Source: Pochonia chlamydosporia 170
Lineage: Eukaryota > Ascomycota > Sordariomycetes > Hypocreales > Clavicipitaceae
Reading direction: 5' to 3'
NCBI RefSeq assembly: GCF_001653235.2
Contig: NW_019154056.1
Location: 1 to 64,000 of the forward strand
Length of the DNA: 64,000 bases
Shown: piece after piece, positions 1 to 64,000 of the stretch
Layout: the number at the start of each line of letters is the position of its first letter
Numbering within the stretch: the stretch's first letter is position 1
Notes under the pieces: generated by a model
The model's input: the letters and a program-made list of their open reading frames with translations, nothing else
Told to the model about the DNA's origin: nothing
Databases searched by the model: none
Position numbers and translations under genes: made by a program

Positions 1-404
1 GCTGTGGTGGTGTGGCCGTTGTGGTGGTGAGCACCATCTTTAGATGGTGCGAGTCCCACGAGTGCCAATAAAGTGGGGCGTGGCACGAGTACTGGGGGAT
101 TCCTCTCCAAGGTGGTTCGCCTGGTTGCTACTCATTTTAGCCGTGAATGGAGGGAGGGCTAGCAAATCTCGGAGCCAAAAGCTCTGGGGGTTGTGTGTAA
201 TTCGTGGGAACCTATGCGGCCCGGGCATTTTCTAATTCCAAGTCGCAATTCGGTCCACACTTGCGGGTTATGGTTCCGCTAAATGAAACTCCGCAACCAC
301 CGAAACTACCGACAGGCTCCACTCCGCCGCACCAGGTCCGCGGAAGGATATCCAAGGTTTCACGCTAAGAGAGACAATCAACGCCACAATACTGGGGAGA
401 GTGA
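1..404. other. No gene seen; left flank of solo LTR
   Basis: Only short unrelated open frames are present. I see no domain, intron pattern or repeat here. The last five bases (400-404, agtga) are the left target-site duplication of the adjacent solo LTR. Confidence 0.6.
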
Positions 405-633
405 TGTAACGGGCTGAGCCCGATGGTGGCTCGGCTTGCGCTCTCGCCTTTGTCTCCAACCTTGTCACTGGTAACCCCCAGCAACAAGCGAGATTAGCAG
501 AAGCAAGCTCACAAGCCTACAAGAGCTCTGCGAGCTCTTGCATTCTTGTTCTCTTCTTTCTTTCCTCCTTAGCTTTGGATACTCGTTCTAGTCGTTCTAG
601 CTAGTTGTCAATATACTCGCTTGAACCGTTACA
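405..633 (+). repeat. Solo LTR, family L1 (229 bp), perfect 5-bp target duplication
   Basis: The sequence begins TGTAACGG and ends CCGTTACA, a perfect 8-bp terminal inverted repeat of the TG...CA type expected for an LTR. The 5 bp before it (400-404, agtga) are repeated directly after it (634-638). There is no internal retrotransposon region on either side, so this is a solo LTR left by recombination between two LTRs. Two relatives occur in the window: 55256-55466, also with a target duplication, and a fragment at 2763-2812. All three share a 5' block containing a GAGCC...GGCTCGGC inverted motif. Orientation is arbitrary because no coding region is attached. Confidence 0.9.
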
Positions 634-1842
634 AGTGAGGGCGAAGTTGTGTTGAGATGGACGGAGCTGAGAAGCCAGGACTTGTCCCCACTAGGATCCC
701 AGAACACACCAAATTTTACTTCCACGAAACACATCAGTCAGACATGCATACCCACGAAGAAGCCACACCGCTCATCCCCCTGTCCGCCTTATTCGCCTGT
801 TGACTTAGTTCCATGTCATTGCTGTTACAACCCCACTACCGTACTTATATTCTCTTCGCCTCTCCTTCCTTCGGGGTCCCATTAGACGGTGTTCGAGTCA
901 TGAAGCACTAAGCCAAGTCAAGGTCATGTGGCTCTGTTGGCTTGTAAGTGGCTTAGCTTTACTGGCAAGATGTATTTATCCGCCAATATCGCAGTATATA
1001 ATAGTATACTGGGCGAGACGCAGGTACGTTACTAGGTCCAATACTTTTTGCCTCCCACTGTGGAGATAAGAGGTAGAGATACTGAGGGGTGAGGGGTGAG
1101 GCTTGGGGCTTGCATGCAGGGTTCAAGCCATTGTGCAGATCTGGTGACGGATTTCGAGTGGGCGCGGGTTGGCAGTTCCTACCTCCCCAATGCCTGACCA
1201 ACATGCATAGATCACATGTTTCCTCAACTTGTTCCAAATACAAACCCAGAAGGGCCACCAAAGCCTCCTGCACCAATAATGCTCTTAGTACCCTTATCAA
1301 CATGGTCCGTATGGACAGAAACGAGTCAGTTCCGTCCATCTACTCCATCTAGCCTTTTTGTCTGCGGCGCTCAGGGCTACTGCCGTATACCAAGTTTGAA
1401 TGACCAATGCATAACACGTCGCGTGGTTGCGCATGATTTGGTGCCAGAGCGTCCTGGTACGACTTCCTGCTACTGAGTAGGAGCTCCGGTTATCCAGAGG
1501 AAACCATTGACTTCAGAGAGTGTCTGCTGGCCGATAACAACCAAGACATACCATTTTATTAGTTTAACGGGCATTCGTTTACGACAGACCAAGCCGAGAC
1601 GGGGCAGGAATACTGCGGATGGATTTCCGGCACCTCCAGATCCAGTCTTCTTTACGGACTGACGGCCCACGATAGAATTCCCTTGTTGCTCAATGTTGGA
1701 AAATAGCGCTGCATTCCAGCTTCAAAGCCGTTCACTCCGGCCCGTGGTTGGCATATCACTCCAAGCCACATTGGGGCTCAGGACCGAAATATATTGATGG
1801 CGGTGCCGCCTACATAACGCAATGTATTAAAGAAGCATATAT
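634..1842. other. Intergenic, no gene seen
   Basis: About 1.2 kb after the solo LTR. Several short frames exist on both strands but none has a recognisable domain or plausible splice structure. It probably includes the promoter of the gene beginning at 1858. Confidence 0.5.
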
Positions 1843-1857
1843 ATGCTGGGCACAATT

Positions 1858-2767
1858 ATGGCTCTACAAAGCGACAATACTGTCTTTTACAGAGAATTCC
1901 AGCTCGTAAGAGCACCGTCGATCGAGCACCCAGAAGGAGGTTGGTCAGGTTTTCTCTTGAGTAATTCACAAATTATTGATCCTACTGGAGCTTGCCTTCC
2001 TCTGGATTTTCGTCAAAAACTTGAGGATCTATGTTTTCTTCCTTCTCGAACGCAAGAGAGGGTCCCTGTTCACACAGGAAAGTCTCTCGAATACATGTAA
2101 GAAAGTGTGACAAGATCCATTCCAGCGAACGATCCGCTAACGGTAATGGAGATACATTGAATTCAGAACCGATTGGAGACCTGCTACGGCGGTCTTACAA
2201 GGGCGCAAGCTGACCTTTCACCGACCTACCTTTGCACCAATCCAGTCACTTATCATCTCTCCTCTTCGCATACTTGCATTCAGTCCTTCTGTGGCAGAAT
2301 TAAAGCTCCATTGGATTGAGAAATACACAGGAATTTCAGTGAGGGACTATGATGACTTGTTTGCTCGAGTGTCAGACGTGTATACTGCGCTTTTTGTGGA
2401 AACGGCTTGCGAGGTCATCGGCGATATTAATGAACCTCTGGATGTCTGCCTCGAGAGTTTGAAAACAAGGAATCCGTGTTTGCGTCATATAAAGGCATTA
2501 GAAATGGCACAAACCCTTGACATCCCCTCCGGTACAGAATTAGCGTGCGTTATTACCGCTCTTCAACCCATGCAGAACGAGGTCTTTAGCACTGACCCAT
2601 TATTATACGCAACGATCAAAGCGACAAAGTTCTTAGTGAATATGTCTGCTGGGCGAGGAATTGCCCTACCTGATTTTCGACTAAGAAAGGAAGTGTCTCC
2701 TCGAATGGCGCTCCAGTGGGCCTTGGCAGTATTAGATGTGCTACATCGACCGGCTAACTCTCTGTAA
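1858..2767 (+). CDS. Unrecognised two-exon gene, 3' end cut by an LTR fragment
   Basis: Exons 1858-2096 and 2167-2767 join in frame to give 279 codons. An alternative ATG at 1843 would add five residues. The intron starts GTAAGA, has a CTAAC branch motif and ends TTCAG. The intron makes two separate open frames continuous, which is good evidence for a real gene. The product is soluble-looking, with no signal peptide, membrane segment or family I can name. The final TAA falls inside TGTAATGG, the start of an L1 LTR fragment at 2763. The natural C-terminus has therefore been replaced by an insertion and the protein is probably truncated. It may be a non-functional relic. Confidence 0.55.
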
Positions 2768-2812
2768 TGGGCTGAGCCCCAGGGTGGCTCGGCTTGCACT
2801 CTCGCTGTCACA
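2763..2812 (+). repeat. L1 LTR 5' fragment
   Basis: About 50 bp match the 5' end of the L1 LTR at 405 (TGTAATGGG, then GAGCC...GGCTCGGC). Similarity stops near 2812 and no CCGTTACA end follows. It supplies the stop codon of the upstream gene. Confidence 0.7.
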
Positions 2813-4356
2813 CTTCACGATTGCTTTGCAAAACTGAGCAACAATAGGGCGGAAGATCCCCTGTGAATCAGGCAACGAGAGACTCTTGATTTTTCTATCT
2901 CAAGGACGGAATCATGCGAGATTAAATACTTATTGGAATACTGCTGCGCACGCAGCAGTATTCCGATTCCCTATTGCCACTTTGCCACACTCGCATGTTT
3001 GCTTGACTAAGGCAGCATTATCTGACAATGGCATATTATGCTTACTTTGAATGAGCGACCTGATCCTGACAGGCAAGAACGTGGGAAAGAAGGCGGTCGG
3101 GGTTTGAGGCTCTGCTGGACGACGCTGAGGCCACAGTCCCAGCACCCTGGCTCGATGTTACGCCAATTAACCTTAGCTCAAGAGATGGCGCTTCTAGAAT
3201 TTGCCGAAAATGAGAGAGAGCAAAGAAGCGACGGCAGACTGCCCGGACGGAGAACTGGTGAGGCATTGCGGACCGCACTGACGACCCCAGCGGTCGCTCG
3301 AAGAGCATTCTACAAGCAAGATGCGATGCATTCTTTATTGCAGTGACATTTGATCATGGAATTTCGCTTCTGGCAAAGTTGCCTACCTAAGATTGGCGAC
3401 AGTGGGCACCATCGCTACACGGCCGTAGCCAACCACGAAACCGATGTAGCTGCGGTTTTTCCTCCACTGTGCAAGGAGGCTGTCGGTACTTTGCTCATTA
3501 TCTGGTAATCCATTTGCGGCCGCCTTAGTAGGCTCCGAGAATGCCCTACTACTCAGAGTGACCCCGACCGATTCAGACCACCCAATCCGACTGGCGCCCC
3601 TGCTCTGTCGAAAATCGTCCGTCGATCGGTCTGCGGTCTGAAGGTGGTCTGCCAGACAGTCGGTTTGTTAACCACACTGGGCAAATCCACGGAGACAAAT
3701 GCTGGCTGACACGAAGGCTAGTGGGTATGGGTAGTCATCGACGACCTTATATACAGCTGGTCGGTGTTGGAGGAAGCCTCCTGGTTGTCCCCTTTCGGCG
3801 GACATATTGCAGCGCGTAGAATCTTTGCTCTTGATGGGTTTCATGCCCAGGCTTTGAGGATGGCGGACAGCAGCAGTGATTAAGGACGTGGAGGCAGGCC
3901 TGTTGGTTGGGGTATTCCACTAGCAATCAGCCACCTTTAGCGAGAGAGGGAAGTTTCTCAGGACGCTGAACCAGCGAGGGTGGAGGCAGCACTGGCAAGC
4001 CTTGCCTCATCAACCTGCTCTCTACACACCTCCAGGCCGTTACAGGCAGGTCAGGAACGCCTGTTTGGCATGTCGCGCCTACGGGCGTTGCGGGAAACCA
4101 GATATCAATGAATAAGGCCTTCAAGCCCTCTCGGCCATTGATAAGGCCCGGCTCCAGAAGAAGTTGAAGGATATCAAGCACCTGATCTACAAGATAAATA
4201 ATACCAAGAATGCCTATAGCACTGGACCAGAACCTAGATAATGCTATATCGATAATGGTCTGCCCGCGGACGCACAGCCTTTGGGTGATGCGGACTGCTC
4301 TAAAGTGCGAGGGGTGACGTAACTAGTATTTTAATTATACACCAACAAAAGCGGCG
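2813..4356. other. Intergenic, no gene seen
   Basis: About 1.5 kb with no convincing gene. Short frames at 3038-3346 (+) and 3927-4181 (-) have biased composition, no domain and no supporting introns. The stretch lies downstream of the bZIP gene. Confidence 0.5.
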
Positions 4357-5276
4357 TCAGCTCTGGTCCTTGGCATCAGGCGCTGCTCGCGGTGGCGGAT
4401 CGGTTCTAAATTGGAAGTAATCTACCTGTTGAGATGCATCAGAGGCGAATTCGTTCCTCAATAGTCGGTCGTGTTGTCCGTCACGAGTTGGCGTTTGACA
4501 CTGGATTAGACCTGTCGTATGTTGAGAGTTACAGCTCTGACAGTAAGAGGGCGTGCCTAGAGCTGGCTGCGAAGTCAAACTGCTTCCAGACAAACCAAAG
4601 TTTATAGCTGTATTGCCACTCCCTAAATCTGGCGCTAGCCATTCTTGCGGTTGATCCGCTGTGATGTGGTAGCTGTGTGCGGGTTGAACATTCGGCACAT
4701 TGGAAGTTACTGATAGCTGCTGCACAGAGAGCGCTGAGCCTTCCCCAGAGTACATATAGGGGCTGAATGCTTGTGACTGCGGCTGCATCTCGTGTTCGAG
4801 CGGCGGATCAAACGGGGCCAGAGGTGTCGCCTCTGGCATGCCACTTGTAACTTGCGGAATGGCTGAAGCCGCTCCTAAACCCGCAGCGAGGCCCCGTAAT
4901 CTCGCCAGCTCGTCTGTGAGAGCTTGGTTGCGAAGGTGAAGCTCCTGCAGCGTATTTCCATCAACGTTGCGAGACTCAGGGGCCGTCATAACTCGAAGCT
5001 CCTGGACCTCTTGCTCGAGTCGTTGTATGTACTGTTGAGTTCTTGCACGAGTGGCCCGCTGGGAGAGGCGATCACCGGCTCGTTTCCGTTCAAGTTGAGC
5101 TACGGTCATGGGCGCTGAAGTTGTGCAGCTGTGTGTTAGCATCAATTTCGTTTGAAGCCGAGTAAGGCCGCTCGCGGTGGTAGTTTGTAAAGCCAGGAAA
5201 TGGATATGTACTCACGTCTTCGCCTTGTAGCCTTGCTTCGAGGTTCTTGATTTGCAGTTGAAGCAGGACGGCTCAT
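4357..5276 (-). CDS. bZIP transcription factor
   Basis: On the minus strand, exon 1 (5276-5216) and exon 2 (5114-4357) join to 272 codons. The intron has donor GTGAGT, branch GCTAAC and acceptor CTTCAG. The N-terminus is Arg-rich (RRR). It is followed by a basic region (KRAGDRLSQRATRARTQ) with the N-x7-R-like spacing of fungal bZIPs, then heptad leucines through 'YIQRLEQEVQELR' and a second coiled segment 'LRNQALTDELARLRGL' near residue 80-95. The remaining 170 residues are low-complexity, Gln/Ser/Pro-rich and suggest a trans-activation region. It should act in the nucleus as a dimer. The short upstream exon followed by the basic region is typical of fungal bZIP genes, including local secondary-metabolism regulators. 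Its targets cannot be read from the sequence. Confidence 0.85.
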
Positions 5277-5853
5277 AGTGAGGTTTAACGGGATTAAGTC
5301 TTCAAATCAATAATCGCAGTAGTACTTGCATGCAAGCGGGTAGAATCAAGTCCAAGGGGCAGATTCGCATCGTTCACTTGTTCGTGCATTAAAGTAAACA
5401 GTCCCTTGTTGGATGGAGTCATCGCCAACATAGATTTGTACAACTTTAAGCAGCAAAGAGATTTGATACGGTACTATATACGAGTATATATTAATAGAAT
5501 TGAACATCAAAATGATTGACATATATATAATTAAACCCGGTTCTGATTGAGCTAAATGGACATTAATGGTCAATTTGGTCAAGCCGGTTGCCTAGAATTC
5601 AGTCGTTCGCATCCTTGTCATGCGCTGCTGGTTTGTGGCTATCACAGATATCTTGATCATGGTCTGATACAAAGAGAATGTTTGTGGTCAAACTGCATGC
5701 CACATGATGCTGATATGCCTAAAGCAACGGAATCCACTCCGTCCATATCTCGCGATCGGGCGGCATTCAACGGGTAGACTCCAGACATGCTCATGAAGCC
5801 CCCTTTCAAGTCACACTGTTTTACTCAACCAGCTTCGAGCTAGACTAATCTTG
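5277..5853. other. bZIP promoter and intergenic, no gene seen
   Basis: Upstream region of the bZIP gene, AT-rich around 5460-5545. No further feature is evident. Confidence 0.5.
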
Positions 5854-6086
5854 TCGGATAATTATGCCTCTGTTGATTGAACACGCAAACTTGGTGTAAT
5901 TGCTAGTTGTCATAACGTCGGCTATTAAGAATGAAGATAGCCGGAAAAAGCAAATATAAGGTCCGGATGAAAGGAAGTTGTGTCAACGAATTTATCACTG
6001 GCACATACTGTAAGTACTGTACCTGTGTGCCACAATACAAAATAACGTGGCTAACTACAGTACTTTGTGAGTCTCATAACATGACA
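5854..6086 (+). repeat. Solo LTR-like repeat, family L2
   Basis: Begins TGTCGGATAA and ends ATAACATGACA, so the termini form a TGTC...GACA inverted pair. It shares ordered blocks with copies at 10969-11200, 51532-51757 and 38712-38927, and with fragments near 28105 and 31689. Flanking 5-mers (aatct and attct) match at four of five positions, which may be a decayed target duplication. No internal coding region is attached. Confidence 0.7.
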
Positions 6087-6499
6087 ATTCTCGCCCCGCT
6101 CGGCATCATGCGATTATCTTGCCACCTAACGAACTATTGGCTGTCGGCGGAAAATAACCCATCAAAGCTGGTTGGGCGTGGCAAAGCCTTTTCACGCCTC
6201 CGCCGGGTTCTGACCTGCTTCTAGACCATCAGCGGTCAACTGCTTCTAGAACAACCATCGAACCCCACGCCACCCATAGGCGCACCCTTCTTGCATGGGT
6301 TGCCTACGGAACCCCTTTTAATAAGGCCCCTGCCAGTGGATGTGACGGGGCTGGCCCCCTGTTCGGCCTGCTGCAACTGAACTGGAGTTTTTGTTGAGAC
6401 AGACTAGGTTTGCTGAAGTCAACATGCGAGAAGCGGCTCCACTTAATGGTTGACGTCTCACGGCCCCGAACTTGACATATGTCAGATCGAGTCAGTTGC
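6087..6499. other. Intergenic, no gene seen
   Basis: Short region between the L2 repeat and the decayed DUF3435 gene. An imperfect direct repeat of a 'ctgcttctaga' word lies near 6215-6250; otherwise nothing. Confidence 0.45.
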
Positions 6500-7350
6500 C
6501 CACGGAGTTAGGCAATCGGCATTTTGCAGGCATCCAGTGAGTGGGTCGTGCCTGAATCGGGGGCAACTCCAAGCGGAGCATTTGCGTGGCCTCGACGGAA
6601 ACAATACGACGTCCATTTCTCCTCTGATCTGGGGTCGGATCCTATCCTGTCGAGGTAGAACGACTATGCCGAATATTTTATCGGCTCTATCTCACATTTG
6701 ACCCATCCAGCAGCATTGCGGACTGATCTTCGAAACAGGGGCGTTTTGAGCATAGAAGATTTCCATTGAACCCTGGTTGCACTTTTACGGATGCGGGATG
6801 AGAAGAGGCGAGCAGCTCTGTTGAACTCTTCTACGGCAATAGCATCATCCCGTATGATGCGAGCCGGTATATGACTTATGGGACATAGAATAGGCAACGG
6901 GTTATCGCGAAATAAGAAAATGGTACTATGCACAGCAGCACCACTAGTCATGCCCGACAAGGATGTTACCATACGGTTTGGGCTTATTTTTAGCTCCTTT
7001 GTGGTGTCGGAACAATACTTTCATCGCCAAAACGTCCCGATCTCCTCCATTCCAGAGCACTATGTCTTCATAGCACAAGCATGGTGCTTCCGAACCATCT
7101 CGTAGTCTCTCTCAGCTTCATCTAGGGCCATGGGATCGCTAGCTTAGGTGATTTGCCGTTTGTGGCTGTCCTGGTGACTGGCGTCATTAGAGTCCTCGGT
7201 GTCAGACTCGGTGCCTCTTTTGTCATTGCTGTCATAGGTGTCACCGGTGTCGAACACAGAGTCGTCAGAATCTGAATCGAGTTCTTGCGCTGACTCACGT
7301 AGGAGTGCGTTGTGTACCTCAACGGCTTGCGTGGTGTTCTGCAACATAGG
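6500..7350 (-). pseudogene. Decayed DUF3435 (tyrosine-recombinase-like) gene
   Basis: Read on the minus strand from 7350 to 6500, blocks appear in the order expected for fungal DUF3435 proteins but in shifting frames. First is an acidic linker (SDSDDSVFD...), then 'ALDEAERDYEMVRKHHACAM'. Next come 'GGDRDVLAMKVLFRHHKGA', 'FLFRDNPLPILCPISHI' and 'RIIRDDAIAVEEFN'. Last are 'PLFRRSVRNAAGW' and 'SFYLDRIG..SEEKWTSYCFRRGHAN', which includes the RRGxAN-type catalytic-region motif. At least two frameshifts and an in-frame TAG near 6661 disrupt it. DUF3435 proteins are related to tyrosine recombinases and occur in fungal mobile elements, including Starship captains. This copy is a relic, and its upstream end abuts a pogo fragment. 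Family assignment is from remembered motifs, not a search. Confidence 0.7.
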
Positions 7351-7362
7351 GAGAGAGCGCTT

Positions 7363-8652
7363 CACAACTATCAAAGGTCTCTTTGCGAAGATCCAGCTGT
7401 GATTCGTCCCTGGTTTCAGCTCGTACGCGACACAGTCGCGAAATATGGTATCCAGGACGAAGATATCTACAACTTTGACGAGACTGGCTTTATGATGGGA
7501 ATGATTTCAACTACCATGGTTGTTACAAGCTCAGACAGACGGGGGAGACCAAGATTAGCTCAGCCAGGGAATAGAGAATGGGTTTCTGTAGTCCAGGCCA
7601 TTAATTCTCAAGGCTGGGCCATCCCGCCTTTCATCATAGTTGCGGGAGAACATCATCTCACCAGCTGGTATGAAGATAGCACTCTACCTCCCGATTGGGT
7701 TATCGCCACAACTCACAACGGCTGGACGACAAATGAGAAAGGCGTAGAATGGATCCAGCACTTTGAAAAGCATACTAAAGCACGAACGCGTGGAACTTAT
7801 CGTCTTCTGATCATGGATGGGCATGAAAGCCACCACTCGACGGAATTTGAGCTTTTTTGCAGGGGCCATAATATTATTACTCTCTGCATGCCGTCACATT
7901 CATCTCATATTCTTCAGCCACTGGATGTTGGTTGTTTTGGGCCGTTGAAGAAGGCATATGGCCAGGAAATTGGATGGTTGATGAGAGCGCATATCACGCA
8001 TATTACGAAGACCGACTTCCTACCCGCATTTTTGGCTGCATTTCAAGCTGCAATGACAGAGAATAACATTAAGGGAGGATTCCGAGGTGCGGGTCTTGTT
8101 CCAATTGATCCGGAAAGTGTTCTGTCGCGGCTAGATGTAAAGTTACGCACGCCATCACCTGTGGAGGGCGTCGCCGAGCCGCCTAGCCTTTGGGTTCCGA
8201 AGACGCCAAACAATCCAACCGAAGCAACTTCGCAGACCAATTATATTAAAAGAAGAATCAATAGTCATCAGGAAAGCTCACCAACATCAATTTTAGCAGC
8301 TATTGATCAAGTTGCGAAGGGGGCATGCGGAATAATGCACAAGATGGCTTTATTAAAGGCAGAGAATAACCAGCTGCGAGAGGTCAATGCGACAATAAGC
8401 AAGAGGCGTAGGGCCAGGAAAACAAGGTTACGTCAAGGCGGCAGCATGACTATTGCCGAGGGACAGGCTCTTCAGGATCAAAAGGATGTTGAGCGGCAGA
8501 TACAGCAAGATATTCGCCGAACTGGAAGTCGGAAGCCGAGGAATGAGACCAAGATTCGGCGATGTGGCACATGCGGCAATGCTGGTCATAATGCACGCAC
8601 TTGTCAGATCACTGTAGAAACATTTATTGAGGAGGATAGCAATAAAGATTAA
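7363..8652 (+). pseudogene. Pogo/Fot-type (Tc1-mariner) transposase, N-terminally truncated
   Basis: The frame carries a complete DDD catalytic core: 'YNFDETGFMMG' (first Asp), 'LLIMDGHESHHS' (second Asp) and 'SSHILQPLDVGCFGPLKKAYG' (third Asp). A basic coiled region and a C-terminal zinc knuckle 'CGTCGNAGHNARTC' follow, as in fungal Fot/pogo transposases. About 430 residues remain. The usual N-terminal CENP-B-like helix-turn-helix domain (roughly the first 100-150 residues) is missing, and similarity starts abruptly at about 7363, next to the DUF3435 relic on the other strand. No ATG begins the conserved part and no terminal inverted repeats were found. It is a truncated, immobile copy whose catalytic residues appear intact. 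Confidence 0.85.
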
Positions 8653-8688
8653 TTGCATTCTTTGCGCTGGGGTTGCCTTTTTCATGAT

Positions 8689-9156
8689 ATGGGGGATAAA
8701 GCTGTTTTGGGTGTCCAGCTCACTGGTGTGTCCAGCTCGCTGGTGGAGTACGTTGGTGGAAATCGTTGCAAGTCCACTTTTTGCCGGTCTTCTCCCCCGC
8801 GAGAAGTTTCTTTGCGTCTGCCCCCTATTGTCACCGCTCGTGAAGGGGACTTTCTGGGAGTCTTCGCAGGTAAGATTCGGTATTCGGAGTGTTTTGAAGC
8901 TACGTACGGCATCTGTGGCCGTAAGGAGAAGCTCTGGTTAGACTACTCGCAAGTCGAGGGGGTGCTGAACCTGGTGCGGGTTTCACCGCCCAAGGGGTTC
9001 GCAAATGTACGTCTCCAATGGGAACTGGTCTATGAGCTAGAGGGAGATCCAGCGTGGAGGGTGTCTGTTCAGGCTCTCAAGACGATTGTGCCATTTGCAG
9101 CACACCAACAAACTGCGAATATCACGGAGCAGTTTGTGACGCTAGCGCTGGCATAA
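8689..9156 (+). CDS. Small ORF resembling a SET-like domain fragment
   Basis: A 155-codon ORF from the ATG at 8689. The central part (residues about 50-110) has 'REGDFLGVFAGKIRYSE' followed by 'KLWLDYSQVEG' and 'ANVRLQWELV'. This resembles the early strands of SET-type domains in small fungal proteins, where an opening GxFxGxxR turn is common. The catalytic NHS/GEEL part of a true methyltransferase is not visible, so activity is unlikely or the resemblance is only structural. It starts 37 bp after the pogo stop codon, so its 5' end may be chimeric with transposon sequence. I cannot name a close family. Confidence 0.35.
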   Translation: MGDKAVLGVQLTGVSSSLVEYVGGNRCKSTFCRSSPPREVSLRLPPIVTAREGDFLGVFAGKIRYSECFEATYGICGRKEKLWLDYSQVEGVLNLVRVSPPKGFANVRLQWELVYELEGDPAWRVSVQALKTIVPFAAHQQTANITEQFVTLALA

Positions 9157-9329
9157 GAAACGATTCAATAGCTTTTTCGCTGGATTTCATCGCCTTGACA
9201 TTTCGCTATGGGCAAAGGAGTCAACAGTGAGCGCTTCCGAACCCAGCCATGTTAGATGGTGTTTTCTGTAGGAAGCTACAGTGGGCAGTCAGTGACGGGA
9301 GCTGGTGGTACTCAACGCCCCAATTTTAG

Positions 9330-10718
9330 TACAGTTAGTGGAAATTAATGTCGATCCACCCCACCACATCGCGAAATGCTTCGTATTACACGTTCAATGA
9401 TTTTATTGAATTTCTCTGCCAAATCGGGCTCTTTTAATGCCAAATTAAATGCGATTGATTCCCTAGGTCTCGGCGACCGGGGACATCCGTCAATACTTTG
9501 TATACCAGCCATTTGCGGCTATGACAGCTTCAAGTCTGCGAGGCATCGATTCTATTAGGTTCTCAAGCAGCTCATCAGATAACTCTTCCCAGACCTCTAT
9601 CGCAGCCTCACAAAGCCTCTGTAAGGTGGAATTATTCTTCGGGGCCACTGACAGTTCCGGATATTGCTTGCAAATGCCCTCTTTTATCAACTTCCATAGA
9701 TTTTCAATTGGATTTAAGTCGGGCGAATATGGTGGCCAATCCACAATCTCAAGACCGTTACTAATTGCCCAAGAACGCAGCCAATCTTGCACTAGACGAG
9801 CTGAATGCGTGGAAGCGTTATCTTGAGCGAATATTAAATCAGGTTCAACGATGGTTGGAAGCTGCTCTTGAAGGCACTCAAGGATACGGCGGCTTGTGAC
9901 GCCTCCACGACGGGATTCGGGGTCTCCAAGCAACGGATATAACGAAGTCCGACGATTAAAGCAAAACGCGCCCCAGAACATCTGCGAGTGTCTCGTTGGT
10001 TTAGCCCTTGGTTGTACATTCTTTTTCATTAGTCGTTGACCCTGTATCTATTAGTATACTGTAGTTATGTGACGTTGAAGATGACGTACGATTTGATGAA
10101 AAACCCACTTTACACGCTCCCCTTCGCCACGCGCGATTGTGGTCTCGTCGCTGAAGATCCAACGCTTCCAATAACTAGGAGGCCTTCGTACATGTAAGCG
10201 GGCAAATATAAGGCGTTTTTCAGCTACTTCAGGCGTCAAAAGCGGCCGCTGAAGAGCTCGATTGTGCTTAATACCTTCTTTTCGAAGCCAGGTTGCAAGA
10301 GTCTTTGTTGTGACTGTAATTCCTGCCTCTGCAGCTAGCTTCGTTAATGAGATAAAAGGGTCTTGCTCAATAATACGGAAAATGACCCTTTTGAGCCTAT
10401 CAGTGAGTTGTGAGGGTTGCCCAGGTCGAGGTTGGCTGCGTGCACTTTGCTGCTCGCGGTAGCGTTTGACGATGCCAGATACTGACCCTTCAGGAATTCC
10501 CTCCTCAAACGCGATCAAACGCTTAGATAGGCCTAAGAAATACTTTTTATAAATCCTTGTACGCTTATGAGGACTATACTCAACACGAGCTTCGTCGCGG
10601 CATTTTTGATGAAGTTATTCGCAATCAAAGTTGAAGGGTCGATGTTGTTGAGTCGCGTAAATCGCGATCGCGATCGCAATGTGGTGGGGTGGATCGACAT
10701 TAATTTCCTCCCACTGTA
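9330..10718 (-). mobile_element. Tc1/mariner element, complete ends, TA duplication
   Basis: Element of about 1.39 kb. Left end 9332-9373 and right end 10675-10716 are inverted repeats of about 42 bp (CAGT, then a few mismatches, then 'GGAAATTAATGTCGATCCAC' and further). TA dinucleotides flank both ends (9330-9331 and 10717-10718), as required for the Tc1/mariner superfamily. Its single gene reads on the minus strand and is disrupted. With intact-looking ends it might be moved if an active transposase were supplied elsewhere; that is inference. Confidence 0.92.
9490..10600 (-). pseudogene. Tc1/mariner (DD34E) transposase with tandem nonsense codons
   Basis: On the minus strand the N-terminal part shows two helix-turn-helix-like segments ('GSVSGIVKRYREQQ' and 'ISLTKLAAEAGITVTTKTLATWLR'), followed by the first catalytic Asp in 'RWIFSDETTI'. 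The same frame then meets TAA TAG at 10053-10048 and continues without shift into 'MFWGAFCFN'. The second Asp lies in 'LIFAQDNASTHSA' and the catalytic Glu in 'YSPDLNPIENLW'. Because the frame is preserved, only the two adjacent stops break the catalytic domain. Both are one C-to-T step from CAA and CAG. No in-frame ATG is obvious at the start and an upstream stop lies near 10610, so the N-terminus may also be damaged. Confidence 0.85.
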
Positions 10719-10968
10719 CGACTAGACCAGAAATGGCAATTGCAGTCCAGAGTAGTCCTTCGGCCTGGAAAATGGGTGCTTGATTGTTTTGCCTTTTACG
10801 ACAGAGAACGCTGCCTAGAGGAAACAGCGGGAATTTGGGCCACCGCCCTAATGGGCTCTGAGAGTGGCTGACCTTCTCCACGGCATTTCTGGACAGGAGA
10901 CCGGTCCCTGAAGGGGACCGCCAATGCCTTGAGGAACGGACTAGAGTGGGCGGGAACTCCCTGGATCT
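10719..10968. other. Spacer between Tc1 element and L2 repeat, no gene seen
   Basis: About 250 bp of host or older repeat sequence. No feature recognised. Confidence 0.4.
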
Positions 10969-11200
10969 TGTCGGATAAAACTGCCTCTGTTGACAGAACA
11001 AGCAAACTTGGTGTAAATGCTGGTTGTCATGACGTCGGCTATGAGAACTGAGAATAGCCGGAAAAAGCAATTATTTGCTTCGGACGAAAGGAAGTGTTCT
11101 GATATTAAAAGGAGAGCTGCAGACTCTGTCTGCAGCTCGAACAACAAGAACAACAATTTTGAAAAAGAGCTTAGTTAACAATGAGTCTCATAACGTGACA
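10969..11200 (+). repeat. Solo LTR-like repeat, family L2
   Basis: Begins TGTCGGATAAAACTGCC and ends CATAACGTGACA. It contains an internal palindrome 'GCTGCAGAC...GTCTGCAGC' near 11112-11138 that is also present in the 51532 copy. No matching flanking 5-mers were found (gatct versus acagt). It ends 22 bp before the OrsD fragment's ATG. Confidence 0.75.
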
Positions 11201-11222
11201 ACAGTCGCCCACTGTCGCAAGA

Positions 11223-11550
11223 ATGGAGAGCGATAGAGCTGTTGGGCCGTTCACGTTCTTGCAGGTATATAGAACGCTTGTTTGCCGCGAATGTGCATTC
11301 GCTGTTCTTGTCAATGAAGTATCTTCACACCTTGTAAAGCGGCATCAGGAAATCACGGCTATGGAACGGCGCAACATTATCAGAAAAGCGGCAGATTTGC
11401 CCGATGCCAGGCGCATTCAAGCTGATCTACAAGGATTTTGTTTTCCTCCTCCGACAATTGATTGTGTTCCATATATAGCGCCGCCCAAGAAAGATGGTCT
11501 TAAATGCCACGGATGTCCCTATATAGCGCGGCAAGTACAGAAGATACATG
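11223..11550 (+). pseudogene. OrsD-type (DUF3505) zinc-finger N-terminal fragment
   Basis: From the ATG at 11223 the frame shows 'LVCRECAFAVLVNEVSSHLVKRH' (C-x2-C...H-x4-H finger), then 'FPPPTIDCVPYIAPPKKDGLKC' and a second finger beginning 'CHGCPYIARQVQKIH'. This order is typical of the OrsD/DUF3505 domain, named after a protein near the orsellinic acid cluster and widespread in fungal repeats. Similarity stops after the second CxxC, about residue 108, where the His residues of that finger should follow. The remaining frame to 11825 is unrelated and overlaps the 3' end of an opposing integrase gene. It is a truncated copy, probably broken by insertion of the Ginger-like sequence. Confidence 0.7.
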
Positions 11551-11592
11551 TTCCGGGCCAGTCGCGAATACGGAGTACTCAATATGATCTAG

Positions 11593-13381
11593 TTAATTAC
11601 TGTTTCCTACTGTATCTGCCCTCGCCCTCTTCCTTTTCGGTCGCTCAACTAACGCCAATTCAGCCCCAATTGCCAATCCTGATTGATTTCCGCAGTTATG
11701 ATCATCCCTATGGCAATGAACTGTACACTCTTTATTTTCCTTGTAACACCTGCACCGCTTGGTATTACACTCTCCTTTACACTGACATGACACTCCGACT
11801 CGTGCACTGGTGGAAGCGTCCCTAGCTGCTTCTGTAAGCGTAACTTCCTTAGTAGTCATCGGAATAGTGACATCTGGCCAGAGAGACTCATTCACTACGC
11901 TTAATCCCTTGTAGGTATTAATCGCTTAATAACTCCTGAAGTAGTCAAGATCCTGTATCTGTGGGCGTAGGGTTCTTCTAGAATACGCCCAAATAGTCGC
12001 CGGTTATCAGTGGAGGTGCGATCTTCTCTCGGAACCTTGATGGAGACGATGTCTCCAATATTAAAGTGTTGAATGATGTGCTGCTTAGAGTACTTCTGCA
12101 TCATCCGAAGCTTTGCTCTCTGGGTTGCCTTCTGGGCTTTCGCAATTACTTGATCTGTAAGCTCTGACACCCGCTGCTCTTGATCTGGCTCGGGTGTTGG
12201 AGAGCTACGAATTGGTGGCGAGATTCGTACGTTGATTTCTGACCCTACCCCGGCTTCTGGGCTGATAAGCATGGTAATCTGGGAACTGCCTGGGCTAACC
12301 CCAATATTGATTACAGGACTGGAAGCAGGAGTGCCTGGGCTAAGGGTACAGATTGGAGCTTGGGCGGAATCCTCTTGGGGGACGCCGACAGCAGGGTCTA
12401 ATCGCTTTTGCTGATTTAACCAGTCAGTATAGGGAGTACGCTCCCTAAAGAGCAGCTCTACAGGAGCACAACCAATAGTTGAGTGCTTCTGGGTGTTCAT
12501 TGCCAGCGTAACTTCCATAATTCCATTGGCCCATTCAGTAGATCCGTTATCCATTTTCCAAGCTCTGAGCTTCGCTTCTATACTCCATTGGCTTGTTCAA
12601 CCAAGCCTTGGGTTTGAGGTGATCTTGGTGGTCCGTTAATAATCTGAATCCCATACTTGCGCAGCAAGATCAATAAGGCTCCTTTAAATTCTTTGCCATT
12701 GTCGGTTTGAACAATCTTGGGAGGTAAGAAGGCGGCGATAAATCGAGTAAAGGCCTGTGCAATAGGCTCTGCGTGCTTGCTTTTCAATGGATACAGCTGG
12801 GTATATTTGGAAAAGTGATCCTTGATGTGTAGTATCCACTTGTATTGACCTGATGGTTCATGGCGCATATCAATTAGGTCAGCTTGAACACGTTCCCAAG
12901 CCCGAGTTGTAACAATGGGAACTAGCGGAGGCTTCGTCGCAGCTGGTCGATTAAGTGCACAGTTCTTGCAACGTTTGATAATAAATTCAACATCTGCACG
13001 CGTTATGCCATAAAACTTTTGCTGCACTGCTTCGCAAGTCTTGTTCTTCCCAGCATGAAGCAGTTGTAAATGTTGATTGGCAATTGTATCAAAAGCTTCA
13101 TTCTCAGGTACCACATATCGTGGCTCTGGGTGCTTGGAATCTGGCTTGCGATGTAGCCGATTGTTGATGAGTTCAAATTCAGAGAAAGCCCTGTGCTTAA
13201 GTCGAGACTCAGCTGGGTTCCGCGGTTTTCGGTCGGGATTATCAAGTAAGATGTGCAACTCCCGCCATTTGGTGTATTCAATGCGCTCTCTGTTAGTGTA
13301 AGTCGGGCTCTCAATGTAAGCTTTAAATGCGCTGCGAACATCATTTGGAAATGGATTAATAAGAGCAATTGGTGGTTCCAT
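11593..13381 (-). pseudogene. Ginger/KRBA2-like integrase gene, frameshifted
   Basis: Three minus-strand frames read in series. The first (13381-12578) has an H2C2-like zinc segment ('HLQLLHAGKNKTCEAV...CKNCALNRP') and a retroviral-type integrase core ('WERVQADLIDM', 'FLPPKIVQTDNGKEF', 'GPPRSPQTQGLVEQANG'), so Asp, Asp and Glu are present. A one-base shift near 12580 leads to the second frame (12572-11901), whose end 'FNIGDIVSIKVPRE' is an integrase C-terminal motif. A second shift near 11900 leads to a CRC-like Cys cluster ('CQCKGECNTKRCRCYKE'). A cellular-type integrase with a Cys-rich tail points to Ginger/KRBA2-like DNA transposons rather than a Gypsy retroelement, because no reverse transcriptase is nearby. 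The MULE at 13421 lies 40 bp upstream of the start. Confidence 0.7.
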
Positions 13382-13420
13382 TTGACTTTTGGATGGGATA
13401 TAGGAAGTTGGTAATCATAA

Positions 13421-13502
13421 GGCAATTAATAGGGGTGCTACAACAGATCACTACGCGTGCTACAATTTACGGGTGCTACAATTTTTGGAGCCTCTCATTG
13501 GC
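13421..13502 (+). repeat. MULE left terminal inverted repeat
   Basis: 82-bp TIR starting GGCAATTAATAGGGG. The 9-mer GTGCTACAA occurs at about 13435, 13459 and 13474, a plausible iterated transposase-binding site. Confidence 0.9.
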
Positions 13503-13669
13503 TCAAATTAGGTCTGTTAGTGCGAAAGGTAGGTACTGAATTCTGCCATGGTCGCCATATGCCCGCCAAAACGTCAACCCTCTCAACGCGTGCTAACGCG
13601 TCACAGCATCAACCTTATCACCGTCGTCATTGCCCTACACTGTCATGAAACTCGCCTTAAAGCTCTACA

Positions 13670-16600
13670 ATGCCTTCACCAAATATTAATATCGCCAACA
13701 TCAGCCGTCGTAGAAGTCCAATTAGTCCAACCGGTTCATCTACACACGCGCAGACGCGACCATCATCCAGCAATTCTAACCACTCAGGCAGCTCGACAGC
13801 CAGCCTCGACATCTGGCAACATGGCACGGAAGGATTGGGCAGCGTGCCTGTCGCGTGACTCGATGAGCATTTCCACACTCTGCCAGGACTTCACGATCTG
13901 GTCAGCAAGGATATTCCAGGCGTTAGATGGCGAAAATCAGACATCTACCTCAGGAACGACTATCGGACATCTGAGTACCAACCAAGCCAAAGACTTCAAC
14001 ATGTGGACACACTAATACCAGACCCGGCCAAGACTACGCAGCAGAGGCGGCGAACGAATCAGCAGAGCCGGGATCAGCAGATTTCTCAAGCCATGGCAAT
14101 ACTGACCGTCCTTCCAACTGCTTTAGCGTTGGCCCGCCAACTTTCACGGACTGACGAGGACCTCGCCTCTGCACTTATCCTGGCTGGCAAGAATGAACCT
14201 GCCTGTACCGATAATGGGCGTCAGTTGCAAAAGTCCAGAGTGATTTCTTCAGGGCCAACTACATGGCACACAGCTCCAGTCGGCCCCGAGCGTCCAGACA
14301 CAACAACCCTAGGCAAGGGGCAGTCTACACAACACGAATTGCCCCATACCGATCCCGCATCTAGCACCATCGAAAGCATTCCAAATCCGCCAATCCCTGG
14401 TGAACCAGCTCCATCGATTAACGCCCTTTTTGCGGAGGTCAATGCTTTTGCGAAGAGTCATGGTTTTGGTATTATTAAGGCCAATGGCGTAGTACGACCT
14501 GGACATCGAAGTCGATGCGTCTTCCAATGTGATCGATATGGAGCTCCACGGCCCGGAAGGGGTGCTGGCATTCGGAAACGAAAATCTCGGAAGTCTGGAT
14601 GTCAATGGAAGATTATTGCCGAGACCTTGCCTGAGAACGGTTTCTACTGGACTCTGCGGCAATTCCCAAATACGGAGCACCACGAACACAACCACGAGCC
14701 CAGCGCCGATGCTGCCGCCCACCCAGTTCATCGGCGACTAACCAGTCCTGTTAAGGCGATTGTGCAATCCTCCAGTCGACGGATTGGGATCCGTGCACGA
14801 GACATTGGGGGCATTGTCCGAGATCATTTCCCAGACTCAGTTTACACTCCGACAGATATCTACAATGCCAGAGCTCGGATCAGCAGAGAGAATCTGGGTG
14901 GCTATGGCTCTACGGCTGCACTGATCAAGCTCTTTGACGATAAGGAGATCCCTTACATTGCCGAGTGGGCAGATGATGAACCCGACCGCCTGATAGGGTT
15001 GGTTTGGACCTTTCCTTACTGTGTCCGCATGTGGAGGCGTTTTTCCGAAGTCGTCAGTTTCGACAACACGTACAACACGAACCGTTTTAAGTTGCCACTT
15101 TTCCAAGTTACGGGACAAACATGCTTGGGCACTGTCTTTAACGCCGCATTTGGGTTAATCGACAATGAGAGGCTTGAAGGGTTCCAATTCCTCGCAAGTG
15201 GTGTCCGCAAGCTCCTTGACCAGTACAGCATACGGGCGCCGGACGTTATTATTACCGACTTTGACAAGCAAATGAAACAGGCACTTGAGGTTGAATTCCC
15301 AGAAGCCCAGCAGCAGATATGTATCCACCATATCAACTCCAATGTAATGCTGCAGTCAAAACGGAGATGGATCTATACCACGAGGGACATTAGTACGGGG
15401 GAAGAGAGCAGTTCAGATGAGCCTGATGCAAGCCTCAACCAGCACGATCGGCAGGCTGTACGGGCCTCTGAAAGACCAGAGGAGCTAGTCGCTCAAGACA
15501 ATTCGCCTGAACCCATAGCCCATGATTACCACGGTGTCCTTGTTCTGTGGAGGCAGGTGGTGTTTGCCGAGACTGAAGAAGATCATGAGAAGGCGTGGAA
15601 ACGTCTATGCTCGGAATTTGGTGACCAACGAGCGATCCTCGCGTACTTGTATAGTACGTATCTGCCTGTGAGGGAGCAGTGGGCCCGCTGCTTCATCAGG
15701 AAGTACCGTAACTTCGGCATACGAGTGACCTCTGGCACGGAAGCCAGCAACAACAATGTCAAAAGCTATCTGCTGAATGGAATGAGCCATTTGTATCGGC
15801 TTGTCGAAGCGATTCAGGGTATGCTAGAAGACCAGGAAAGGGAGTTTCGCCAAGCTTGCGCCCAGGACGAGGTGTTAACGGCGCGAGAGCACGTAGGGCG
15901 CGGCTCGGAGTATCTAGGCGAGCTGCCTCAGACGGTATCTCAAAAGGCACTTTCGTTCATTACTCGGGAGCGCCGCAAGGCGTTGAAAGGCATCCGAAGC
16001 CCTAAGAATCCGTGGCCGAATGCTATAGGGCCGTGTGACGGTACTTGCACTGTGTCCATCGAGCTAGGCGTCCCCTGCTATCATGCCATTTACCGGAAGC
16101 TCATCAACGCAACGCGGCTAACCAAGTGGGATGTCCATCCTCGATGGCATCTACGAGAGCCGCTGAGCGATGACGTATATCGTCGAATCTTGGACCCGAA
16201 GGTCGCTACCAGCCTTCGGGGGCGACCTAGAAACAAACCCCAGCCTGTACCAGCGAGAATGGCAGTTCAGGACGGCAATCAGGCTGGGCGCAGTCAGGTT
16301 TCCACCGCTCAGCCTCTAAACAATCGGCCAAACCGTCAATCATGTGCAAGCCGACATAAGACGGCTCTGGACAGCGTGGCGCGCGAAGCCACCCAGACAC
16401 AAAAGAGCCAGCCAAACCGTATAAGGTCAGTATCAATAGGGTCAGGGAAGACAACGGGGGGTCGGGCAAGTGGGCGGAGGATTCAACCAAGTGTACGAAG
16501 GCGGCGATCTCAATGGGAGGTATCAAGTGATGAGACAAGGCTTCCTGTCCAAATAAGGTCGGCGGCAGTTGGAATTGCCGTAAGGGCTCCGAGCAAATGT

Positions 16601-16720
16601 AGCAAATGTCATGGGTTTGGCCATAGGAAGAACTCCAAGGCATGTCCCATGAAGTACTCGGGATCAGCGTCTCAATCGGAAAGCAAAGGCCAGGAGCGAT
16701 GTATTGTAGTCAAATTGTAA
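13670..16720 (+). pseudogene. MULE transposase with one premature TGA
   Basis: A single frame runs from the ATG at 13670 to TAA at 16720 (1016 codons) but has one internal TGA at 13856-13858; the next in-frame ATG is at 14093. Domains follow the MULE order. There is a FAR1-type Cys/His DNA-binding module (around 14440-14720, '...FQCDRYGAPRP...GCQWKI...HEHNHEPS') and a MULE catalytic core with Asp in 'SFDNTYNTN' and Asp in 'IITDFDKQM'. The catalytic Glu is in 'VTSGTEASNNNVKSYL'. A SWIM-like zinc element 'CDGTCTVSIELGVPCYH' and a C-terminal zinc knuckle 'CSKCHGFGHRKNSKAC' follow. This architecture matches fungal Hop-type MULEs. The TGA is one C-to-T change from CGA. Because all domains lie downstream, translation from 14093 could still give a shortened transposase. 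Confidence 0.87.
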
Positions 16721-16976
16721 AGCAGCAGGAGAAGGAAATATAAAAGGGAAAAAAAAAAAAAGAAGTTCGAATCGACTTGGGCCAGACAGAGTGGATTTTG
16801 GTGATCCGTACAGCGAAGTTGCGAAGCTGCGACAACTTGACCAAATTGTGACGATGTGGTCAAATTGGCCTTTGAGCGCCACCACAAGCTGGTCTACTCA
16901 GACATGTTAAAGTGATATGTAGCGAAGCTGGCTTCACCGCCTTGTGTGGATGGCGTGCCAGCTGGCCCAAGTTTTG

Positions 16977-17058
16977 GCCAATGAGAGGCTCCAAAAATTG
17001 TAGCACCCGTAAATTGTAACACGCGTAGTGATCTGTTGTAGCACCCCTATTAATTGCC
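16977..17058 (-). repeat. MULE right terminal inverted repeat
   Basis: Reverse complement of 13421-13502 with one mismatch, ending TTAATTGCC at 17058. Confidence 0.9.
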
Positions 17059-17510
17059 ATATCATAACGCGACAAAATCGGTGTCTTGGCTAGTTTGGTC
17101 TCCAGCACGAGCTTATGCCGGTGCTAGCTCACGAGTGCCTTGAGGAACGAAGTTCCGAGAGGTTTTATGCTCCAGCCGGTCCGGCCCTTCATCTTGATCG
17201 GTTTCTGATAGGCCCGCCGCCCCGACTATTCTTCCGAAAACGCGTCTTTTGCTGGCGGGCATTGTCACCAGACGAACAAGAGTACGTATATGAGTATGAG
17301 TAAAACAACTGGTGTTTGTCAAAACTACAAGACTATACAATACAAAAAAAATGGAAGTGCCAGGCCATTAAGTTGCTATTGTGTGTCAAACTTGCACTCT
17401 CGATCAGTACTGAATTCGCGTCTGTATTTAAGTCCAGCCAGGTGCTTGCAATTTGATTGCTCAGAAGACTTGCTTCCCCACACCATCTCCCTCTCTTGCC
17501 GCCTTCCTAC
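17059..17510. other. Spacer between MULE and Helitron gene; Helitron 3' end not located
   Basis: The first part continues the host of the MULE insertion, i.e. the Ginger-like 5' flank. A Helitron 3' terminus (hairpin then CTRR on the minus strand) should lie here, but I could not identify one with confidence. A short minus-strand frame at 17113-17265 begins with an ATG (MPASKRR...) and is unrecognised. Confidence 0.4.
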
Positions 17511-20500
17511 CTATTCCTCACACGGTTGATCTAACCAGCCTGACGCCTGATCGATAACTTTGTTGCTTAATGATTCAAGTCTTGCCTCCGCCCCGGCCAT
17601 GCTCTCAGGCACTCTATTGCCTACGAAGTCCCTGTACCGGACTTTCGACAGGAGCATTATTCCGTCCAGTGATGGGCAACGAGACAGCTGAACATACAAG
17701 CTGTACGGGTCACACTGGCTCGGAACGCTCTTTCCATCAACAATTGTTGTTCTAGTCCCGCGAAGTTCTAGTGCCACTTGGTCCAAGGTCCTCCCTTGTA
17801 CCTTGTAGTCTGTACATGCGAATGCCGCCGTGCAGGGCAGTCCCTTTCTGCTCACGTCGGTCACTTGCCACGGCCGACTCCTTTGGGCCCTTATGCTAAC
17901 GCTCACCGGCGTTAAAAGAATCGTCCCCGGTGGCATGCCGACAAAGTGGAAGCTCTTGGTCGTAATGCCTGATAGCAGGATGCCCGCTGGCGGCCCGAAA
18001 TGAAGTATAATGTCGGCTGATACCCGGTGCCCCGGATATACTTTGTCCGGAATGACATCTACGGCGGTATAGCCGGCTCCATTAACGAGCTTTAGACCTT
18101 GGTGTATGTTTTGGTTAATGACGACGGGCATTCCTGGAACGAACATGGACACTGCCGGTACAGGTATTGCGCTGTCGTCTCCATGGCTTAGTCATCAGGA
18201 ATGCCTCCTCCTCAGTTGGTTCTTCATCCTTCCACTTATGCGCCGACATGAATATTCGCAACGTCGACTGATGCTTCCTCCAGAACGCTACAGTCGCCTC
18301 CATGTTCAAGTTCCACCGGTTCCTGTTTAGTGGAGTCACTACGGTGATACCGGATTCCCAGGGAATACGTCTGTCCTTCCTATAGCACCTGGCGTTCAGA
18401 AGGTCAAGGTCTGACTGGTCCTGAGTTCCTGTTCGGATCCTAGTCAGCAGTCTGTGCAGCTGAGGATCTCCAGCGGCTCGAACCTGTTCATTTAGCAGCA
18501 CAACTGTGGCGAATCTCTTCCACAGGTTGTGAGCCTTGTTGTGCTCGTGTCTTTGTTCTACGCTGAACGACCTCTCCTCATCCCATGAAATTACACCACT
18601 AGGTAGCAGGATCGACCTCTCTTGCACAGGGCGAAACTGATGGAAATCCCCACAGAAGAGAATTATGGGTATACCGCCGAAATCATCTGGGGATCCCCGT
18701 AGCCGGCAAAGTCGCTCATTCACCATCCAAAGGGTTCGAGCCCCAAGCATACTGACCTCATCGATGACCAGGAGGTGCTTCTCTTGCCATTCCGTGCGAG
18801 ACGGCCCGTTGATGTATCGGTCCACTACGGTCGAGCAATACACGCCGTCGGCCTCTCCAGCTCGGCCCACGCGAGACATGTCCTTTGAGAAGTTGCATGC
18901 AGAATGGATAGTTATTCCGTTGATCCGTGCTGCTGCAGTACCTGACGTCGCCGTTACCAACAGTCGATTCGACATGCTTTTGCTGCGGAACAGCTCCACA
19001 AGCGCCTCAATCACCCGCGACTTGCCAGTGCCGCCCTCGCCCCCAATGAATTCGCATAGCTGTGGAATGGTGGTGGCTTCTTTCTGCTGCATGAGATCCA
19101 GGTGACGGCATATCAACAGAAAAGCAATCGACTGTCTTCTATTCAGTGTGAATACCTCCGCCAAACGCTTTCCTGCTATGAAGAAAGATGTCGACGGCCC
19201 GAACCGAACATCTGCTCTGGCTCGAGCTGCCGTTTTCTCCGGGTTTCCGCCAGTCGCAAGGACGTCATCGTCTCTAAAACCACCTACTACACCCTCCACG
19301 TGGGTTTCATGCCTAGCTATACTCTGTATCCCTTGAATCATCTTTTCTATTTCACGGGATGCGGCTGCCTGTTGAGACTTGATGGCCCTTAGCTGGCTCT
19401 GCACTGGGATGCTGCACTGCTTCAACACCATGTTATCAAGGCCAGTACAGCTTCTGTGATTTACTTCTAATATCACCCTAGAATTTAACTCATCGGATGA
19501 CGAAAGCGCGGCTTGCTGAAAATTGCAAAGCTGTTGCAAGATTGACGACAGCTCTTCTGATCCGGACGTGATCTGTTTCGTGCCAATCGCGCTTCGGACG
19601 ACGTCGATGAGCCGATTTGCGTCGCCGATGCCGCCGGATCGATACGACCGCGGGCTCTTGCCATCACCATCACCATCGTCGTCATTTTCGTCTATATTGG
19701 CGGTCATATCATCATCTTCCGCCGCAAGGTCGCCCTCACCAGATGAAGCAGCCCACTGTCTCGCATCACGCTTTGCATCTTCCGCTGATCGTCGCAGCAG
19801 CTGGATATTCTCTACCCAATGAGAAATCCTCCGCGACAGGCCCGCTCTGTACTTGGCCCAAATAGCATTTATATCTCCTGATACTTCATGCAAGAACTGC
19901 TCCCATGGCACAAACATACCGAGGTGCTGCACAGCCGCCCTCTGGAAACACGTCCCATTCTCCTCGCTAAGAAAGTCCATACTTAGATAGCCGTCGATGC
20001 AAACCCGTGCATGCTTCCCCGGTTGTCGCAGTGTCTGCGTCCATATGGGCGAGAAAGCCCAGCTGCCATCGAACGGCACCTCACTTGTGGTGCCACCACT
20101 TTTGCCTGCTCGTTTGATCTGGACCAGCGACATGTAGTCATACAGGCACAGTCCCCGCAGTAAATTTCCCCGATAAGGATATGCCTGAATCAAGGAAACT
20201 TTCTGGCCATTCTCTTCCACTAGGATGTTCTCCTCGCTTGCATCGCGGCTAGTCCCCATACTACTGTATTCTCTTAAGTGGCGCCATCGTTGAAATACAT
20301 GCCAATACAGTAACGACACGTTAAGAAATGTCCAAGCACTATTGCTTGAGAACTCTGTCGGAAACCCAAGCAAGCTCGCGACCACTTCAACTTGTGACAA
20401 TGCCCGCTCCGTGAAGACGCGATTTGCAACCCTCATAAGGAACTGCCGCGTTTTATTCCGTTTCCCCACTCCCGCTGCGCAATCACTAGTGTTGGTCTGC

Positions 20501-23500
20501 TCCTGCGTCTCGCTGTCCCTACTATCAAGGACGTGCACCAATTCCGCGGCTGCAATAACTCTCTTCCAGACCGGATCCTCGACCTTGGTTGTATAGTTGG
20601 TCAGGTAATACACCAAGGCTAATGTTTTGCTCTGCGTCGCTATGAACGAGATATCGTGGTTATGCCGTAGGCCTACAGCTATCGCCTTGTTCCATCGGTT
20701 CACCATACTATGGCTCCTTCGAACCTGCAACACGCCGTCTGGTGTGAACGCCGTCTTCTCAACTAGTTTCCAGGGAGCTTTAAACCTGCAGAGATCGCGT
20801 GTGCGATTTATCTTTTTGAGGGAATATTTTACGCAAGTTGGACTGTGGGTATGGATCTGTGTAGCACCGGCGCAAAAATTAGCCTCTTCGTCGAACATCT
20901 CAGCGAAGCGCCGGCCGTCTTGCAAAACGGACGATATATCCGCTTGTACCGACCTCTCCGCGACAACTCCACAATATGCCTCTTGATCGAGATCCTGGCG
21001 TGCAAAGCATATCCGCAGCATTTACCTCGTTAAAATAGGGATCATACTATGAAACAGGGCAATACCTACCTCGGAGAACACGCTGTCAACGTACTGAGTG
21101 ATACTTTCGCGATACACTGCGTGCTCAGGTTTCGTCACGTCCATCATTATTTTATGGAGATTCAAATTCCCTGCCAACCAAAGCAGTCCATGCACATGAA
21201 GCGCGCCTCGCTCATTTGTTTCTACAGCTGCAAAATAGTGACTAATTCTCCCAAAAACCGACTCTAGCCCGACATTAACATAGTGTTTAAAAAAAAGGGA
21301 GATTTCTCGATGGAAGAATATGGCTGAGCTAACCGGATCCGAAATTGCCAGCCTCGTCCGCTTATAAGCCATATCCAGGCTTGCTACGAACTCCTCGGCC
21401 TCCTTAGAATCACGCAACCTGTGCGCGGCCAGGCGTAGCTTCACCGGATTGGTAATGTCGTTTGGGTTAAGAGTGATCCAAACTGCTGGTATACCTTGAT
21501 ATATAACCGAGGACTTGATCTTCCGCCGCATACTTAACCGGCATTCTCGGGACATTAGTTGCCGGAAACCATAAAGTGAGAGGCTTTTAAGCAGCTCTTT
21601 CACGCCTTCGTCAACTGTGTAACCGACTCTCTCCAGATCTGTCTTAGCCGCCTGCAGTCTCTCGGTTGTCAGAGACCGGACGAGACGTTCGATCTTGGGG
21701 AAGCTCTTTCTGGTTACGCTTAACATGCTCACTCTGCGATTCCTCGATTTTACCCCTAGATTGAAGACGAGGAACGAAAAGATGTGGTGGGTTGCAAACC
21801 GCCCTCCGTGACGTTGCAGCACAATCCGCGCCCAAGTCTGGAGACTCATATTTCGTGATGACACAAGATTTGCCGCTGCTGCCTCCGCCACAACACCATC
21901 TTCAACATCCAAACCCAGTCCTTCTTTCTGTGAAACTGTCTCTTCGAGCATGCGAGGACCGCCGACACCGAATGGCATCAATGTCGGAAAAGTCTTTGCA
22001 AAAAACCAAACATCAAAGGAGTCAGCAAACTCATCACCGCGGGAAACATGAATATAAGGCTCCTGCAGCTCTGTTCTCCCTATTTCGGTGGACCCTTTTA
22101 AGCAACTGCTGCTCACTCCCTTGTGGGTTGTGTGATTGCCAACAGCTTCTACCGCGAACCGTAATTTCTCTTCCTCGGCAACGTTTGGGGGTATATCAAG
22201 GGCAAACATGCCAGATGAGCTCACCTCATTTATTTGACTAGGAACGTTGCTAACCTGGGCTTCGTCCCTGTCTAATTGAGTATCCTCGTCCTCCGTTTCG
22301 GTCATTTCAGGCGAGTCCTTGGCTACCGGTTGCCCTCTTGTCAGCGTGACTAGCATATCTTCAATATCCGTCGACTTAGTTTGATCAAGACCACGCTCCA
22401 CTGGTGGAACAACATGCGCTGTGCGTGCCTTTTCCAATGCAGATGGTTCATTTCGTTCCATGCGCTCGTAGACTTGAGCAGGTACACCGTGCAGCGGAGC
22501 CCCCCAACTCTCCATCTCCACCACATCGATCCTAATATCTGCATAGTGCGGGTTGTTTTTCTTGAGCCACGCCAAGGCCCTCTCAACATGACGTCGCCGC
22601 ACTGATAAGAGGCCTGCCAAATCACTCGGCCTTGGCTTGATCGCGCCATGCCATGAAACATGCACGTCGTCCATAACCTTCAAAAGAGGATGTGGAAGAA
22701 CCTTCACAACAAGCTCCTGCACATTGTTCGGAAACACCGTGATATGGCCCTTGATATGTCTTGGGTAGTTCAGCGTCTGCCGTTTGCCATCAGGGATCGA
22801 GTATCTGGTGATAAAGCCATAGCAGGAGTTGAGCGCTATAAGCTTCTCCTCAACCGGTGTTAGACCTTTGAGCTCGTCGGGAAACAAATGCTCACACCCC
22901 AAGCGGCTGTGTAGCTGGGCAGCTGCCGTCAAACCGCTCTTTCTAAAATGGCCAACACAATCCTTGCAACCTGAGATCGCTTTCTCGACAGGGAAGCACA
23001 ACCGACACTCATACGGTGACCAAGCTCGACTTGCTTTTGGCCATGCTGTCCACGCTGACCAAGATATTTCGCCCATTCCGTCCGGACTACACTTACGGTA
23101 GCAAAGCATACAGGTTTGTATTGGTAATGTGTCCCTATCATGGAACGCCTCATAAAACCTTTGAACTGTAGATACCTTCTGCTCAAGACTCACCGGCTTA
23201 CACCACTCACCGCTCTCAGATAATCGCAGCTTCTCGTCAAAGTCTGCTTCCTGCAAAGAGAGTGCATTAGCCAAATATTCCTCAGCACTCTTAGCTAACC
23301 CTTCTCTCGCGGTTTCCACTCGACGACGTTTAGCTGCCCGGTAATACCTCTCGGGTTCGTTTCTCTTCCGCCGCTTTTGTCGCGGTGTAATGTTATGTCT
23401 TGGACATTCATGAGGCTCTTGATTCTCTCCGTTACTACCAGAAGTCATTTTACCGGCAGTTACCTCGCCTCCCTTCGGCAACAGAGCTTGCCCCATCGTG

Positions 23501-24000
23501 GTCGCACCGCGTAGCTCCGTGGGAATCGCCGCTTTCGCTGCTTCGTCGTTCCTCAAAGACCTGATTCTTTCTAACATTCGCTTCAGTCCTCTATGATTTA
23601 GTCCGCTAATACCGGAATTGACAATATCTCTAACCCGCTCTGAGAAATTGTCATCGGTTCGGCCACGATCATGGACCCCTTGGGAGTCGTCCTGCATAAC
23701 CTCTCCAGCAACTAGCAATCCAGATGTTGTCTGGCCGCAAGCTTCACCTTCTACTTGGCTCAAGCATACGGGTGTTGGGCCACTAGCATCCGACCGGGCT
23801 GCATTCCTTGGTCTGTCCGGCCGAAGTTTCGGGCTTCTGTTCGCATTGCTCACCCCAATAAGACACACCTCTCCTCGTTGGTCAACTCGCTCACACATCA
23901 TACTGGGTGATTGAGCAACGGTATGGGTTTTGTTAGGACCAATATGTCGATTTTGCAACTGTTTTCGCCTTATTTGTTGGAATGCTAGGACTTCTCTCAT
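17511..24000 (-). pseudogene. Helitron Rep-Pif1 helicase gene, one intron, one late frameshift
   Basis: Exon 1 runs from the ATG at 24000 (a GTG-initiated frame extends to 24084) to 21070. It holds a Cys-rich module ('CMLCYRKC...CRLCFP...CKDCVGHF') and the Helitron-like N-terminal/Rep domain with the HUH-type motif 'ALHVHGLLWL' and Tyr in 'ITQYVDSVFSE'. An intron of 75 nt (21069-20995, GTAGGT...GCCAG) restores 'VFSE-DLDQEAY' across the exons. Exon 2 carries the Pif1-type helicase with Walker A 'GGEGGTGKSR' and Walker B 'LLVIDEVSML'. Near 18180 one base appears to be missing: 'EEEAFLMT' continues in the next frame as 'LSHGDDSAIP...FVPGMPVV'. That frame includes the late helicase motif 'DYKVQGRT' and ends at 17511. 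Total coding length is about 2100 codons. If the shift is real, helicase motifs V-VI are lost; a sequencing error would give the same picture. Confidence 0.85.
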
Positions 24001-24715
24001 CAGATCTCGACTGCGCTCGTCCGTTGCATTATTGACATAAGTACGCCCCCCGCGATATTCCTTTCGTTCGGCCTTATCGCGCACAATAGGGTGAGGGCAT
24101 TTTAATAGGCGTTCTATTTGCCACTGTCACACTTATGTATGCTCCTTTTCGCCACCACACTTGAGTATCGTTACATCCAACTCTACAGTTCCAGCCAAAC
24201 TAAACCAGCAGACCTCTAATTCCAGATAGACAAATCAAGCACCCCGTAACACGAAGGCTCACCTGGCTGAAATTCTCTCCTCAAACTAGAAACTTCGTGC
24301 ATCCCCCACAGCCACGAAACTGTACCGCCAAGACTTCTAAAGACAAGGTTTTAACCCTGTTAGTTGGAAGACCTGTTAGAGGATGAACGAGATAGTATGC
24401 CAGTTGAGTTTTGTTGTGCCAGCGTTTGCTCGTGCATCTATCAACTGGTGCAGACGACCATGCGTTGCCAGCACATAAATTTGCTTCTTCAACTTGTACG
24501 CCATCAATAGCGCCTTAATGTGACCAACACGATCCGCCCACGACAACTCTGCAGATATATCTCTACAAGCATCCTCCCTGTTCAAAACTTCACCGCTTTT
24601 TACACTTGCTGTTCTGTGCAAGGCAGAAAGACTGACATATTTCAAGTAATCCTGCTTTTCAGAATAATCTCCTTCTTACAACCCCCCCGTCAGGTCATTT
24701 CGCGGTATTTTCAAG
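24001..24715. other. Divergent spacer between Helitron gene and two plus-strand ORFs
   Basis: Likely holds promoters for both directions and possibly the Helitron 5' terminus, which was not identified. A minus-strand frame of 89 codons at 24376-24645 has no recognisable domain. Confidence 0.4.
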
Positions 24716-25180
24716 ATGGCAACTGCAAATTCCCAAGACCCATTACCAGCCCGAAAACCTCTTGACAGCCAAAGAAATATAGGTAGCGACATGTCAATGA
24801 TGGCCATCGTCCAGACTGGTTGCCCTTCACGGTTCGCATACCCTGACGAGCATCGCATTAAGGGCCTCAATGCAGAAACCATCGCCCGCATCCACCTGCC
24901 CACTCCACCATGGCTTATGAATCCAGAATATGCCGTTCTGCAGTCTGACCCAGGACAACCCAATACCAACATCTTTATGAGCCTTAACATCTCTCTGTAT
25001 AATCAACATGTGGTACCTTCAGATTGGACGGATGAATGGTTTTTCATGACCGGGCGCGCTCACCCATATGCGTTAACTTGGGAATTACTCCAGAATGACG
25101 GCTTGGAGACTGACGTCGACACCGTCTCCGAATACACCATCGCGGCCTTCATCGTCCGTGATTTGGGCTACCAGCCGTGA
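24716..25180 (+). CDS. Unrecognised 154-aa protein, head-to-head with Helitron gene
   Basis: ATG at 24716, stop at 25178-25180. The product is acidic, with a proline-rich middle ('LPTPPWLMNPEY') and no signal peptide or membrane segment; I do not recognise the family. A possible intron (25177-25234, GTGAGA to CAAAG) would join it in frame to the next ORF as one protein of about 460 residues, but the acceptor is weak (AAG rather than YAG). It lies divergent from the Helitron gene and may be carried by it. Confidence 0.5.
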   Translation: MATANSQDPLPARKPLDSQRNIGSDMSMMAIVQTGCPSRFAYPDEHRIKGLNAETIARIHLPTPPWLMNPEYAVLQSDPGQPNTNIFMSLNISLYNQHVVPSDWTDEWFFMTGRAHPYALTWELLQNDGLETDVDTVSEYTIAAFIVRDLGYQP

Positions 25181-25259
25181 GATTCCTCGTCCGTTTTTTC
25201 CGTGATAAGTGTCCCAAGCTCATACAAATCAAAGGATAATTCCTCGCAACCTGTCTTCA

Positions 25260-26156
25260 ATGGATTCGTTCCCCGCTGTGCCTCCCACTGTTAGCTTTAC
25301 TGGTCCTGTCATAGGCTCCGGACGCAACACGCTGCAGAACGAGGTGGCTGCGACCCTTGGCGACGTGCAACTTCGATGCTGCGCCTTTATTCAACTCTCA
25401 ACATTTATCACGCCGGGCAATTCTAGCAAGTCTCCATTCAGAGGTTTCTATCCCTTCCAAGTGTTTGTTATCTTCCCCATTCAAGTTAATCCTTGGTCCG
25501 CTCTATGCAAAAAAATGATCGAGAAACCTGAATCGCAATTTCATCCCGGCAGCCCTTTTTCCTGTACGGGCAAAATAGCTGGTCTGCTAGATCACACCAT
25601 CATGAAGCAGCCACCGGAACTTCAGCGTGACTATGTTTTCATCGTCGTACCAGATACCTGGACTTTTCCGGACAAGAACGCGGCTGCCTCTGCATCAACT
25701 ACTCTCCCTCCTACGACTCCCACCAAGATTGACCATTCTATATCTTCCTCTCTTCTTCAAGCTGCTGAGGAATTCACAACTACCAGAAACCGAACAAAAC
25801 GAAGTGTAAAAGCCCTTCCGACACCAGACGGATCTCCTTCAACTGCACGGGTATCATCCATTGGTCTCAAGAGGAGGCATCAACCACCATATGGCGAACA
25901 ACGAGGAGGCAGCTCTCCCAAGCAGCTAAAGATCTTCCATGTTGATATAGACGGTCCAACTCCTGACGCGGAGTCATCTTCCACGGCAAGAAACAACTCC
26001 CCCAATTCTCTTGATTCGGCGTGTAGAAACAGCGACAGTCTCCCTGAACCCAACTCAACAAACTCTTCTACATCACCTATCAACTGCACCACCGCTATTC
26101 CATCAGAAGCGACTAGTCGCTTATTACGGCATCGCCCGCTGGCAACAAAACCATGA
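25260..26156 (+). CDS. Unrecognised 298-aa protein with possible OB-fold-like N-terminus
   Basis: Starts at ATG 25260 (MDSFPAVPP); the frame is open upstream to 25209 without an earlier ATG. Residues about 10-140 are hydrophobic and beta-rich, with 'FYPFQVFVIFPIQV' and 'SPFSCTGKIAGLLDH', a spacing reminiscent of OB-fold single-strand-binding proteins. That is a weak visual impression only. The second half is low-complexity, Ser/Thr/Pro-rich and contains basic 'LKRRHQ' and 'SPKQLKI' segments that could be nuclear-localisation signals. RPA-like OB-fold genes are known to accompany some Helitrons, which makes this position noteworthy. It may be exon 2 of the preceding ORF. Confidence 0.5.
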   Translation: MDSFPAVPPTVSFTGPVIGSGRNTLQNEVAATLGDVQLRCCAFIQLSTFITPGNSSKSPFRGFYPFQVFVIFPIQVNPWSALCKKMIEKPESQFHPGSPFSCTGKIAGLLDHTIMKQPPELQRDYVFIVVPDTWTFPDKNAAASASTTLPPTTPTKIDHSISSSLLQAAEEFTTTRNRTKRSVKALPTPDGSPSTARVSSIGLKRRHQPPYGEQRGGSSPKQLKIFHVDIDGPTPDAESSSTARNNSPNSLDSACRNSDSLPEPNSTNSSTSPINCTTAIPSEATSRLLRHRPLATKP

Positions 26157-27109
26157 CGAGGTCAACATACCCCAGGCTCCTAAAACCTGCTAAGTTTTAG
26201 TTACTCTCCTTCTTAGCTTTTGAATAAAAACCTCTGTCTCTTCAAAATATGCCTTATCGTCAGCATCCCAACTCTTCTTCTTGATGCTTTAAGATCCGTA
26301 AAAGCCCACATATGATGAGATATTGCTGAATGTTGTATCCACAGCCATAAACCGTAATAAGTACCTGCAGAACTCTATGAGTAGGGGGAATGCAAACAAG
26401 AAAACCCGAGGCACTATAACTTGCATCATTGCTAAAATCCTCAAGTCATCAACGAGACGGAACACTGCTCCCGGAATTGGCGCCTGCAAAACAACTCAAA
26501 TTGACCGTTATAAAATCGTGGAAGCGGGTCATTAAATCTAAATATCTCTTTCTATATTGCCATACTGCTTCCCCGCACTTGGAATGTTCATGCTGGAATA
26601 TCCTGCTTTCTTTTTTTGGCTGCATTACAACTGTACTGTACCAAAGCGTAGCCATTCATTTTGCATCATCCATCCAGGGATACCCTTGCGATCAACTCGT
26701 GCAGGTCCAATAGCTCACGGCGTCTGAAATTCTCAGCAACAGCTCCATGACAAAACTATCATCTTCTGTTCTCCCCAATTTCTCTTGTCTCAAACTTCGT
26801 TCCTCAAGGCATTTTTGCGCGAACCGCGACACGGTTCGCCTTCTCCTGTTCAAAATAAGTGGGACATGGCACGAGCAATGTTTCATTGGTTGCTCGGACA
26901 AAGCATTACCCGCTGCCGTCCAAACAGACGTGGAGCACACGTGGAGCACCTGATCCATTGAATCACTGGAGTGACGCGACACCATGTCACAACAAGCCCT
27001 CACTACCTCGGCCACCTCCATTAATGATATTTCATCGTCGGCTCGATAAAGCTCTTTGGTTTTAATTAGACCAAGAAAATAATATTCCCCTGCCCTTTTC
27101 TTGGTTGAC
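26157..27109. other. Intergenic, no convincing gene
   Basis: A minus-strand frame of 161 codons (26692-27177) overlaps the start codon of the next plus-strand gene and has no domain, so it was not called. The rest is AT-rich with short hydrophobic frames. Confidence 0.45.
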
Positions 27110-27729
27110 ATGGACAATACTCTGCAGCAGCCCGACTTTTCCGTTGCTGCCGGAGGCCTGAGGTTGGCAGCGGACAACTTAGAGTTGTGCCAAAATATAC
27201 CGGGTGTCGACGACGGTCGGCGGCAACTACAAGCGACGGAGCGGTTAATGGTCCGCTTGGACGAAATTCAGCAGGAGCAGCGGCATGCTTTTGCTCGATT
27301 CCAGTCCGCACTGGAAGCCCTTACCAGGGAGAACACTGCTAGGTATAGGCTGCAACTGCAACTGCCTCTGCAACTGCCTCTACATCTTCCTTTGCACTCG
27401 TACTGATACTTAGTCAGGGATATGAACCGCTACATTGCATTGGAGAACAGCGTGATTGTTGAGGGAACCGGGCAGCTAGAGCCCCTATACAGTCTTTCCA
27501 CCGGCCGAGTCATAACTGCCTTCCCGAGTCGAGTTGCGGATGTAAATCGTCTGGCTTGTTAGTTGTTGTCAAGTCTTTGTCCCTTGCACAGATACTAACT
27601 TATCCTTCCTCCGTAGTACCCGACGTAAACCGCATTTTAACGGAATTGAAACTGGACATGAACGGCGATGTACGCATGAAGCGACGGAAATTGTTGATTG
27701 CTTGTGGGGTGAGGCATATGGCGGTGTGA
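27110..27729 (+). CDS. Small coiled-coil protein, three exons, SAP-like C-terminus
   Basis: Exons 27110-27342, 27418-27557 and 27617-27729 give 161 residues. Intron 1 is GTATAG...GTCAG. Intron 2 is GTTAGT...ACTAAC...CGTAG with an ideal branch point. The N-terminal half is helical and Gln/Leu-rich ('QLQATERLMVRLDEIQQEQRHAF'), likely a coiled coil. The middle has 'LEPLYSLSTGRVITAFP', a segment seen in a common family of small fungal accessory-region proteins of unknown function. The C-terminus 'ILTELKLDMNGDVRMKRRKL' has the Leu/Gly spacing of a SAP-type DNA-binding motif, a weak resemblance. No signal peptide. All introns keep frame, supporting a real gene. Confidence 0.65.
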
Positions 27730-28104
27730 CGGTCCGACACGTCAGCAAAACAAAAGACGAGGAATATTGTGGAAGTTTGAGCGTGACTTGATCTGGTTCG
27801 ATTTGGTCCGGATAACCTCACCTTGCCCTCCGAAACGATATGCAGTTTGACACGGGCTACGCCCGATGTGTGTAATTGGTTCATTTGTCGCGTTACGCGG
27901 TTCCAATTCAATTTTTACTACGCTGAAGATGCAGTTCTTGATTCAATAGCCTGTCAATTGCCTGTGTATCCTTGACTTCTTGTCCTTCTCTTGCCAGAGG
28001 GATTCACGTCATTTATCTTAGCAAAGAAGCATTATTTCCAGCCTTCTAATTATTTCCAAGTGGCTGGCCAGCCTCTTCACCTTCTGATATCCATGATTTT
28101 ATGA
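27730..28104. other. Intergenic, no gene seen
   Basis: No recognisable feature. The right part may hold a heavily decayed 3' portion of the L2 repeat at 28105-28162 (a 'ttcacgtcat' word near 28002). Confidence 0.4.
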
Positions 28105-28162
28105 CATCCAGCAATTACTCCAAGTCTGCTTGTTCAATCAACAGAGGCAGCCTTATCCGACA
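28105..28162 (-). repeat. L2 repeat 5' fragment, inverted
   Basis: On the minus strand this reads TGTCGGATAAGGCTGCCTCT and continues through 'GTTGATTGAACAAGCAGAC', closely matching the first 58 bp of the L2 copies at 5854 and 51532. Confidence 0.75.
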
Positions 28163-28338
28163 ATTGGTCTCCAGGGAGAGCGCCTGGCGTTTGATGCCCG
28201 ATCCTGGCCTTCTTGAATCACAAGGCTGACGCCTTCGCTGGTTTTCTCAGGATCATAATGTTTTGGCCATGTGATTGTGTTGCTACACTCCGAACCGTGA
28301 TAAAACAGTTGGCGACGGAGGTAGCACCGCTGGTATAT

Positions 28339-28728
28339 CTAGTTCAGGCGGCTAAGAAGAGTGCGCCGATCGCTCTTCTGCCACTTGCTTTGCTGTTGCA
28401 CTTTGTGTAATGTTGTTTTAGTGATACTGGACCTAACGATTGATCTAACTTCTCGAATCCAGCAGCGTACGTAAGCAGCCTCATCGCGAGTTTCCTTCTT
28501 CCTCAAACGCTGCCTCTTATCTTCCTGTGCCGCTAGTCTGTTGTACTCATCCTTTGCGACACGGATTCTCGCATCGTCAACAGTAAGAGGGCCGTACTTC
28601 CCTATAATTAATGTCTTGCCGAGGAGGGTAGACCGTCGAAGCTGCTTGTCCCTGAGGGCCTTCATCTCCGCTGTGGCTCTAGTAACGTTTAGAGCCGGGG
28701 GGTTGTCCTGCTTTGCGTGCCTTCTCAT
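28339..28728 (-). pseudogene. Unrecognised basic ORF, possible transposase tail
   Basis: 129-codon minus-strand frame, strongly basic and helical ('RVAKDEYNRLAAQEDKRQRLRKKE'), of the style found in the C-terminal tails of fungal pogo-like transposases. No catalytic part is attached. It lies directly downstream of the truncated hAT gene on the same strand. A neighbouring frame (28738-28830) also looks coding ('YHSYVKLRLEVSIL...VTRLYEKARKAG'), which suggests one frameshifted relic. The family is not established. Confidence 0.35.
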
Positions 28729-28847
28729 ACAACCGTGTGACTGATGGCGTAAGCGGCGCGTGTGATAGAATGGAAACCTCTAACCGCAGCTTGACGTAGC
28801 TGTGGTAGCGCTGGATTGTTCCAAGATTCATCTTCTGCGTCGTGACG

Positions 28848-30941
28848 CTACTCTAGTCGAACTTTCGAATTGTAGGCGGCGTTTGTGATGCTAGGTTCGC
28901 GGAGCTTTCCTGAGGGGTTGAGGGCATGCTCTCTCCGTGGGTACCGTGTTCGTTGATGCTCTTGACACCACCAGTCTAGCGCAGTCTTGGTGGAGATCTC
29001 GGTAGGGTCAGCCTCGATAAAAGATGTCCAGTCATCGGCGGAAGTTTGAACTACGTCTAGATCTCGCTCAAGCAGATCATACTCATCAGGCTCATAGGTT
29101 GGTTTTGATAATGCTTGAACGACATCCCCTTCAGTCATGGCGTACCTTTCTTCCCAAAGCCTCTGGAGTTGTGGCAATACTGCTTTGACCCAAGACTTAT
29201 CCCAGTCGATATCAATATAGCGCTTTCGCCTTGAAGGATGGAGGAGCAAAGCTGCTGCATATGCTGGCACCTCATCAGTAAGGAGATAATACTTATCAAA
29301 AGCGTGCCAGGCCATCAGAATTGCGTTCTGAAACCCGGTGTTGTTCGCATGCTTGCTCTTCTGCTTCTCAAAGTGTTTAACGAGAATATCCATCGTTGCC
29401 AGCGTCTTCTCAATAGAATCAAGATCTCCTTGCGTTCTGCTTGTCACTTTTTCAAAGGGTTTTAGGAAGATGTTGATCTCACGTAGAGTATCCCAATCGT
29501 CCGGTGTGAGTGCATACTTTCCAATCTCTTTGCGGTGGTTTTTAACAAAGGTATCAACATGACCCTCGAGCACGCAAGCAACCTCATTCATGGTATACCA
29601 ACTATTCCATCGAGTATCGTTGTCCATAGGTATCATACGGCCGGCCGCACTGTGAAATTCGTCGTAGAGAAGCTCCGAAGCCCTCATATGAGCGACGATT
29701 ACATGAAGCTTTCCTAGCGGGCCAATATCCTTCCAACTGGGCCTCTTCTTCTTTCTTGACGCTGCAGAAAGCCTGGTTTCTTCATCATCCCTCTCATCAT
29801 CTTCGTTGGCTTCTTCATCGAAGTCGCCTTTGTGATCGCTTTCATCTCCAGATCTGGAGCCCCGCCTAACCTCTTTTACCACCGCATCAATAGTCTCTTT
29901 ATCTGGCGCAAAAATAAAAGCCTGACTAGCTAGATTTATGACATGGCCGTGGCAGCGAATTCGACGTGTCTTTGCATTCCAGTTGAGTTGGTACTGTTCT
30001 TTAAGGTGTTTCGAGATAAAGCGGCAACACTTGTCATTCGAACCGTGATTGTCACCAATGTAATAGCCGATTTTATGAGCAATGTCATACCAATCAATTA
30101 TCCCGTTAACATGTTCTGCTTGGTGTTGGCCGCCATGGCTTCTTCGTAACCGTGGTAAACCTAATAAAGCCTTGCGTCTCTTCCCCTCTGCGTCAACGAA
30201 GTGTGCAACAACAGCCAAGAAAGCCTTCTTCTTATGCTCAGTCGTCCAAACGTCACAGGCAAGATGTATCTCCGAAAGTGCAGCGTGCAGGTGTTGTTTA
30301 ATCACAGCCTTCGCTTGTAAGAAGGCAAGTTCAATTTTCTTTGGTACCGCGGCTCGAGACTTTGGGTATATATCTGCCGCCATATAGTTGACACTCATAA
30401 TCAGGGAGTATAGTTCTGGATACTCGACTGACTTGTGTGGAAGGTTGTTATTAACGATGAGCTGCAGCAACGATTCGTCAAAGGCCGTTTGGTTAATTGC
30501 CTTACGGAGCACAGCTCGCTCGCGTTCATCAGCTTGGGCCTGGCTTTTCTCTGCCTGGCGTTGGAGAATTTGCTCAAGCTTGGCTTGGCCCTTCAGTATG
30601 ATCTGTGGCTGCTGTGCATTAATCTTGATCCCATGCCTATGAGCAAGGTGGTTTCGTGCAGAGGTCAGGGAAGCTGATTCCCATGAGCATTTACCGCAAA
30701 CCCATATCCTGTTACCAGCGCGATCACGTCGGGCTTGTTCATCTAGTTTTAACTTCTTCGCATGAGCCCAAGTCTCTGTTGCGGTTTGGGTACGCTTCTT
30801 GGACCCGCGACCACGCCTCGTACTGTCAACAGCCACCGGAGAATCGGGATTGCCGGTCCATGAAAAGCCGGGAAACTGACTAGATTCAGGTGCAGAAACT
30901 TGGGACGTAGAATCGCCCATTTCAGCATCACTGGTGGCCAT
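28848..30941 (-). pseudogene. hAT transposase (hAT-E), C-terminal dimerisation region missing
   Basis: ATG at 30941; about 697 residues. An N-terminal BED-type finger is visible ('IWVCGKCSWESASLTSARNHLAHRHG'). Then come the hAT core elements 'EIHLACDVWTTEHKKKAFLAVVAHFVD' (first catalytic Asp), 'KIGYYIGDNHGSNDKCC' (second Asp), 'IRCHGHVINLASQAF' and 'MIPMDNDTRWNSWY'. A typical hAT protein should finish with a dimerisation domain containing an 'SAExERxFS' motif after 'YPRL...MAIDxLS'. Here the frame diverges right after 'RTRYPR' and ends 28 residues later. The C-terminus, including the final catalytic Glu region, is therefore lost. An acidic Asp/Glu-rich insertion lies in the middle ('DFDEEANEDDERDDEE'). 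No terminal repeats were found. Confidence 0.85.
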
Positions 30942-31857
30942 TTGTCGATACGGTGGCTGACCGAGGTTGACACACAAGAGTCTAATGTGATTTACTGTTG
31001 CACGTTATGAGCTTTCTACTACCTGAGGCCAATGACACACAAGCAGATTTCTCTTGTCCTCTTCATGATTCCTGATTCTTCATGTCCCTTTATTCCCGGC
31101 CCTGTGACTCTTGTATACTAACCGTTACCACCCGGCTCCTCACTGCGCACGACTTTCAACGATTAGTCATCCACTCACAGCGTCTCTCGCAACGCTTGCT
31201 TGCTCCCTCTGGAGATTGGGCGTATCCAGAAAAGATACCGCGAGCCTTCAACATTGAACACATCGATAGTCAGACCTTCGAAGCACTCGGCCTCCGCTTT
31301 AGACCTAAAGGCCGCCAGCCCGTCTGCATTTCCACCACCTTGGGCCATCCGATGCCAATCGCCGCCACACTCGAGCCGGGCTAAACACTTCACTTCTGTC
31401 CAGCAAATTACCACGCCGGGCGCATGGTTGTCATTGATCAACAGAATGGAAAGTCCCCGAATCCTATGGGCTGCGTCGATCTAAAAGACACCCCGATCCG
31501 CAGTTTCACCTGCGTACCACCAACGCTGTGGGACCCTCTCAGGCTGTGACCTATCCGATGCGGTGGCCAGTGCATCAACTTCGACCGACAGATACCTCCA
31601 TTCCCTCCTTCCCAGGGGCAAATGACTTCCGTTCGTTGACGGACTACCTCCGACAATGTGGACTTTCTCCACGAGAAACTGGGTGCGTTCAATCAACAGA
31701 AGCTGCTGTATTCGACAACTGCGCTTGTAAAAGCTAAAGGCGAAGTGAGACCTCTAAACCCCACATGGGGCGGTTGCGGGCGGCGATAGGGCAACGGAAG
31801 ACGGGTAACAGTGCAGCGCTTCAAGCCTTGGCTTAGTGGGGTGGAGAATTAGTCATC
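30942..31857. other. No confident gene; short L2-like piece at 31689-31717
   Basis: Plus-strand frames between 31082 and 31690 read with some coding character ('RAFNIEHIDSQTFEALGLRF') but contain stops and match nothing I know. On the minus strand 31717-31689 resembles the first 29 bp of the L2 repeat (TGTCGAATACAGCAGCTTCT). Confidence 0.35.
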
Positions 31858-31970
31858 TTTCTCAATATTTTCAATATCCTCAATACTCCTCAATATTGAA
31901 AAGACCCATATTGAAGAGTCAATATTGAGAAAATCAATATCCTCAATATGTATTGAGAATATTGACAGGG
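31858..31970. repeat. TCAATATT-word cluster, possible element end
   Basis: About ten copies of TCAATATT/AATATTGA or close variants in both orientations within 113 bp. Dense self-complementary words of this type are seen at the ends of the hAT elements elsewhere in this window. No partner end was found. Confidence 0.5.
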
Positions 31971-32069
31971 GTTATTCAATACCGAATACACCTCTGGCCA
32001 CGAGGTCTCATCTTTGGCGCGAACGCCTGATATTCCTGTTCGAAGAGACACAACGTTACCAACAACCGC

Positions 32070-32374
32070 CAGGGTGGTCATCGATACGATCGATACGATA
32101 CGATACGATATCGAAATCGACGGGAGATATCGTCGATATCGGTTCACTACACAGTATGAACTGTGCAACACAATAAAAAGGAAGTGCAAGCCTGTTGCCT
32201 CCGCAACAAGCCTTGTCCTATTTTTAGAGTCCGAAATTGCGATTTACAAATAAAATTACCCTATTAAGGTTGCTCCAATTTCGGATATATTGTAATCGAT
32301 ATCGATTTCGATATCGATATCGGTCGATACGATATTGATCGACGATACAATTCGATATACTTATCGATGACCAC
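32070..32374. mobile_element. MITE-like inverted repeat rich in ATCGATA words
   Basis: The left end reads CAGGGTGGTCATCGATACGA and the right end, reverse-complemented, reads GGTGGTCATCGATAAGTATA, giving inverted ends of about 15 bp. Both sub-terminal regions (32078-32150 and 32285-32370) are almost wholly built from ATCGATA/GATATCG words. The centre is AT-rich without coding potential. A CAG start and non-coding body of about 305 bp fit a hAT-type MITE. The right terminus runs into the left end of the next hAT element, so its exact end and target duplication are obscured. Confidence 0.6.
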
Positions 32375-35276
32375 CAGGCTGGCGATCAATTCCACCGTCA
32401 ACTCAACTTTTTCAATTTTGTGGAAGTGGAAGTCACGTGCATCAATTCAATCAATTCAATCTTCCCTTCGTATTGATGGACTCAATTCCACCTAGATGGC
32501 TTCAACGTTGACAATCTGTTGAAACTGGCGGTAGAGTGGCCGTAGTTCAGGGTAGCACCTGCTGAAAGAGCCGCCCGCCAGGTGATGTCCCCAGTACATA
32601 CTAACCCCAGTGCATTTGCGTATACAGCTTGTATCCAGTACTTATCATACATTTTGTCTCCAACGCGTCTCGGCTTGTCATCGCGCGTAGTGACGGCCTT
32701 CAAAACAATTCTGTTGCTGCGATCTAAATGGACGCAAACGTAACTGTTAAGCGCCGACGGACTTCGGACTGCGGCACATCCAGCGCGCCGCTAATTAACC
32801 CGGATGCTTTACCAGAAGATTGGAAACTTTTGCCGTGGAGCAAGTTCCCAGGCTTTACGGTTTCTGAACGTGCTGGCAGACAGACCTCGTGGATCTGGCA
32901 GCATGGGTTCGACATTCAAGCTCGCGATTCGCACACAAAGAGGAAATGGGTTTGCAGGCCTTGCCTCCAAATGCCGAAGCCCAAGACATCAGACTTCTCT
33001 GCCGTTGGTACACAGAACATCGAGAAGCATCTATTTAGGGAGCACAGACTTGTAGACGAGTCGGGGAAGAGGCAGCCTGCGACTGGGAATTGGCTGAAGG
33101 AGAAGACCCCTTCAAGAAATATCGTCGAGATGCTGAATCTCGACGCTTCTGACCCTAAGGAGCAATCCATCGCCAACGCTCTGATTCAACGCTTCGACAA
33201 AAGCCATTTTCAGAGGCTGCTTCTGGAGTGGGTAGTCGATGCCAACATCTCCTTCCGCCAACCCGAGCACTCTAGGCTTCGGCGCATATTTGAATACCTT
33301 AACCCATCGGTTGCAGCGACAAATGCACATATCTCCCACGATACTGTTCGAAGGCGAATTGTCGACCTTCATCTCCAACAAAAGTCACGCATAGTGGACC
33401 ACCTGAAGAGCTTCCCAGGTCAGATCCATATTGCATTTGATGGCTGGCGTTCAAGGAACCGGCATGCTCTCTATGGGATTGTCTGTTTTTATGTTGATAA
33501 AAATGGTGCCCCTTCCAAGCTCGTCCTAGGCCTGCCAGAGCTGAAGGTTTCGCACTCCGGAGAGAACATTGCGGCTCAGATCCTCGAGATCCTAGAGAGC
33601 TATGAGATACTCGACCGGGTGGGGTATATTACGCTTGACAATGCCGGCAATATGGACACTGCAACGGAACAGATTGCAGAGGCGCTGGGTATTGATCCGA
33701 AGAAGCGCAGGGTGAGATGCTTCGGCCACGTCCTCAATTTGGTGGTTAAGGCTCTATTGTTTGGGCACAAGGCCGAGGCATTGGAAGCAGAGGTGGATGG
33801 GGGACCTGGTGTAGATGCGGCCCAACACGAAATCTGGCGAAAGAAGGGGCCGGTCGGAAAACTCCACAATCTGGTCCACTGGATCCATCGATCCGACAAG
33901 CTGACATACCATCTCCGTGCGCTGCAGGAGGAGTTCTTTCAGCATTCAGACAACCTGAAAATTCAAGCAAAGAAGCCTGTTGATGTTGTCCTCGATAACC
34001 AAACTCGTTGGCTGTCGACTCTCTACATGATCCGGCGCGGTCTCATGTTGCGACCGTTTCTCGAAGACCTAGTTGAGAAGGTCACGCTGGAATTCAGAAA
34101 GGGTTGTCGCAATGGGGTGAGAAGGAGGGAAGAGATACCCCTCTGTCTCCGAGAGGAGAGTCTCCTGAGCGAGAAAGATTGGAAAGTCATTGAGTTAATG
34201 GACAAGGTGCTCCTTGATTTCGAGGAGGCACTCCGGATGCTTGAAGGCGACGCCCAGAGCCGGGGTGCGCAAAGGCGGCCGTATCGAGGCATACGGCAAG
34301 ATGTGGGACGTTGCGTCAACATACGAATTCCTGATGGACAGTCTAGAAGAGTGGAAAGCAACAGCAGCAAACTACCCAGACCCTGAACACGTCAAGATAA
34401 ACATCAACCTAGGGTGGGACAAGTTGAACGAGTACTATACAAAGCTGGACGAGACGCCGGCATACTATGCTGCCGCCATTCTAAATCCGGTCTCTCGTTG
34501 GGCATATTTCGAGAATTCCTGGACCAACAAAGCACAGCTGCTGTGGCTTCAGGAGGCGAAGAGAACGGTAAGGAAGTTATGGGACGAAGAGTACAAAACA
34601 CTACCGATACTTACGATGCCCGATGAAGAGCCTCCGCTGAAGCGTTTAAAGGTAATGAGTGCACTTGAGAGACATCGAGCTTACCGGACCTCGTCGCTGT
34701 CAGGCAGGTCTTCATCTTTGGAAAACTCGCAGAACGTAGACCATGATGAATATGACCACTGGCTGTCGAGCCCTGACGTTAAGAACGACCCTCTGGTCAC
34801 TGATGTCGTACAATATTGGTGGGGGAGACGGAAAGATTACCCTCGGCTGTCGCGAATGGCTCTCGACTTGCTATCAGTGCCACCTATGTCCGCGGAGTGC
34901 GAGCGTTTGTTTAGTGTTGCTGGGCAAATGGTTTCACCGCTGCGGACACGATTGGAAGCTAGCACGATAGGGATAACACAAACACTTAGGTCGTGGGTGC
35001 GCAATGGCCTAATCGACGCAGCGGATACGTTGATTGATGTATCAGGAGAGATTGGGGAGAGTATTATATGGCAGGCGGAGGAGGACGGCCGCGGTGCTTG
35101 GGAGTAGGGTGTTGTGGAGCTCCGCATGTGTATGCAGTTCAACCTCTTTCAATTCAACGCCATCAATTCAACTTGGAGATGCGGTGGTTCAACTCCACGG
35201 GTGAAATGCTGAGTAAGCTGTCAACTCAACTCAACGTGAAGGCGAAATTGATGGAATTGAATTGATCGCCACCCTG
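32375..35276 (+). mobile_element. hAT element hAT-D, about 2.9 kb
   Basis: The left end CAGGCTGGCGATCAATTC at 32375 pairs with the right end, which reads CAGGGTGGCGATCAATTC on the minus strand from 35276 (one mismatch in 18). Both sub-terminal regions are filled with TCAATTCAA words. The flanking 8-mers (atgaccac and agtccatc) do not match, so either the left boundary was altered by insertion into the preceding MITE's end or the flanks have rearranged. The element encloses one transposase gene. Confidence 0.75.
32728..35107 (+). pseudogene. hAT-D transposase, one frameshift
   Basis: ATG at 32728. An N-terminal BED-like Cys/His segment ('RKWVCRPCLQM...NIEKHLFREH') is followed by the hAT core: 'GQIHIAFDGWRSRNRHALYGIVCF' (first Asp), 'DRVGYITLDNAGNMDTA' (second Asp), 'RCFGHVLNLVVKALLFG' and 'DNQTRWLSTLYMIRR'. 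Near 34262 a one-base shift moves the frame from 'LRMLEGDAQSR' to 'VRKGGRIEAYGKMWDVAS'. It then runs to 35107 through the dimerisation motif 'MALDLLSVPPMSAECERLFSVAG'. Total length is about 790 codons. Apart from the shift, every hAT domain is present. It is a distant homologue of hAT-B (for example, both have FPG at the N-terminus and KGPVGKLHN). Confidence 0.88.
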
Positions 35277-35624
35277 AGTCCATCTGAGTATATTGACAAC
35301 GGGCTAGGCGACTACTAATTGCGAGTATCTTAACAGTGAAAAATAGAATAGTTGAAGAGGAAAATGGGCAATCGGAGCCTTGACGCTCGTTGGGTCCGAC
35401 GACCGCTGTTACCTGAACACACATAAAGGCATTCCGTATCAGAAGCGACATATGGCGCATCTCGTAGGTCCGGAAATAGTATGCAAAGGACTAGAAATAT
35501 ACTGCCGGAATTCAAGCATCAGAGAGTTGAAACCTCTCGGGCTGCAACACGAAGCGTAACCCGTCAAAAATAGCCGAAGCCACATTAGTCGAGGTCCACG
35601 ATGGGGATACAACAGCTCAACTGA
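35277..35624. other. Spacer between hAT-D and fucosidase 3' end
   Basis: No gene. Contains the 3' flank of the fucosidase gene. Confidence 0.5.
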
Positions 35625-37677
35625 TCACTTAGAAAAGGTGAACCAATTCACATTAACGAAGTCGGAAGCCTGGTCACTCATGAAGGTTAAGTAGACGGTA
35701 TGCGTTCCAGTTATGGCGCTGACATTGGCTGAGATCGTCTTCCAGCTCTGCCAGCCACCTGTGTTTGAGACGGAGAGGCTGCAAATTGGTGTGGAAGTCG
35801 GACTGTCCAGCGCAACCTGGATCGTGCCCCCCCCACTCCTGGCACCCGAGGCGACCCTCGCAGAGAATTGTGTAGCCCCGCCGTCGCTGAAGTCAATCCC
35901 GCGATAACCGAGCCAGTTGCCTCGATGAATCCATCCGACGTTATCGCCGCCCTCTGTGTCCGATGTTTGTTGAATCTTTGTTCCGTTGCTGGAAGTATAT
36001 GCTTCGGCCTGAATCTTCGAAAATGAGCTACCCAAGCGATCACAGAGATGAACCGAAACCGACCGCCATTTCGGAGTATCGACGAAGGTACAAGCAATCA
36101 TGACATCTGTCACGGTATAGGCCTTCGGAAAGAGATCAATCTTCTTGTGACCGATACTGGTGCCGTTCTTCAACGAAGTCCAGGGGACAGCTGACGTGTC
36201 ATTTGCACCCAGTCCATCCACAATCTTCGCAAGCACTTGATACGACCGTATGACCTGGCCGTCCGTCTGGTCCTCCATCAGTACGATGCGATCGATGGAG
36301 GCAGGTGAGTCGAATCTTATTGTATAAGTACCGTTCTCGTCCGTGCCGTGATGTGCCTGACTGGCGACGGACTTGCCATAGCAAGAGCTAATAAAATCTC
36401 CCAGCTCCTTATAACGGGTAGCATGGTTGTCGGGAATAAGACCGCGGCGATCAGGAGTGAGGTCCAACTCCAGAATACAATTCCGGCCAACCGATTTGTG
36501 GTAGACATCGATCATTTCTTCAAGGGATCGCAAAGGCTTGTCGACGCCAAAAAACCAGCGCCTGTCTGTTTGCAAGGTAGTATCGCACTCTGCGGGGCAA
36601 AAATAAGGGCTATTCGGGTCCCCACCCTGTTGCAAACCACTTTATGGGGAAGCCGTTATTAAGTGATCTTTGCTACGATCCTATACAGAACACTGACCTT
36701 GACCAATTCTCTTCGGCGGCTACTCCATTCTCATTTCCCGGCCATCGAACTATATCGTTGCCGTCAGCACATCTCGTCGCAACGCGGCTAGTTAAACTCA
36801 ATATTATCTCACCTGAATTAGAAACGCAAGTGTCATTCGTCTTGCATCCATCAAAAATGACAGCTTGAGGCTGATGCGCTTGTAAGAGTTTCTCAATCTC
36901 GTCCCGCTGAGTACTGGTAATACCGCTGTCGAGCCAGATCTATCCAGCACATTTGTCCGGTTAGCAAGCGACTATGAAACTTTTGGAGAATCATACCTCT
37001 GTGAGTTTGCCGTAGTTCGTCAACAATTCAGTTAATTGGTTGTACACAACCTGATCATACGTGCTGTTGCTAATACTGACCTGCCCCGGCAGAAGGGGAG
37101 TCGTCTTGACCCTGAGCTGGTCTACGTTGAACAAGTTATTTTTGTACACACTGTAATAGAAGCCATGTCCAATGCCATATTTTTGCGCAGAGCCTACGAA
37201 ACTCTTGACAATATCCATATCATGGACCGGAGACTCAGAGATAGTGTAATTGTAAGGAATGACATGATTGTCGCTTGTCGGAAATGTCACCTTGCTTGGC
37301 CACATCGTAAAACCGCAACTATGCTTGGCGACTAGCGTGGCAAATTTTCCGCCCAAAGCTCTGATTGTATCCATCCACTGATCAGTGTTAATCAGCGCAG
37401 GGTTGAACAAAGTCTGGTTGGGTACGTTCCAGGGGACTTCAAGGCAGCCATCAGTGTCCAAATATGTCTCGATGTTGAAATGTATGAGCACTCCGACTTC
37501 CCTATCTTGGAACGCGAGTTGCTCAGCTGTTGGCAGTGCAATCTTGGAGCCATCTTTGGGGGAAATGCGGTGCTTGGGCGTAAATGCTGATGTAGTCGCG
37601 CGCTGATCAATGCCAGGCAAGCGCGCCAAACCGAAAGTCACCAGCGTAGCCACAATAACTGAGCCGAATAAGAGCAT
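35625..37677 (-). CDS. Secreted GH29 alpha-L-fucosidase with C-terminal CBM6
   Basis: Four minus-strand exons (37677-36997, 36939-36813, 36749-36698, 36639-35625) join in frame to 624 residues. The introns are GTATGA...GCTAAC...ATAG, GTGAGA...ATAG and GTCAGT...AAAG. The N-terminus 'MLLFGSVIVATLVTFGLA' is a signal peptide. The GH29 catalytic domain includes 'GVLIHFNIETY', 'LVAKHSCGFTMWPS' and the nucleophile region 'LTEIWLDSG' (Asp about residue 231), assembled across the first intron. Residues about 490-624 ('FSKIQAEAYTSSNG...GWIHRGNWLGYRGIDF...FVNVNWFTF') form a CBM6 carbohydrate-binding module. It should release L-fucose from extracellular fucosylated glycans. It is isolated between transposons, 20 kb from a transporter/fucosidase pair with which it shares an upstream CCGTCGG site. 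Many N-glycosylation sequons fit secretion. Confidence 0.9.
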
Positions 37678-38711
37678 GTTGTCTTGTCAAAAGTTGCAGA
37701 CTGTGAGTTTATAGATCGAGTTGGCGATTAGGGACTCAGAGGCAGTATCGAGTTTCAGTGGGTGGGAGTACAAATGGAGGCATGGCGTATCTTATACAAC
37801 CCCCAGGACGAGATAGGAGCTCCATCTCGGACTGCCGCAACTTGAAAGATGCTTCATGGTAAGTGAAGGATCTCAATTGGCGGCCACTTTGGCTTGCCCA
37901 AACTAGCTGCTAATAGTTGCTCTCACAGCTGGAATACCTCCGTCGGTTCAAATCGGGTATTCAAAACAAAACCGGATTCTACGTCGATATTTGGGCGTCC
38001 AACCCTGTCTAGGACTTTGGCAGCGTGAGAAGAAACATAATTTATGCTAGCTCTAATCTCGTATTTGCCTCCTCACGACAACACGATACCCCGCATTACT
38101 CCAATGGCACGGGAGCTAGGTATGTGTGCTCCCCAAATTTTGTCCTCGATCACCCCACCAAGGGCATCCCAGTTAGATATCGAGCAAGCAACCGTTCTGC
38201 CGCCAGGTCGAATAGTTACAGGATCCCAAAGGCCTCCGTTGTGCCACCAAACTGATGCCTCGCCCCGTCTAGTGTTCTGTGCTTGTATGCGACACTATTC
38301 ATCGTCACCTTCTCCATTGCTTTGTGAGCAATGATACAAAACTCGGCTTAAAGGTCTCGATGATAGTCAAGATGCGCACAAAAGGTGAAGGTACTCTACA
38401 CACCTGGCAAGCCACCCGATGAGTATGAGCTTGTGGCACCGGTTGCCGGGTCTGGGAATAAGTTCCCCCATTGCACATTCTCGGCACTGTAAAACAAACC
38501 CAAAGCTGGCTCACATGGAGCCAGGCGGACATAGGGACTCGCCCAGTTGAGCTTGCGGGGGTGGTCAGGGGGGAATGTAAATGAGCCTCTTACAAACTGC
38601 ATACGTGGCTACCCCAGCTTGAGAACAGATCTAGCCGCCCCAATGAGTTCATCCAATCCCAAAATGCATTCAGTTACCGGATAAATATGCATGTATTGGT
38701 AGAACCGGCCA
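37678..38711. other. Fucosidase promoter side; possible gene fragment at 38396-38602
   Basis: The first 300 bp form the promoter of the secreted fucosidase. Further left of the L2 repeat, a minus-strand frame (38602-38396) reads smoothly ('WASPYVRLAPCEPALGLFYS...VQWGNLFPDPATGATSSYSS') and ends at a GTGTGT that could be a splice donor. It may be an exon of an unrecognised gene or gene relic. Confidence 0.4.
37940..37946 (+). promoter_or_regulatory. CCGTCGG site upstream of secreted fucosidase
   Basis: One copy of the 7-mer CCGTCGG, 263 bp upstream of the fucosidase ATG at 37677. The same 7-mer or its complement occurs four times in the promoter of the transporter/fucosidase pair at 58941-59710. 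CCG and CGG half-sites one base apart are of the type bound by fungal Zn2Cys6 regulators. Regulatory function is inference. Confidence 0.35.
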
Positions 38712-38927
38712 ACTGGGTGTAATTGCTAGCTGTCATAACGTCGGCTATTATGATGAAGATAGCCGGGAAAAGAAAATATGAGGATTCGCATGAAGGGAAG
38801 TTATTGGCATTTAAAAAGCCGCAGAAAAATCTGTAGTAGAAGACAAAACCAAGAACAACAAATACATATGAGGGATTTGGTGGTGTGTCAATAAAACATA
38901 GCTAACAATGACTCTCATAACGTGACA
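38712..38927 (+). repeat. L2 repeat, 5'-truncated
   Basis: Similarity to the other L2 copies starts at 'aactgggtgtaattgctagc', about position 45 of the family, and runs to CATAACGTGACA at 38927. The internal A-rich segment differs from the other copies. The 5' end has been lost. Confidence 0.65.
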
Positions 38928-39190
38928 ACATTACGCCCCAATGAGAGGGCGGCTCTCACAAGAGACTTGAGTGAAGATACAAACTCTGCTGGACCCGGGT
39001 TAGGTAGCTATTCGAATCACTTTCTAGACACTTGTCATTCGGCTACTTAGGATACTCTTACATACGCCGTCGACGGAGCTATGTCGGATGTTGTTGTCTT
39101 GAAAGTAGCGTTCGGATAGGAACATTCAGAGGCATAAGACGCTCTGCTGGTTGTCACATATTATGCTGAGCTTCAGCTGGCTCCATAACG

Positions 39191-41003
39191 CAGTGATGGA
39201 TAGCCACGCTATGAAACTGAAACTGGGGTGAGTTTCAGTTTCATAAACCCGGGCGCCAGTCCAGTTTCAGTTTCATGTGAAACAATATCTAGGTACAGTC
39301 CAAAATCTTTCACAAGATCGGTGCCGATATACACCTTACCTCCAATTACCCCAAAGATGTTTGGCATTGTCTGCCTACCTATACTGCCAATTCCCCAGTC
39401 TCGCCATCACTCTCCGCCCCCTTACCAATCTCTATATCTTCTTGGAGTATCCTTACAGCTGCGTCAATATCCTCCGCTCTCCTGAACACCCCAGCAAGAA
39501 GCGGCCTACTCTTTCCTTTTGGAACACTTATCCAGCTTTTAATGCACTCACATGCCTCCACCATTTTGGCAGACATGTTACTTCTATCCCATGTAACCTG
39601 CCGTCTTGTGCCTGAGAAGATTCGCTCTGCCTCCGTAGACATTGGGGGGACGCAGAATACGTCAATAGCCATACGGCAGAGGAGGGGGTAGTTTTCTCTC
39701 TGGGTCGGTTCAAGCCACCACTCTAAGGCCGTTTGTTGCCCAATCCCGACTTGTGAGCCCTGCGAAGTATCGTCAAAACCTGGCCGTTAGAAAGCTTCGG
39801 GTTACTTACATAAATGAAGCGCTCGAATTCATCCTTCACCTCATTTGATGTGCAATATACCTTCCGCCTCCAGCGATCAAACTCATCGAGTTCTGCCTCA
39901 TTTTCCTGTTGTTTATCTGGGAGCTGGTAGCTCTTGTACTCTGTGGACCAAATCTTCCTTACGGCATCCACGGCATTGCTAACCCAGGCCGGGTTTCTCT
40001 TCCACTGCTCACTCAGATAGCTCTTTCGGAGTGCTGGGTGGAGGAGAATACCGGCCACATACACGGGGGCTAGTTCAGTAAGCTGGTAATACTTCTCGAA
40101 TTTGAGCCAAGCCACGTGAAAGCGGGCGTAGAAGCGTGGGTCACTGAAAGCCCGGTCTTTAGTCTGCGTGAAGTGTTCATGCAGGAAGTCCATGTGGGAG
40201 AGAACTTCATCGAGAGTATTCTCCCGGCCTTGGCGTACCGAGATCTGGTGGAATACCTGTAAGAACGCATGAATATCTCTGAGTTCGTTCCAGTCGTTAT
40301 GGTCTAGTGCATCTTTCTCGATTTTGGCGTGATTTTCTTGAATCCAATCCATGAGCTTTGCCCGTCTCTCAATAGCCACGTCAATGAGGCGAAACCATGA
40401 GTTCCAACGTGTATCATTGTCCCTCGGCAAGGCCCTGCCAATCTTGGCCTTGAAGTCGTTGTAAATGCTGGTAGAGCTTCTTGAATATATGCACAAGTTG
40501 TGGAGTTTGCCTAGAACACTAAACTCCCGCCACTCCTCAGTAGCTTGTGCCTTCGAAATACTGCCTCCTCCTTCTGTTTCGGATAGCCTGCACAGCCGCT
40601 CATACGCCACATCAATCCCCTCTTGTTCATCCTCCTGGATCCTCTTTGCCTTGCTCCGAGAGAGGAAGGTTTGAACGATGAGGTTCATGATATGGCCACT
40701 GCAGCGTAGTCGCTTGGCAACCGGATCTAAACTCTCAATCTCTTTTGCGACATCGTCAAGCATAGTATCGTTAGCATCGTGATTATCCATCGTAAAGTAG
40801 CCAACTTTCCCGCTGAGGTCGTACTCTTCGACAACTTCTAGGAAAACCTTGGCCTGCAATTCCCCATTGTGGCTTCCTTTGAACTCGCGCAGTGACAATA
40901 ACGCTTGGGCGACTTCTCTCGTCTCCGCATCTACAAAATGGGCCACGATTGCCTGGTATGCCGCCTTCTGCTCCGATGAGGAATGGTGAAGTGTGTCGGG
41001 CAA
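39191..41003 (-). mobile_element. hAT-A 3' end with inverted-repeat terminus (partial element)
   Basis: The terminus CAGTGATGGATAGCCACGCT at 39191 is followed by GAAACTGAAAC words (39210-39280), one of them in a 30-bp palindrome around GGGGTGAG. The transposase gene reads towards this end. The element is cut off near 41003 and its 5' end is not present here. A second 3' end of the same family, in opposite orientation, ends at 49930. Flanking 8-mers of the two ends differ (ccataacg and tctattgg), so they are not simply the two ends of one insertion. Confidence 0.75.
39379..41003 (-). pseudogene. hAT-A transposase, N-terminally truncated, one intron
   Basis: Exon 41003-39810 and exon 39759-39379 join in phase through a 50-nt intron (GTAAGT...CTAAC...TCGCAG), giving 'ERFIY-GSQVGIGQQTALEWW'. 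The conserved series is 'AYQAIVAHFVDAETRE', 'GKVGYFTMDNHDANDT' (catalytic Asp), 'RLRCSGHIMNLIVQTFL', 'LPRDNDTRWNSWF' and the dimerisation motif 'MAIDVFCVPPMSTEAERIFSGTRRQVTWDR'. The N-terminal zinc finger and the first catalytic Asp (expected just before 'SSSEQKAAYQ') are absent and no ATG is available. Related to hAT-E by the DNDTRWNSW motif. The retained part is frame-intact, suggesting that truncation was the inactivating event. Confidence 0.82.
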
Positions 41004-41190
41004 AATCCACTGCAGGGGCTAGACCTCAGTGGACGCGCACCTCTCTAGAGCACCTTGGGCTGCTCTAAATCGAAAGTCCTGGTGGGAATGTTCGTGGAAG
41101 AACTGGGAACCCAGGCAAATTTATGAGCGATGGCCAGGATGGCCGAGCTTGCGTAAAGCCCTACCGTGGAGGTCACGGTAGGCATGGCTA

Positions 41191-43687
41191 CAGAGACCCA
41201 ATCAACTACACGACTTACACTGGTTGATCAACTTAGTGTATTACACTCAACTAAATCAACTAAATCAGGACAATCCTGACTAATCAATTAAACTAAATTT
41301 GGGCCTCTCGTGTACGTGGATTTAGTTGATTTCAGTGTAACTGTTGATGGTTAAAGGGCTGCACATTTGATCTCGAACTTAGCTTCAGGGTAGGTTCGGC
41401 TGCGGGCGAGACGACAAGTCAGCTTCCTCCCCCTATTCTACATCCGTAATTTGTATTCTAACCAAAGTGCCTTAAGGTAGAGCCTCCGCTACTGCGTCGT
41501 GCGTCTGTTGATCCTTGGTTGATTGACTTCGGCATCTTTTTACCCATCTTGGAACCGTATTGCCATGTTTTGAATGACGTGTAGCGGAACGATGGCTGAT
41601 GCCTAGTTTATTGAAATATCTTCCTGCTAGCTAGCACCTGCTTGATCATCACATAACACCTATTTCTGGCCATCTACAACAAGTATCATCGCTTCTTTTC
41701 TGTAAGGGGTCGCCGGTCGGCCCCAGTAAGTTCCGTAAGGGGACACGCGGCTCATTCAGCTAACAAAAAAGAGAGAGCAGACGTTCTCGAGGGGTGGACT
41801 CTCTACTATGGTGGTTAACTGGGCAGTCAATGCTCAGGGGCTGGTTGTGAGACCCTCATTTGGTGGCGTTATCAGCATTGCCATCAACCCAGGTGCACGG
41901 CAACGAGTTAGTCCGTGACACTTTCACATTATGTCTTTATGTTTACTATGACCATGAGCGCTTCGGAATTCCTAGAATCGTCCCCAATTTCTATCGATGA
42001 TGTCCCAATTGACTTCGAACTCCCAGTGCCTTCCACGCCTGCTTCTTCTGCCGAGAGCTCATTGACGCCGTTCTCCCCGCCGCCGACGACATTGCCCACT
42101 CCTGATAAGTACGATACGCGTCTTTGGGGACATTTTCCGGGTTGGGTATGGTCAGAAAGAAGCAAAGACAACTACTCATGGGCTTGGGAATATGGATACG
42201 ACATACAACATGACGACGAGCGCAGATGGGTCTGCAAGCCGTGTATTCAGAAGAACGACCCCAGACCTAAGAATTTCGTTGCTATTGGCCTTCAGAATGC
42301 GCTGAATCACTTATACAAGGATCACGGAATATCTGCACCAGATAACAAGACAAAGTCCGGCTTGCAAAAGAAAGCCGAGGAGAAGCCAGGGAGCAAGAGG
42401 CCAAGATCGATTGTGGATATATGGAAGCTCGACCCTTTAAGACCTCGAGAACAGGCGATTGCCAACTCTATGATACGCGGATTTAATCGAAATCACTTTC
42501 AACGTCTCCTGATCGAGTGGATAGTCGACACGAATCAGCCCTTTAGTGTTGTTGAACATGAGAGACTCCGGGATATCTTCGAATACCTTAACCCTGCAGT
42601 CAAGATCACGAACGCCAACATCTCTGATACCACAGTTCGCGCGCTCATCAACTCCGAATTTAAAAAGCACAAGGCGCGCGTCATTGAAGCCCTGCGAAAG
42701 AGCCCCGGCTTAATACACGTCAGCTTTGACGGATGGAGGGCGCGGAATCGACACTCGTTATACGGTATCGTGTGCTTCTTCAGGGACGAGAATAGCAAGC
42801 CCCACAAGGTCGCTCTGGGGGTCCCCGAAGTCCGCAGACATTCGGGGAACAACATTGCAACAGAAGTCCTTTATACCATCGAGGCTTTTGGCATCGAGGA
42901 GAATATTGGGTATTTTACCCTTGACAATGCCGAGAACAACGACACAGCACTTGAGGCTATTGGCAAAAAGCTCGGCTTCAATGGCGCTCGAAGGCGAGGC
43001 CGCTGCTTCGGCCATATAGTCAATCTGTCTGCGAAGGCACTACTGTTCGGGAAGGATACAGACGCGTTCGAAGAACAACTTTCTGGTGCAGAAGCGCTGT
43101 CTGAAGCCGAATACGAACTTTGGCGACAGAAAGGGCCGGTTGGGAAGCTCCATAATTTCGTCGTGGATGTTGATCGATCGGACAGACTGACATACCTGTT
43201 GAAAGAACTTCAAGAGTACGACATATCCATGTCGGACGATCCGAAAATACGGTCAAAAAGCCCCGTCTCGGTAGTGCTAGATAACGATACGCGCTGGCTT
43301 TCCCAGCTCTATATGATCCGCCGCGCCTTGAGACTTCGAAGGTACTTCGAACTGCTAGTCGCGAAGTTCCGAATCCAATGGGAGGAGGAGAATACATCAA
43401 AAAGAACTGGCCAGTTGAAAAAGTCGGCTGTCCGGCCTCGAATCCTTAGAGACGAGAACCAACTTACGGCCAACGATTGGTCTGTACTTCAACACTTCGC
43501 GACGATCCTTGGATACTATGAAGATGCAGTCAAGACTCTAGAAGGCGACGGTTTAATCAGGAAACGCAAGAGGGGTTATACTGGTTCATATGGAAACGTT
43601 TGGGATGTGATCAATGGGTTTGAATTCCTGCTTGGCAAGCTCGAAAAATATAAGGCGATGGCAAAAGATTTTCCTGACCCCGAACAG
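41191..43687 (+). mobile_element. hAT-B copy 1 (B1): 5' two-thirds only
   Basis: Begins with the family terminus CAGAGACCCAATCAACTA at 41191 and is identical, as far as I can read, to the reverse complement of 44963-47460. It stops exactly at 43687, where the 3' terminus of an inverted full-length copy starts with no spacer. Sub-terminal AGTTGAT/ATCAACT words occupy 41205-41345. The left flanking 8-mer is catggcta. Length is 2497 bp against 2498 bp for the matching arm, the difference being one base inside the gene. Confidence 0.93.
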
Positions 43688-43750
43688 CAGAGACCCAATC
43701 AACTAAATCAACTACACGGCATCTGTCAATTTAGAGTAAGTGTAGATTAG
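41939..43750 (+). pseudogene. hAT-B1 transposase, frame open but C-terminus lost
   Basis: From the ATG at 41939 the frame is open and includes the BED-like segment 'RRWVCKPCIQKN...ALNHLYKDHG' and the core motifs 'GLIHVSFDGWRARNRHSLYGIVCFF' (first Asp) and 'ENIGYFTLDNAENNDTA' (second Asp). 'RCFGHIVNLSAKALLFG' and 'DNDTRWLSQLYMIRRALRLRRYF' follow. At 43687 ('DFPDPEQ') the coding sequence is cut by the adjacent element's terminal repeat, and 20 residues of repeat-derived sequence follow before the stop. The dimerisation domain with SAECER is therefore missing. Unlike copy 2, it does not carry the one-base insertion near 46047. Confidence 0.9.
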
Positions 43751-46700
43751 TAATGAAACTTTGAATGTAGTGTATCAACGGACACCTCAAATGTAGTTGA
43801 TTTAAGTGTAGTTGACTTCAGTGGATGGAGGTTTGTGGCGGCATCATCCAGAGTCGCGGCGTAGTGGGGCAGCGCATGATGGCACTAAGTTAACGCGTCT
43901 ACACGTCCACGCGCTTGCTCATACCTCTTTCCTCTTCATCTTGGTTTTCGTGCAATATAGTGGCATTATCTCTTGAGTTGATCTCATCGCGCCCGTGTCA
44001 GGGTTGGCCACAGTGACGCTAACCATCCCCTCGCATTAAAAAGTGTCAGAGACGACATATTCTAACAAATACCTCCCTCTTAGAAGGAGGTGATGTCCAC
44101 TTTTGCTGGCTGGTACAACAAGTAGGGCTTCCCGAGGCTCCTCTGGTGCGAATCTACCTTCGGCTGCTCCCGTCCCCTTCCCTTCATTCACTCTTGTAGC
44201 ACTCGAATCGCCTCTTCAATGGCCAGCTGTTTTCGCCGCGGCAGCGAGCCACGATAGCTCCCGTCTTCTGAACTCATCATCATTAAGATGGATGCCCTCG
44301 AGCTCTTTCTTCTCCTCTATGATCGAGAGAAATAACGGATCTAGGTCGTTGATAATGCCTGCCCGAAACCACGACCTCAATACCTGACACATCCCAACTG
44401 TTTGCGCCTGAAGATTGCACCGTTGGGGAACAACCATCTGCCCTGCTGCCGAGAACATCCTCTCACATTCTGCAGACATTGATTGTATTGTGACAAAGTC
44501 GAGGGCCATTCGGGAGAGACGAGGGTATTGCAGGCGCTTCTCATGCCAATACGCTATCGGATCTCGCACAGTCTTGTCAGTGCTCTCATGGCTCGATTGC
44601 CATCGTTCGTATTCGTCGCCAATCGTGTCGTCGTCCAGTAGAGGCTCTGTCTGTATGGAGTCGATACGGGACTGTTCGCAATGCTCTTCGAAGGCATTGT
44701 AGTATTGCTTCTGTCGTTTTGCAACAGGCTCGTCATTTGAGGCCACCACAATATGGAAATCTCGATAGGACTCGTCCCACACTTCTTGAACTATCCTTTT
44801 TGCAGATCTGATCCAGTCGGGCTTATGTACCCAGGCCTGCTCGAACCATCCCCATCTGTATGCCGGGTGGAGTGCGAGGGCGGTATAATATATCGGTGTT
44901 GTGTCGAGAATAGTGTAATACTTGTCTAATTTCTCCCAGGCCATATTTATGCCGATCCTGAACTGTTCGGGGTCAGGAAAATCTTTTGCCATCGCCTTAT
45001 ATTTTTCGAGCTTGCCAAGCAGGAATTCAAACCCATTGATCACATCCCAAACGTTCCCATATGAACCAGTATAACCCCTCTTGCGTTTCCTGATTAAACC
45101 GTCGCCTTCTAGAGTCTTGACTGCATCTTCATAGTATCCAAGGATCGTCGCGAAGTGTTGAAGTACAGACCAATCGTTGGCCGTAAGTTGGTTCTCGTCT
45201 CTAAGGATTCGAGGCCGGACAGCCGACTTTTTCAACTGGCCAGTTCTTTTTGATGTATTCTCCTCCTCCCATTGGATTCGGAACTTCGCGACTAGCAGTT
45301 CGAAGTACCTTCGAAGTCTCAAGGCGCGGCGGATCATATAGAGCTGGGAAAGCCAGCGCGTATCGTTATCTAGCACTACCGAGACGGGGCTTTTTGACCG
45401 TATTTTCGGATCGTCCGACATGGATATGTCGTACTCTTGAAGTTCTTTCAACAGGTATGTCAGTCTGTCCGATCGATCAACATCCACGACGAAATTATGG
45501 AGCTTCCCAACCGGCCCTTTCTGTCGCCAAAGTTCGTATTCGGCTTCAGACAGCGCTTCTGCACCAGAAAGTTGTTCTTCGAACGCGTCTGTATCCTTCC
45601 CGAACAGTAGTGCCTTCGCAGACAGATTGACTATATGGCCGAAGCAGCGGCCTCGCCTTCGAGCGCCATTGAAGCCGAGCTTTTTGCCAATAGCCTCAAG
45701 TGCTGTGTCGTTGTTCTCGGCATTGTCAAGGGTAAAATACCCAATATTCTCCTCGATGCCAAAAGCCTCGATGGTATAAAGGACTTCTGTTGCAATGTTG
45801 TTCCCCGAATGTCTGCGGACTTCGGGGACCCCCAGAGCGACCTTGTGGGGCTTGCTATTCTCGTCCCTGAAGAAGCACACGATACCGTATAACGAGTGTC
45901 GATTCCGCGCCCTCCATCCGTCAAAGCTGACGTGTATTAAGCCGGGGCTCTTTCGCAGGGCTTCAATGACGCGCGCCTTGTGCTTTTTAAATTCGGAGTT
46001 GATGAGCGCGCGAACTGTGGTATCAGAGATGTTGGCGTTCGTGATCTTTGACTGCAGGGTTAAGGTATTCGAAGATATCCCGGAGTCTCTCATGTTCAAC
46101 AACACTAAAGGGCTGATTCGTGTCGACTATCCACTCGATCAGGAGACGTTGAAAGTGATTTCGATTAAATCCGCGTATCATAGAGTTGGCAATCGCCTGT
46201 TCTCGAGGTCTTAAAGGGTCGAGCTTCCATATATCCACAATCGATCTTGGCCTCTTGCTCCCTGGCTTCTCCTCGGCTTTCTTTTGCAAGCCGGACTTTG
46301 TCTTGTTATCTGGTGCAGATATTCCGTGATCCTTGTATAAGTGATTCAGCGCATTCTGAAGGCCAATAGCAACGAAATTCTTAGGTCTGGGGTCGTTCTT
46401 CTGAATACACGGCTTGCAGACCCATCTGCGCTCGTCGTCATGTTGTATGTCGTATCCATATTCCCAAGCCCATGAGTAGTTGTCTTTGCTTCTTTCTGAC
46501 CATACCCAACCCGGAAAATGTCCCCAAAGACGCGTATCGTACTTATCAGGAGTGGGCAATGTCGTCGGCGGCGGGGAGAACGGCGTCAATGAGCTCTCGG
46601 CAGAAGAAGCAGGCGTGGAAGGCACTGGGAGTTCGAAGTCAATTGGGACATCATCGATAGAAATTGGGGACGATTCTAGGAATTCCGAAGCGCTCATGGT

Positions 46701-47460
46701 CATAGTAAACATAAAGACATAATGTGAAAGTGTCACGGACTAACTCGTTGCCGTGCACCTGGGTTGATGGCAATGCTGATAACGCCACCAAATGAGGGTC
46801 TCACAACCAGCCCCTGAGCATTGACTGCCCAGTTAACCACCATAGTAGAGAGTCCACCCCTCGAGAACGTCTGCTCTCTCTTTTTTGTTAGCTGAATGAG
46901 CCGCGTGTCCCCTTACGGAACTTACTGGGGCCGACCGGCGACCCCTTACAGAAAAGAAGCGATGATACTTGTTGTAGATGGCCAGAAATAGGTGTTATGT
47001 GATGATCAAGCAGGTGCTAGCTAGCAGGAAGATATTTCAATAAACTAGGCATCAGCCATCGTTCCGCTACACGTCATTCAAAACATGGCAATACGGTTCC
47101 AAGATGGGTAAAAAGATGCCGAAGTCAATCAACCAAGGATCAACAGACGCACGACGCAGTAGCGGAGGCTCTACCTTAAGGCACTTTGGTTAGAATACAA
47201 ATTACGGATGTAGAATAGGGGGAGGAAGCTGACTTGTCGTCTCGCCCGCAGCCGAACCTACCCTGAAGCTAAGTTCGAGATCAAATGTGCAGCCCTTTAA
47301 CCATCAACAGTTACACTGAAATCAACTAAATCCACGTACACGAGAGGCCCAAATTTAGTTTAATTGATTAGTCAGGATTGTCCTGATTTAGTTGATTTAG
47401 TTGAGTGTAATACACTAAGTTGATCAACCAGTGTAAGTCGTGTAGTTGATTGGGTCTCTG
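43688..47460 (-). mobile_element. hAT-B copy 2 (B2): full length, 3773 bp
   Basis: The 3' end at 43688 reads CAGAGACCCAATCAACTA and the 5' end at 47460 reads the same 18 bp on the minus strand. Both sub-terminal zones contain AGTTGATTTAGTTGA-type words. The left neighbour is the broken end of copy 1 and the right neighbour (gacacgcc) is a different hAT gene. The 8-bp flanks do not match, so the insertion site has been rearranged. Confidence 0.93.
44216..46712 (-). pseudogene. hAT-B2 transposase, full length with one inserted base
   Basis: Reads from the ATG at 46712 to 44216. It is identical in translation to copy 1 until 'EYLNPAVK', where an extra A on the coding strand (T-run at 46047-46049) shifts the frame; the correct frame resumes at 'ITNANISDTTVRAL'. 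It continues through the core and into the region lost in copy 1: 'INMAWEKLDKYYTILD', 'QYPRLSRMALDFVTIQSMSAECERMFSAAGQMVVPQR' and 'LRSWFRAGI'. Without the extra base it would encode about 830 residues with every hAT domain. This is therefore a nearly intact autonomous copy disabled by a single base, or by a sequencing error. Confidence 0.9.
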
Positions 47461-48863
47461 GACACGCCGGATCTGGAGGAAGATTATGAGTCAAACACTA
47501 CTCTGGGGGAGAGCCAGGATTCGTGCCTACTTCCTGAGATAGTCAATGCCGACAAGATGGAGAAGTATCGCAAGTACGGCCCTTTTGGCAAGTTGCACAA
47601 TATCGGCATTGCGCTTCGAACGAGCAGCCAACTTCTCGAGGACTTTCATGAAGCTCACGGCAAACTGCCCCTGATGAACCCGTATTAACGTGGGTCCAAA
47701 ATGTCTGTACTCGCTGGCAGTCCGATGAGGCCATGGCCTCTCGAGCGCTGCTGAAACGATCCGCTTTGAACCGAATGCTGTCAATTATCGAGGAACGATG
47801 GATTCGCCAAGGCGCCAAAGAACAGGACCGGCCAGCGATATTGAAAGAAAAGCTTTCGCTCTAGGAATGGAAGGTCGTTACTGCGGTTCAGAAGATACTT
47901 CAACCGTTCAAGGTTGCTTCAAAACAACTCCAGGGCGCAGGCATTTCTGGCAAACGCTCAACAACAGGTGGTTTCGAGTACTTTCAAGTGATTGAGATGC
48001 TCCTTGATCACCTTGAGTGGGCCATTCAAGGTGTAATAATCGAAGAGAATGATGATCATATGATGGAAGAGGTTCACTTGTTTGACGACATGGATGCAAA
48101 AACCCGTAGGCTCTTAAAGATTTACATCAAACTCGGTTGGAAAAAACTGAACGATTACTATGATAAACTGACCTCGACCGCCTATGTGGCGGCGGTTGTA
48201 TTCCATCCGAGTAAGAAATGGCGAGCTTTAGAGCAGCTTTGGAATCAGCTGCCGTCTCGTCAGACATCAGGGTGGAAAAAAGCTTACGCCGGGAACTTGA
48301 CAAGCATCTGGGAGGAAAATTACAAGCACATGGCTCACGAGCCAGCCTGCAATGCCATGTCAGCATCTGGAAGCCATGATGCCTTGGACTACATTGAGCG
48401 CCGATTGGCGTTTAGTCGATCAATCGTTCGTCAAGACGCCGAAGGACTACAAAGTAAACGGCCAAAACAGCCAACCGCACTCCCAACACAAGACGAGCTC
48501 GATCAATACCTGTCTGAGCCGCTGGTAGATAACATCGCCTACAAAGCCGATCCGATTGCTTGGTGGAGAGACGTTGGCGCTGTGCGGTTTCCCCAGCTCT
48601 CTTACATGGCGGTTGATTTCCTCACAATTGCGTCGTCTTCCGCCGAAACAGAGAGAGACTTCAGCAGTTGCGGGAGGATGGTCACACCGCTCAGATGCCG
48701 CCTACGACGTCACATAGTTGGCATGGCACAATGCCTTCGATCGTGGAGTAGGGCTGGCATTTATCAACCACATCTCCCTCTAGATCTCCTTGAAGGAGAT
48801 AATTGGAGACAAGTACTTCAGTTAATAGGCAGAGTCAACGGAGATATGAAGGACCAGGACTAG
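47461..48863 (+). pseudogene. hAT-C transposase 3' half, broken
   Basis: Starts abruptly at the end of hAT-B2. It reads '[23 protein letters not shown]', then frameshifts near 47683 into 'TRWQSDEAMASRALLKRS'. It meets an in-frame TAG at 47863 ('KLSL*EWKVV') and then runs open to 48863 through 'KLGWKKLNDYYDKL', 'VRFPQLSYMAVDFLTIASSSAETERDFSSCGRMVTPLRCRL' and 'CLRSWSRAGIYQP'. The dimerisation region is intact, but everything before the KGP/FGKLHN motif is absent from the window. It belongs to the same broad branch as hAT-B and hAT-D. GATCGA words lie just downstream of the stop (48868-48900) and may be its sub-terminal repeats. Confidence 0.82.
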
Positions 48864-49439
48864 CCATGATCGATTTGATCGACGATCGATTTCGAAGCTT
48901 GCCGATCTGTACCGAACGGTCGATATTCATGCAAGAGCACTGGCGGCTCAGTCATAGCGGACTCGTCAACGCCTGCGAAATTGGTCACCACTACTGCCAC
49001 TGCCCCTACATCCACCACAGGAATGGATCCAACATCAACACAATGGGATCCCTCGGCGCAGACCAAGGCTGCAAGTCCTGGAGTAGAGCTGGCTTCTGCA
49101 TGTCTCCGATATATTTGTTTGGGTGTGGTAGTATTCGTTCTGGGAATGCGAGTGCTTTAAGAAAGACAGTCTTTACTTGGACGCACCCAAACCTCTATTC
49201 GGACGCACCCTACATTCAGCCACAGCAGTCTCCGATAATGCCCCAGTGAAATTTGCTGCAAAGAAGTGTCTTCAGTATTTCCACCGTATCAACAAATACT
49301 ACTCACAGTGCCTGAGTAGTATTTTGCTACTTAATCCGTTGCAACTACAATGCTATCACCAACCTTTTCCGTTGCCTTCCGCTTTTTCTGTCCCTTCGCA
49401 AGCAAAATATCCGTTATTTTATCGTCCTCTTCCAGGTCT
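48864..49439. other. hAT-C downstream sequence, no gene seen
   Basis: Contains three ATCGAT/GATCGA words at 48868-48900, then unremarkable sequence. No terminal repeat of hAT-C was identified. Confidence 0.4.
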
Positions 49440-49445
49440 GGAGAA

Positions 49446-49741
49446 TGATGGCCATTGACGTATTCTTTATCCCACCGATGTCCACGGAGGCAGAGCGAAT
49501 CTTCTCGGCGCGAGACGGCAGGTCACGTGAGATAGATGCAGTATGTCTGCGGATATGGTAGAGGCATGCGAGTGCATCAGGAGCTGGATAAGCATTCCAA
49601 AAGGGGAAAAGCAGGCCGCTTCTTCCTGGGGTGCCTAGGGCAGCGAAGGATATAGACGTGGCTGTAAGGCTACTGCAGGAAGATTTAGAAATGGATAAGG
49701 GGGCGGACAGTGATGTCGAAGCTGGGGACTTGGTACTATAG
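49446..49741 (+). pseudogene. hAT-A second copy, dimerisation region only
   Basis: Reads 'MMAIDVFFIPPMSTEAERIFSA' and, after a frameshift, 'KGKSRPLLPGVPRAAKDIDVAVRLLQEDLEM' to a TAG at 49739. It is clearly homologous to the C-terminus of the hAT-A gene at 39379-39672. Upstream parts of the gene are absent. Confidence 0.75.
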
Positions 49742-49841
49742 ATAAGCAGACAATACCAACCTCTTCGGGGAGGCAGGAGATACGTTATATACGTGCTGCG
49801 TGCCAGTTAATTCTTTTTTGATCTGCTGCAGAATATAGTTT

Positions 49842-49930
49842 CATATGAAACTGAAATTATACCAGCGTCCGGTGTCATGAAACTGAAACTCACCCCAGTT
49901 TCAGTCTCATAGCGTGTCTATCCAGCACTG
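49842..49930 (-). repeat. hAT-A family 3' terminus (second copy)
   Basis: Read on the minus strand from 49930: CAGTGCTGGATAGACACGCT, then GAAACTGAAAC words and the same GGGGTGAG-centred palindrome as at 39220-39255. It is in inverted orientation relative to the end at 39191. Confidence 0.75.
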
Positions 49931-51531
49931 TCTATTGGCCAACGAGCAAATGGGACAATACGTGGCGTTGGACGACGAATGGGGTGTTAGGAACAATGCT
50001 AACAGGAAGATCTCCAGTTCATCGCCTCATGGCTCGTTCCACCATGGTCATTTTAGTAGACGCAGAGACTCCTAATCAGTATCCTGCACTGAAACGAGAT
50101 GGTTGTCATGTAATCCAGTATCCATGCGCCGAGCTTGGTATATATATTTCATGCCGAACTGACACAATATATCCCCCGTAAAGTGGCTTGGGTGACGTAA
50201 CTTACGGAGAGGTCTCGCAGTGGCGCGAAGCCAGGTCTTGGAGGGTTATACGATATCCCCGGTGCAGGGGTGGCTCAGAGCAGCTGCTTTTGGAAGATAA
50301 TACGAGTTGTTCGGCGGGGTTTAATTTGGAGCCTCCGTTAGCCATCTGAAGTCTGTCAACATGATTGAAAACCCCCGTGGTCCCTGGAGGAGTTTCGCGT
50401 GCCGCAAATTTGTAAATGTAAGGCCGTTATGTAGTGAAAGAAAATAGCGATGAATACCATCCGCCTTTGTTTCGGTGGGACCATGTCGGCGATGCGCTGT
50501 CGGTGGTAGGGAGCGCAGTTGCGGTACAGTATCAGTACCCCTGCCCTGTTTCAGGCCTCTCTGCAGGCCAGCTCCCATGTTGCCCCACATTAGCTACAAT
50601 GGGTTAGCACCAGTATCTACATCCGACTAACGGCACAATCCCGGTAGGCAATTGCGATAACAGGGATACTCTCAGCTCCAGTAAATACCTCTTACCCCAT
50701 GGAGCTGTCTTTATCCCATGAACGACCGTGGCGCATTGCAGGTGCAGGTCCTTCCGCCAGCCAGTCCCACCCACCCAGGGATGTTCCGGAATTCCATTCT
50801 GAAGATGTTTTTTGTTGCAATATTACTTCAGCGAGGTAGCGCCGTGGCGGAAATCACTCCCATCGTCAATATATCCCGACGGGAAGGTCAATGAATGGTA
50901 GTAGCCTAAACTTCCCGGCGAATACCAATTCTTTTCACCTAAGATGTCCTAGCCATTCATGGGAGAGTGGATCCGGGTAGGCTTCTGAGGTCCCACGCCG
51001 AGTGTAGGGTCAATAGCAGGAAGGAGAAGGCCTTGTATTGACCTGGATTATGGGTTTGCACGCTCCTCAACACTCTCTCGGGCCGGATCAGTAGCAACTT
51101 TCGCCTTGCGCCTTGTGTGGTTTAACTCTCAGAGACTCCTAAACGCTGTGTCCAGAACCAGTAAATCGGAGTTGTGATTATCTCCAGAACCCCCTCGTCC
51201 ATGTTCACAGACAAAACCTTGCCGAGGGGGCCTGTCCCCCATCTTTTTGGTCCGATCACCATTCAGAACGGCCTTGCTTCAGGGGGTGGTAATTTTAGTG
51301 GCAGATCACCAAGACTTGCCGCAGCTTCACGTGTCATGGACACCTTTACAGCCAAAGACAAGCCGACCAGGTCGCCAGGTCGCTTTTTGGGCGGGCGGCA
51401 ATCGATTGTTGCGACTGAAATCATAACTGGCCCGCACAACACGGTTTGTTCAATGTGGCAGCCACCGAGCCCGGCACCCATATTAATAGCCGCTTCAAAA
51501 TCCAAACTACTGTTAGTTAAAGGGACTCATG
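49931..51531. other. Intergenic, no confident gene
   Basis: A minus-strand frame at 51505-51263 reads plausibly ('MGAGLGGCHIEQTVLCGPVMISVATIDC') and might be a gene relic, but I cannot name it. The rest shows nothing. Confidence 0.4.
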
Positions 51532-51757
51532 TGTCGGATAAAACTGCCTCTGTTGATAGAACAAGCAAACTTGGTGTAATTGCTGGGTTTCATACTGTCG
51601 GTTATCATGACTAAACTTAACCGAAAAATAGTTTCGGACGAAGGGAAGTTTTCTAGTATTAAAAAGGCAGCTGCAGACAGAGTCTGCAGCACGAGGAAAA
51701 ACATGAATAATAATTTTGAAAAAGAGCTTAGTCAACAATGAGGCTCATAACGTGACA
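51532..51757 (+). repeat. Solo LTR-like repeat, family L2
   Basis: Begins TGTCGGATAAAACTGCC and ends CATAACGTGACA. It carries the GCTGCAGAC...GTCTGCAGC palindrome (51669-51690). No matching flanking 5-mers (tcatg and gaagt). Confidence 0.75.
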
Positions 51758-51944
51758 GAAGTATGGCCTAACGGCAATGTGGCACGAAGGTAGTCTCGGA
51801 CACTGGGTTGCCGCTGAGCTTCTTCAACGGAAGTCTGGATGGTGATCCCCTACCTCTGATGAAGTTGGAAGAATTTAAGCCGCCACACCATGAACTCGTG
51901 AAGGATGCTCAATTAGAGCAGGTGTGCGTTTGGACATCATTGTA

Positions 51945-54347
51945 TTATTCAACTGCATACCAATTGAGTTCTGAGAATGCCGACCTCGCCATCGAAATGT
52001 CTTCCACAACATCTTCACGGCCTTGTTGCTGGCCGGAGACCCGACCTCCGCCCTTCCGTTTCTCGGTTGTCTCAATGTTCCATGCCCTCTTGTTGGGTAC
52101 TAGTTGAGCCAGGGCACGCCGAGGCGGCTGCACAAGCAATGATCTTTCAAAATCGATGATCATTACACGATTCGTCTCAGGATTGAACAACATGTTGGCT
52201 CCTCGCACATCCTTGTGGACAACACCTTCTCGATGTATCGACCGCAATGATCGTAGTGCTCCATCTGCAAGTCTCTTGCCCATGCCCTTGACATTCCGAA
52301 CATCATGCAGCTTGTAACCGGCCCATGAGAGGAACGTCAGATGCACTACATAGACGCGGTGGTCATAGTAGTAAATTTTGTTCATGGATCGAAGGTCAAT
52401 GGTGCCCAAAAACACAGGCACGTTGATCCCTTGCACCGGTTTGAGGCGCTGGTAAACTGCGGCTTCGTGCTCAAGATCCTTGATAAAGGCCCGTACAGTC
52501 CCTTTACCAATAAATGTGTAGCCGTAGTTGAGCAAAGTGACTTGGAATAGCACACCCCGTGCCCCACCCTCGCATAGAGGGGTCACCCCGTTGTCAAGAG
52601 ATTCTTCGAACTGTTTCCTCAGCAGTTGGAGCCACTTACTATGGCTGACAGGATGATGGGAGATAGAGCCACCATGCCCAGGACCCAGACACCTCTTGTG
52701 CAGTGCTACGTTAGGACAACACGTATCCAGTAAACCCCCTCCTACCATCCCGACCAGACACTTTTGTGTGCAGTATTGCCTCGTACGCTCACTGCCACTT
52801 CGTGTCGCGGCTCCTCGTAGACGTTGAGCCTGGATCCTCTGGCTTCGTCGGGTTCCCTGCTCTCGACTCCCGGTTCGCCGTTCAGCGGGGCTCGGTGTGT
52901 CTGGGAGGTTGCGTCTTAATTCATCATCTGAGGACTCTGGCGAGCCTCGTCTTGTAGGCTGCCTGTGGGGTTGGTAGTTATCAGCAACAGGGCGTCGGCC
53001 GTGACGAAATGGATATGGCGATCGATCAATACCCTCGTAGGTAGTAGGCTCATAGTCCGAAAAGCCACTTGGCGCGGACCGCTCGCTGGCTGGAATGGAA
53101 CGCAGCGTACTCTCAAAATCTTCTGCCCACGTCTTCAGCCCCTGAATCGCGAGACGACGCTCCTCCTGGCCGTGCTCCCGCCTTTGGCCGGGTTGACCCA
53201 AGGCGACGAGGGTGAATGCTAAATACTGGCCGACAGCAGTACAAGAGTGGAAATGGTTCGGATGCGCCGACACCTCAGGCCCGGGCTCGGCTAGATGATA
53301 GTAGAGTGTCTGCGGATCCTCCCAATCAATTTTGAGGAACACAATCGTCTCGCCCGTTGTCAGAAGGCCGTAGTCGAGTCCCCCCTCGATCATGTAGTGG
53401 TACGTTTGCGATATGGCAGCGGTGGTTAGTCTCTCTGCATGGTATTGGAAACGGCCTTCCGGGTCCGCCGAAGTAGGGATCGTCTTGCGGTTGACAACTT
53501 CCTTGTATACATTCATCGGTCGCAGGCCAACACGAAGATGGGGCGCTGTTAATTTGTGAGGTGCCTTATATTCGCAAACGTAGATCATGCTGCGTCTTGT
53601 CGACTGGCCATCTTCAGATCGGTAAACACATATTTGGTCGGGGCGAAGTTGATTCGAAAGTAGTCCTTGATCGGGTGTTCTCGGTGGTGGTGATGACGCC
53701 TCACGGTCGACGACTTCGTCGGCTACATCGCTTATGGCACTAGGGTGATTCTCGAATATGATACCACCTCCAATGCGGTAAACGCCCTGAACTTGTTCCA
53801 CCTCCTTAAGCTGATGCAGAATTGACCTGACCGGATCCTCGACGCTGTTATGAAGGAAGGTCTCCAGGTCTTTCTCATTCGCGATCGGCCGTTGAGAAAT
53901 TCTGTTTCCAAGGCCAGCCAAGAAATTTCGGGACTCGAAAAGGCGCTTCCGCGTGGGAAGCGCGTCATAAAGGACGCCGAAGGCGACTCTCTGTTGCTCC
54001 AGGAAGTCTGGCCAAGGCTCGAGGCTCGTTGGACATAATTTATTCCTTGGATTCGTGATTGAGCCTTTTGATGTAAGCGATCTGTCCGTCTCGACCTTAA
54101 ATCTTGAAAACACTAGGCTATGGCAAGCCGCGATATACTCGTCCAACGTTGTAGCACGGGTCTGTTGTTCTGCTGTCTCTGCACGTTGCTGTTCTCTCTC
54201 GGCACGCTGTCGTTCCTCCTGCCGTTCTTTCTCTGCCGTCTCGGCGCGTTGCCGCTCCTCGAGCCGCTGTCTGTCAGAGGCCTCGGCACGTAGCTCAGCT
54301 TCTCGTAAAAGCCTTTCAAGCTCTTCGACCCTCGTTTGCTCAGCCAT
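51945..54347 (-). CDS. PD-(D/E)XK-like domain fused to a protein-kinase-like domain
   Basis: One uninterrupted frame; the best start is the ATG at 54347 (800 residues). The frame is open 89 residues further upstream to 54614. Residues 1-70 form a charged coiled coil rich in RQRAE repeats. Residues about 70-350 form an alpha/beta domain. In it 'RPDQICVYR' (Asp237) followed by 'YVCEYKAP' (Glu259, Lys261) has the D...ExK spacing of PD-(D/E)XK nucleases. A disordered Pro/Arg/Ser linker follows (about 420-520), then a Cys/His cluster ('YCTQKCL...TCCPNVALHKRC'). The C-terminus is a kinase-like fold with 'HREGVVHKDVRGANML' (catalytic-loop Asp713) and 'VMIIDFERS' (Asp732, DFE in place of DFG). No signal peptide. 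Fungal genomes carry expanded families of such coiled-coil/nuclease-like/kinase-like proteins without assigned roles. Nuclease and kinase activities are inference. Confidence 0.7.
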   Translation of the reverse strand: MAEQTRVEELERLLREAELRAEASDRQRLEERQRAETAEKERQEERQRAEREQQRAETAEQQTRATTLDEYIAACHSLVFSRFKVETDRSLTSKGSITNPRNKLCPTSLEPWPDFLEQQRVAFGVLYDALPTRKRLFESRNFLAGLGNRISQRPIANEKDLETFLHNSVEDPVRSILHQLKEVEQVQGVYRIGGGIIFENHPSAISDVADEVVDREASSPPPRTPDQGLLSNQLRPDQICVYRSEDGQSTRRSMIYVCEYKAPHKLTAPHLRVGLRPMNVYKEVVNRKTIPTSADPEGRFQYHAERLTTAAISQTYHYMIEGGLDYGLLTTGETIVFLKIDWEDPQTLYYHLAEPGPEVSAHPNHFHSCTAVGQYLAFTLVALGQPGQRREHGQEERRLAIQGLKTWAEDFESTLRSIPASERSAPSGFSDYEPTTYEGIDRSPYPFRHGRRPVADNYQPHRQPTRRGSPESSDDELRRNLPDTPSPAERRTGSREQGTRRSQRIQAQRLRGAATRSGSERTRQYCTQKCLVGMVGGGLLDTCCPNVALHKRCLGPGHGGSISHHPVSHSKWLQLLRKQFEESLDNGVTPLCEGGARGVLFQVTLLNYGYTFIGKGTVRAFIKDLEHEAAVYQRLKPVQGINVPVFLGTIDLRSMNKIYYYDHRVYVVHLTFLSWAGYKLHDVRNVKGMGKRLADGALRSLRSIHREGVVHKDVRGANMLFNPETNRVMIIDFERSLLVQPPRRALAQLVPNKRAWNIETTEKRKGGGRVSGQQQGREDVVEDISMARSAFSELNWYAVE

Positions 54348-55250
54348 GGTGTGGAGGTGGTAACCTGTAGAGAGATTGAAGCCGATACTCGCGGTTTCTT
54401 TGGCGACGCGATAGTTGCCTCGGCGACTGGAGGCTCCACTGACAAGCCAAGTTGGGCTTTGTTGTGGTCCATGCGTGCTCCAGCGTGGCGGGGTTCTATT
54501 TCGGCTCAGGCTTTGTCCGGTAATTCGCCGAGGTTGGCATTGATACTGTGCCAATAATAACGCCTCTTGAAGTACTTTTTCACTGCCCAAAAACTGCGAA
54601 ATGAGATCTGCCATAAAAGGCTAGAGCACTTATTGATGCTTTGAATAGAGCCCATTCTGGGTGATTAGCGCAAGACTGGAGGGGTGATGAAGACTATTTT
54701 CAGCGGCTCAGTGCAGCGAAAATGGCTGTGCAAAGAACATCGCTAGAGAAATAAGGCTCAATTTCCGCTTTTAGTTGCTTGTTTCCTGGCAAGTGGCGAA
54801 AAGTGGAGAAACTGTTGTTTATTGAAACGCGCCGTAAGTGACAGCTATGACACTGAACGGCGACAAGGCTGTTCATGTTGGAAATGGTGGAAGGCAACGG
54901 ATGTCGTCAAGGACGTGCAATGCCAGCTTTGGCTTGTTATTAAATACGGCAGCAAGTGAGCATAGTGCGTGCCAAAATTGCAGCATGGTCAATCGGACAA
55001 TGTTCTTGAGATATCGCTTTGATGTCGGATTTGGGGTATTTCTACCCCGGACAATATTTGACAGGCGCGGAATTTTCAGCACATTCTCATTCTCACGGCA
55101 GGCGTGTCTCCACTTCATTCGCTACTACACATGCAAAGCAGCATCGCTACCAAACTACCGTAGATGCAGACCGGCTCCATGACGAACACAAAGAAGCCCT
55201 TCAATGAATCCGTTCCATTAAAAGAGTGGTTCCCAACTGATTCAGTTAAG
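54348..55250. other. Upstream region of the fusion gene, no other gene
   Basis: Includes the open extension of the fusion-gene frame to 54614, which has ATG codons and could be translated. Beyond it there are only short frames. Confidence 0.45.
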
Positions 55251-55255
55251 CTTAG

Positions 55256-55466
55256 TTTAGCGGGATGAGCCCGAGGGTGGCTCGGCTAGCGCTCTCGCCT
55301 TCCGCCCAGCTTCTGCCAGGCCGGGACCCACCACACCCGACTCTTTTCTCAATCTCTCAAGCTTCTCATCTTTCTTGTTTTCTTTTCTCTTGCTGCTCTA
55401 GCTTTAAGATACTCGTGGTAGTCGCTTAGGCAGTTGTCAATACACTTACTTGCTTGGACTGTTCCA
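55256..55466 (+). repeat. Solo LTR, family L1 (211 bp), perfect 5-bp target duplication
   Basis: Starts TTTAGCGGG (against TGTAACGGG in the 405 copy), shares the GAGCC...GGCTCGGC block and the 3' block with 'gatactcg...agttgtcaatac', and ends CTGTTCCA. The 5-mer cttag flanks both sides (55251-55255 and 55467-55471). Terminal decay indicates that it is older than the copy at 405. Confidence 0.85.
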
Positions 55467-55471
55467 CTTAG

Positions 55472-56179
55472 TCACCTACTAAGCTGAACAGCGCCTCGCG
55501 TCTCAGCAGTCACTTCGGGTTTGAACCCTGCCTGGTTCATTGTGTGTGCAATCGCTGACGAAGAGATATTGCCAATGGTGATCCAGCATTAGGCATGAAG
55601 AAGTCTGTAAGAATAAATTATCCCCACATTGCTAATATCGTTCCATGATTGGCTGCGTTGCCCATGCAACATGTTCAATTCTGCTAGAGTTGGATTTGTC
55701 TGTGCTCGTAGGCTTGCTGCTCGCGCTGCAGATCCACGTCGTGGGTGACGTAGCGATCCGGAAACTCGTTCGACTCTGCGACGAGGTTTGCTCTATTACT
55801 CACCGCCGCGCCTGACTCCGGAGTCACCTCTTGCCCAGCTGCGAGAAAACGAGAACAGTCTCGAGGCGAGTCGCCGCGGCTGACGACGACCGGGCGCAGA
55901 ACCAAGTGCCGCATTGTCAAACTGCCGACGGGCGGCCAAGGCATCGCAGCTCTACGGACCATCGCGGTCGCAATTGAAGCATCGTATCTGCCCGCGCACC
56001 ACCAGAGACAGCTGCAGGCCCTCGGCCACGTTCACGAGCTCCCGCAGGGGCGTGTCGTAGGTTTCCCAAGGTCCATCTATCGTAGGCATGTTACAGTCGA
56101 GGTCTGCTTGTGTGGTCAAGTACGGCCTCCTTGCGCTGTGCTCCTTGTCGTGGACGGCCTCACTACTCCGGCCTGCCGC
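55472..56179. other. Possible gene relic on minus strand
   Basis: Minus-strand frames 56233-55952 and 55962-55684 abut with a frame change ('DLDCNMPTIDGPWETYDTPL' and 'RDYVTHDVDLQREQQ'-like segments). They could be one decayed or intron-containing gene interrupted by the MITE at 56180. Not recognised. Confidence 0.35.
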
Positions 56180-56741
56180 CAGTGATGGATAGAAACGTAT
56201 TGAAACTGAAACAGAGCTCAGTGTCAGTTTCAATCACTGAAACGGAAGTCTGTTCCGGTTTCGTTTCATATGTTTCATATGTTTCATACTTATCCTTCAT
56301 CTGGCCGAGAAGCAACGTATGAACACGCTGTAAACTGGATAACTTGACCAATTATCTAGTTACTGAACTTGAATGACAATCTGCGTGACAAAACTCATCC
56401 GTGATGCCCTTCTTGCGCGGTTTGTCGAGGTCAGGTTTTCGCATCGTCGGATTTACAAAGTGGGGCTGACATTTCAAAGGTTCCGAGTCTGAGTTAAGTT
56501 CAGCATAAAAAGAGCGCTTTAAACAAGTTTGGTGGCATTTCAAAGCCAGATATGGAGATATTAAACCAGAGAATTGAATAGTGACATTTACATTGGGAGT
56601 TATGGCGATATTTATACTATATACTGAAATTTACTGAAACTCTGAAACTGAAACCGCAAGGCGTTTCAGTGAAACGATACAGAGCACAGTTTCATATCAT
56701 ATGAAACTGTATCTGAAACGTCTTGTTTCTATCCATCACTG
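56180..56741. mobile_element. Non-autonomous hAT MITE (562 bp), perfect 8-bp target duplication
   Basis: The left end CAGTGATGGATAGAAAC and the right end, reverse-complemented, are identical over these 17 bases. Both sub-terminal zones are packed with GAAACTGAAAC/GTTTCAGTTTC words. The 8-mer cctgccgc occurs immediately before (56172-56179) and after (56742-56749), as required for hAT insertion. There is no coding capacity. Ends and internal words match those of hAT-A at 39191 and 49930, so that family's transposase probably mobilised it. Confidence 0.93.
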
Positions 56742-57101
56742 CCTGCCGCGGTGGGAGGCACCAACTTTGGATGCTGCGTTGCCGTACAAATGTCGAGGCA
56801 TTCTCAAACTGGCATTGAGCTGGATTTTTATCTTTGTTCCTTACTCCTTCTTTGTACCGCAGCACTGGCGCTAAACGTAATGAAGATAGATGTTAAGCTG
56901 AAGGCCTTTGTCGGCAGATCATGATGTCAAAATGCAGCGGGGAAGGTTGTATGGCAAAACAGCTTCAACTGTAAATATGCTGACTATAAGCTATAATCCC
57001 CCGTCGGTAGGACCTACGCCCTTGGCAGTACAGTGCATAATTCAATAAACAGCTACAATTGCTCCCAGGTTGTGTCCCAGGTTGTGCCCTAGGTCGTACC
57101 A
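56742..57101. other. Spacer downstream of MFS gene, no gene seen
   Basis: Includes the 3' flank of the transporter gene. Nothing else recognised. Confidence 0.5.
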
Positions 57102-58940
57102 TTACGCAGGCGTCTCCCTCTCCTCCTCTCGCTTTTCCTCCTTGGCCTTCTGCAGCCGCAGAGACATCTTGACTGGATCCACGTCCGACTCCATGACGAG
57201 GTCAATCTCTTCGAGCGACAACCGACGAAACTCGGGGAAAAACTTCCACGTTCCCGCCAGCATGAGAATGTTGATGCCAATAAACAGAAAGTATACCTGT
57301 CAGAGAGTCAGCGGTGAGCAATACACCTAGAACCAATCTAGTTGGTACACAAACCTTCCACTTCAGATCCGCCAATGCCCGAGCGCCACCGTACGTCACG
57401 GAGAAGCCAAAGCAGTTTTGGAAAAACGAGTAGATGCCCATTCCCTTGGCGCGCTGGCGGTAGTGGAAGAGCTCGTTCGGGTAGACGTTGTGAACGATGG
57501 ACACTGCAAGTGTTAGACGGGGTAAAACTGCGTTCTCTCAGTAACTAGTACTTACCAAACATGCCGGTGCACATGTTAAACAGGTAGATGGTGACCACAA
57601 TCAGGATTCCCGTGGCGTGCTGGGCGATGCCGGCGCTAAAGAGGCCGCTGAAGAGGGACATAAAGCCAAAGAACAGAATGTAAAGCGCAATAGAGCCCAA
57701 CAGCAGGTATCTACGGCGGATCCTGTCGACAAACGTAGATCCGATTAATATAGAGACAAACGCCAAGGCGCTCTGTCCAAGGTTAATCGCCAGCTGCTGG
57801 TGCGAGTTAGTAATGTTGACCAGCTCGAGCACCGCAGGCAGGTACGCAGTAAGCAGCCCGGTTCCGTTCCACTGCTGGAACAGGCTGTAGAGGAATATGA
57901 TCCAGAGCCTTTTGCGCCCTGAACGCGAGCTCCAGAAGGTGCTAAAGTCCCACGGGTTGTTGTCCAGGCGCTCCAACGAGTCCTGGATCTGCTTAATCTC
58001 GGCCGACACGATAGGCTCGTCGACGTCGTCGGTCGTGGTGTGCAGCCTGGCAATAACCTGACGCGCCTTGTCCACCTTGCCTCTTGCCACGAGATAGCGA
58101 GGAGACTCCGGCGTGATGAGGTACACGAGCAGCATGACCAGGATGGATGGTCCCAGCTGCAGTAGGATGGGCATGCGCCAGCTCCAGTTGCCCGGAAGAT
58201 ACGAGCCGCCCAAGAGCGCACAGGCAATGACGATGCCACCAATGTAATAGCCAGAGACGTAGATGCCCACCACCATGGCGCGACAGCCTGCCGGAGCAAT
58301 CTCATTCATGTACAGGGGGCCAACGTTGGCAGTCAAGGAGGCGCCGACGCCCGCGAAGACACGGCCCATGATGAAGCAGACGTTGTTTCCGGAGGCGGCT
58401 TGCAGCACGACGCCGATGACCATGATTGCGTTTCCGAGAAACGTCACGCCGCGGCGACCGATGATGTCGGACAGCCACTGGAACAGACTGGCCGCTGCGT
58501 TGCCAATCGACATGGCCGAGACGATGATGGCAATGCCGGCTCCGCTGGTTCCCACGTTGAACTCGCTGCGGAACGCAGGCAGGGCAGCCAGGCCAGAGGT
58601 TACGGAACCATCGATGCCATATGCCGCGGTGCCTACAAAACGTCAGCCTTACATGCCCCTGAAATTACTTCACTTGTGGTTTGTAATTGTGGGTGTCAAG
58701 GGGGGGCGCTGTGGTCATACTCAAGCCTTGAACAATGATGCAAAAGATGATGCGCAGACCCGCTCGTGACTTCCACGAAAACGCCTCCCGCGATAGCTTG
58801 TCAAGATCAATGCGATTGAGCTCGTACTCGGCTTCCTCGACAAACTGCTCCTGTATCTTCTCCGACCCAACTTGCTGGAGAGTTTCAGCGTGAGCCGCCG
58901 TGACATTGTCACTTGGCGCAGTGCTGTTGTCACCAGCCAT
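57102..58940 (-). CDS. MFS sugar transporter
   Basis: Four minus-strand exons (58940-58721, 58632-57556, 57503-57355, 57296-57102) give 546 residues. The introns are GTATGA...CTGAC...TGTAG, GTAAGT...CTAAC...TGCAG and GTTTGT...CTGACAG. The acidic cytosolic N-terminus is followed by about twelve hydrophobic segments with sugar-porter signatures: 'DIIGRRG' after TM2, 'RVFAGVGASLTANVGPLYMNEIAPAGCRA', 'PESPRYLVARGKVDKARQV' in the central loop, 'FQQWNGTGLLTAYLP' in TM7, 'DRIRRRYLLLGS' and 'PNELFHYRQRAKGM'. The C-terminal 'FPEFRRLSLEEID' is typical of the lactose-permease-like fungal branch. It is divergent from an intracellular GH29 fucosidase, so a fucosyl-oligosaccharide or fucose is the likely cargo (inference). 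Location: plasma membrane. Confidence 0.92.
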
Positions 58941-59710
58941 GATGAATATTTCCTCAACGATCAATGAATACTAATTTATGTAAAAAAAAAAAATAATAAA
59001 AAAATAAAGGTAAATGTTTTGCCAGTGGCCCTCTAGCAAGGCTCTGTAGAGATACCCAACGCGTCAATAGCTCGTGAGGGTATTCCCACTATTTAAGCTT
59101 CCCCATGGGGGCAGAGCTAGGAATACCAGCCCAAGCCTTTCTTTCCCCGCAGCCTCATCAAGCTTACTCCAGTACTCCGAAAATGTGGCGCGCGAAAGCG
59201 CTGGTCACAGGTACCGGCACCAGATTGCCCGTCGGGTGGTTGCGTTACGACTCGCCAAAGCAATAGTTTCAAAAAACAACCGCCACTTTCTGCCTTCAGC
59301 TGGACCTTGCCGACGGGTATTGGCATTAAATTTTACGACAAAAGAAATGACCCCGCGCAGCAACTACTCGCATAAGGGGCGTCGTTGGATGTATTGGTAC
59401 CGTCGGGCAGTGCCATTAACTGCCACTGCCAATAAGAACCTGAGATGGCCGGTGGCAGAGTGAGTTAACTAAACCACCCATAACCGGGACATCCGTCGGA
59501 TCAAGCCGACGATGCAACCCCTCCTCTATTTAAGCCACCAGCTGAGCTGTCATGCACAACACATTCAAATTCTCATGTCCACTTATGAGGCACTCTTAAC
59601 TTTTGGCTTTCTTGACTTTCTTCTTCTTCGACCACTCTGTACCTCCAACAAGACTCGGTCAGCCATAGAATTGAATTTTGGCCGCAACTGCCTCGCATCC
59701 ATCCGCCACC
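58941..59710. promoter_or_regulatory. Bidirectional promoter with four CCGTCGG/CCGACGG sites
   Basis: 770 bp between the divergent transporter and fucosidase starts. The 7-mer CCGTCGG or its complement occurs at 59229, 59310, 59400 and 59493, against about 0.1 expected by chance in this length. A T-rich tract on the transporter's coding strand (58981-59010) lies 40-70 nt before its ATG, typical of fungal core promoters. The paired half-sites suggest a Zn2Cys6 activator (inference). Confidence 0.5.
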
Positions 59711-61003
59711 ATGGCCTCCAACACCCAGCAGCCAGACCTCCAATGGTTCACCTCAGCACGGCTGGGAATGTTCATCCACTGGGGCCTCTACTCTCTCCCA
59801 GCCCGTCACGAGTGGGTCATGAGCAAGGAGAAGATTCCCGCCGACGAGTATGAAAGGTACATGCAATACTTCAACCCGGATCTATACGACCCCGTACAAT
59901 GGGCCAAGGACGCTAAAGCCGCCGGCATTAAGTATGTGGTCCTGACCACCAAGCATCATGAAGGGTTCGCCCTCTGGGATACCCAAGTCAGCGACTATAA
60001 CATCATAAACTCGCCATTCGGCAAGGATGCCTTGCGCATGTTTGTCGACGCTATGCGAGCCGAAGGCCTGCATGTGGGCTTCTACCACTCCCTTATTGAC
60101 TGGCATCATCCGGACTTTACCATTGACGGATTTCACCCTGACCGAGATCGCCCGGATAGGGAGGAGCGCAATAAGGGCCGGGACATGGCCAAGTACCGTG
60201 AATTCCTGCACGCGCAAGTCAGGGAGCTGCTCACCAACTACGGCAAGATTCACTACTTATTCTTTGACTTTTCCTACCGCGAAGACTGGCCGGACAAGCC
60301 AGAGAAGGGCGGCAAGGGCCGCGACGACTGGGCATCAGAGAAACTGCTAGACATGGTCCGCACGCTGCAGCCAGGAATCGTTGTCAACGACCGTCTGGAT
60401 ATCCCCGGCGATATCGTCACGCCCGAGGGATACCAACCCACTAAGCCCATGGAGAGGGACGGCAGGGAGGTCGTCTGGGAGGCATGCCAGACCCTCAACG
60501 GCAGCTGGGGCTACGACCGCGACAACCACGACTACAAGTCCGTGCCGTTGCTGGTCCGCATGCTTGTCGACACCGTCTCCAACAATGGAAACATACTGCT
60601 GAACGTCGGCCCTACAGCTCGTGGCAACTTCGACGCCAATGCGTCAAAGGCCCTATCTGACCTTGCGGACTGGATGAGCGTGCACTCGCGGTCCATCTAC
60701 GGCTGCGGTCACTCGTCCCTCACGCCGCCCAAGGACGTGCGGTACACGCAGAGCGGCAAGAGGCTGTTTGTGCACGTATTTGCCTGGCCGTTTGAGTTTA
60801 TGCACTTGCCGGGCCTGGCTGGCAAAGTGGCATACGCGCAACTGCTCCACGACGCGAGCGAGATCAAGATAATTCAGCTGGATGCCGAGGCACCCGTAAC
60901 CTCCATACACATGCGCGCAGACTCCAAGGACACGCTGACGTTGAAGCTTCCCATCAGAGAGCCAGGGGTGGCCGTGCCGGTGATAGAGCTGTTCCTCAAG
61001 TAG
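59711..61003 (+). CDS. Cytosolic GH29 alpha-L-fucosidase, intronless
   Basis: ATG at 59711 in a strong context (gccaccATGG), 430 residues, no intron and no signal peptide. GH29 features in order: 'DLQWFTSARLGMFIHWGLYSLPAR', 'YVVLTTKHHEGFALWDT' (HHxGF), 'LHVGFYHSLIDWHHPDF', 'YLFFDFSYRED' (Asp at the nucleophile position), 'VWEACQTLNGSWGY' and 'GNILLNVGPTARGNF'. A short beta domain ends the protein. Its closest style is that of bacterial GH29 enzymes. With no introns, unlike its four-exon neighbours, horizontal acquisition is plausible but unproven. It should hydrolyse imported alpha-fucosides inside the cell, coupled to the divergent MFS transporter. Confidence 0.93.
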   Translation: MASNTQQPDLQWFTSARLGMFIHWGLYSLPARHEWVMSKEKIPADEYERYMQYFNPDLYDPVQWAKDAKAAGIKYVVLTTKHHEGFALWDTQVSDYNIINSPFGKDALRMFVDAMRAEGLHVGFYHSLIDWHHPDFTIDGFHPDRDRPDREERNKGRDMAKYREFLHAQVRELLTNYGKIHYLFFDFSYREDWPDKPEKGGKGRDDWASEKLLDMVRTLQPGIVVNDRLDIPGDIVTPEGYQPTKPMERDGREVVWEACQTLNGSWGYDRDNHDYKSVPLLVRMLVDTVSNNGNILLNVGPTARGNFDANASKALSDLADWMSVHSRSIYGCGHSSLTPPKDVRYTQSGKRLFVHVFAWPFEFMHLPGLAGKVAYAQLLHDASEIKIIQLDAEAPVTSIHMRADSKDTLTLKLPIREPGVAVPVIELFLK

Positions 61004-61445
61004 ACGGCATTAGTTTTGCTGACTATGATGGTGATGTATGTCCTGAATCACTAGGCGCAGGGGCTTTAAAATTTTGAGCCTACAATGGTAGGATCATCTC
61101 AATCTAGCAGAGTGGAGGATGATGCAGCCAATCACAGGGCGACGTTAGTAATGTGGGGATAATATTCTTACAGAATAGTTTCATGCTTGATTATGGCAGG
61201 CTATAGGGGTCACTGTTGCAAAACCGCCAAAACCACGACCAGAATGCCAAATTCGGTTAGCTGCGCCAGTTCTTGACCCACGGTACATTGCTGCATGTAC
61301 TTCAGCCCACGTTCCTTAGTTTTTTGGCTTTCACGAAAGGACATTGTCATGTCAGCGGGTCCGCTGCGGACCAGCAGGGTTTTATTTCATTTCACTCAGC
61401 GACTTGACACATGGATGTGGTGGTTTGATTTGACATAACCAATGC
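61004..61445. other. Convergent 3' spacer, no gene seen
   Basis: Lies between the fucosidase stop and the stop of the minus-strand gene at 61446. It contains 'ggtccgctgcggacc', a 15-bp palindrome at about 61359-61373. Confidence 0.5.
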
Positions 61446-62321
61446 TTAATTATCCTCATTCCCTTCGTCTTCATCTTCCTCTTCCTCTATCTCCTCTTCG
61501 TCCCGCTGAGTGAGCTGTTGATGGTTGAGTCAGTAGTAAATTACACCCGATGTCCTCATCATACTCACAATCCACAGCTTCACAGCCTCAGCAATGGCCT
61601 CAGCGATGGTCTCCAGCGCTATAACCTTTCTCCCTTCGAGGCCTTTCTCTGCTACCTCGCCAAACGAAGCCAACGCAGGAACTTGGGCTGGAGTGGCGGG
61701 AGAGGCCGCACCATTACCCCAGGCTCGTAACTGTTGTGCTGCGCGCTGTGCAGCTGCGCGCCAGGCGCCATCCGGATCGTCATCTGCGCCGCTGCGCCGT
61801 CGGTTCAGGTCCCAAAAAGCTCGTACAGCAGCACGAGCTCCAGGGGGGACCTAGAGAGCTTGGTTAGTAACTCATTACTCGGCAGTATAGAGATTGCTTT
61901 ACCGGCTTGCATGTGTGGCCGTTCTTTGCGCAGTCCCAGCATACAGCACCAGTATCTATCCCATACATGTCAGCATAGCAGGTGTGACCTGATTCAACCA
62001 AGCGTACTGTCCTGAGAGGCACATTCATGGCCTGGCGATTTGGTGGCGCGGGTGACGCAGGGGCGGCATGGGAAGTCACGCACTGCGCCGCGGGGAGGAG
62101 CCTTCTTTGTGTGTTTCTTCTTCTGTTTGGGAAGCAAAATTAGCAGTTGTCACTTCGCAAGAGGGCCTCCTGGATCGTACGGTGATTTTAGATGGGGATT
62201 TGCGGACGTCGGGTTGGGACAATCTTTTCCTTTTGATAGTGACGTTCCTGCTGCGAGAGCCTCCCTCTGTCGTGTTTGCGGTTGCTGTTTCGCTCACGTC
62301 GACGGAATCTGTTGTGGGCAT
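61446..62321 (-). CDS. Unrecognised four-exon protein with Cys motif and acidic tail
   Basis: Exons 62321-62154, 62082-61903, 61850-61569 and 61514-61446, all in phase 0, give 232 residues. The introns are GTGACA...GCTAAT...GCGCAG, GTAAAG...TACTAAC...CTAG and GTGAGT...CTGAC...AACAG. The N-terminus is basic ('IKRKRLSQPDVRKSPSK'). The centre has 'GHTCYADMYGIDTGAVCWDC' followed by 'AKNGHTCKPV', a C-x13-C-x2-C-x6-C pattern suggesting metal binding. The tail is almost pure Glu/Asp ('RDEEEIEEEEDEDEGNEDN'). Similar small Cys-containing proteins of unknown role are frequent in fungal accessory DNA. The first intron is the least certain: an alternative frame through it (PCRPCVTRATKSPGHEC) also looks Cys-rich. 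Nuclear location is a guess from the charge pattern. Confidence 0.6.
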
Positions 62322-62538
62322 GACTCTCTTGTGGCTAACTAGTCTTTTGAGGGGTATGATGGCACGAAAGGGAAGCTGGGAACTAGATTGGAAGAGACTT
62401 AAGTTCTGCTAAATATTCGGGTGATGAGCGGCATCGATCTGTTCCTGGTCTGGGCGATGTTCCGCCAATAGCCCTGGAACTGATCCGCAGCGGATCAGTT
62501 GCACCACCGAAGCGGGGTAGTGCGGTCACCATTTTGTA
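62322..62538. other. Spacer between divergent genes
   Basis: Contains 'actgatccgcagcggatcagt' near 62470-62491, a palindrome of about 21 bp. Otherwise nothing. Confidence 0.5.
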
Positions 62539-64000
62539 ATGAGACGGCCATCATCAGTCCCCCTTTTCCTACCGGCATCAAAAGAGCTTGTGCGTTCCCG
62601 AGTGATGGCGCGCCCACCCAGTGCGATTGATCAACACCGTGACTACGTCACCCATCTTTACCTCAACGGTGTCTCGCGGAGCAGGATCAAGCACAAGCTT
62701 CGAAAGCACCATTATGTCACCGCCAATCTCAGCACAATTTCTCGCCGAATCGCGAGCTGGGATCTCCCGCGTCAGCAAACTCGCACCAAAGAAACTCCAG
62801 AACTGATCGAGACCACCCGCGACCTGATATTTCGCGTTGGGCTTACCGAGAAACAAACACTGAGCGTTTTACAGAGGCAGGGTTGGCCGATCACGAAACG
62901 AGGTCTGAAGCGGATCAGGCTACACCCGGACCGCCGCTGGGTACGCAGGATCAATAGCGATGAAGAGCGCCTTGCGCTACTGGAAAAGACAGAGCAGGTC
63001 ATTATCGAAATGACACGCCGGTCTAATGCCATTTCCGGATATGGAAAAAGTCTCCTTCAGCCTTATCTTCGTCAACAAAAGCAGCTCTGGGTGCCTAGAG
63101 ACCCTCTCTTTGCGATGTACAAAATTATGTTCCCGAATGAGATCGAGATGCGGAAAAGAATGTTCCGCAGAAAGAAGGGACAGTTTCTTGTGCCGGGACC
63201 GAACTACCAGTGGTGTATTGACGGCCATGACAAACTCAAAGCGTATGGTTTCGAGATCTATGCCGCGATCGACGCTTACTCCCGCAACATTATCTGGTTC
63301 TATGTCGGCCACTCGGCAACGACCGCCTTGAGCGTTTTAAAACAATACTTGGCCGCCTGTGACGCATACGGAATTCGGCCATGGTATCTGCAGGCAGATA
63401 GAGGTAGCGAAACGCCACTGGTCGCCGCGGCCCATTGGAACTTTGCTTTGGCGGCAGATGGACGAGTGGAGTGGAATGGGCGGGTCTTTCAGCAAGGAAA
63501 GCGCCTAAAGGATTCTTACAAGGCTGGACCAAGCACCAAGAACGTCAAAATAGAGAAATGGTGGGAGAGTATGCTGCACATCTCCTCCCGGCAGTGGGTT
63601 GACTACTTTGGGGAGCTCGCCAGAGACGGTGACTTCGATGGCGATATGTTGGAGGATCAGATTGCCTATCTACGCAGTATATGAAGATATATTACGCCAA
63701 GAACTGTTCGACTTTGTGGAGGCGTGGAATCTTCATCGAATCCGCCTTCAGAAGAATCGTCCCCACGTGGTTCACGGCCAGCCCTGGATGAACTACCATT
63801 ACCCAGATCCCGACAAGGCGTGCAACTGGGGTATCCCCATTGACCACTCAGTTCTGGCTGAATTAGAGCGGCCATTGGCTGACATCGATGTTAATACTTG
63901 CTTAGAGCCAGAGACAAAAGATTGGTGCCGCCGAGTCCTTGTCGAAATGGGCTACAACCACGTTGCCCTTGGAACTCACCATGAGCCTGACAAATTGCGG
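62539..64000 (+). pseudogene. DDE integrase-core transposase (IS3EU-like), frame change, cut by window edge
   Basis: First ATG at 62539; an in-frame ATG at 62605 (MARPPSAIDQHRDYV) fits the family better. An N-terminal helix-turn-helix region ('SRSRIKHKLRKHHYVTANLSTISRRI') is followed by 'MRKRMFRRKKGQFLVPGPNYQWCIDGHDKLKAYGFEIYAAIDAYSRNIIWFYVG' (first Asp pair; positions about 63171-63330). 'YLQADRGSETPL' (second Asp) and 'KIEKWWESM' (Glu) come next. The open frame stops at 63684, but 'YEDILRQELFDFVEAWNLHRIRLQKNRPHVVHGQPW' continues in another frame to the window end. This is either a 1-2 base indel near 63675 or an intron of about 46 nt (GTGACT...ACGCAG). Eukaryotic IS3EU-type elements carry this integrase core. 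The 3' end lies outside the window. Confidence 0.7.

What the first reader, a model, noticed from the sequence alone, without database searches (positions are those of the whole stretch)
41191..47460. Near-perfect hAT inverted duplication resembling half of a 'double-Ds' structure
A full-length hAT element (43688-47460, minus) abuts, with no intervening base, a 3'-truncated inverted copy (41191-43687, plus). The arms are 2497 and 2498 bp and I see one difference, an extra A. The truncated copy ends exactly where the other copy's CAGAGACCC terminus begins. None of the three exposed 8-bp flanks match (catggcta, ccgaacag, gacacgcc). In maize, insertion of Ds into Ds in inverted orientation followed by loss of one end gives half-double Ds, which is linked to chromosome breakage and rearrangement. 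This may be a fungal equivalent.
Basis: partly seen in the sequence, partly recalled or inferred. Interest (0 to 1): 0.8.

Follow-up and report, generated by a model that had tools for sequence, protein, structure and literature searches.

The report
Transposon inside its twin, assembly seam
In this fungal genome one jumping gene appears to have landed backwards inside a near-identical copy of itself, but the feature that made it look like a broken, chromosome-snapping structure sits on a probable assembly join, so it should not be believed without the raw reads.

Summary
The layout is in the sequence: a truncated hAT copy E1 (41191-43687, +) abuts a full-length inverted copy E2 (43688-47460, -). 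The arms differ at two places, not one. The genome is Pochonia chlamydosporia 170. Eleven of 15 gapless full-length copies of this Restless-like element have perfect 8-bp duplications; E2 is one of four that do not.

E2's "extra A" (46047-46049) lies exactly where four other copies have N gaps. Extra A or gap occurs in 0 of 11 copies with intact duplications, in 4 of 6 other two-ended copies (p=0.006), and in 10 of 15 if one-ended copies are counted (p=0.0007). Three lost 8-bp duplications match between separate places. The published assembly is Illumina contigs joined and gap-filled with PacBio. Best reading: a nested inverted self-insertion at ccgaacag, like a double Ds, whose right half was wrongly or unverifiably joined at 46048. 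E1's missing 3' part and the unmatched right flank then need no biology.

Against this: none of the three missing partner junctions was found in the assembly, as a real deletion also predicts; another copy breaks 11 nt from E1's end. Breakage activity is untested. The raw reads would settle it.

The parts
41191..43687 (+). E1: hAT copy, its first 2497 nt (full length elsewhere 3772 nt), truncated at its 3' side; no extra A
43688..47460 (-). E2: full-length hAT copy (3773 nt) in inverted orientation, reading frame broken by the extra A
43680..43687 (+). ccgaacag, last 8 nt of E1 and inferred target site of E2; the expected second copy of this 8-mer next to a terminus was not found in the assembly
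46047..46049 (-). Probable assembly seam inside E2 (AAA instead of AA); same spot as N gaps in four other copies
41183..41190 (+). catggcta, 5' flank of E1, inside repeat R; four R paralogs aligned continue past this point
40994..41190 (.). Repeat R, cut at 41190 by E1
39379..40981 (-). Partial transposase of another hAT-like family (hAT-B), adjoining R; family called from peptide motifs (recalled), no Pfam match to ORF 39723-41018, the one ORF submitted
47461..48863 (+). 3' part of a third hAT family (hAT-C), interrupted at gacacgcc (47461-47468); four other genomic copies run through this point
41948..43750 (+). E1 transposase frame, runs through the junction into E2's terminus and stops
44216..46063 (-). 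E2 transposase frame downstream of the extra A, with hAT dimerisation domain

Best explanation
A recently active Restless-like hAT element of Pochonia chlamydosporia 170 inserted, in inverted orientation, into another copy of itself (E1) at ccgaacag, giving a double-Ds-like nest (inferred from the exact terminus-to-target junction at 43687/43688). E1 itself had landed in repeat R. In the published assembly the nest is followed only as far as about 46048, the middle of E2. There the assembly joined it to the 5' part of another copy that sits in a hAT-C transposon (gacacgcc). On this view the other part of E2, the second ccgaacag and the last 1.28 kb of E1 were dropped or collapsed in assembly, not lost by the fungus. 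Shown: the two-copy layout, the scar at 46048, its association with broken or incomplete copies, and swapped 8-bp duplications elsewhere. Inferred: that the join in E2 is itself wrong and that the nested junction is real.
For: Fifteen copies are full-length and gapless; 11 have identical 8-nt flanks and 4 do not (L030, L036, L043, E2). E2, L036 and L043 carry AAA at position 1412-1414; all 11 copies with intact duplications carry AA. N gaps fall at the same spot in four other copies: in C23 and C12:398237 the element starts with AAGATC right after the gap, in C32 it ends with GTCAA right before it, and C16 shows both sides. Scar or gap: 0 of 11 self-matched copies against 3 of 4 other gapless full-length copies (Fisher p=0.009), 4 of 6 other copies with both ends (p=0.006), and 10 of 15 when copies with only one end are added (p=0.0007). 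Three 8-mers are shared between separate places: CACACATG (C16 and C23), CTCTTGGG (C39 and C12), CTAATAAT (two places on C15), against 0.002 expected by chance. The assembly was ALLPATHS-LG contigs, SSPACE-LongRead, PBJelly, Pilon and manual edits; the paper's 44,215,803 bp in 49 scaffolds equals G000. The continuation of the left-hand host hAT-B, read from a paralog, has no nucleotide match over its next 830 nt anywhere in the window. For the nest being real: E2 starts with its exact terminal base and no gap, N or base change lies at 43687/43688.
Against: None of the three partner pieces that a misjoin should leave elsewhere was found in the assembly: the only terminus within 2 mismatches of ctgttcgg is C39's CTCTTGGG, which has an exact partner of its own; no orphan hAT-C upstream half; no orphan R half starting at catggcta. 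A real deletion predicts the same. L030 lacks the scar yet has mismatched flanks, and so does C15:123458-127306 (AA at the spot, but gapped elsewhere), so mismatched copies also arise otherwise. The larger count (10 of 15) includes copies with one end only, whose flanks cannot self-match. C20 holds a copy cut at position 2509 beside an N gap, only 11 nt from E1's end at 2498 in E2 numbering, so E1's own end might be a recurrent assembly break. E1 and E2 differ at 2405, against E2 being a direct sister copy of E1.
Confidence: 0.5

Rival explanations
1. Real nested insertion followed by real deletion through homologous recombination. E2 recombined with a third, same-direction copy that sat in hAT-C downstream; E2's other part, the rest of E1, the rest of R and the 5' part of hAT-C were lost together.
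For: Explains all three unmatched flanks and the failure to find the three partner pieces in one step. The genome has 15 gapless full-length copies at 99.58% identity or more to E2, good substrates. L030 shows mismatched flanks without a scar.
Against: E2 carries the scar at 46048 that coincides with assembly gaps and occurs in 0 of 11 copies with intact duplications.
Confidence: 0.2
2. The whole palindrome is an assembly product: E1's end and E2's start are two contig ends set side by side.
For: Recurrent break positions exist in this element: 1412-1414, 3033-3035 in C25 and C3, and 2509 in C20, 11 nt from E1's end. Element sequence is noisy at the contig end of C39 and near a break inside C20.
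Against: The junction is clean, gapless and falls on the exact terminal base, which random joins or chimeric reads would rarely do (the rarity is inference). The layout is not that of a missed-adapter palindrome, because a 1275-nt loop separates the arms (inference).
Confidence: 0.18
3. Alternative transposition: the 3' end of a copy already sitting in hAT-C and the 5' end of another copy were used as one pair and inserted into E1 at ccgaacag, giving a true half-double-Ds-like product in one step.
For: Predicts exactly the observed E1-E2-gacacgcc order with one new junction. Such reactions are documented for maize Ac/Ds (PMC4270019, PMC9910405; passages). An intact transposase frame exists in the genome.
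Against: Predicts a partner junction (5' end next to ctgttcgg), not found. Same scar problem at 46048.
Confidence: 0.08

Closest known systems
Restless and Restless-like hAT elements of Hypocreales
   Same: Closest annotated protein is 'restless-like transposase' of P. chlamydosporia 170 (P0002), 100% identity as rounded, with a few residue differences in the fetched sequence; relatives listed in Metarhizium, Hirsutella, Beauveria and Fusarium (best 120 of 215 shown). 8-bp duplications in 11 copies, shared 18-nt termini, hAT dimerisation domain.
   Different: Not compared directly with Restless of Tolypocladium. This frame is a single 828-codon ORF.
Maize double Ds
   Same: A hAT element in inverted orientation inside a second copy, junction at an exact terminus (the maize layout is recalled).
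   Different: The second target copy and the outer half of E1 are not seen, and breakage is not shown. [quoted passage not shown]
Maize half-double Ds / sesqui-Ds (recalled, not found in the papers searched)
   Same: One and a half elements with unmatched outer flanks, as assembled.
   Different: The missing half here lies beyond a probable assembly seam.

Membership tests
hAT superfamily (Restless-like) | 8-bp target site duplication | tested here: met
   11 of 15 gapless full-length copies have identical 8-nt flanks
hAT superfamily (Restless-like) | Terminal inverted repeats | tested here: met
   CAGAGACCCAATCAACTA at 46 places with 0 mismatches, which sort into 23 5' and 23 3' ends
hAT superfamily (Restless-like) | hAT transposase with C-terminal dimerisation domain | tested here: met
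   P0001 matches PF05699, E 8.8e-16; Hermes chains match over the same region, best E 2.4e-6
hAT superfamily (Restless-like) | Catalytic DDE residues | not tested
   No alignment to a solved catalytic core was made
Double Ds-like structure | Second copy in inverted orientation inside the first | tested here: inconclusive
   Junction 43687/43688 exact and clean, but another copy breaks 11 nt away in the assembly
Double Ds-like structure | 8-bp duplication of the inner target and return to the outer copy | tested here: not met
   ctgttcgg next to a terminus not found with fewer than 2 mismatches; the search is of the assembly only
Half-double Ds | True physical loss of one end, unmatched outer flanks | tested here: inconclusive
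   Flanks unmatched, but E2 carries the assembly scar at 46048
Half-double Ds | Transposase-dependent chromosome breakage | not testable with these tools
   Needs a living strain

The most novel reading that the evidence does not exclude
The structure and its siblings are real: Restless-like elements in P. chlamydosporia 170 carry a true half-double-Ds-like unit with a 5' and a 3' end facing the same way 2.5 kb apart, and the family has rearranged the genome by alternative transposition. That includes a 269-kb stretch of scaffold C15 (410767-679557) with the same 8-bp sequence outside its two outer termini, as a macrotransposon would leave.
Probability: 0.1. Interest if true: 0.72.

Novelty: new member of a known kind. 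Interest (0 to 1): 0.3.

Why it matters
If the nest is real, it is a fungal hAT arranged like the maize elements tied to chromosome breakage, in a family young enough that 15 full-length copies are 99.58% or more identical to E2 (E2 itself is one of the 15). If the join is false, scaffold C21 should not be read as continuous across window position 46048, and the same caution holds for other copies with the scar. Matching target duplications, together with the scar, is a cheap audit for any assembly rich in young DNA transposons.

Tried and rejected
Missed-adapter long-read palindrome: rejected, since the arms are not hinged at one point but separated by a 1275-nt loop that is the element's own 3' part.

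C20:113313 as the lost 3' part of E1: rejected, because its outer flank is CCTCCAGG and not CATGGCTA, and it starts at 2509, not just after 2498.

Phasing E2's two parts by shared SNPs: uninformative; apart from the extra A, E2 is identical to L035 on both sides of 46048.

A target-site preference to support ccgaacag: only a weak pattern in 11 sites; ccgaacag scores within their range.

N gaps at 1412-1414 as a shared nested insertion: no sequence common to the far sides of the gaps in C23, C12 and C32 was found.

Paper searches: ('double Ds', 'half-double Ds') listed unrelated fields; led to maize Ac/Ds papers; one search listed four papers, none opened; others (fungal, hAT, nested; Restless) showed no fungal double-Ds report in their listings. 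This is not proof that none is in print.

Full report
WHAT IS THERE. The window holds a hAT element copy E2 (43688-47460, minus strand) directly abutting an inverted partial copy E1 (41191-43687, plus strand). The arms are 2497 and 2498 nt and differ at two places: one extra A in E2 at element position 1412 and a G/A difference at 2405. E1 ends in CCGAACAG; the next base is the first base of E2's 3' terminus. The flanks catggcta, ccgaacag and gacacgcc do not match each other.

WHERE IT IS. The window is positions 1-64000 of contig C21 (237,231 bp) of a 44,215,803-bp, 49-contig genome. The closest protein record is a 'restless-like transposase' of Pochonia chlamydosporia 170 whose longest contig is 237,231 bp. 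The genome paper, PMC5773674 (passages and outline read), reports 49 scaffolds and 44,215,803 bp for strain 170. Its assembly used ALLPATHS-LG contigs, SSPACE-LongRead scaffolding, PBJelly filling with PacBio sequence, Pilon, manual correction and a comparison with a Canu assembly.

THE ELEMENT. An exact 18-nt terminus occurs at 46 places, which I sort by orientation and into 23 5' and 23 3' ends; the outer 8 nt were read at all 46. One copy with intact flanks (L035) has a single 828-codon frame with the hAT dimerisation domain. Among 15 gapless full-length copies, 11 have identical 8-nt flanks: L031, L033, L035, L038, L039, L041, L042, L044, L045, L046, L047. Four do not: L030, L036, L043 and E2. 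Two more copies have both termini but are gapped or internally rearranged (C16:159365-163667, C15:123458-127306); their flanks do not match either.

THE SEAM. E2's extra A is not a private mutation. Of 22 sites read by pattern, 16 read AA and 6 read AAA. The six (C3, C12:407, C15:413113, C16:141039, E2, C39) all lie in copies without self-matching flanks; three of them (C3, C12:407, C39) have only one end. Four further copies (C23, C12:398237, C16:159365-163667, C32) have an N gap at the same spot, the element side ending in GTCAA or starting with AAGATC. Among copies with both ends, scar or gap is present in 4 of 6 with mismatched flanks and 0 of 11 with matching ones (Fisher p=0.006); among gapless full-length copies 3 of 4 against 0 of 11 (p=0.009). 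With one-ended copies that reach the spot added, it is 10 of 15 against 0 of 11 (p=0.0007). The five that read AA are C15:125881, C15:245426, C15:678132, E1 and C31. Copies or fragments that do not reach the spot (C20:113313 and two C20 fragments, C25, C40, C15:512044) were left out, as were the distant relatives at 63-81% identity.

SWAPPED DUPLICATIONS. Setting aside the 11 self-matched copies leaves 12 5' flanks and 12 3' flanks. Three pairs are identical over 8 nt against 0.002 expected: C16:142465 with C23:35747, C39:8374 with C12:398237, C15:679557 with C15:410767. In the first two both members carry the scar or the gap; in the third one does. The simplest account is that element copies were broken at position 1412-1414 in the assembly and re-joined to wrong partners. 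Nine 5' flanks and nine 3' flanks remain without a partner, including the three at this locus.

CONSEQUENCE FOR THE FINDING. The part left of 46048 (left flank, E1, junction, 3' two thirds of E2) and the part right of it (5' third of E2, gacacgcc, hAT-C) may come from different places. The 'half' character then has no independent support. The nested junction itself is clean and exact, which I take as favouring a real inverted self-insertion. One result weakens that: C20 has a copy that starts at position 2509 beside an N gap, 11 nt from E1's end at 2498 (E2 numbering), and C25 and C3 share a break at 3033-3035, so recurrent break positions exist.

THE FLANKS. E1 lies in a short repeat R; the four R paralogs that I aligned continue past catggcta. 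R adjoins an hAT-like fragment (hAT-B). The continuation of hAT-B, read from one paralog (C12), has no nucleotide match in the window over its next 830 nt; beyond that, weak matches of 60-77 nt occur at 39.2, 49.8 and 56.7 kb, and a distant translated match lies at 30.2-30.7 kb. Whether R interrupts hAT-B or hAT-B was already truncated is not known. E2's right flank is a hAT-C copy interrupted at gacacgcc; four other copies run through this point. No orphan half of R or of hAT-C, and no terminus beside ctgttcgg, was found. A real deletion between E2 and a third copy in hAT-C would explain all of that, so I keep it as the main rival.

HOW IT WOULD WORK IF REAL. Inference from maize work: a 5' end and a 3' end facing the same way, here E1's 5' end at 41191 and E2's 3' end at 43688, can be used as a pair by transposase, giving rearrangements or breaks. 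[quoted passage not shown] E1 is cut and E2's frame is shifted as assembled, so transposase would have to come from another copy.

VERDICT. Observation largely right with one correction. Interpretation half right: nest likely, loss of one end doubtful. Confidence in the nest-plus-seam reading is 0.5.

Noticed in passing
G000 C15:410767-414539 and C15:677918-679557 (L036, L052): The same 8-mer (CTAATAAT in element sense) lies outside the two outer termini of a 269-kb stretch; either a macrotransposon or, more likely given the scar in L036, an assembly insertion.
   Followed up: partly
G000 C25:15379-16119 and C3:5182768-5185802 (L060-L062): Two element pieces break at the same 3 nt (element 3033-3035), each next to a few foreign bases and 100 N; outer flanks do not match. 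A second recurrent break position.
   Followed up: partly
G000 C15:244025-245913 (L053, L059; protein P0072): Element truncated at about position 1890 and fused in a gene model to a PIF1-like helicase, suggesting a Helitron junction inside the element.
   Followed up: no
L030 (C31:16004-19775) and L033 (C21:93545-97316): Both copies share five G-to-A changes at 1976-2042; L033 has an intact duplication, L030 mismatched flanks and no scar. A candidate for real ectopic exchange.
   Followed up: no
L045 (C2:6441807-6445592) and L046 (C1:15581-19366): Two copies with intact duplications share a 14-nt insertion near position 1332, a small subfamily.
   Followed up: no
window 39191-39672 and 49448-49930: Inverted pair of hAT-like fragments, 78% identical, on either side of the finding.
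   Followed up: no
window 5848-5978, 10965-11200, 28099-28163, 38678-38849, 51532-51757: A dispersed short repeat, about 70-89% identical, in both orientations.
   Followed up: no
L068/L069 (C15:123458-127306): A copy with both termini whose internal segment (about 940 nt) is inverted, beside 100 N.
   Followed up: no
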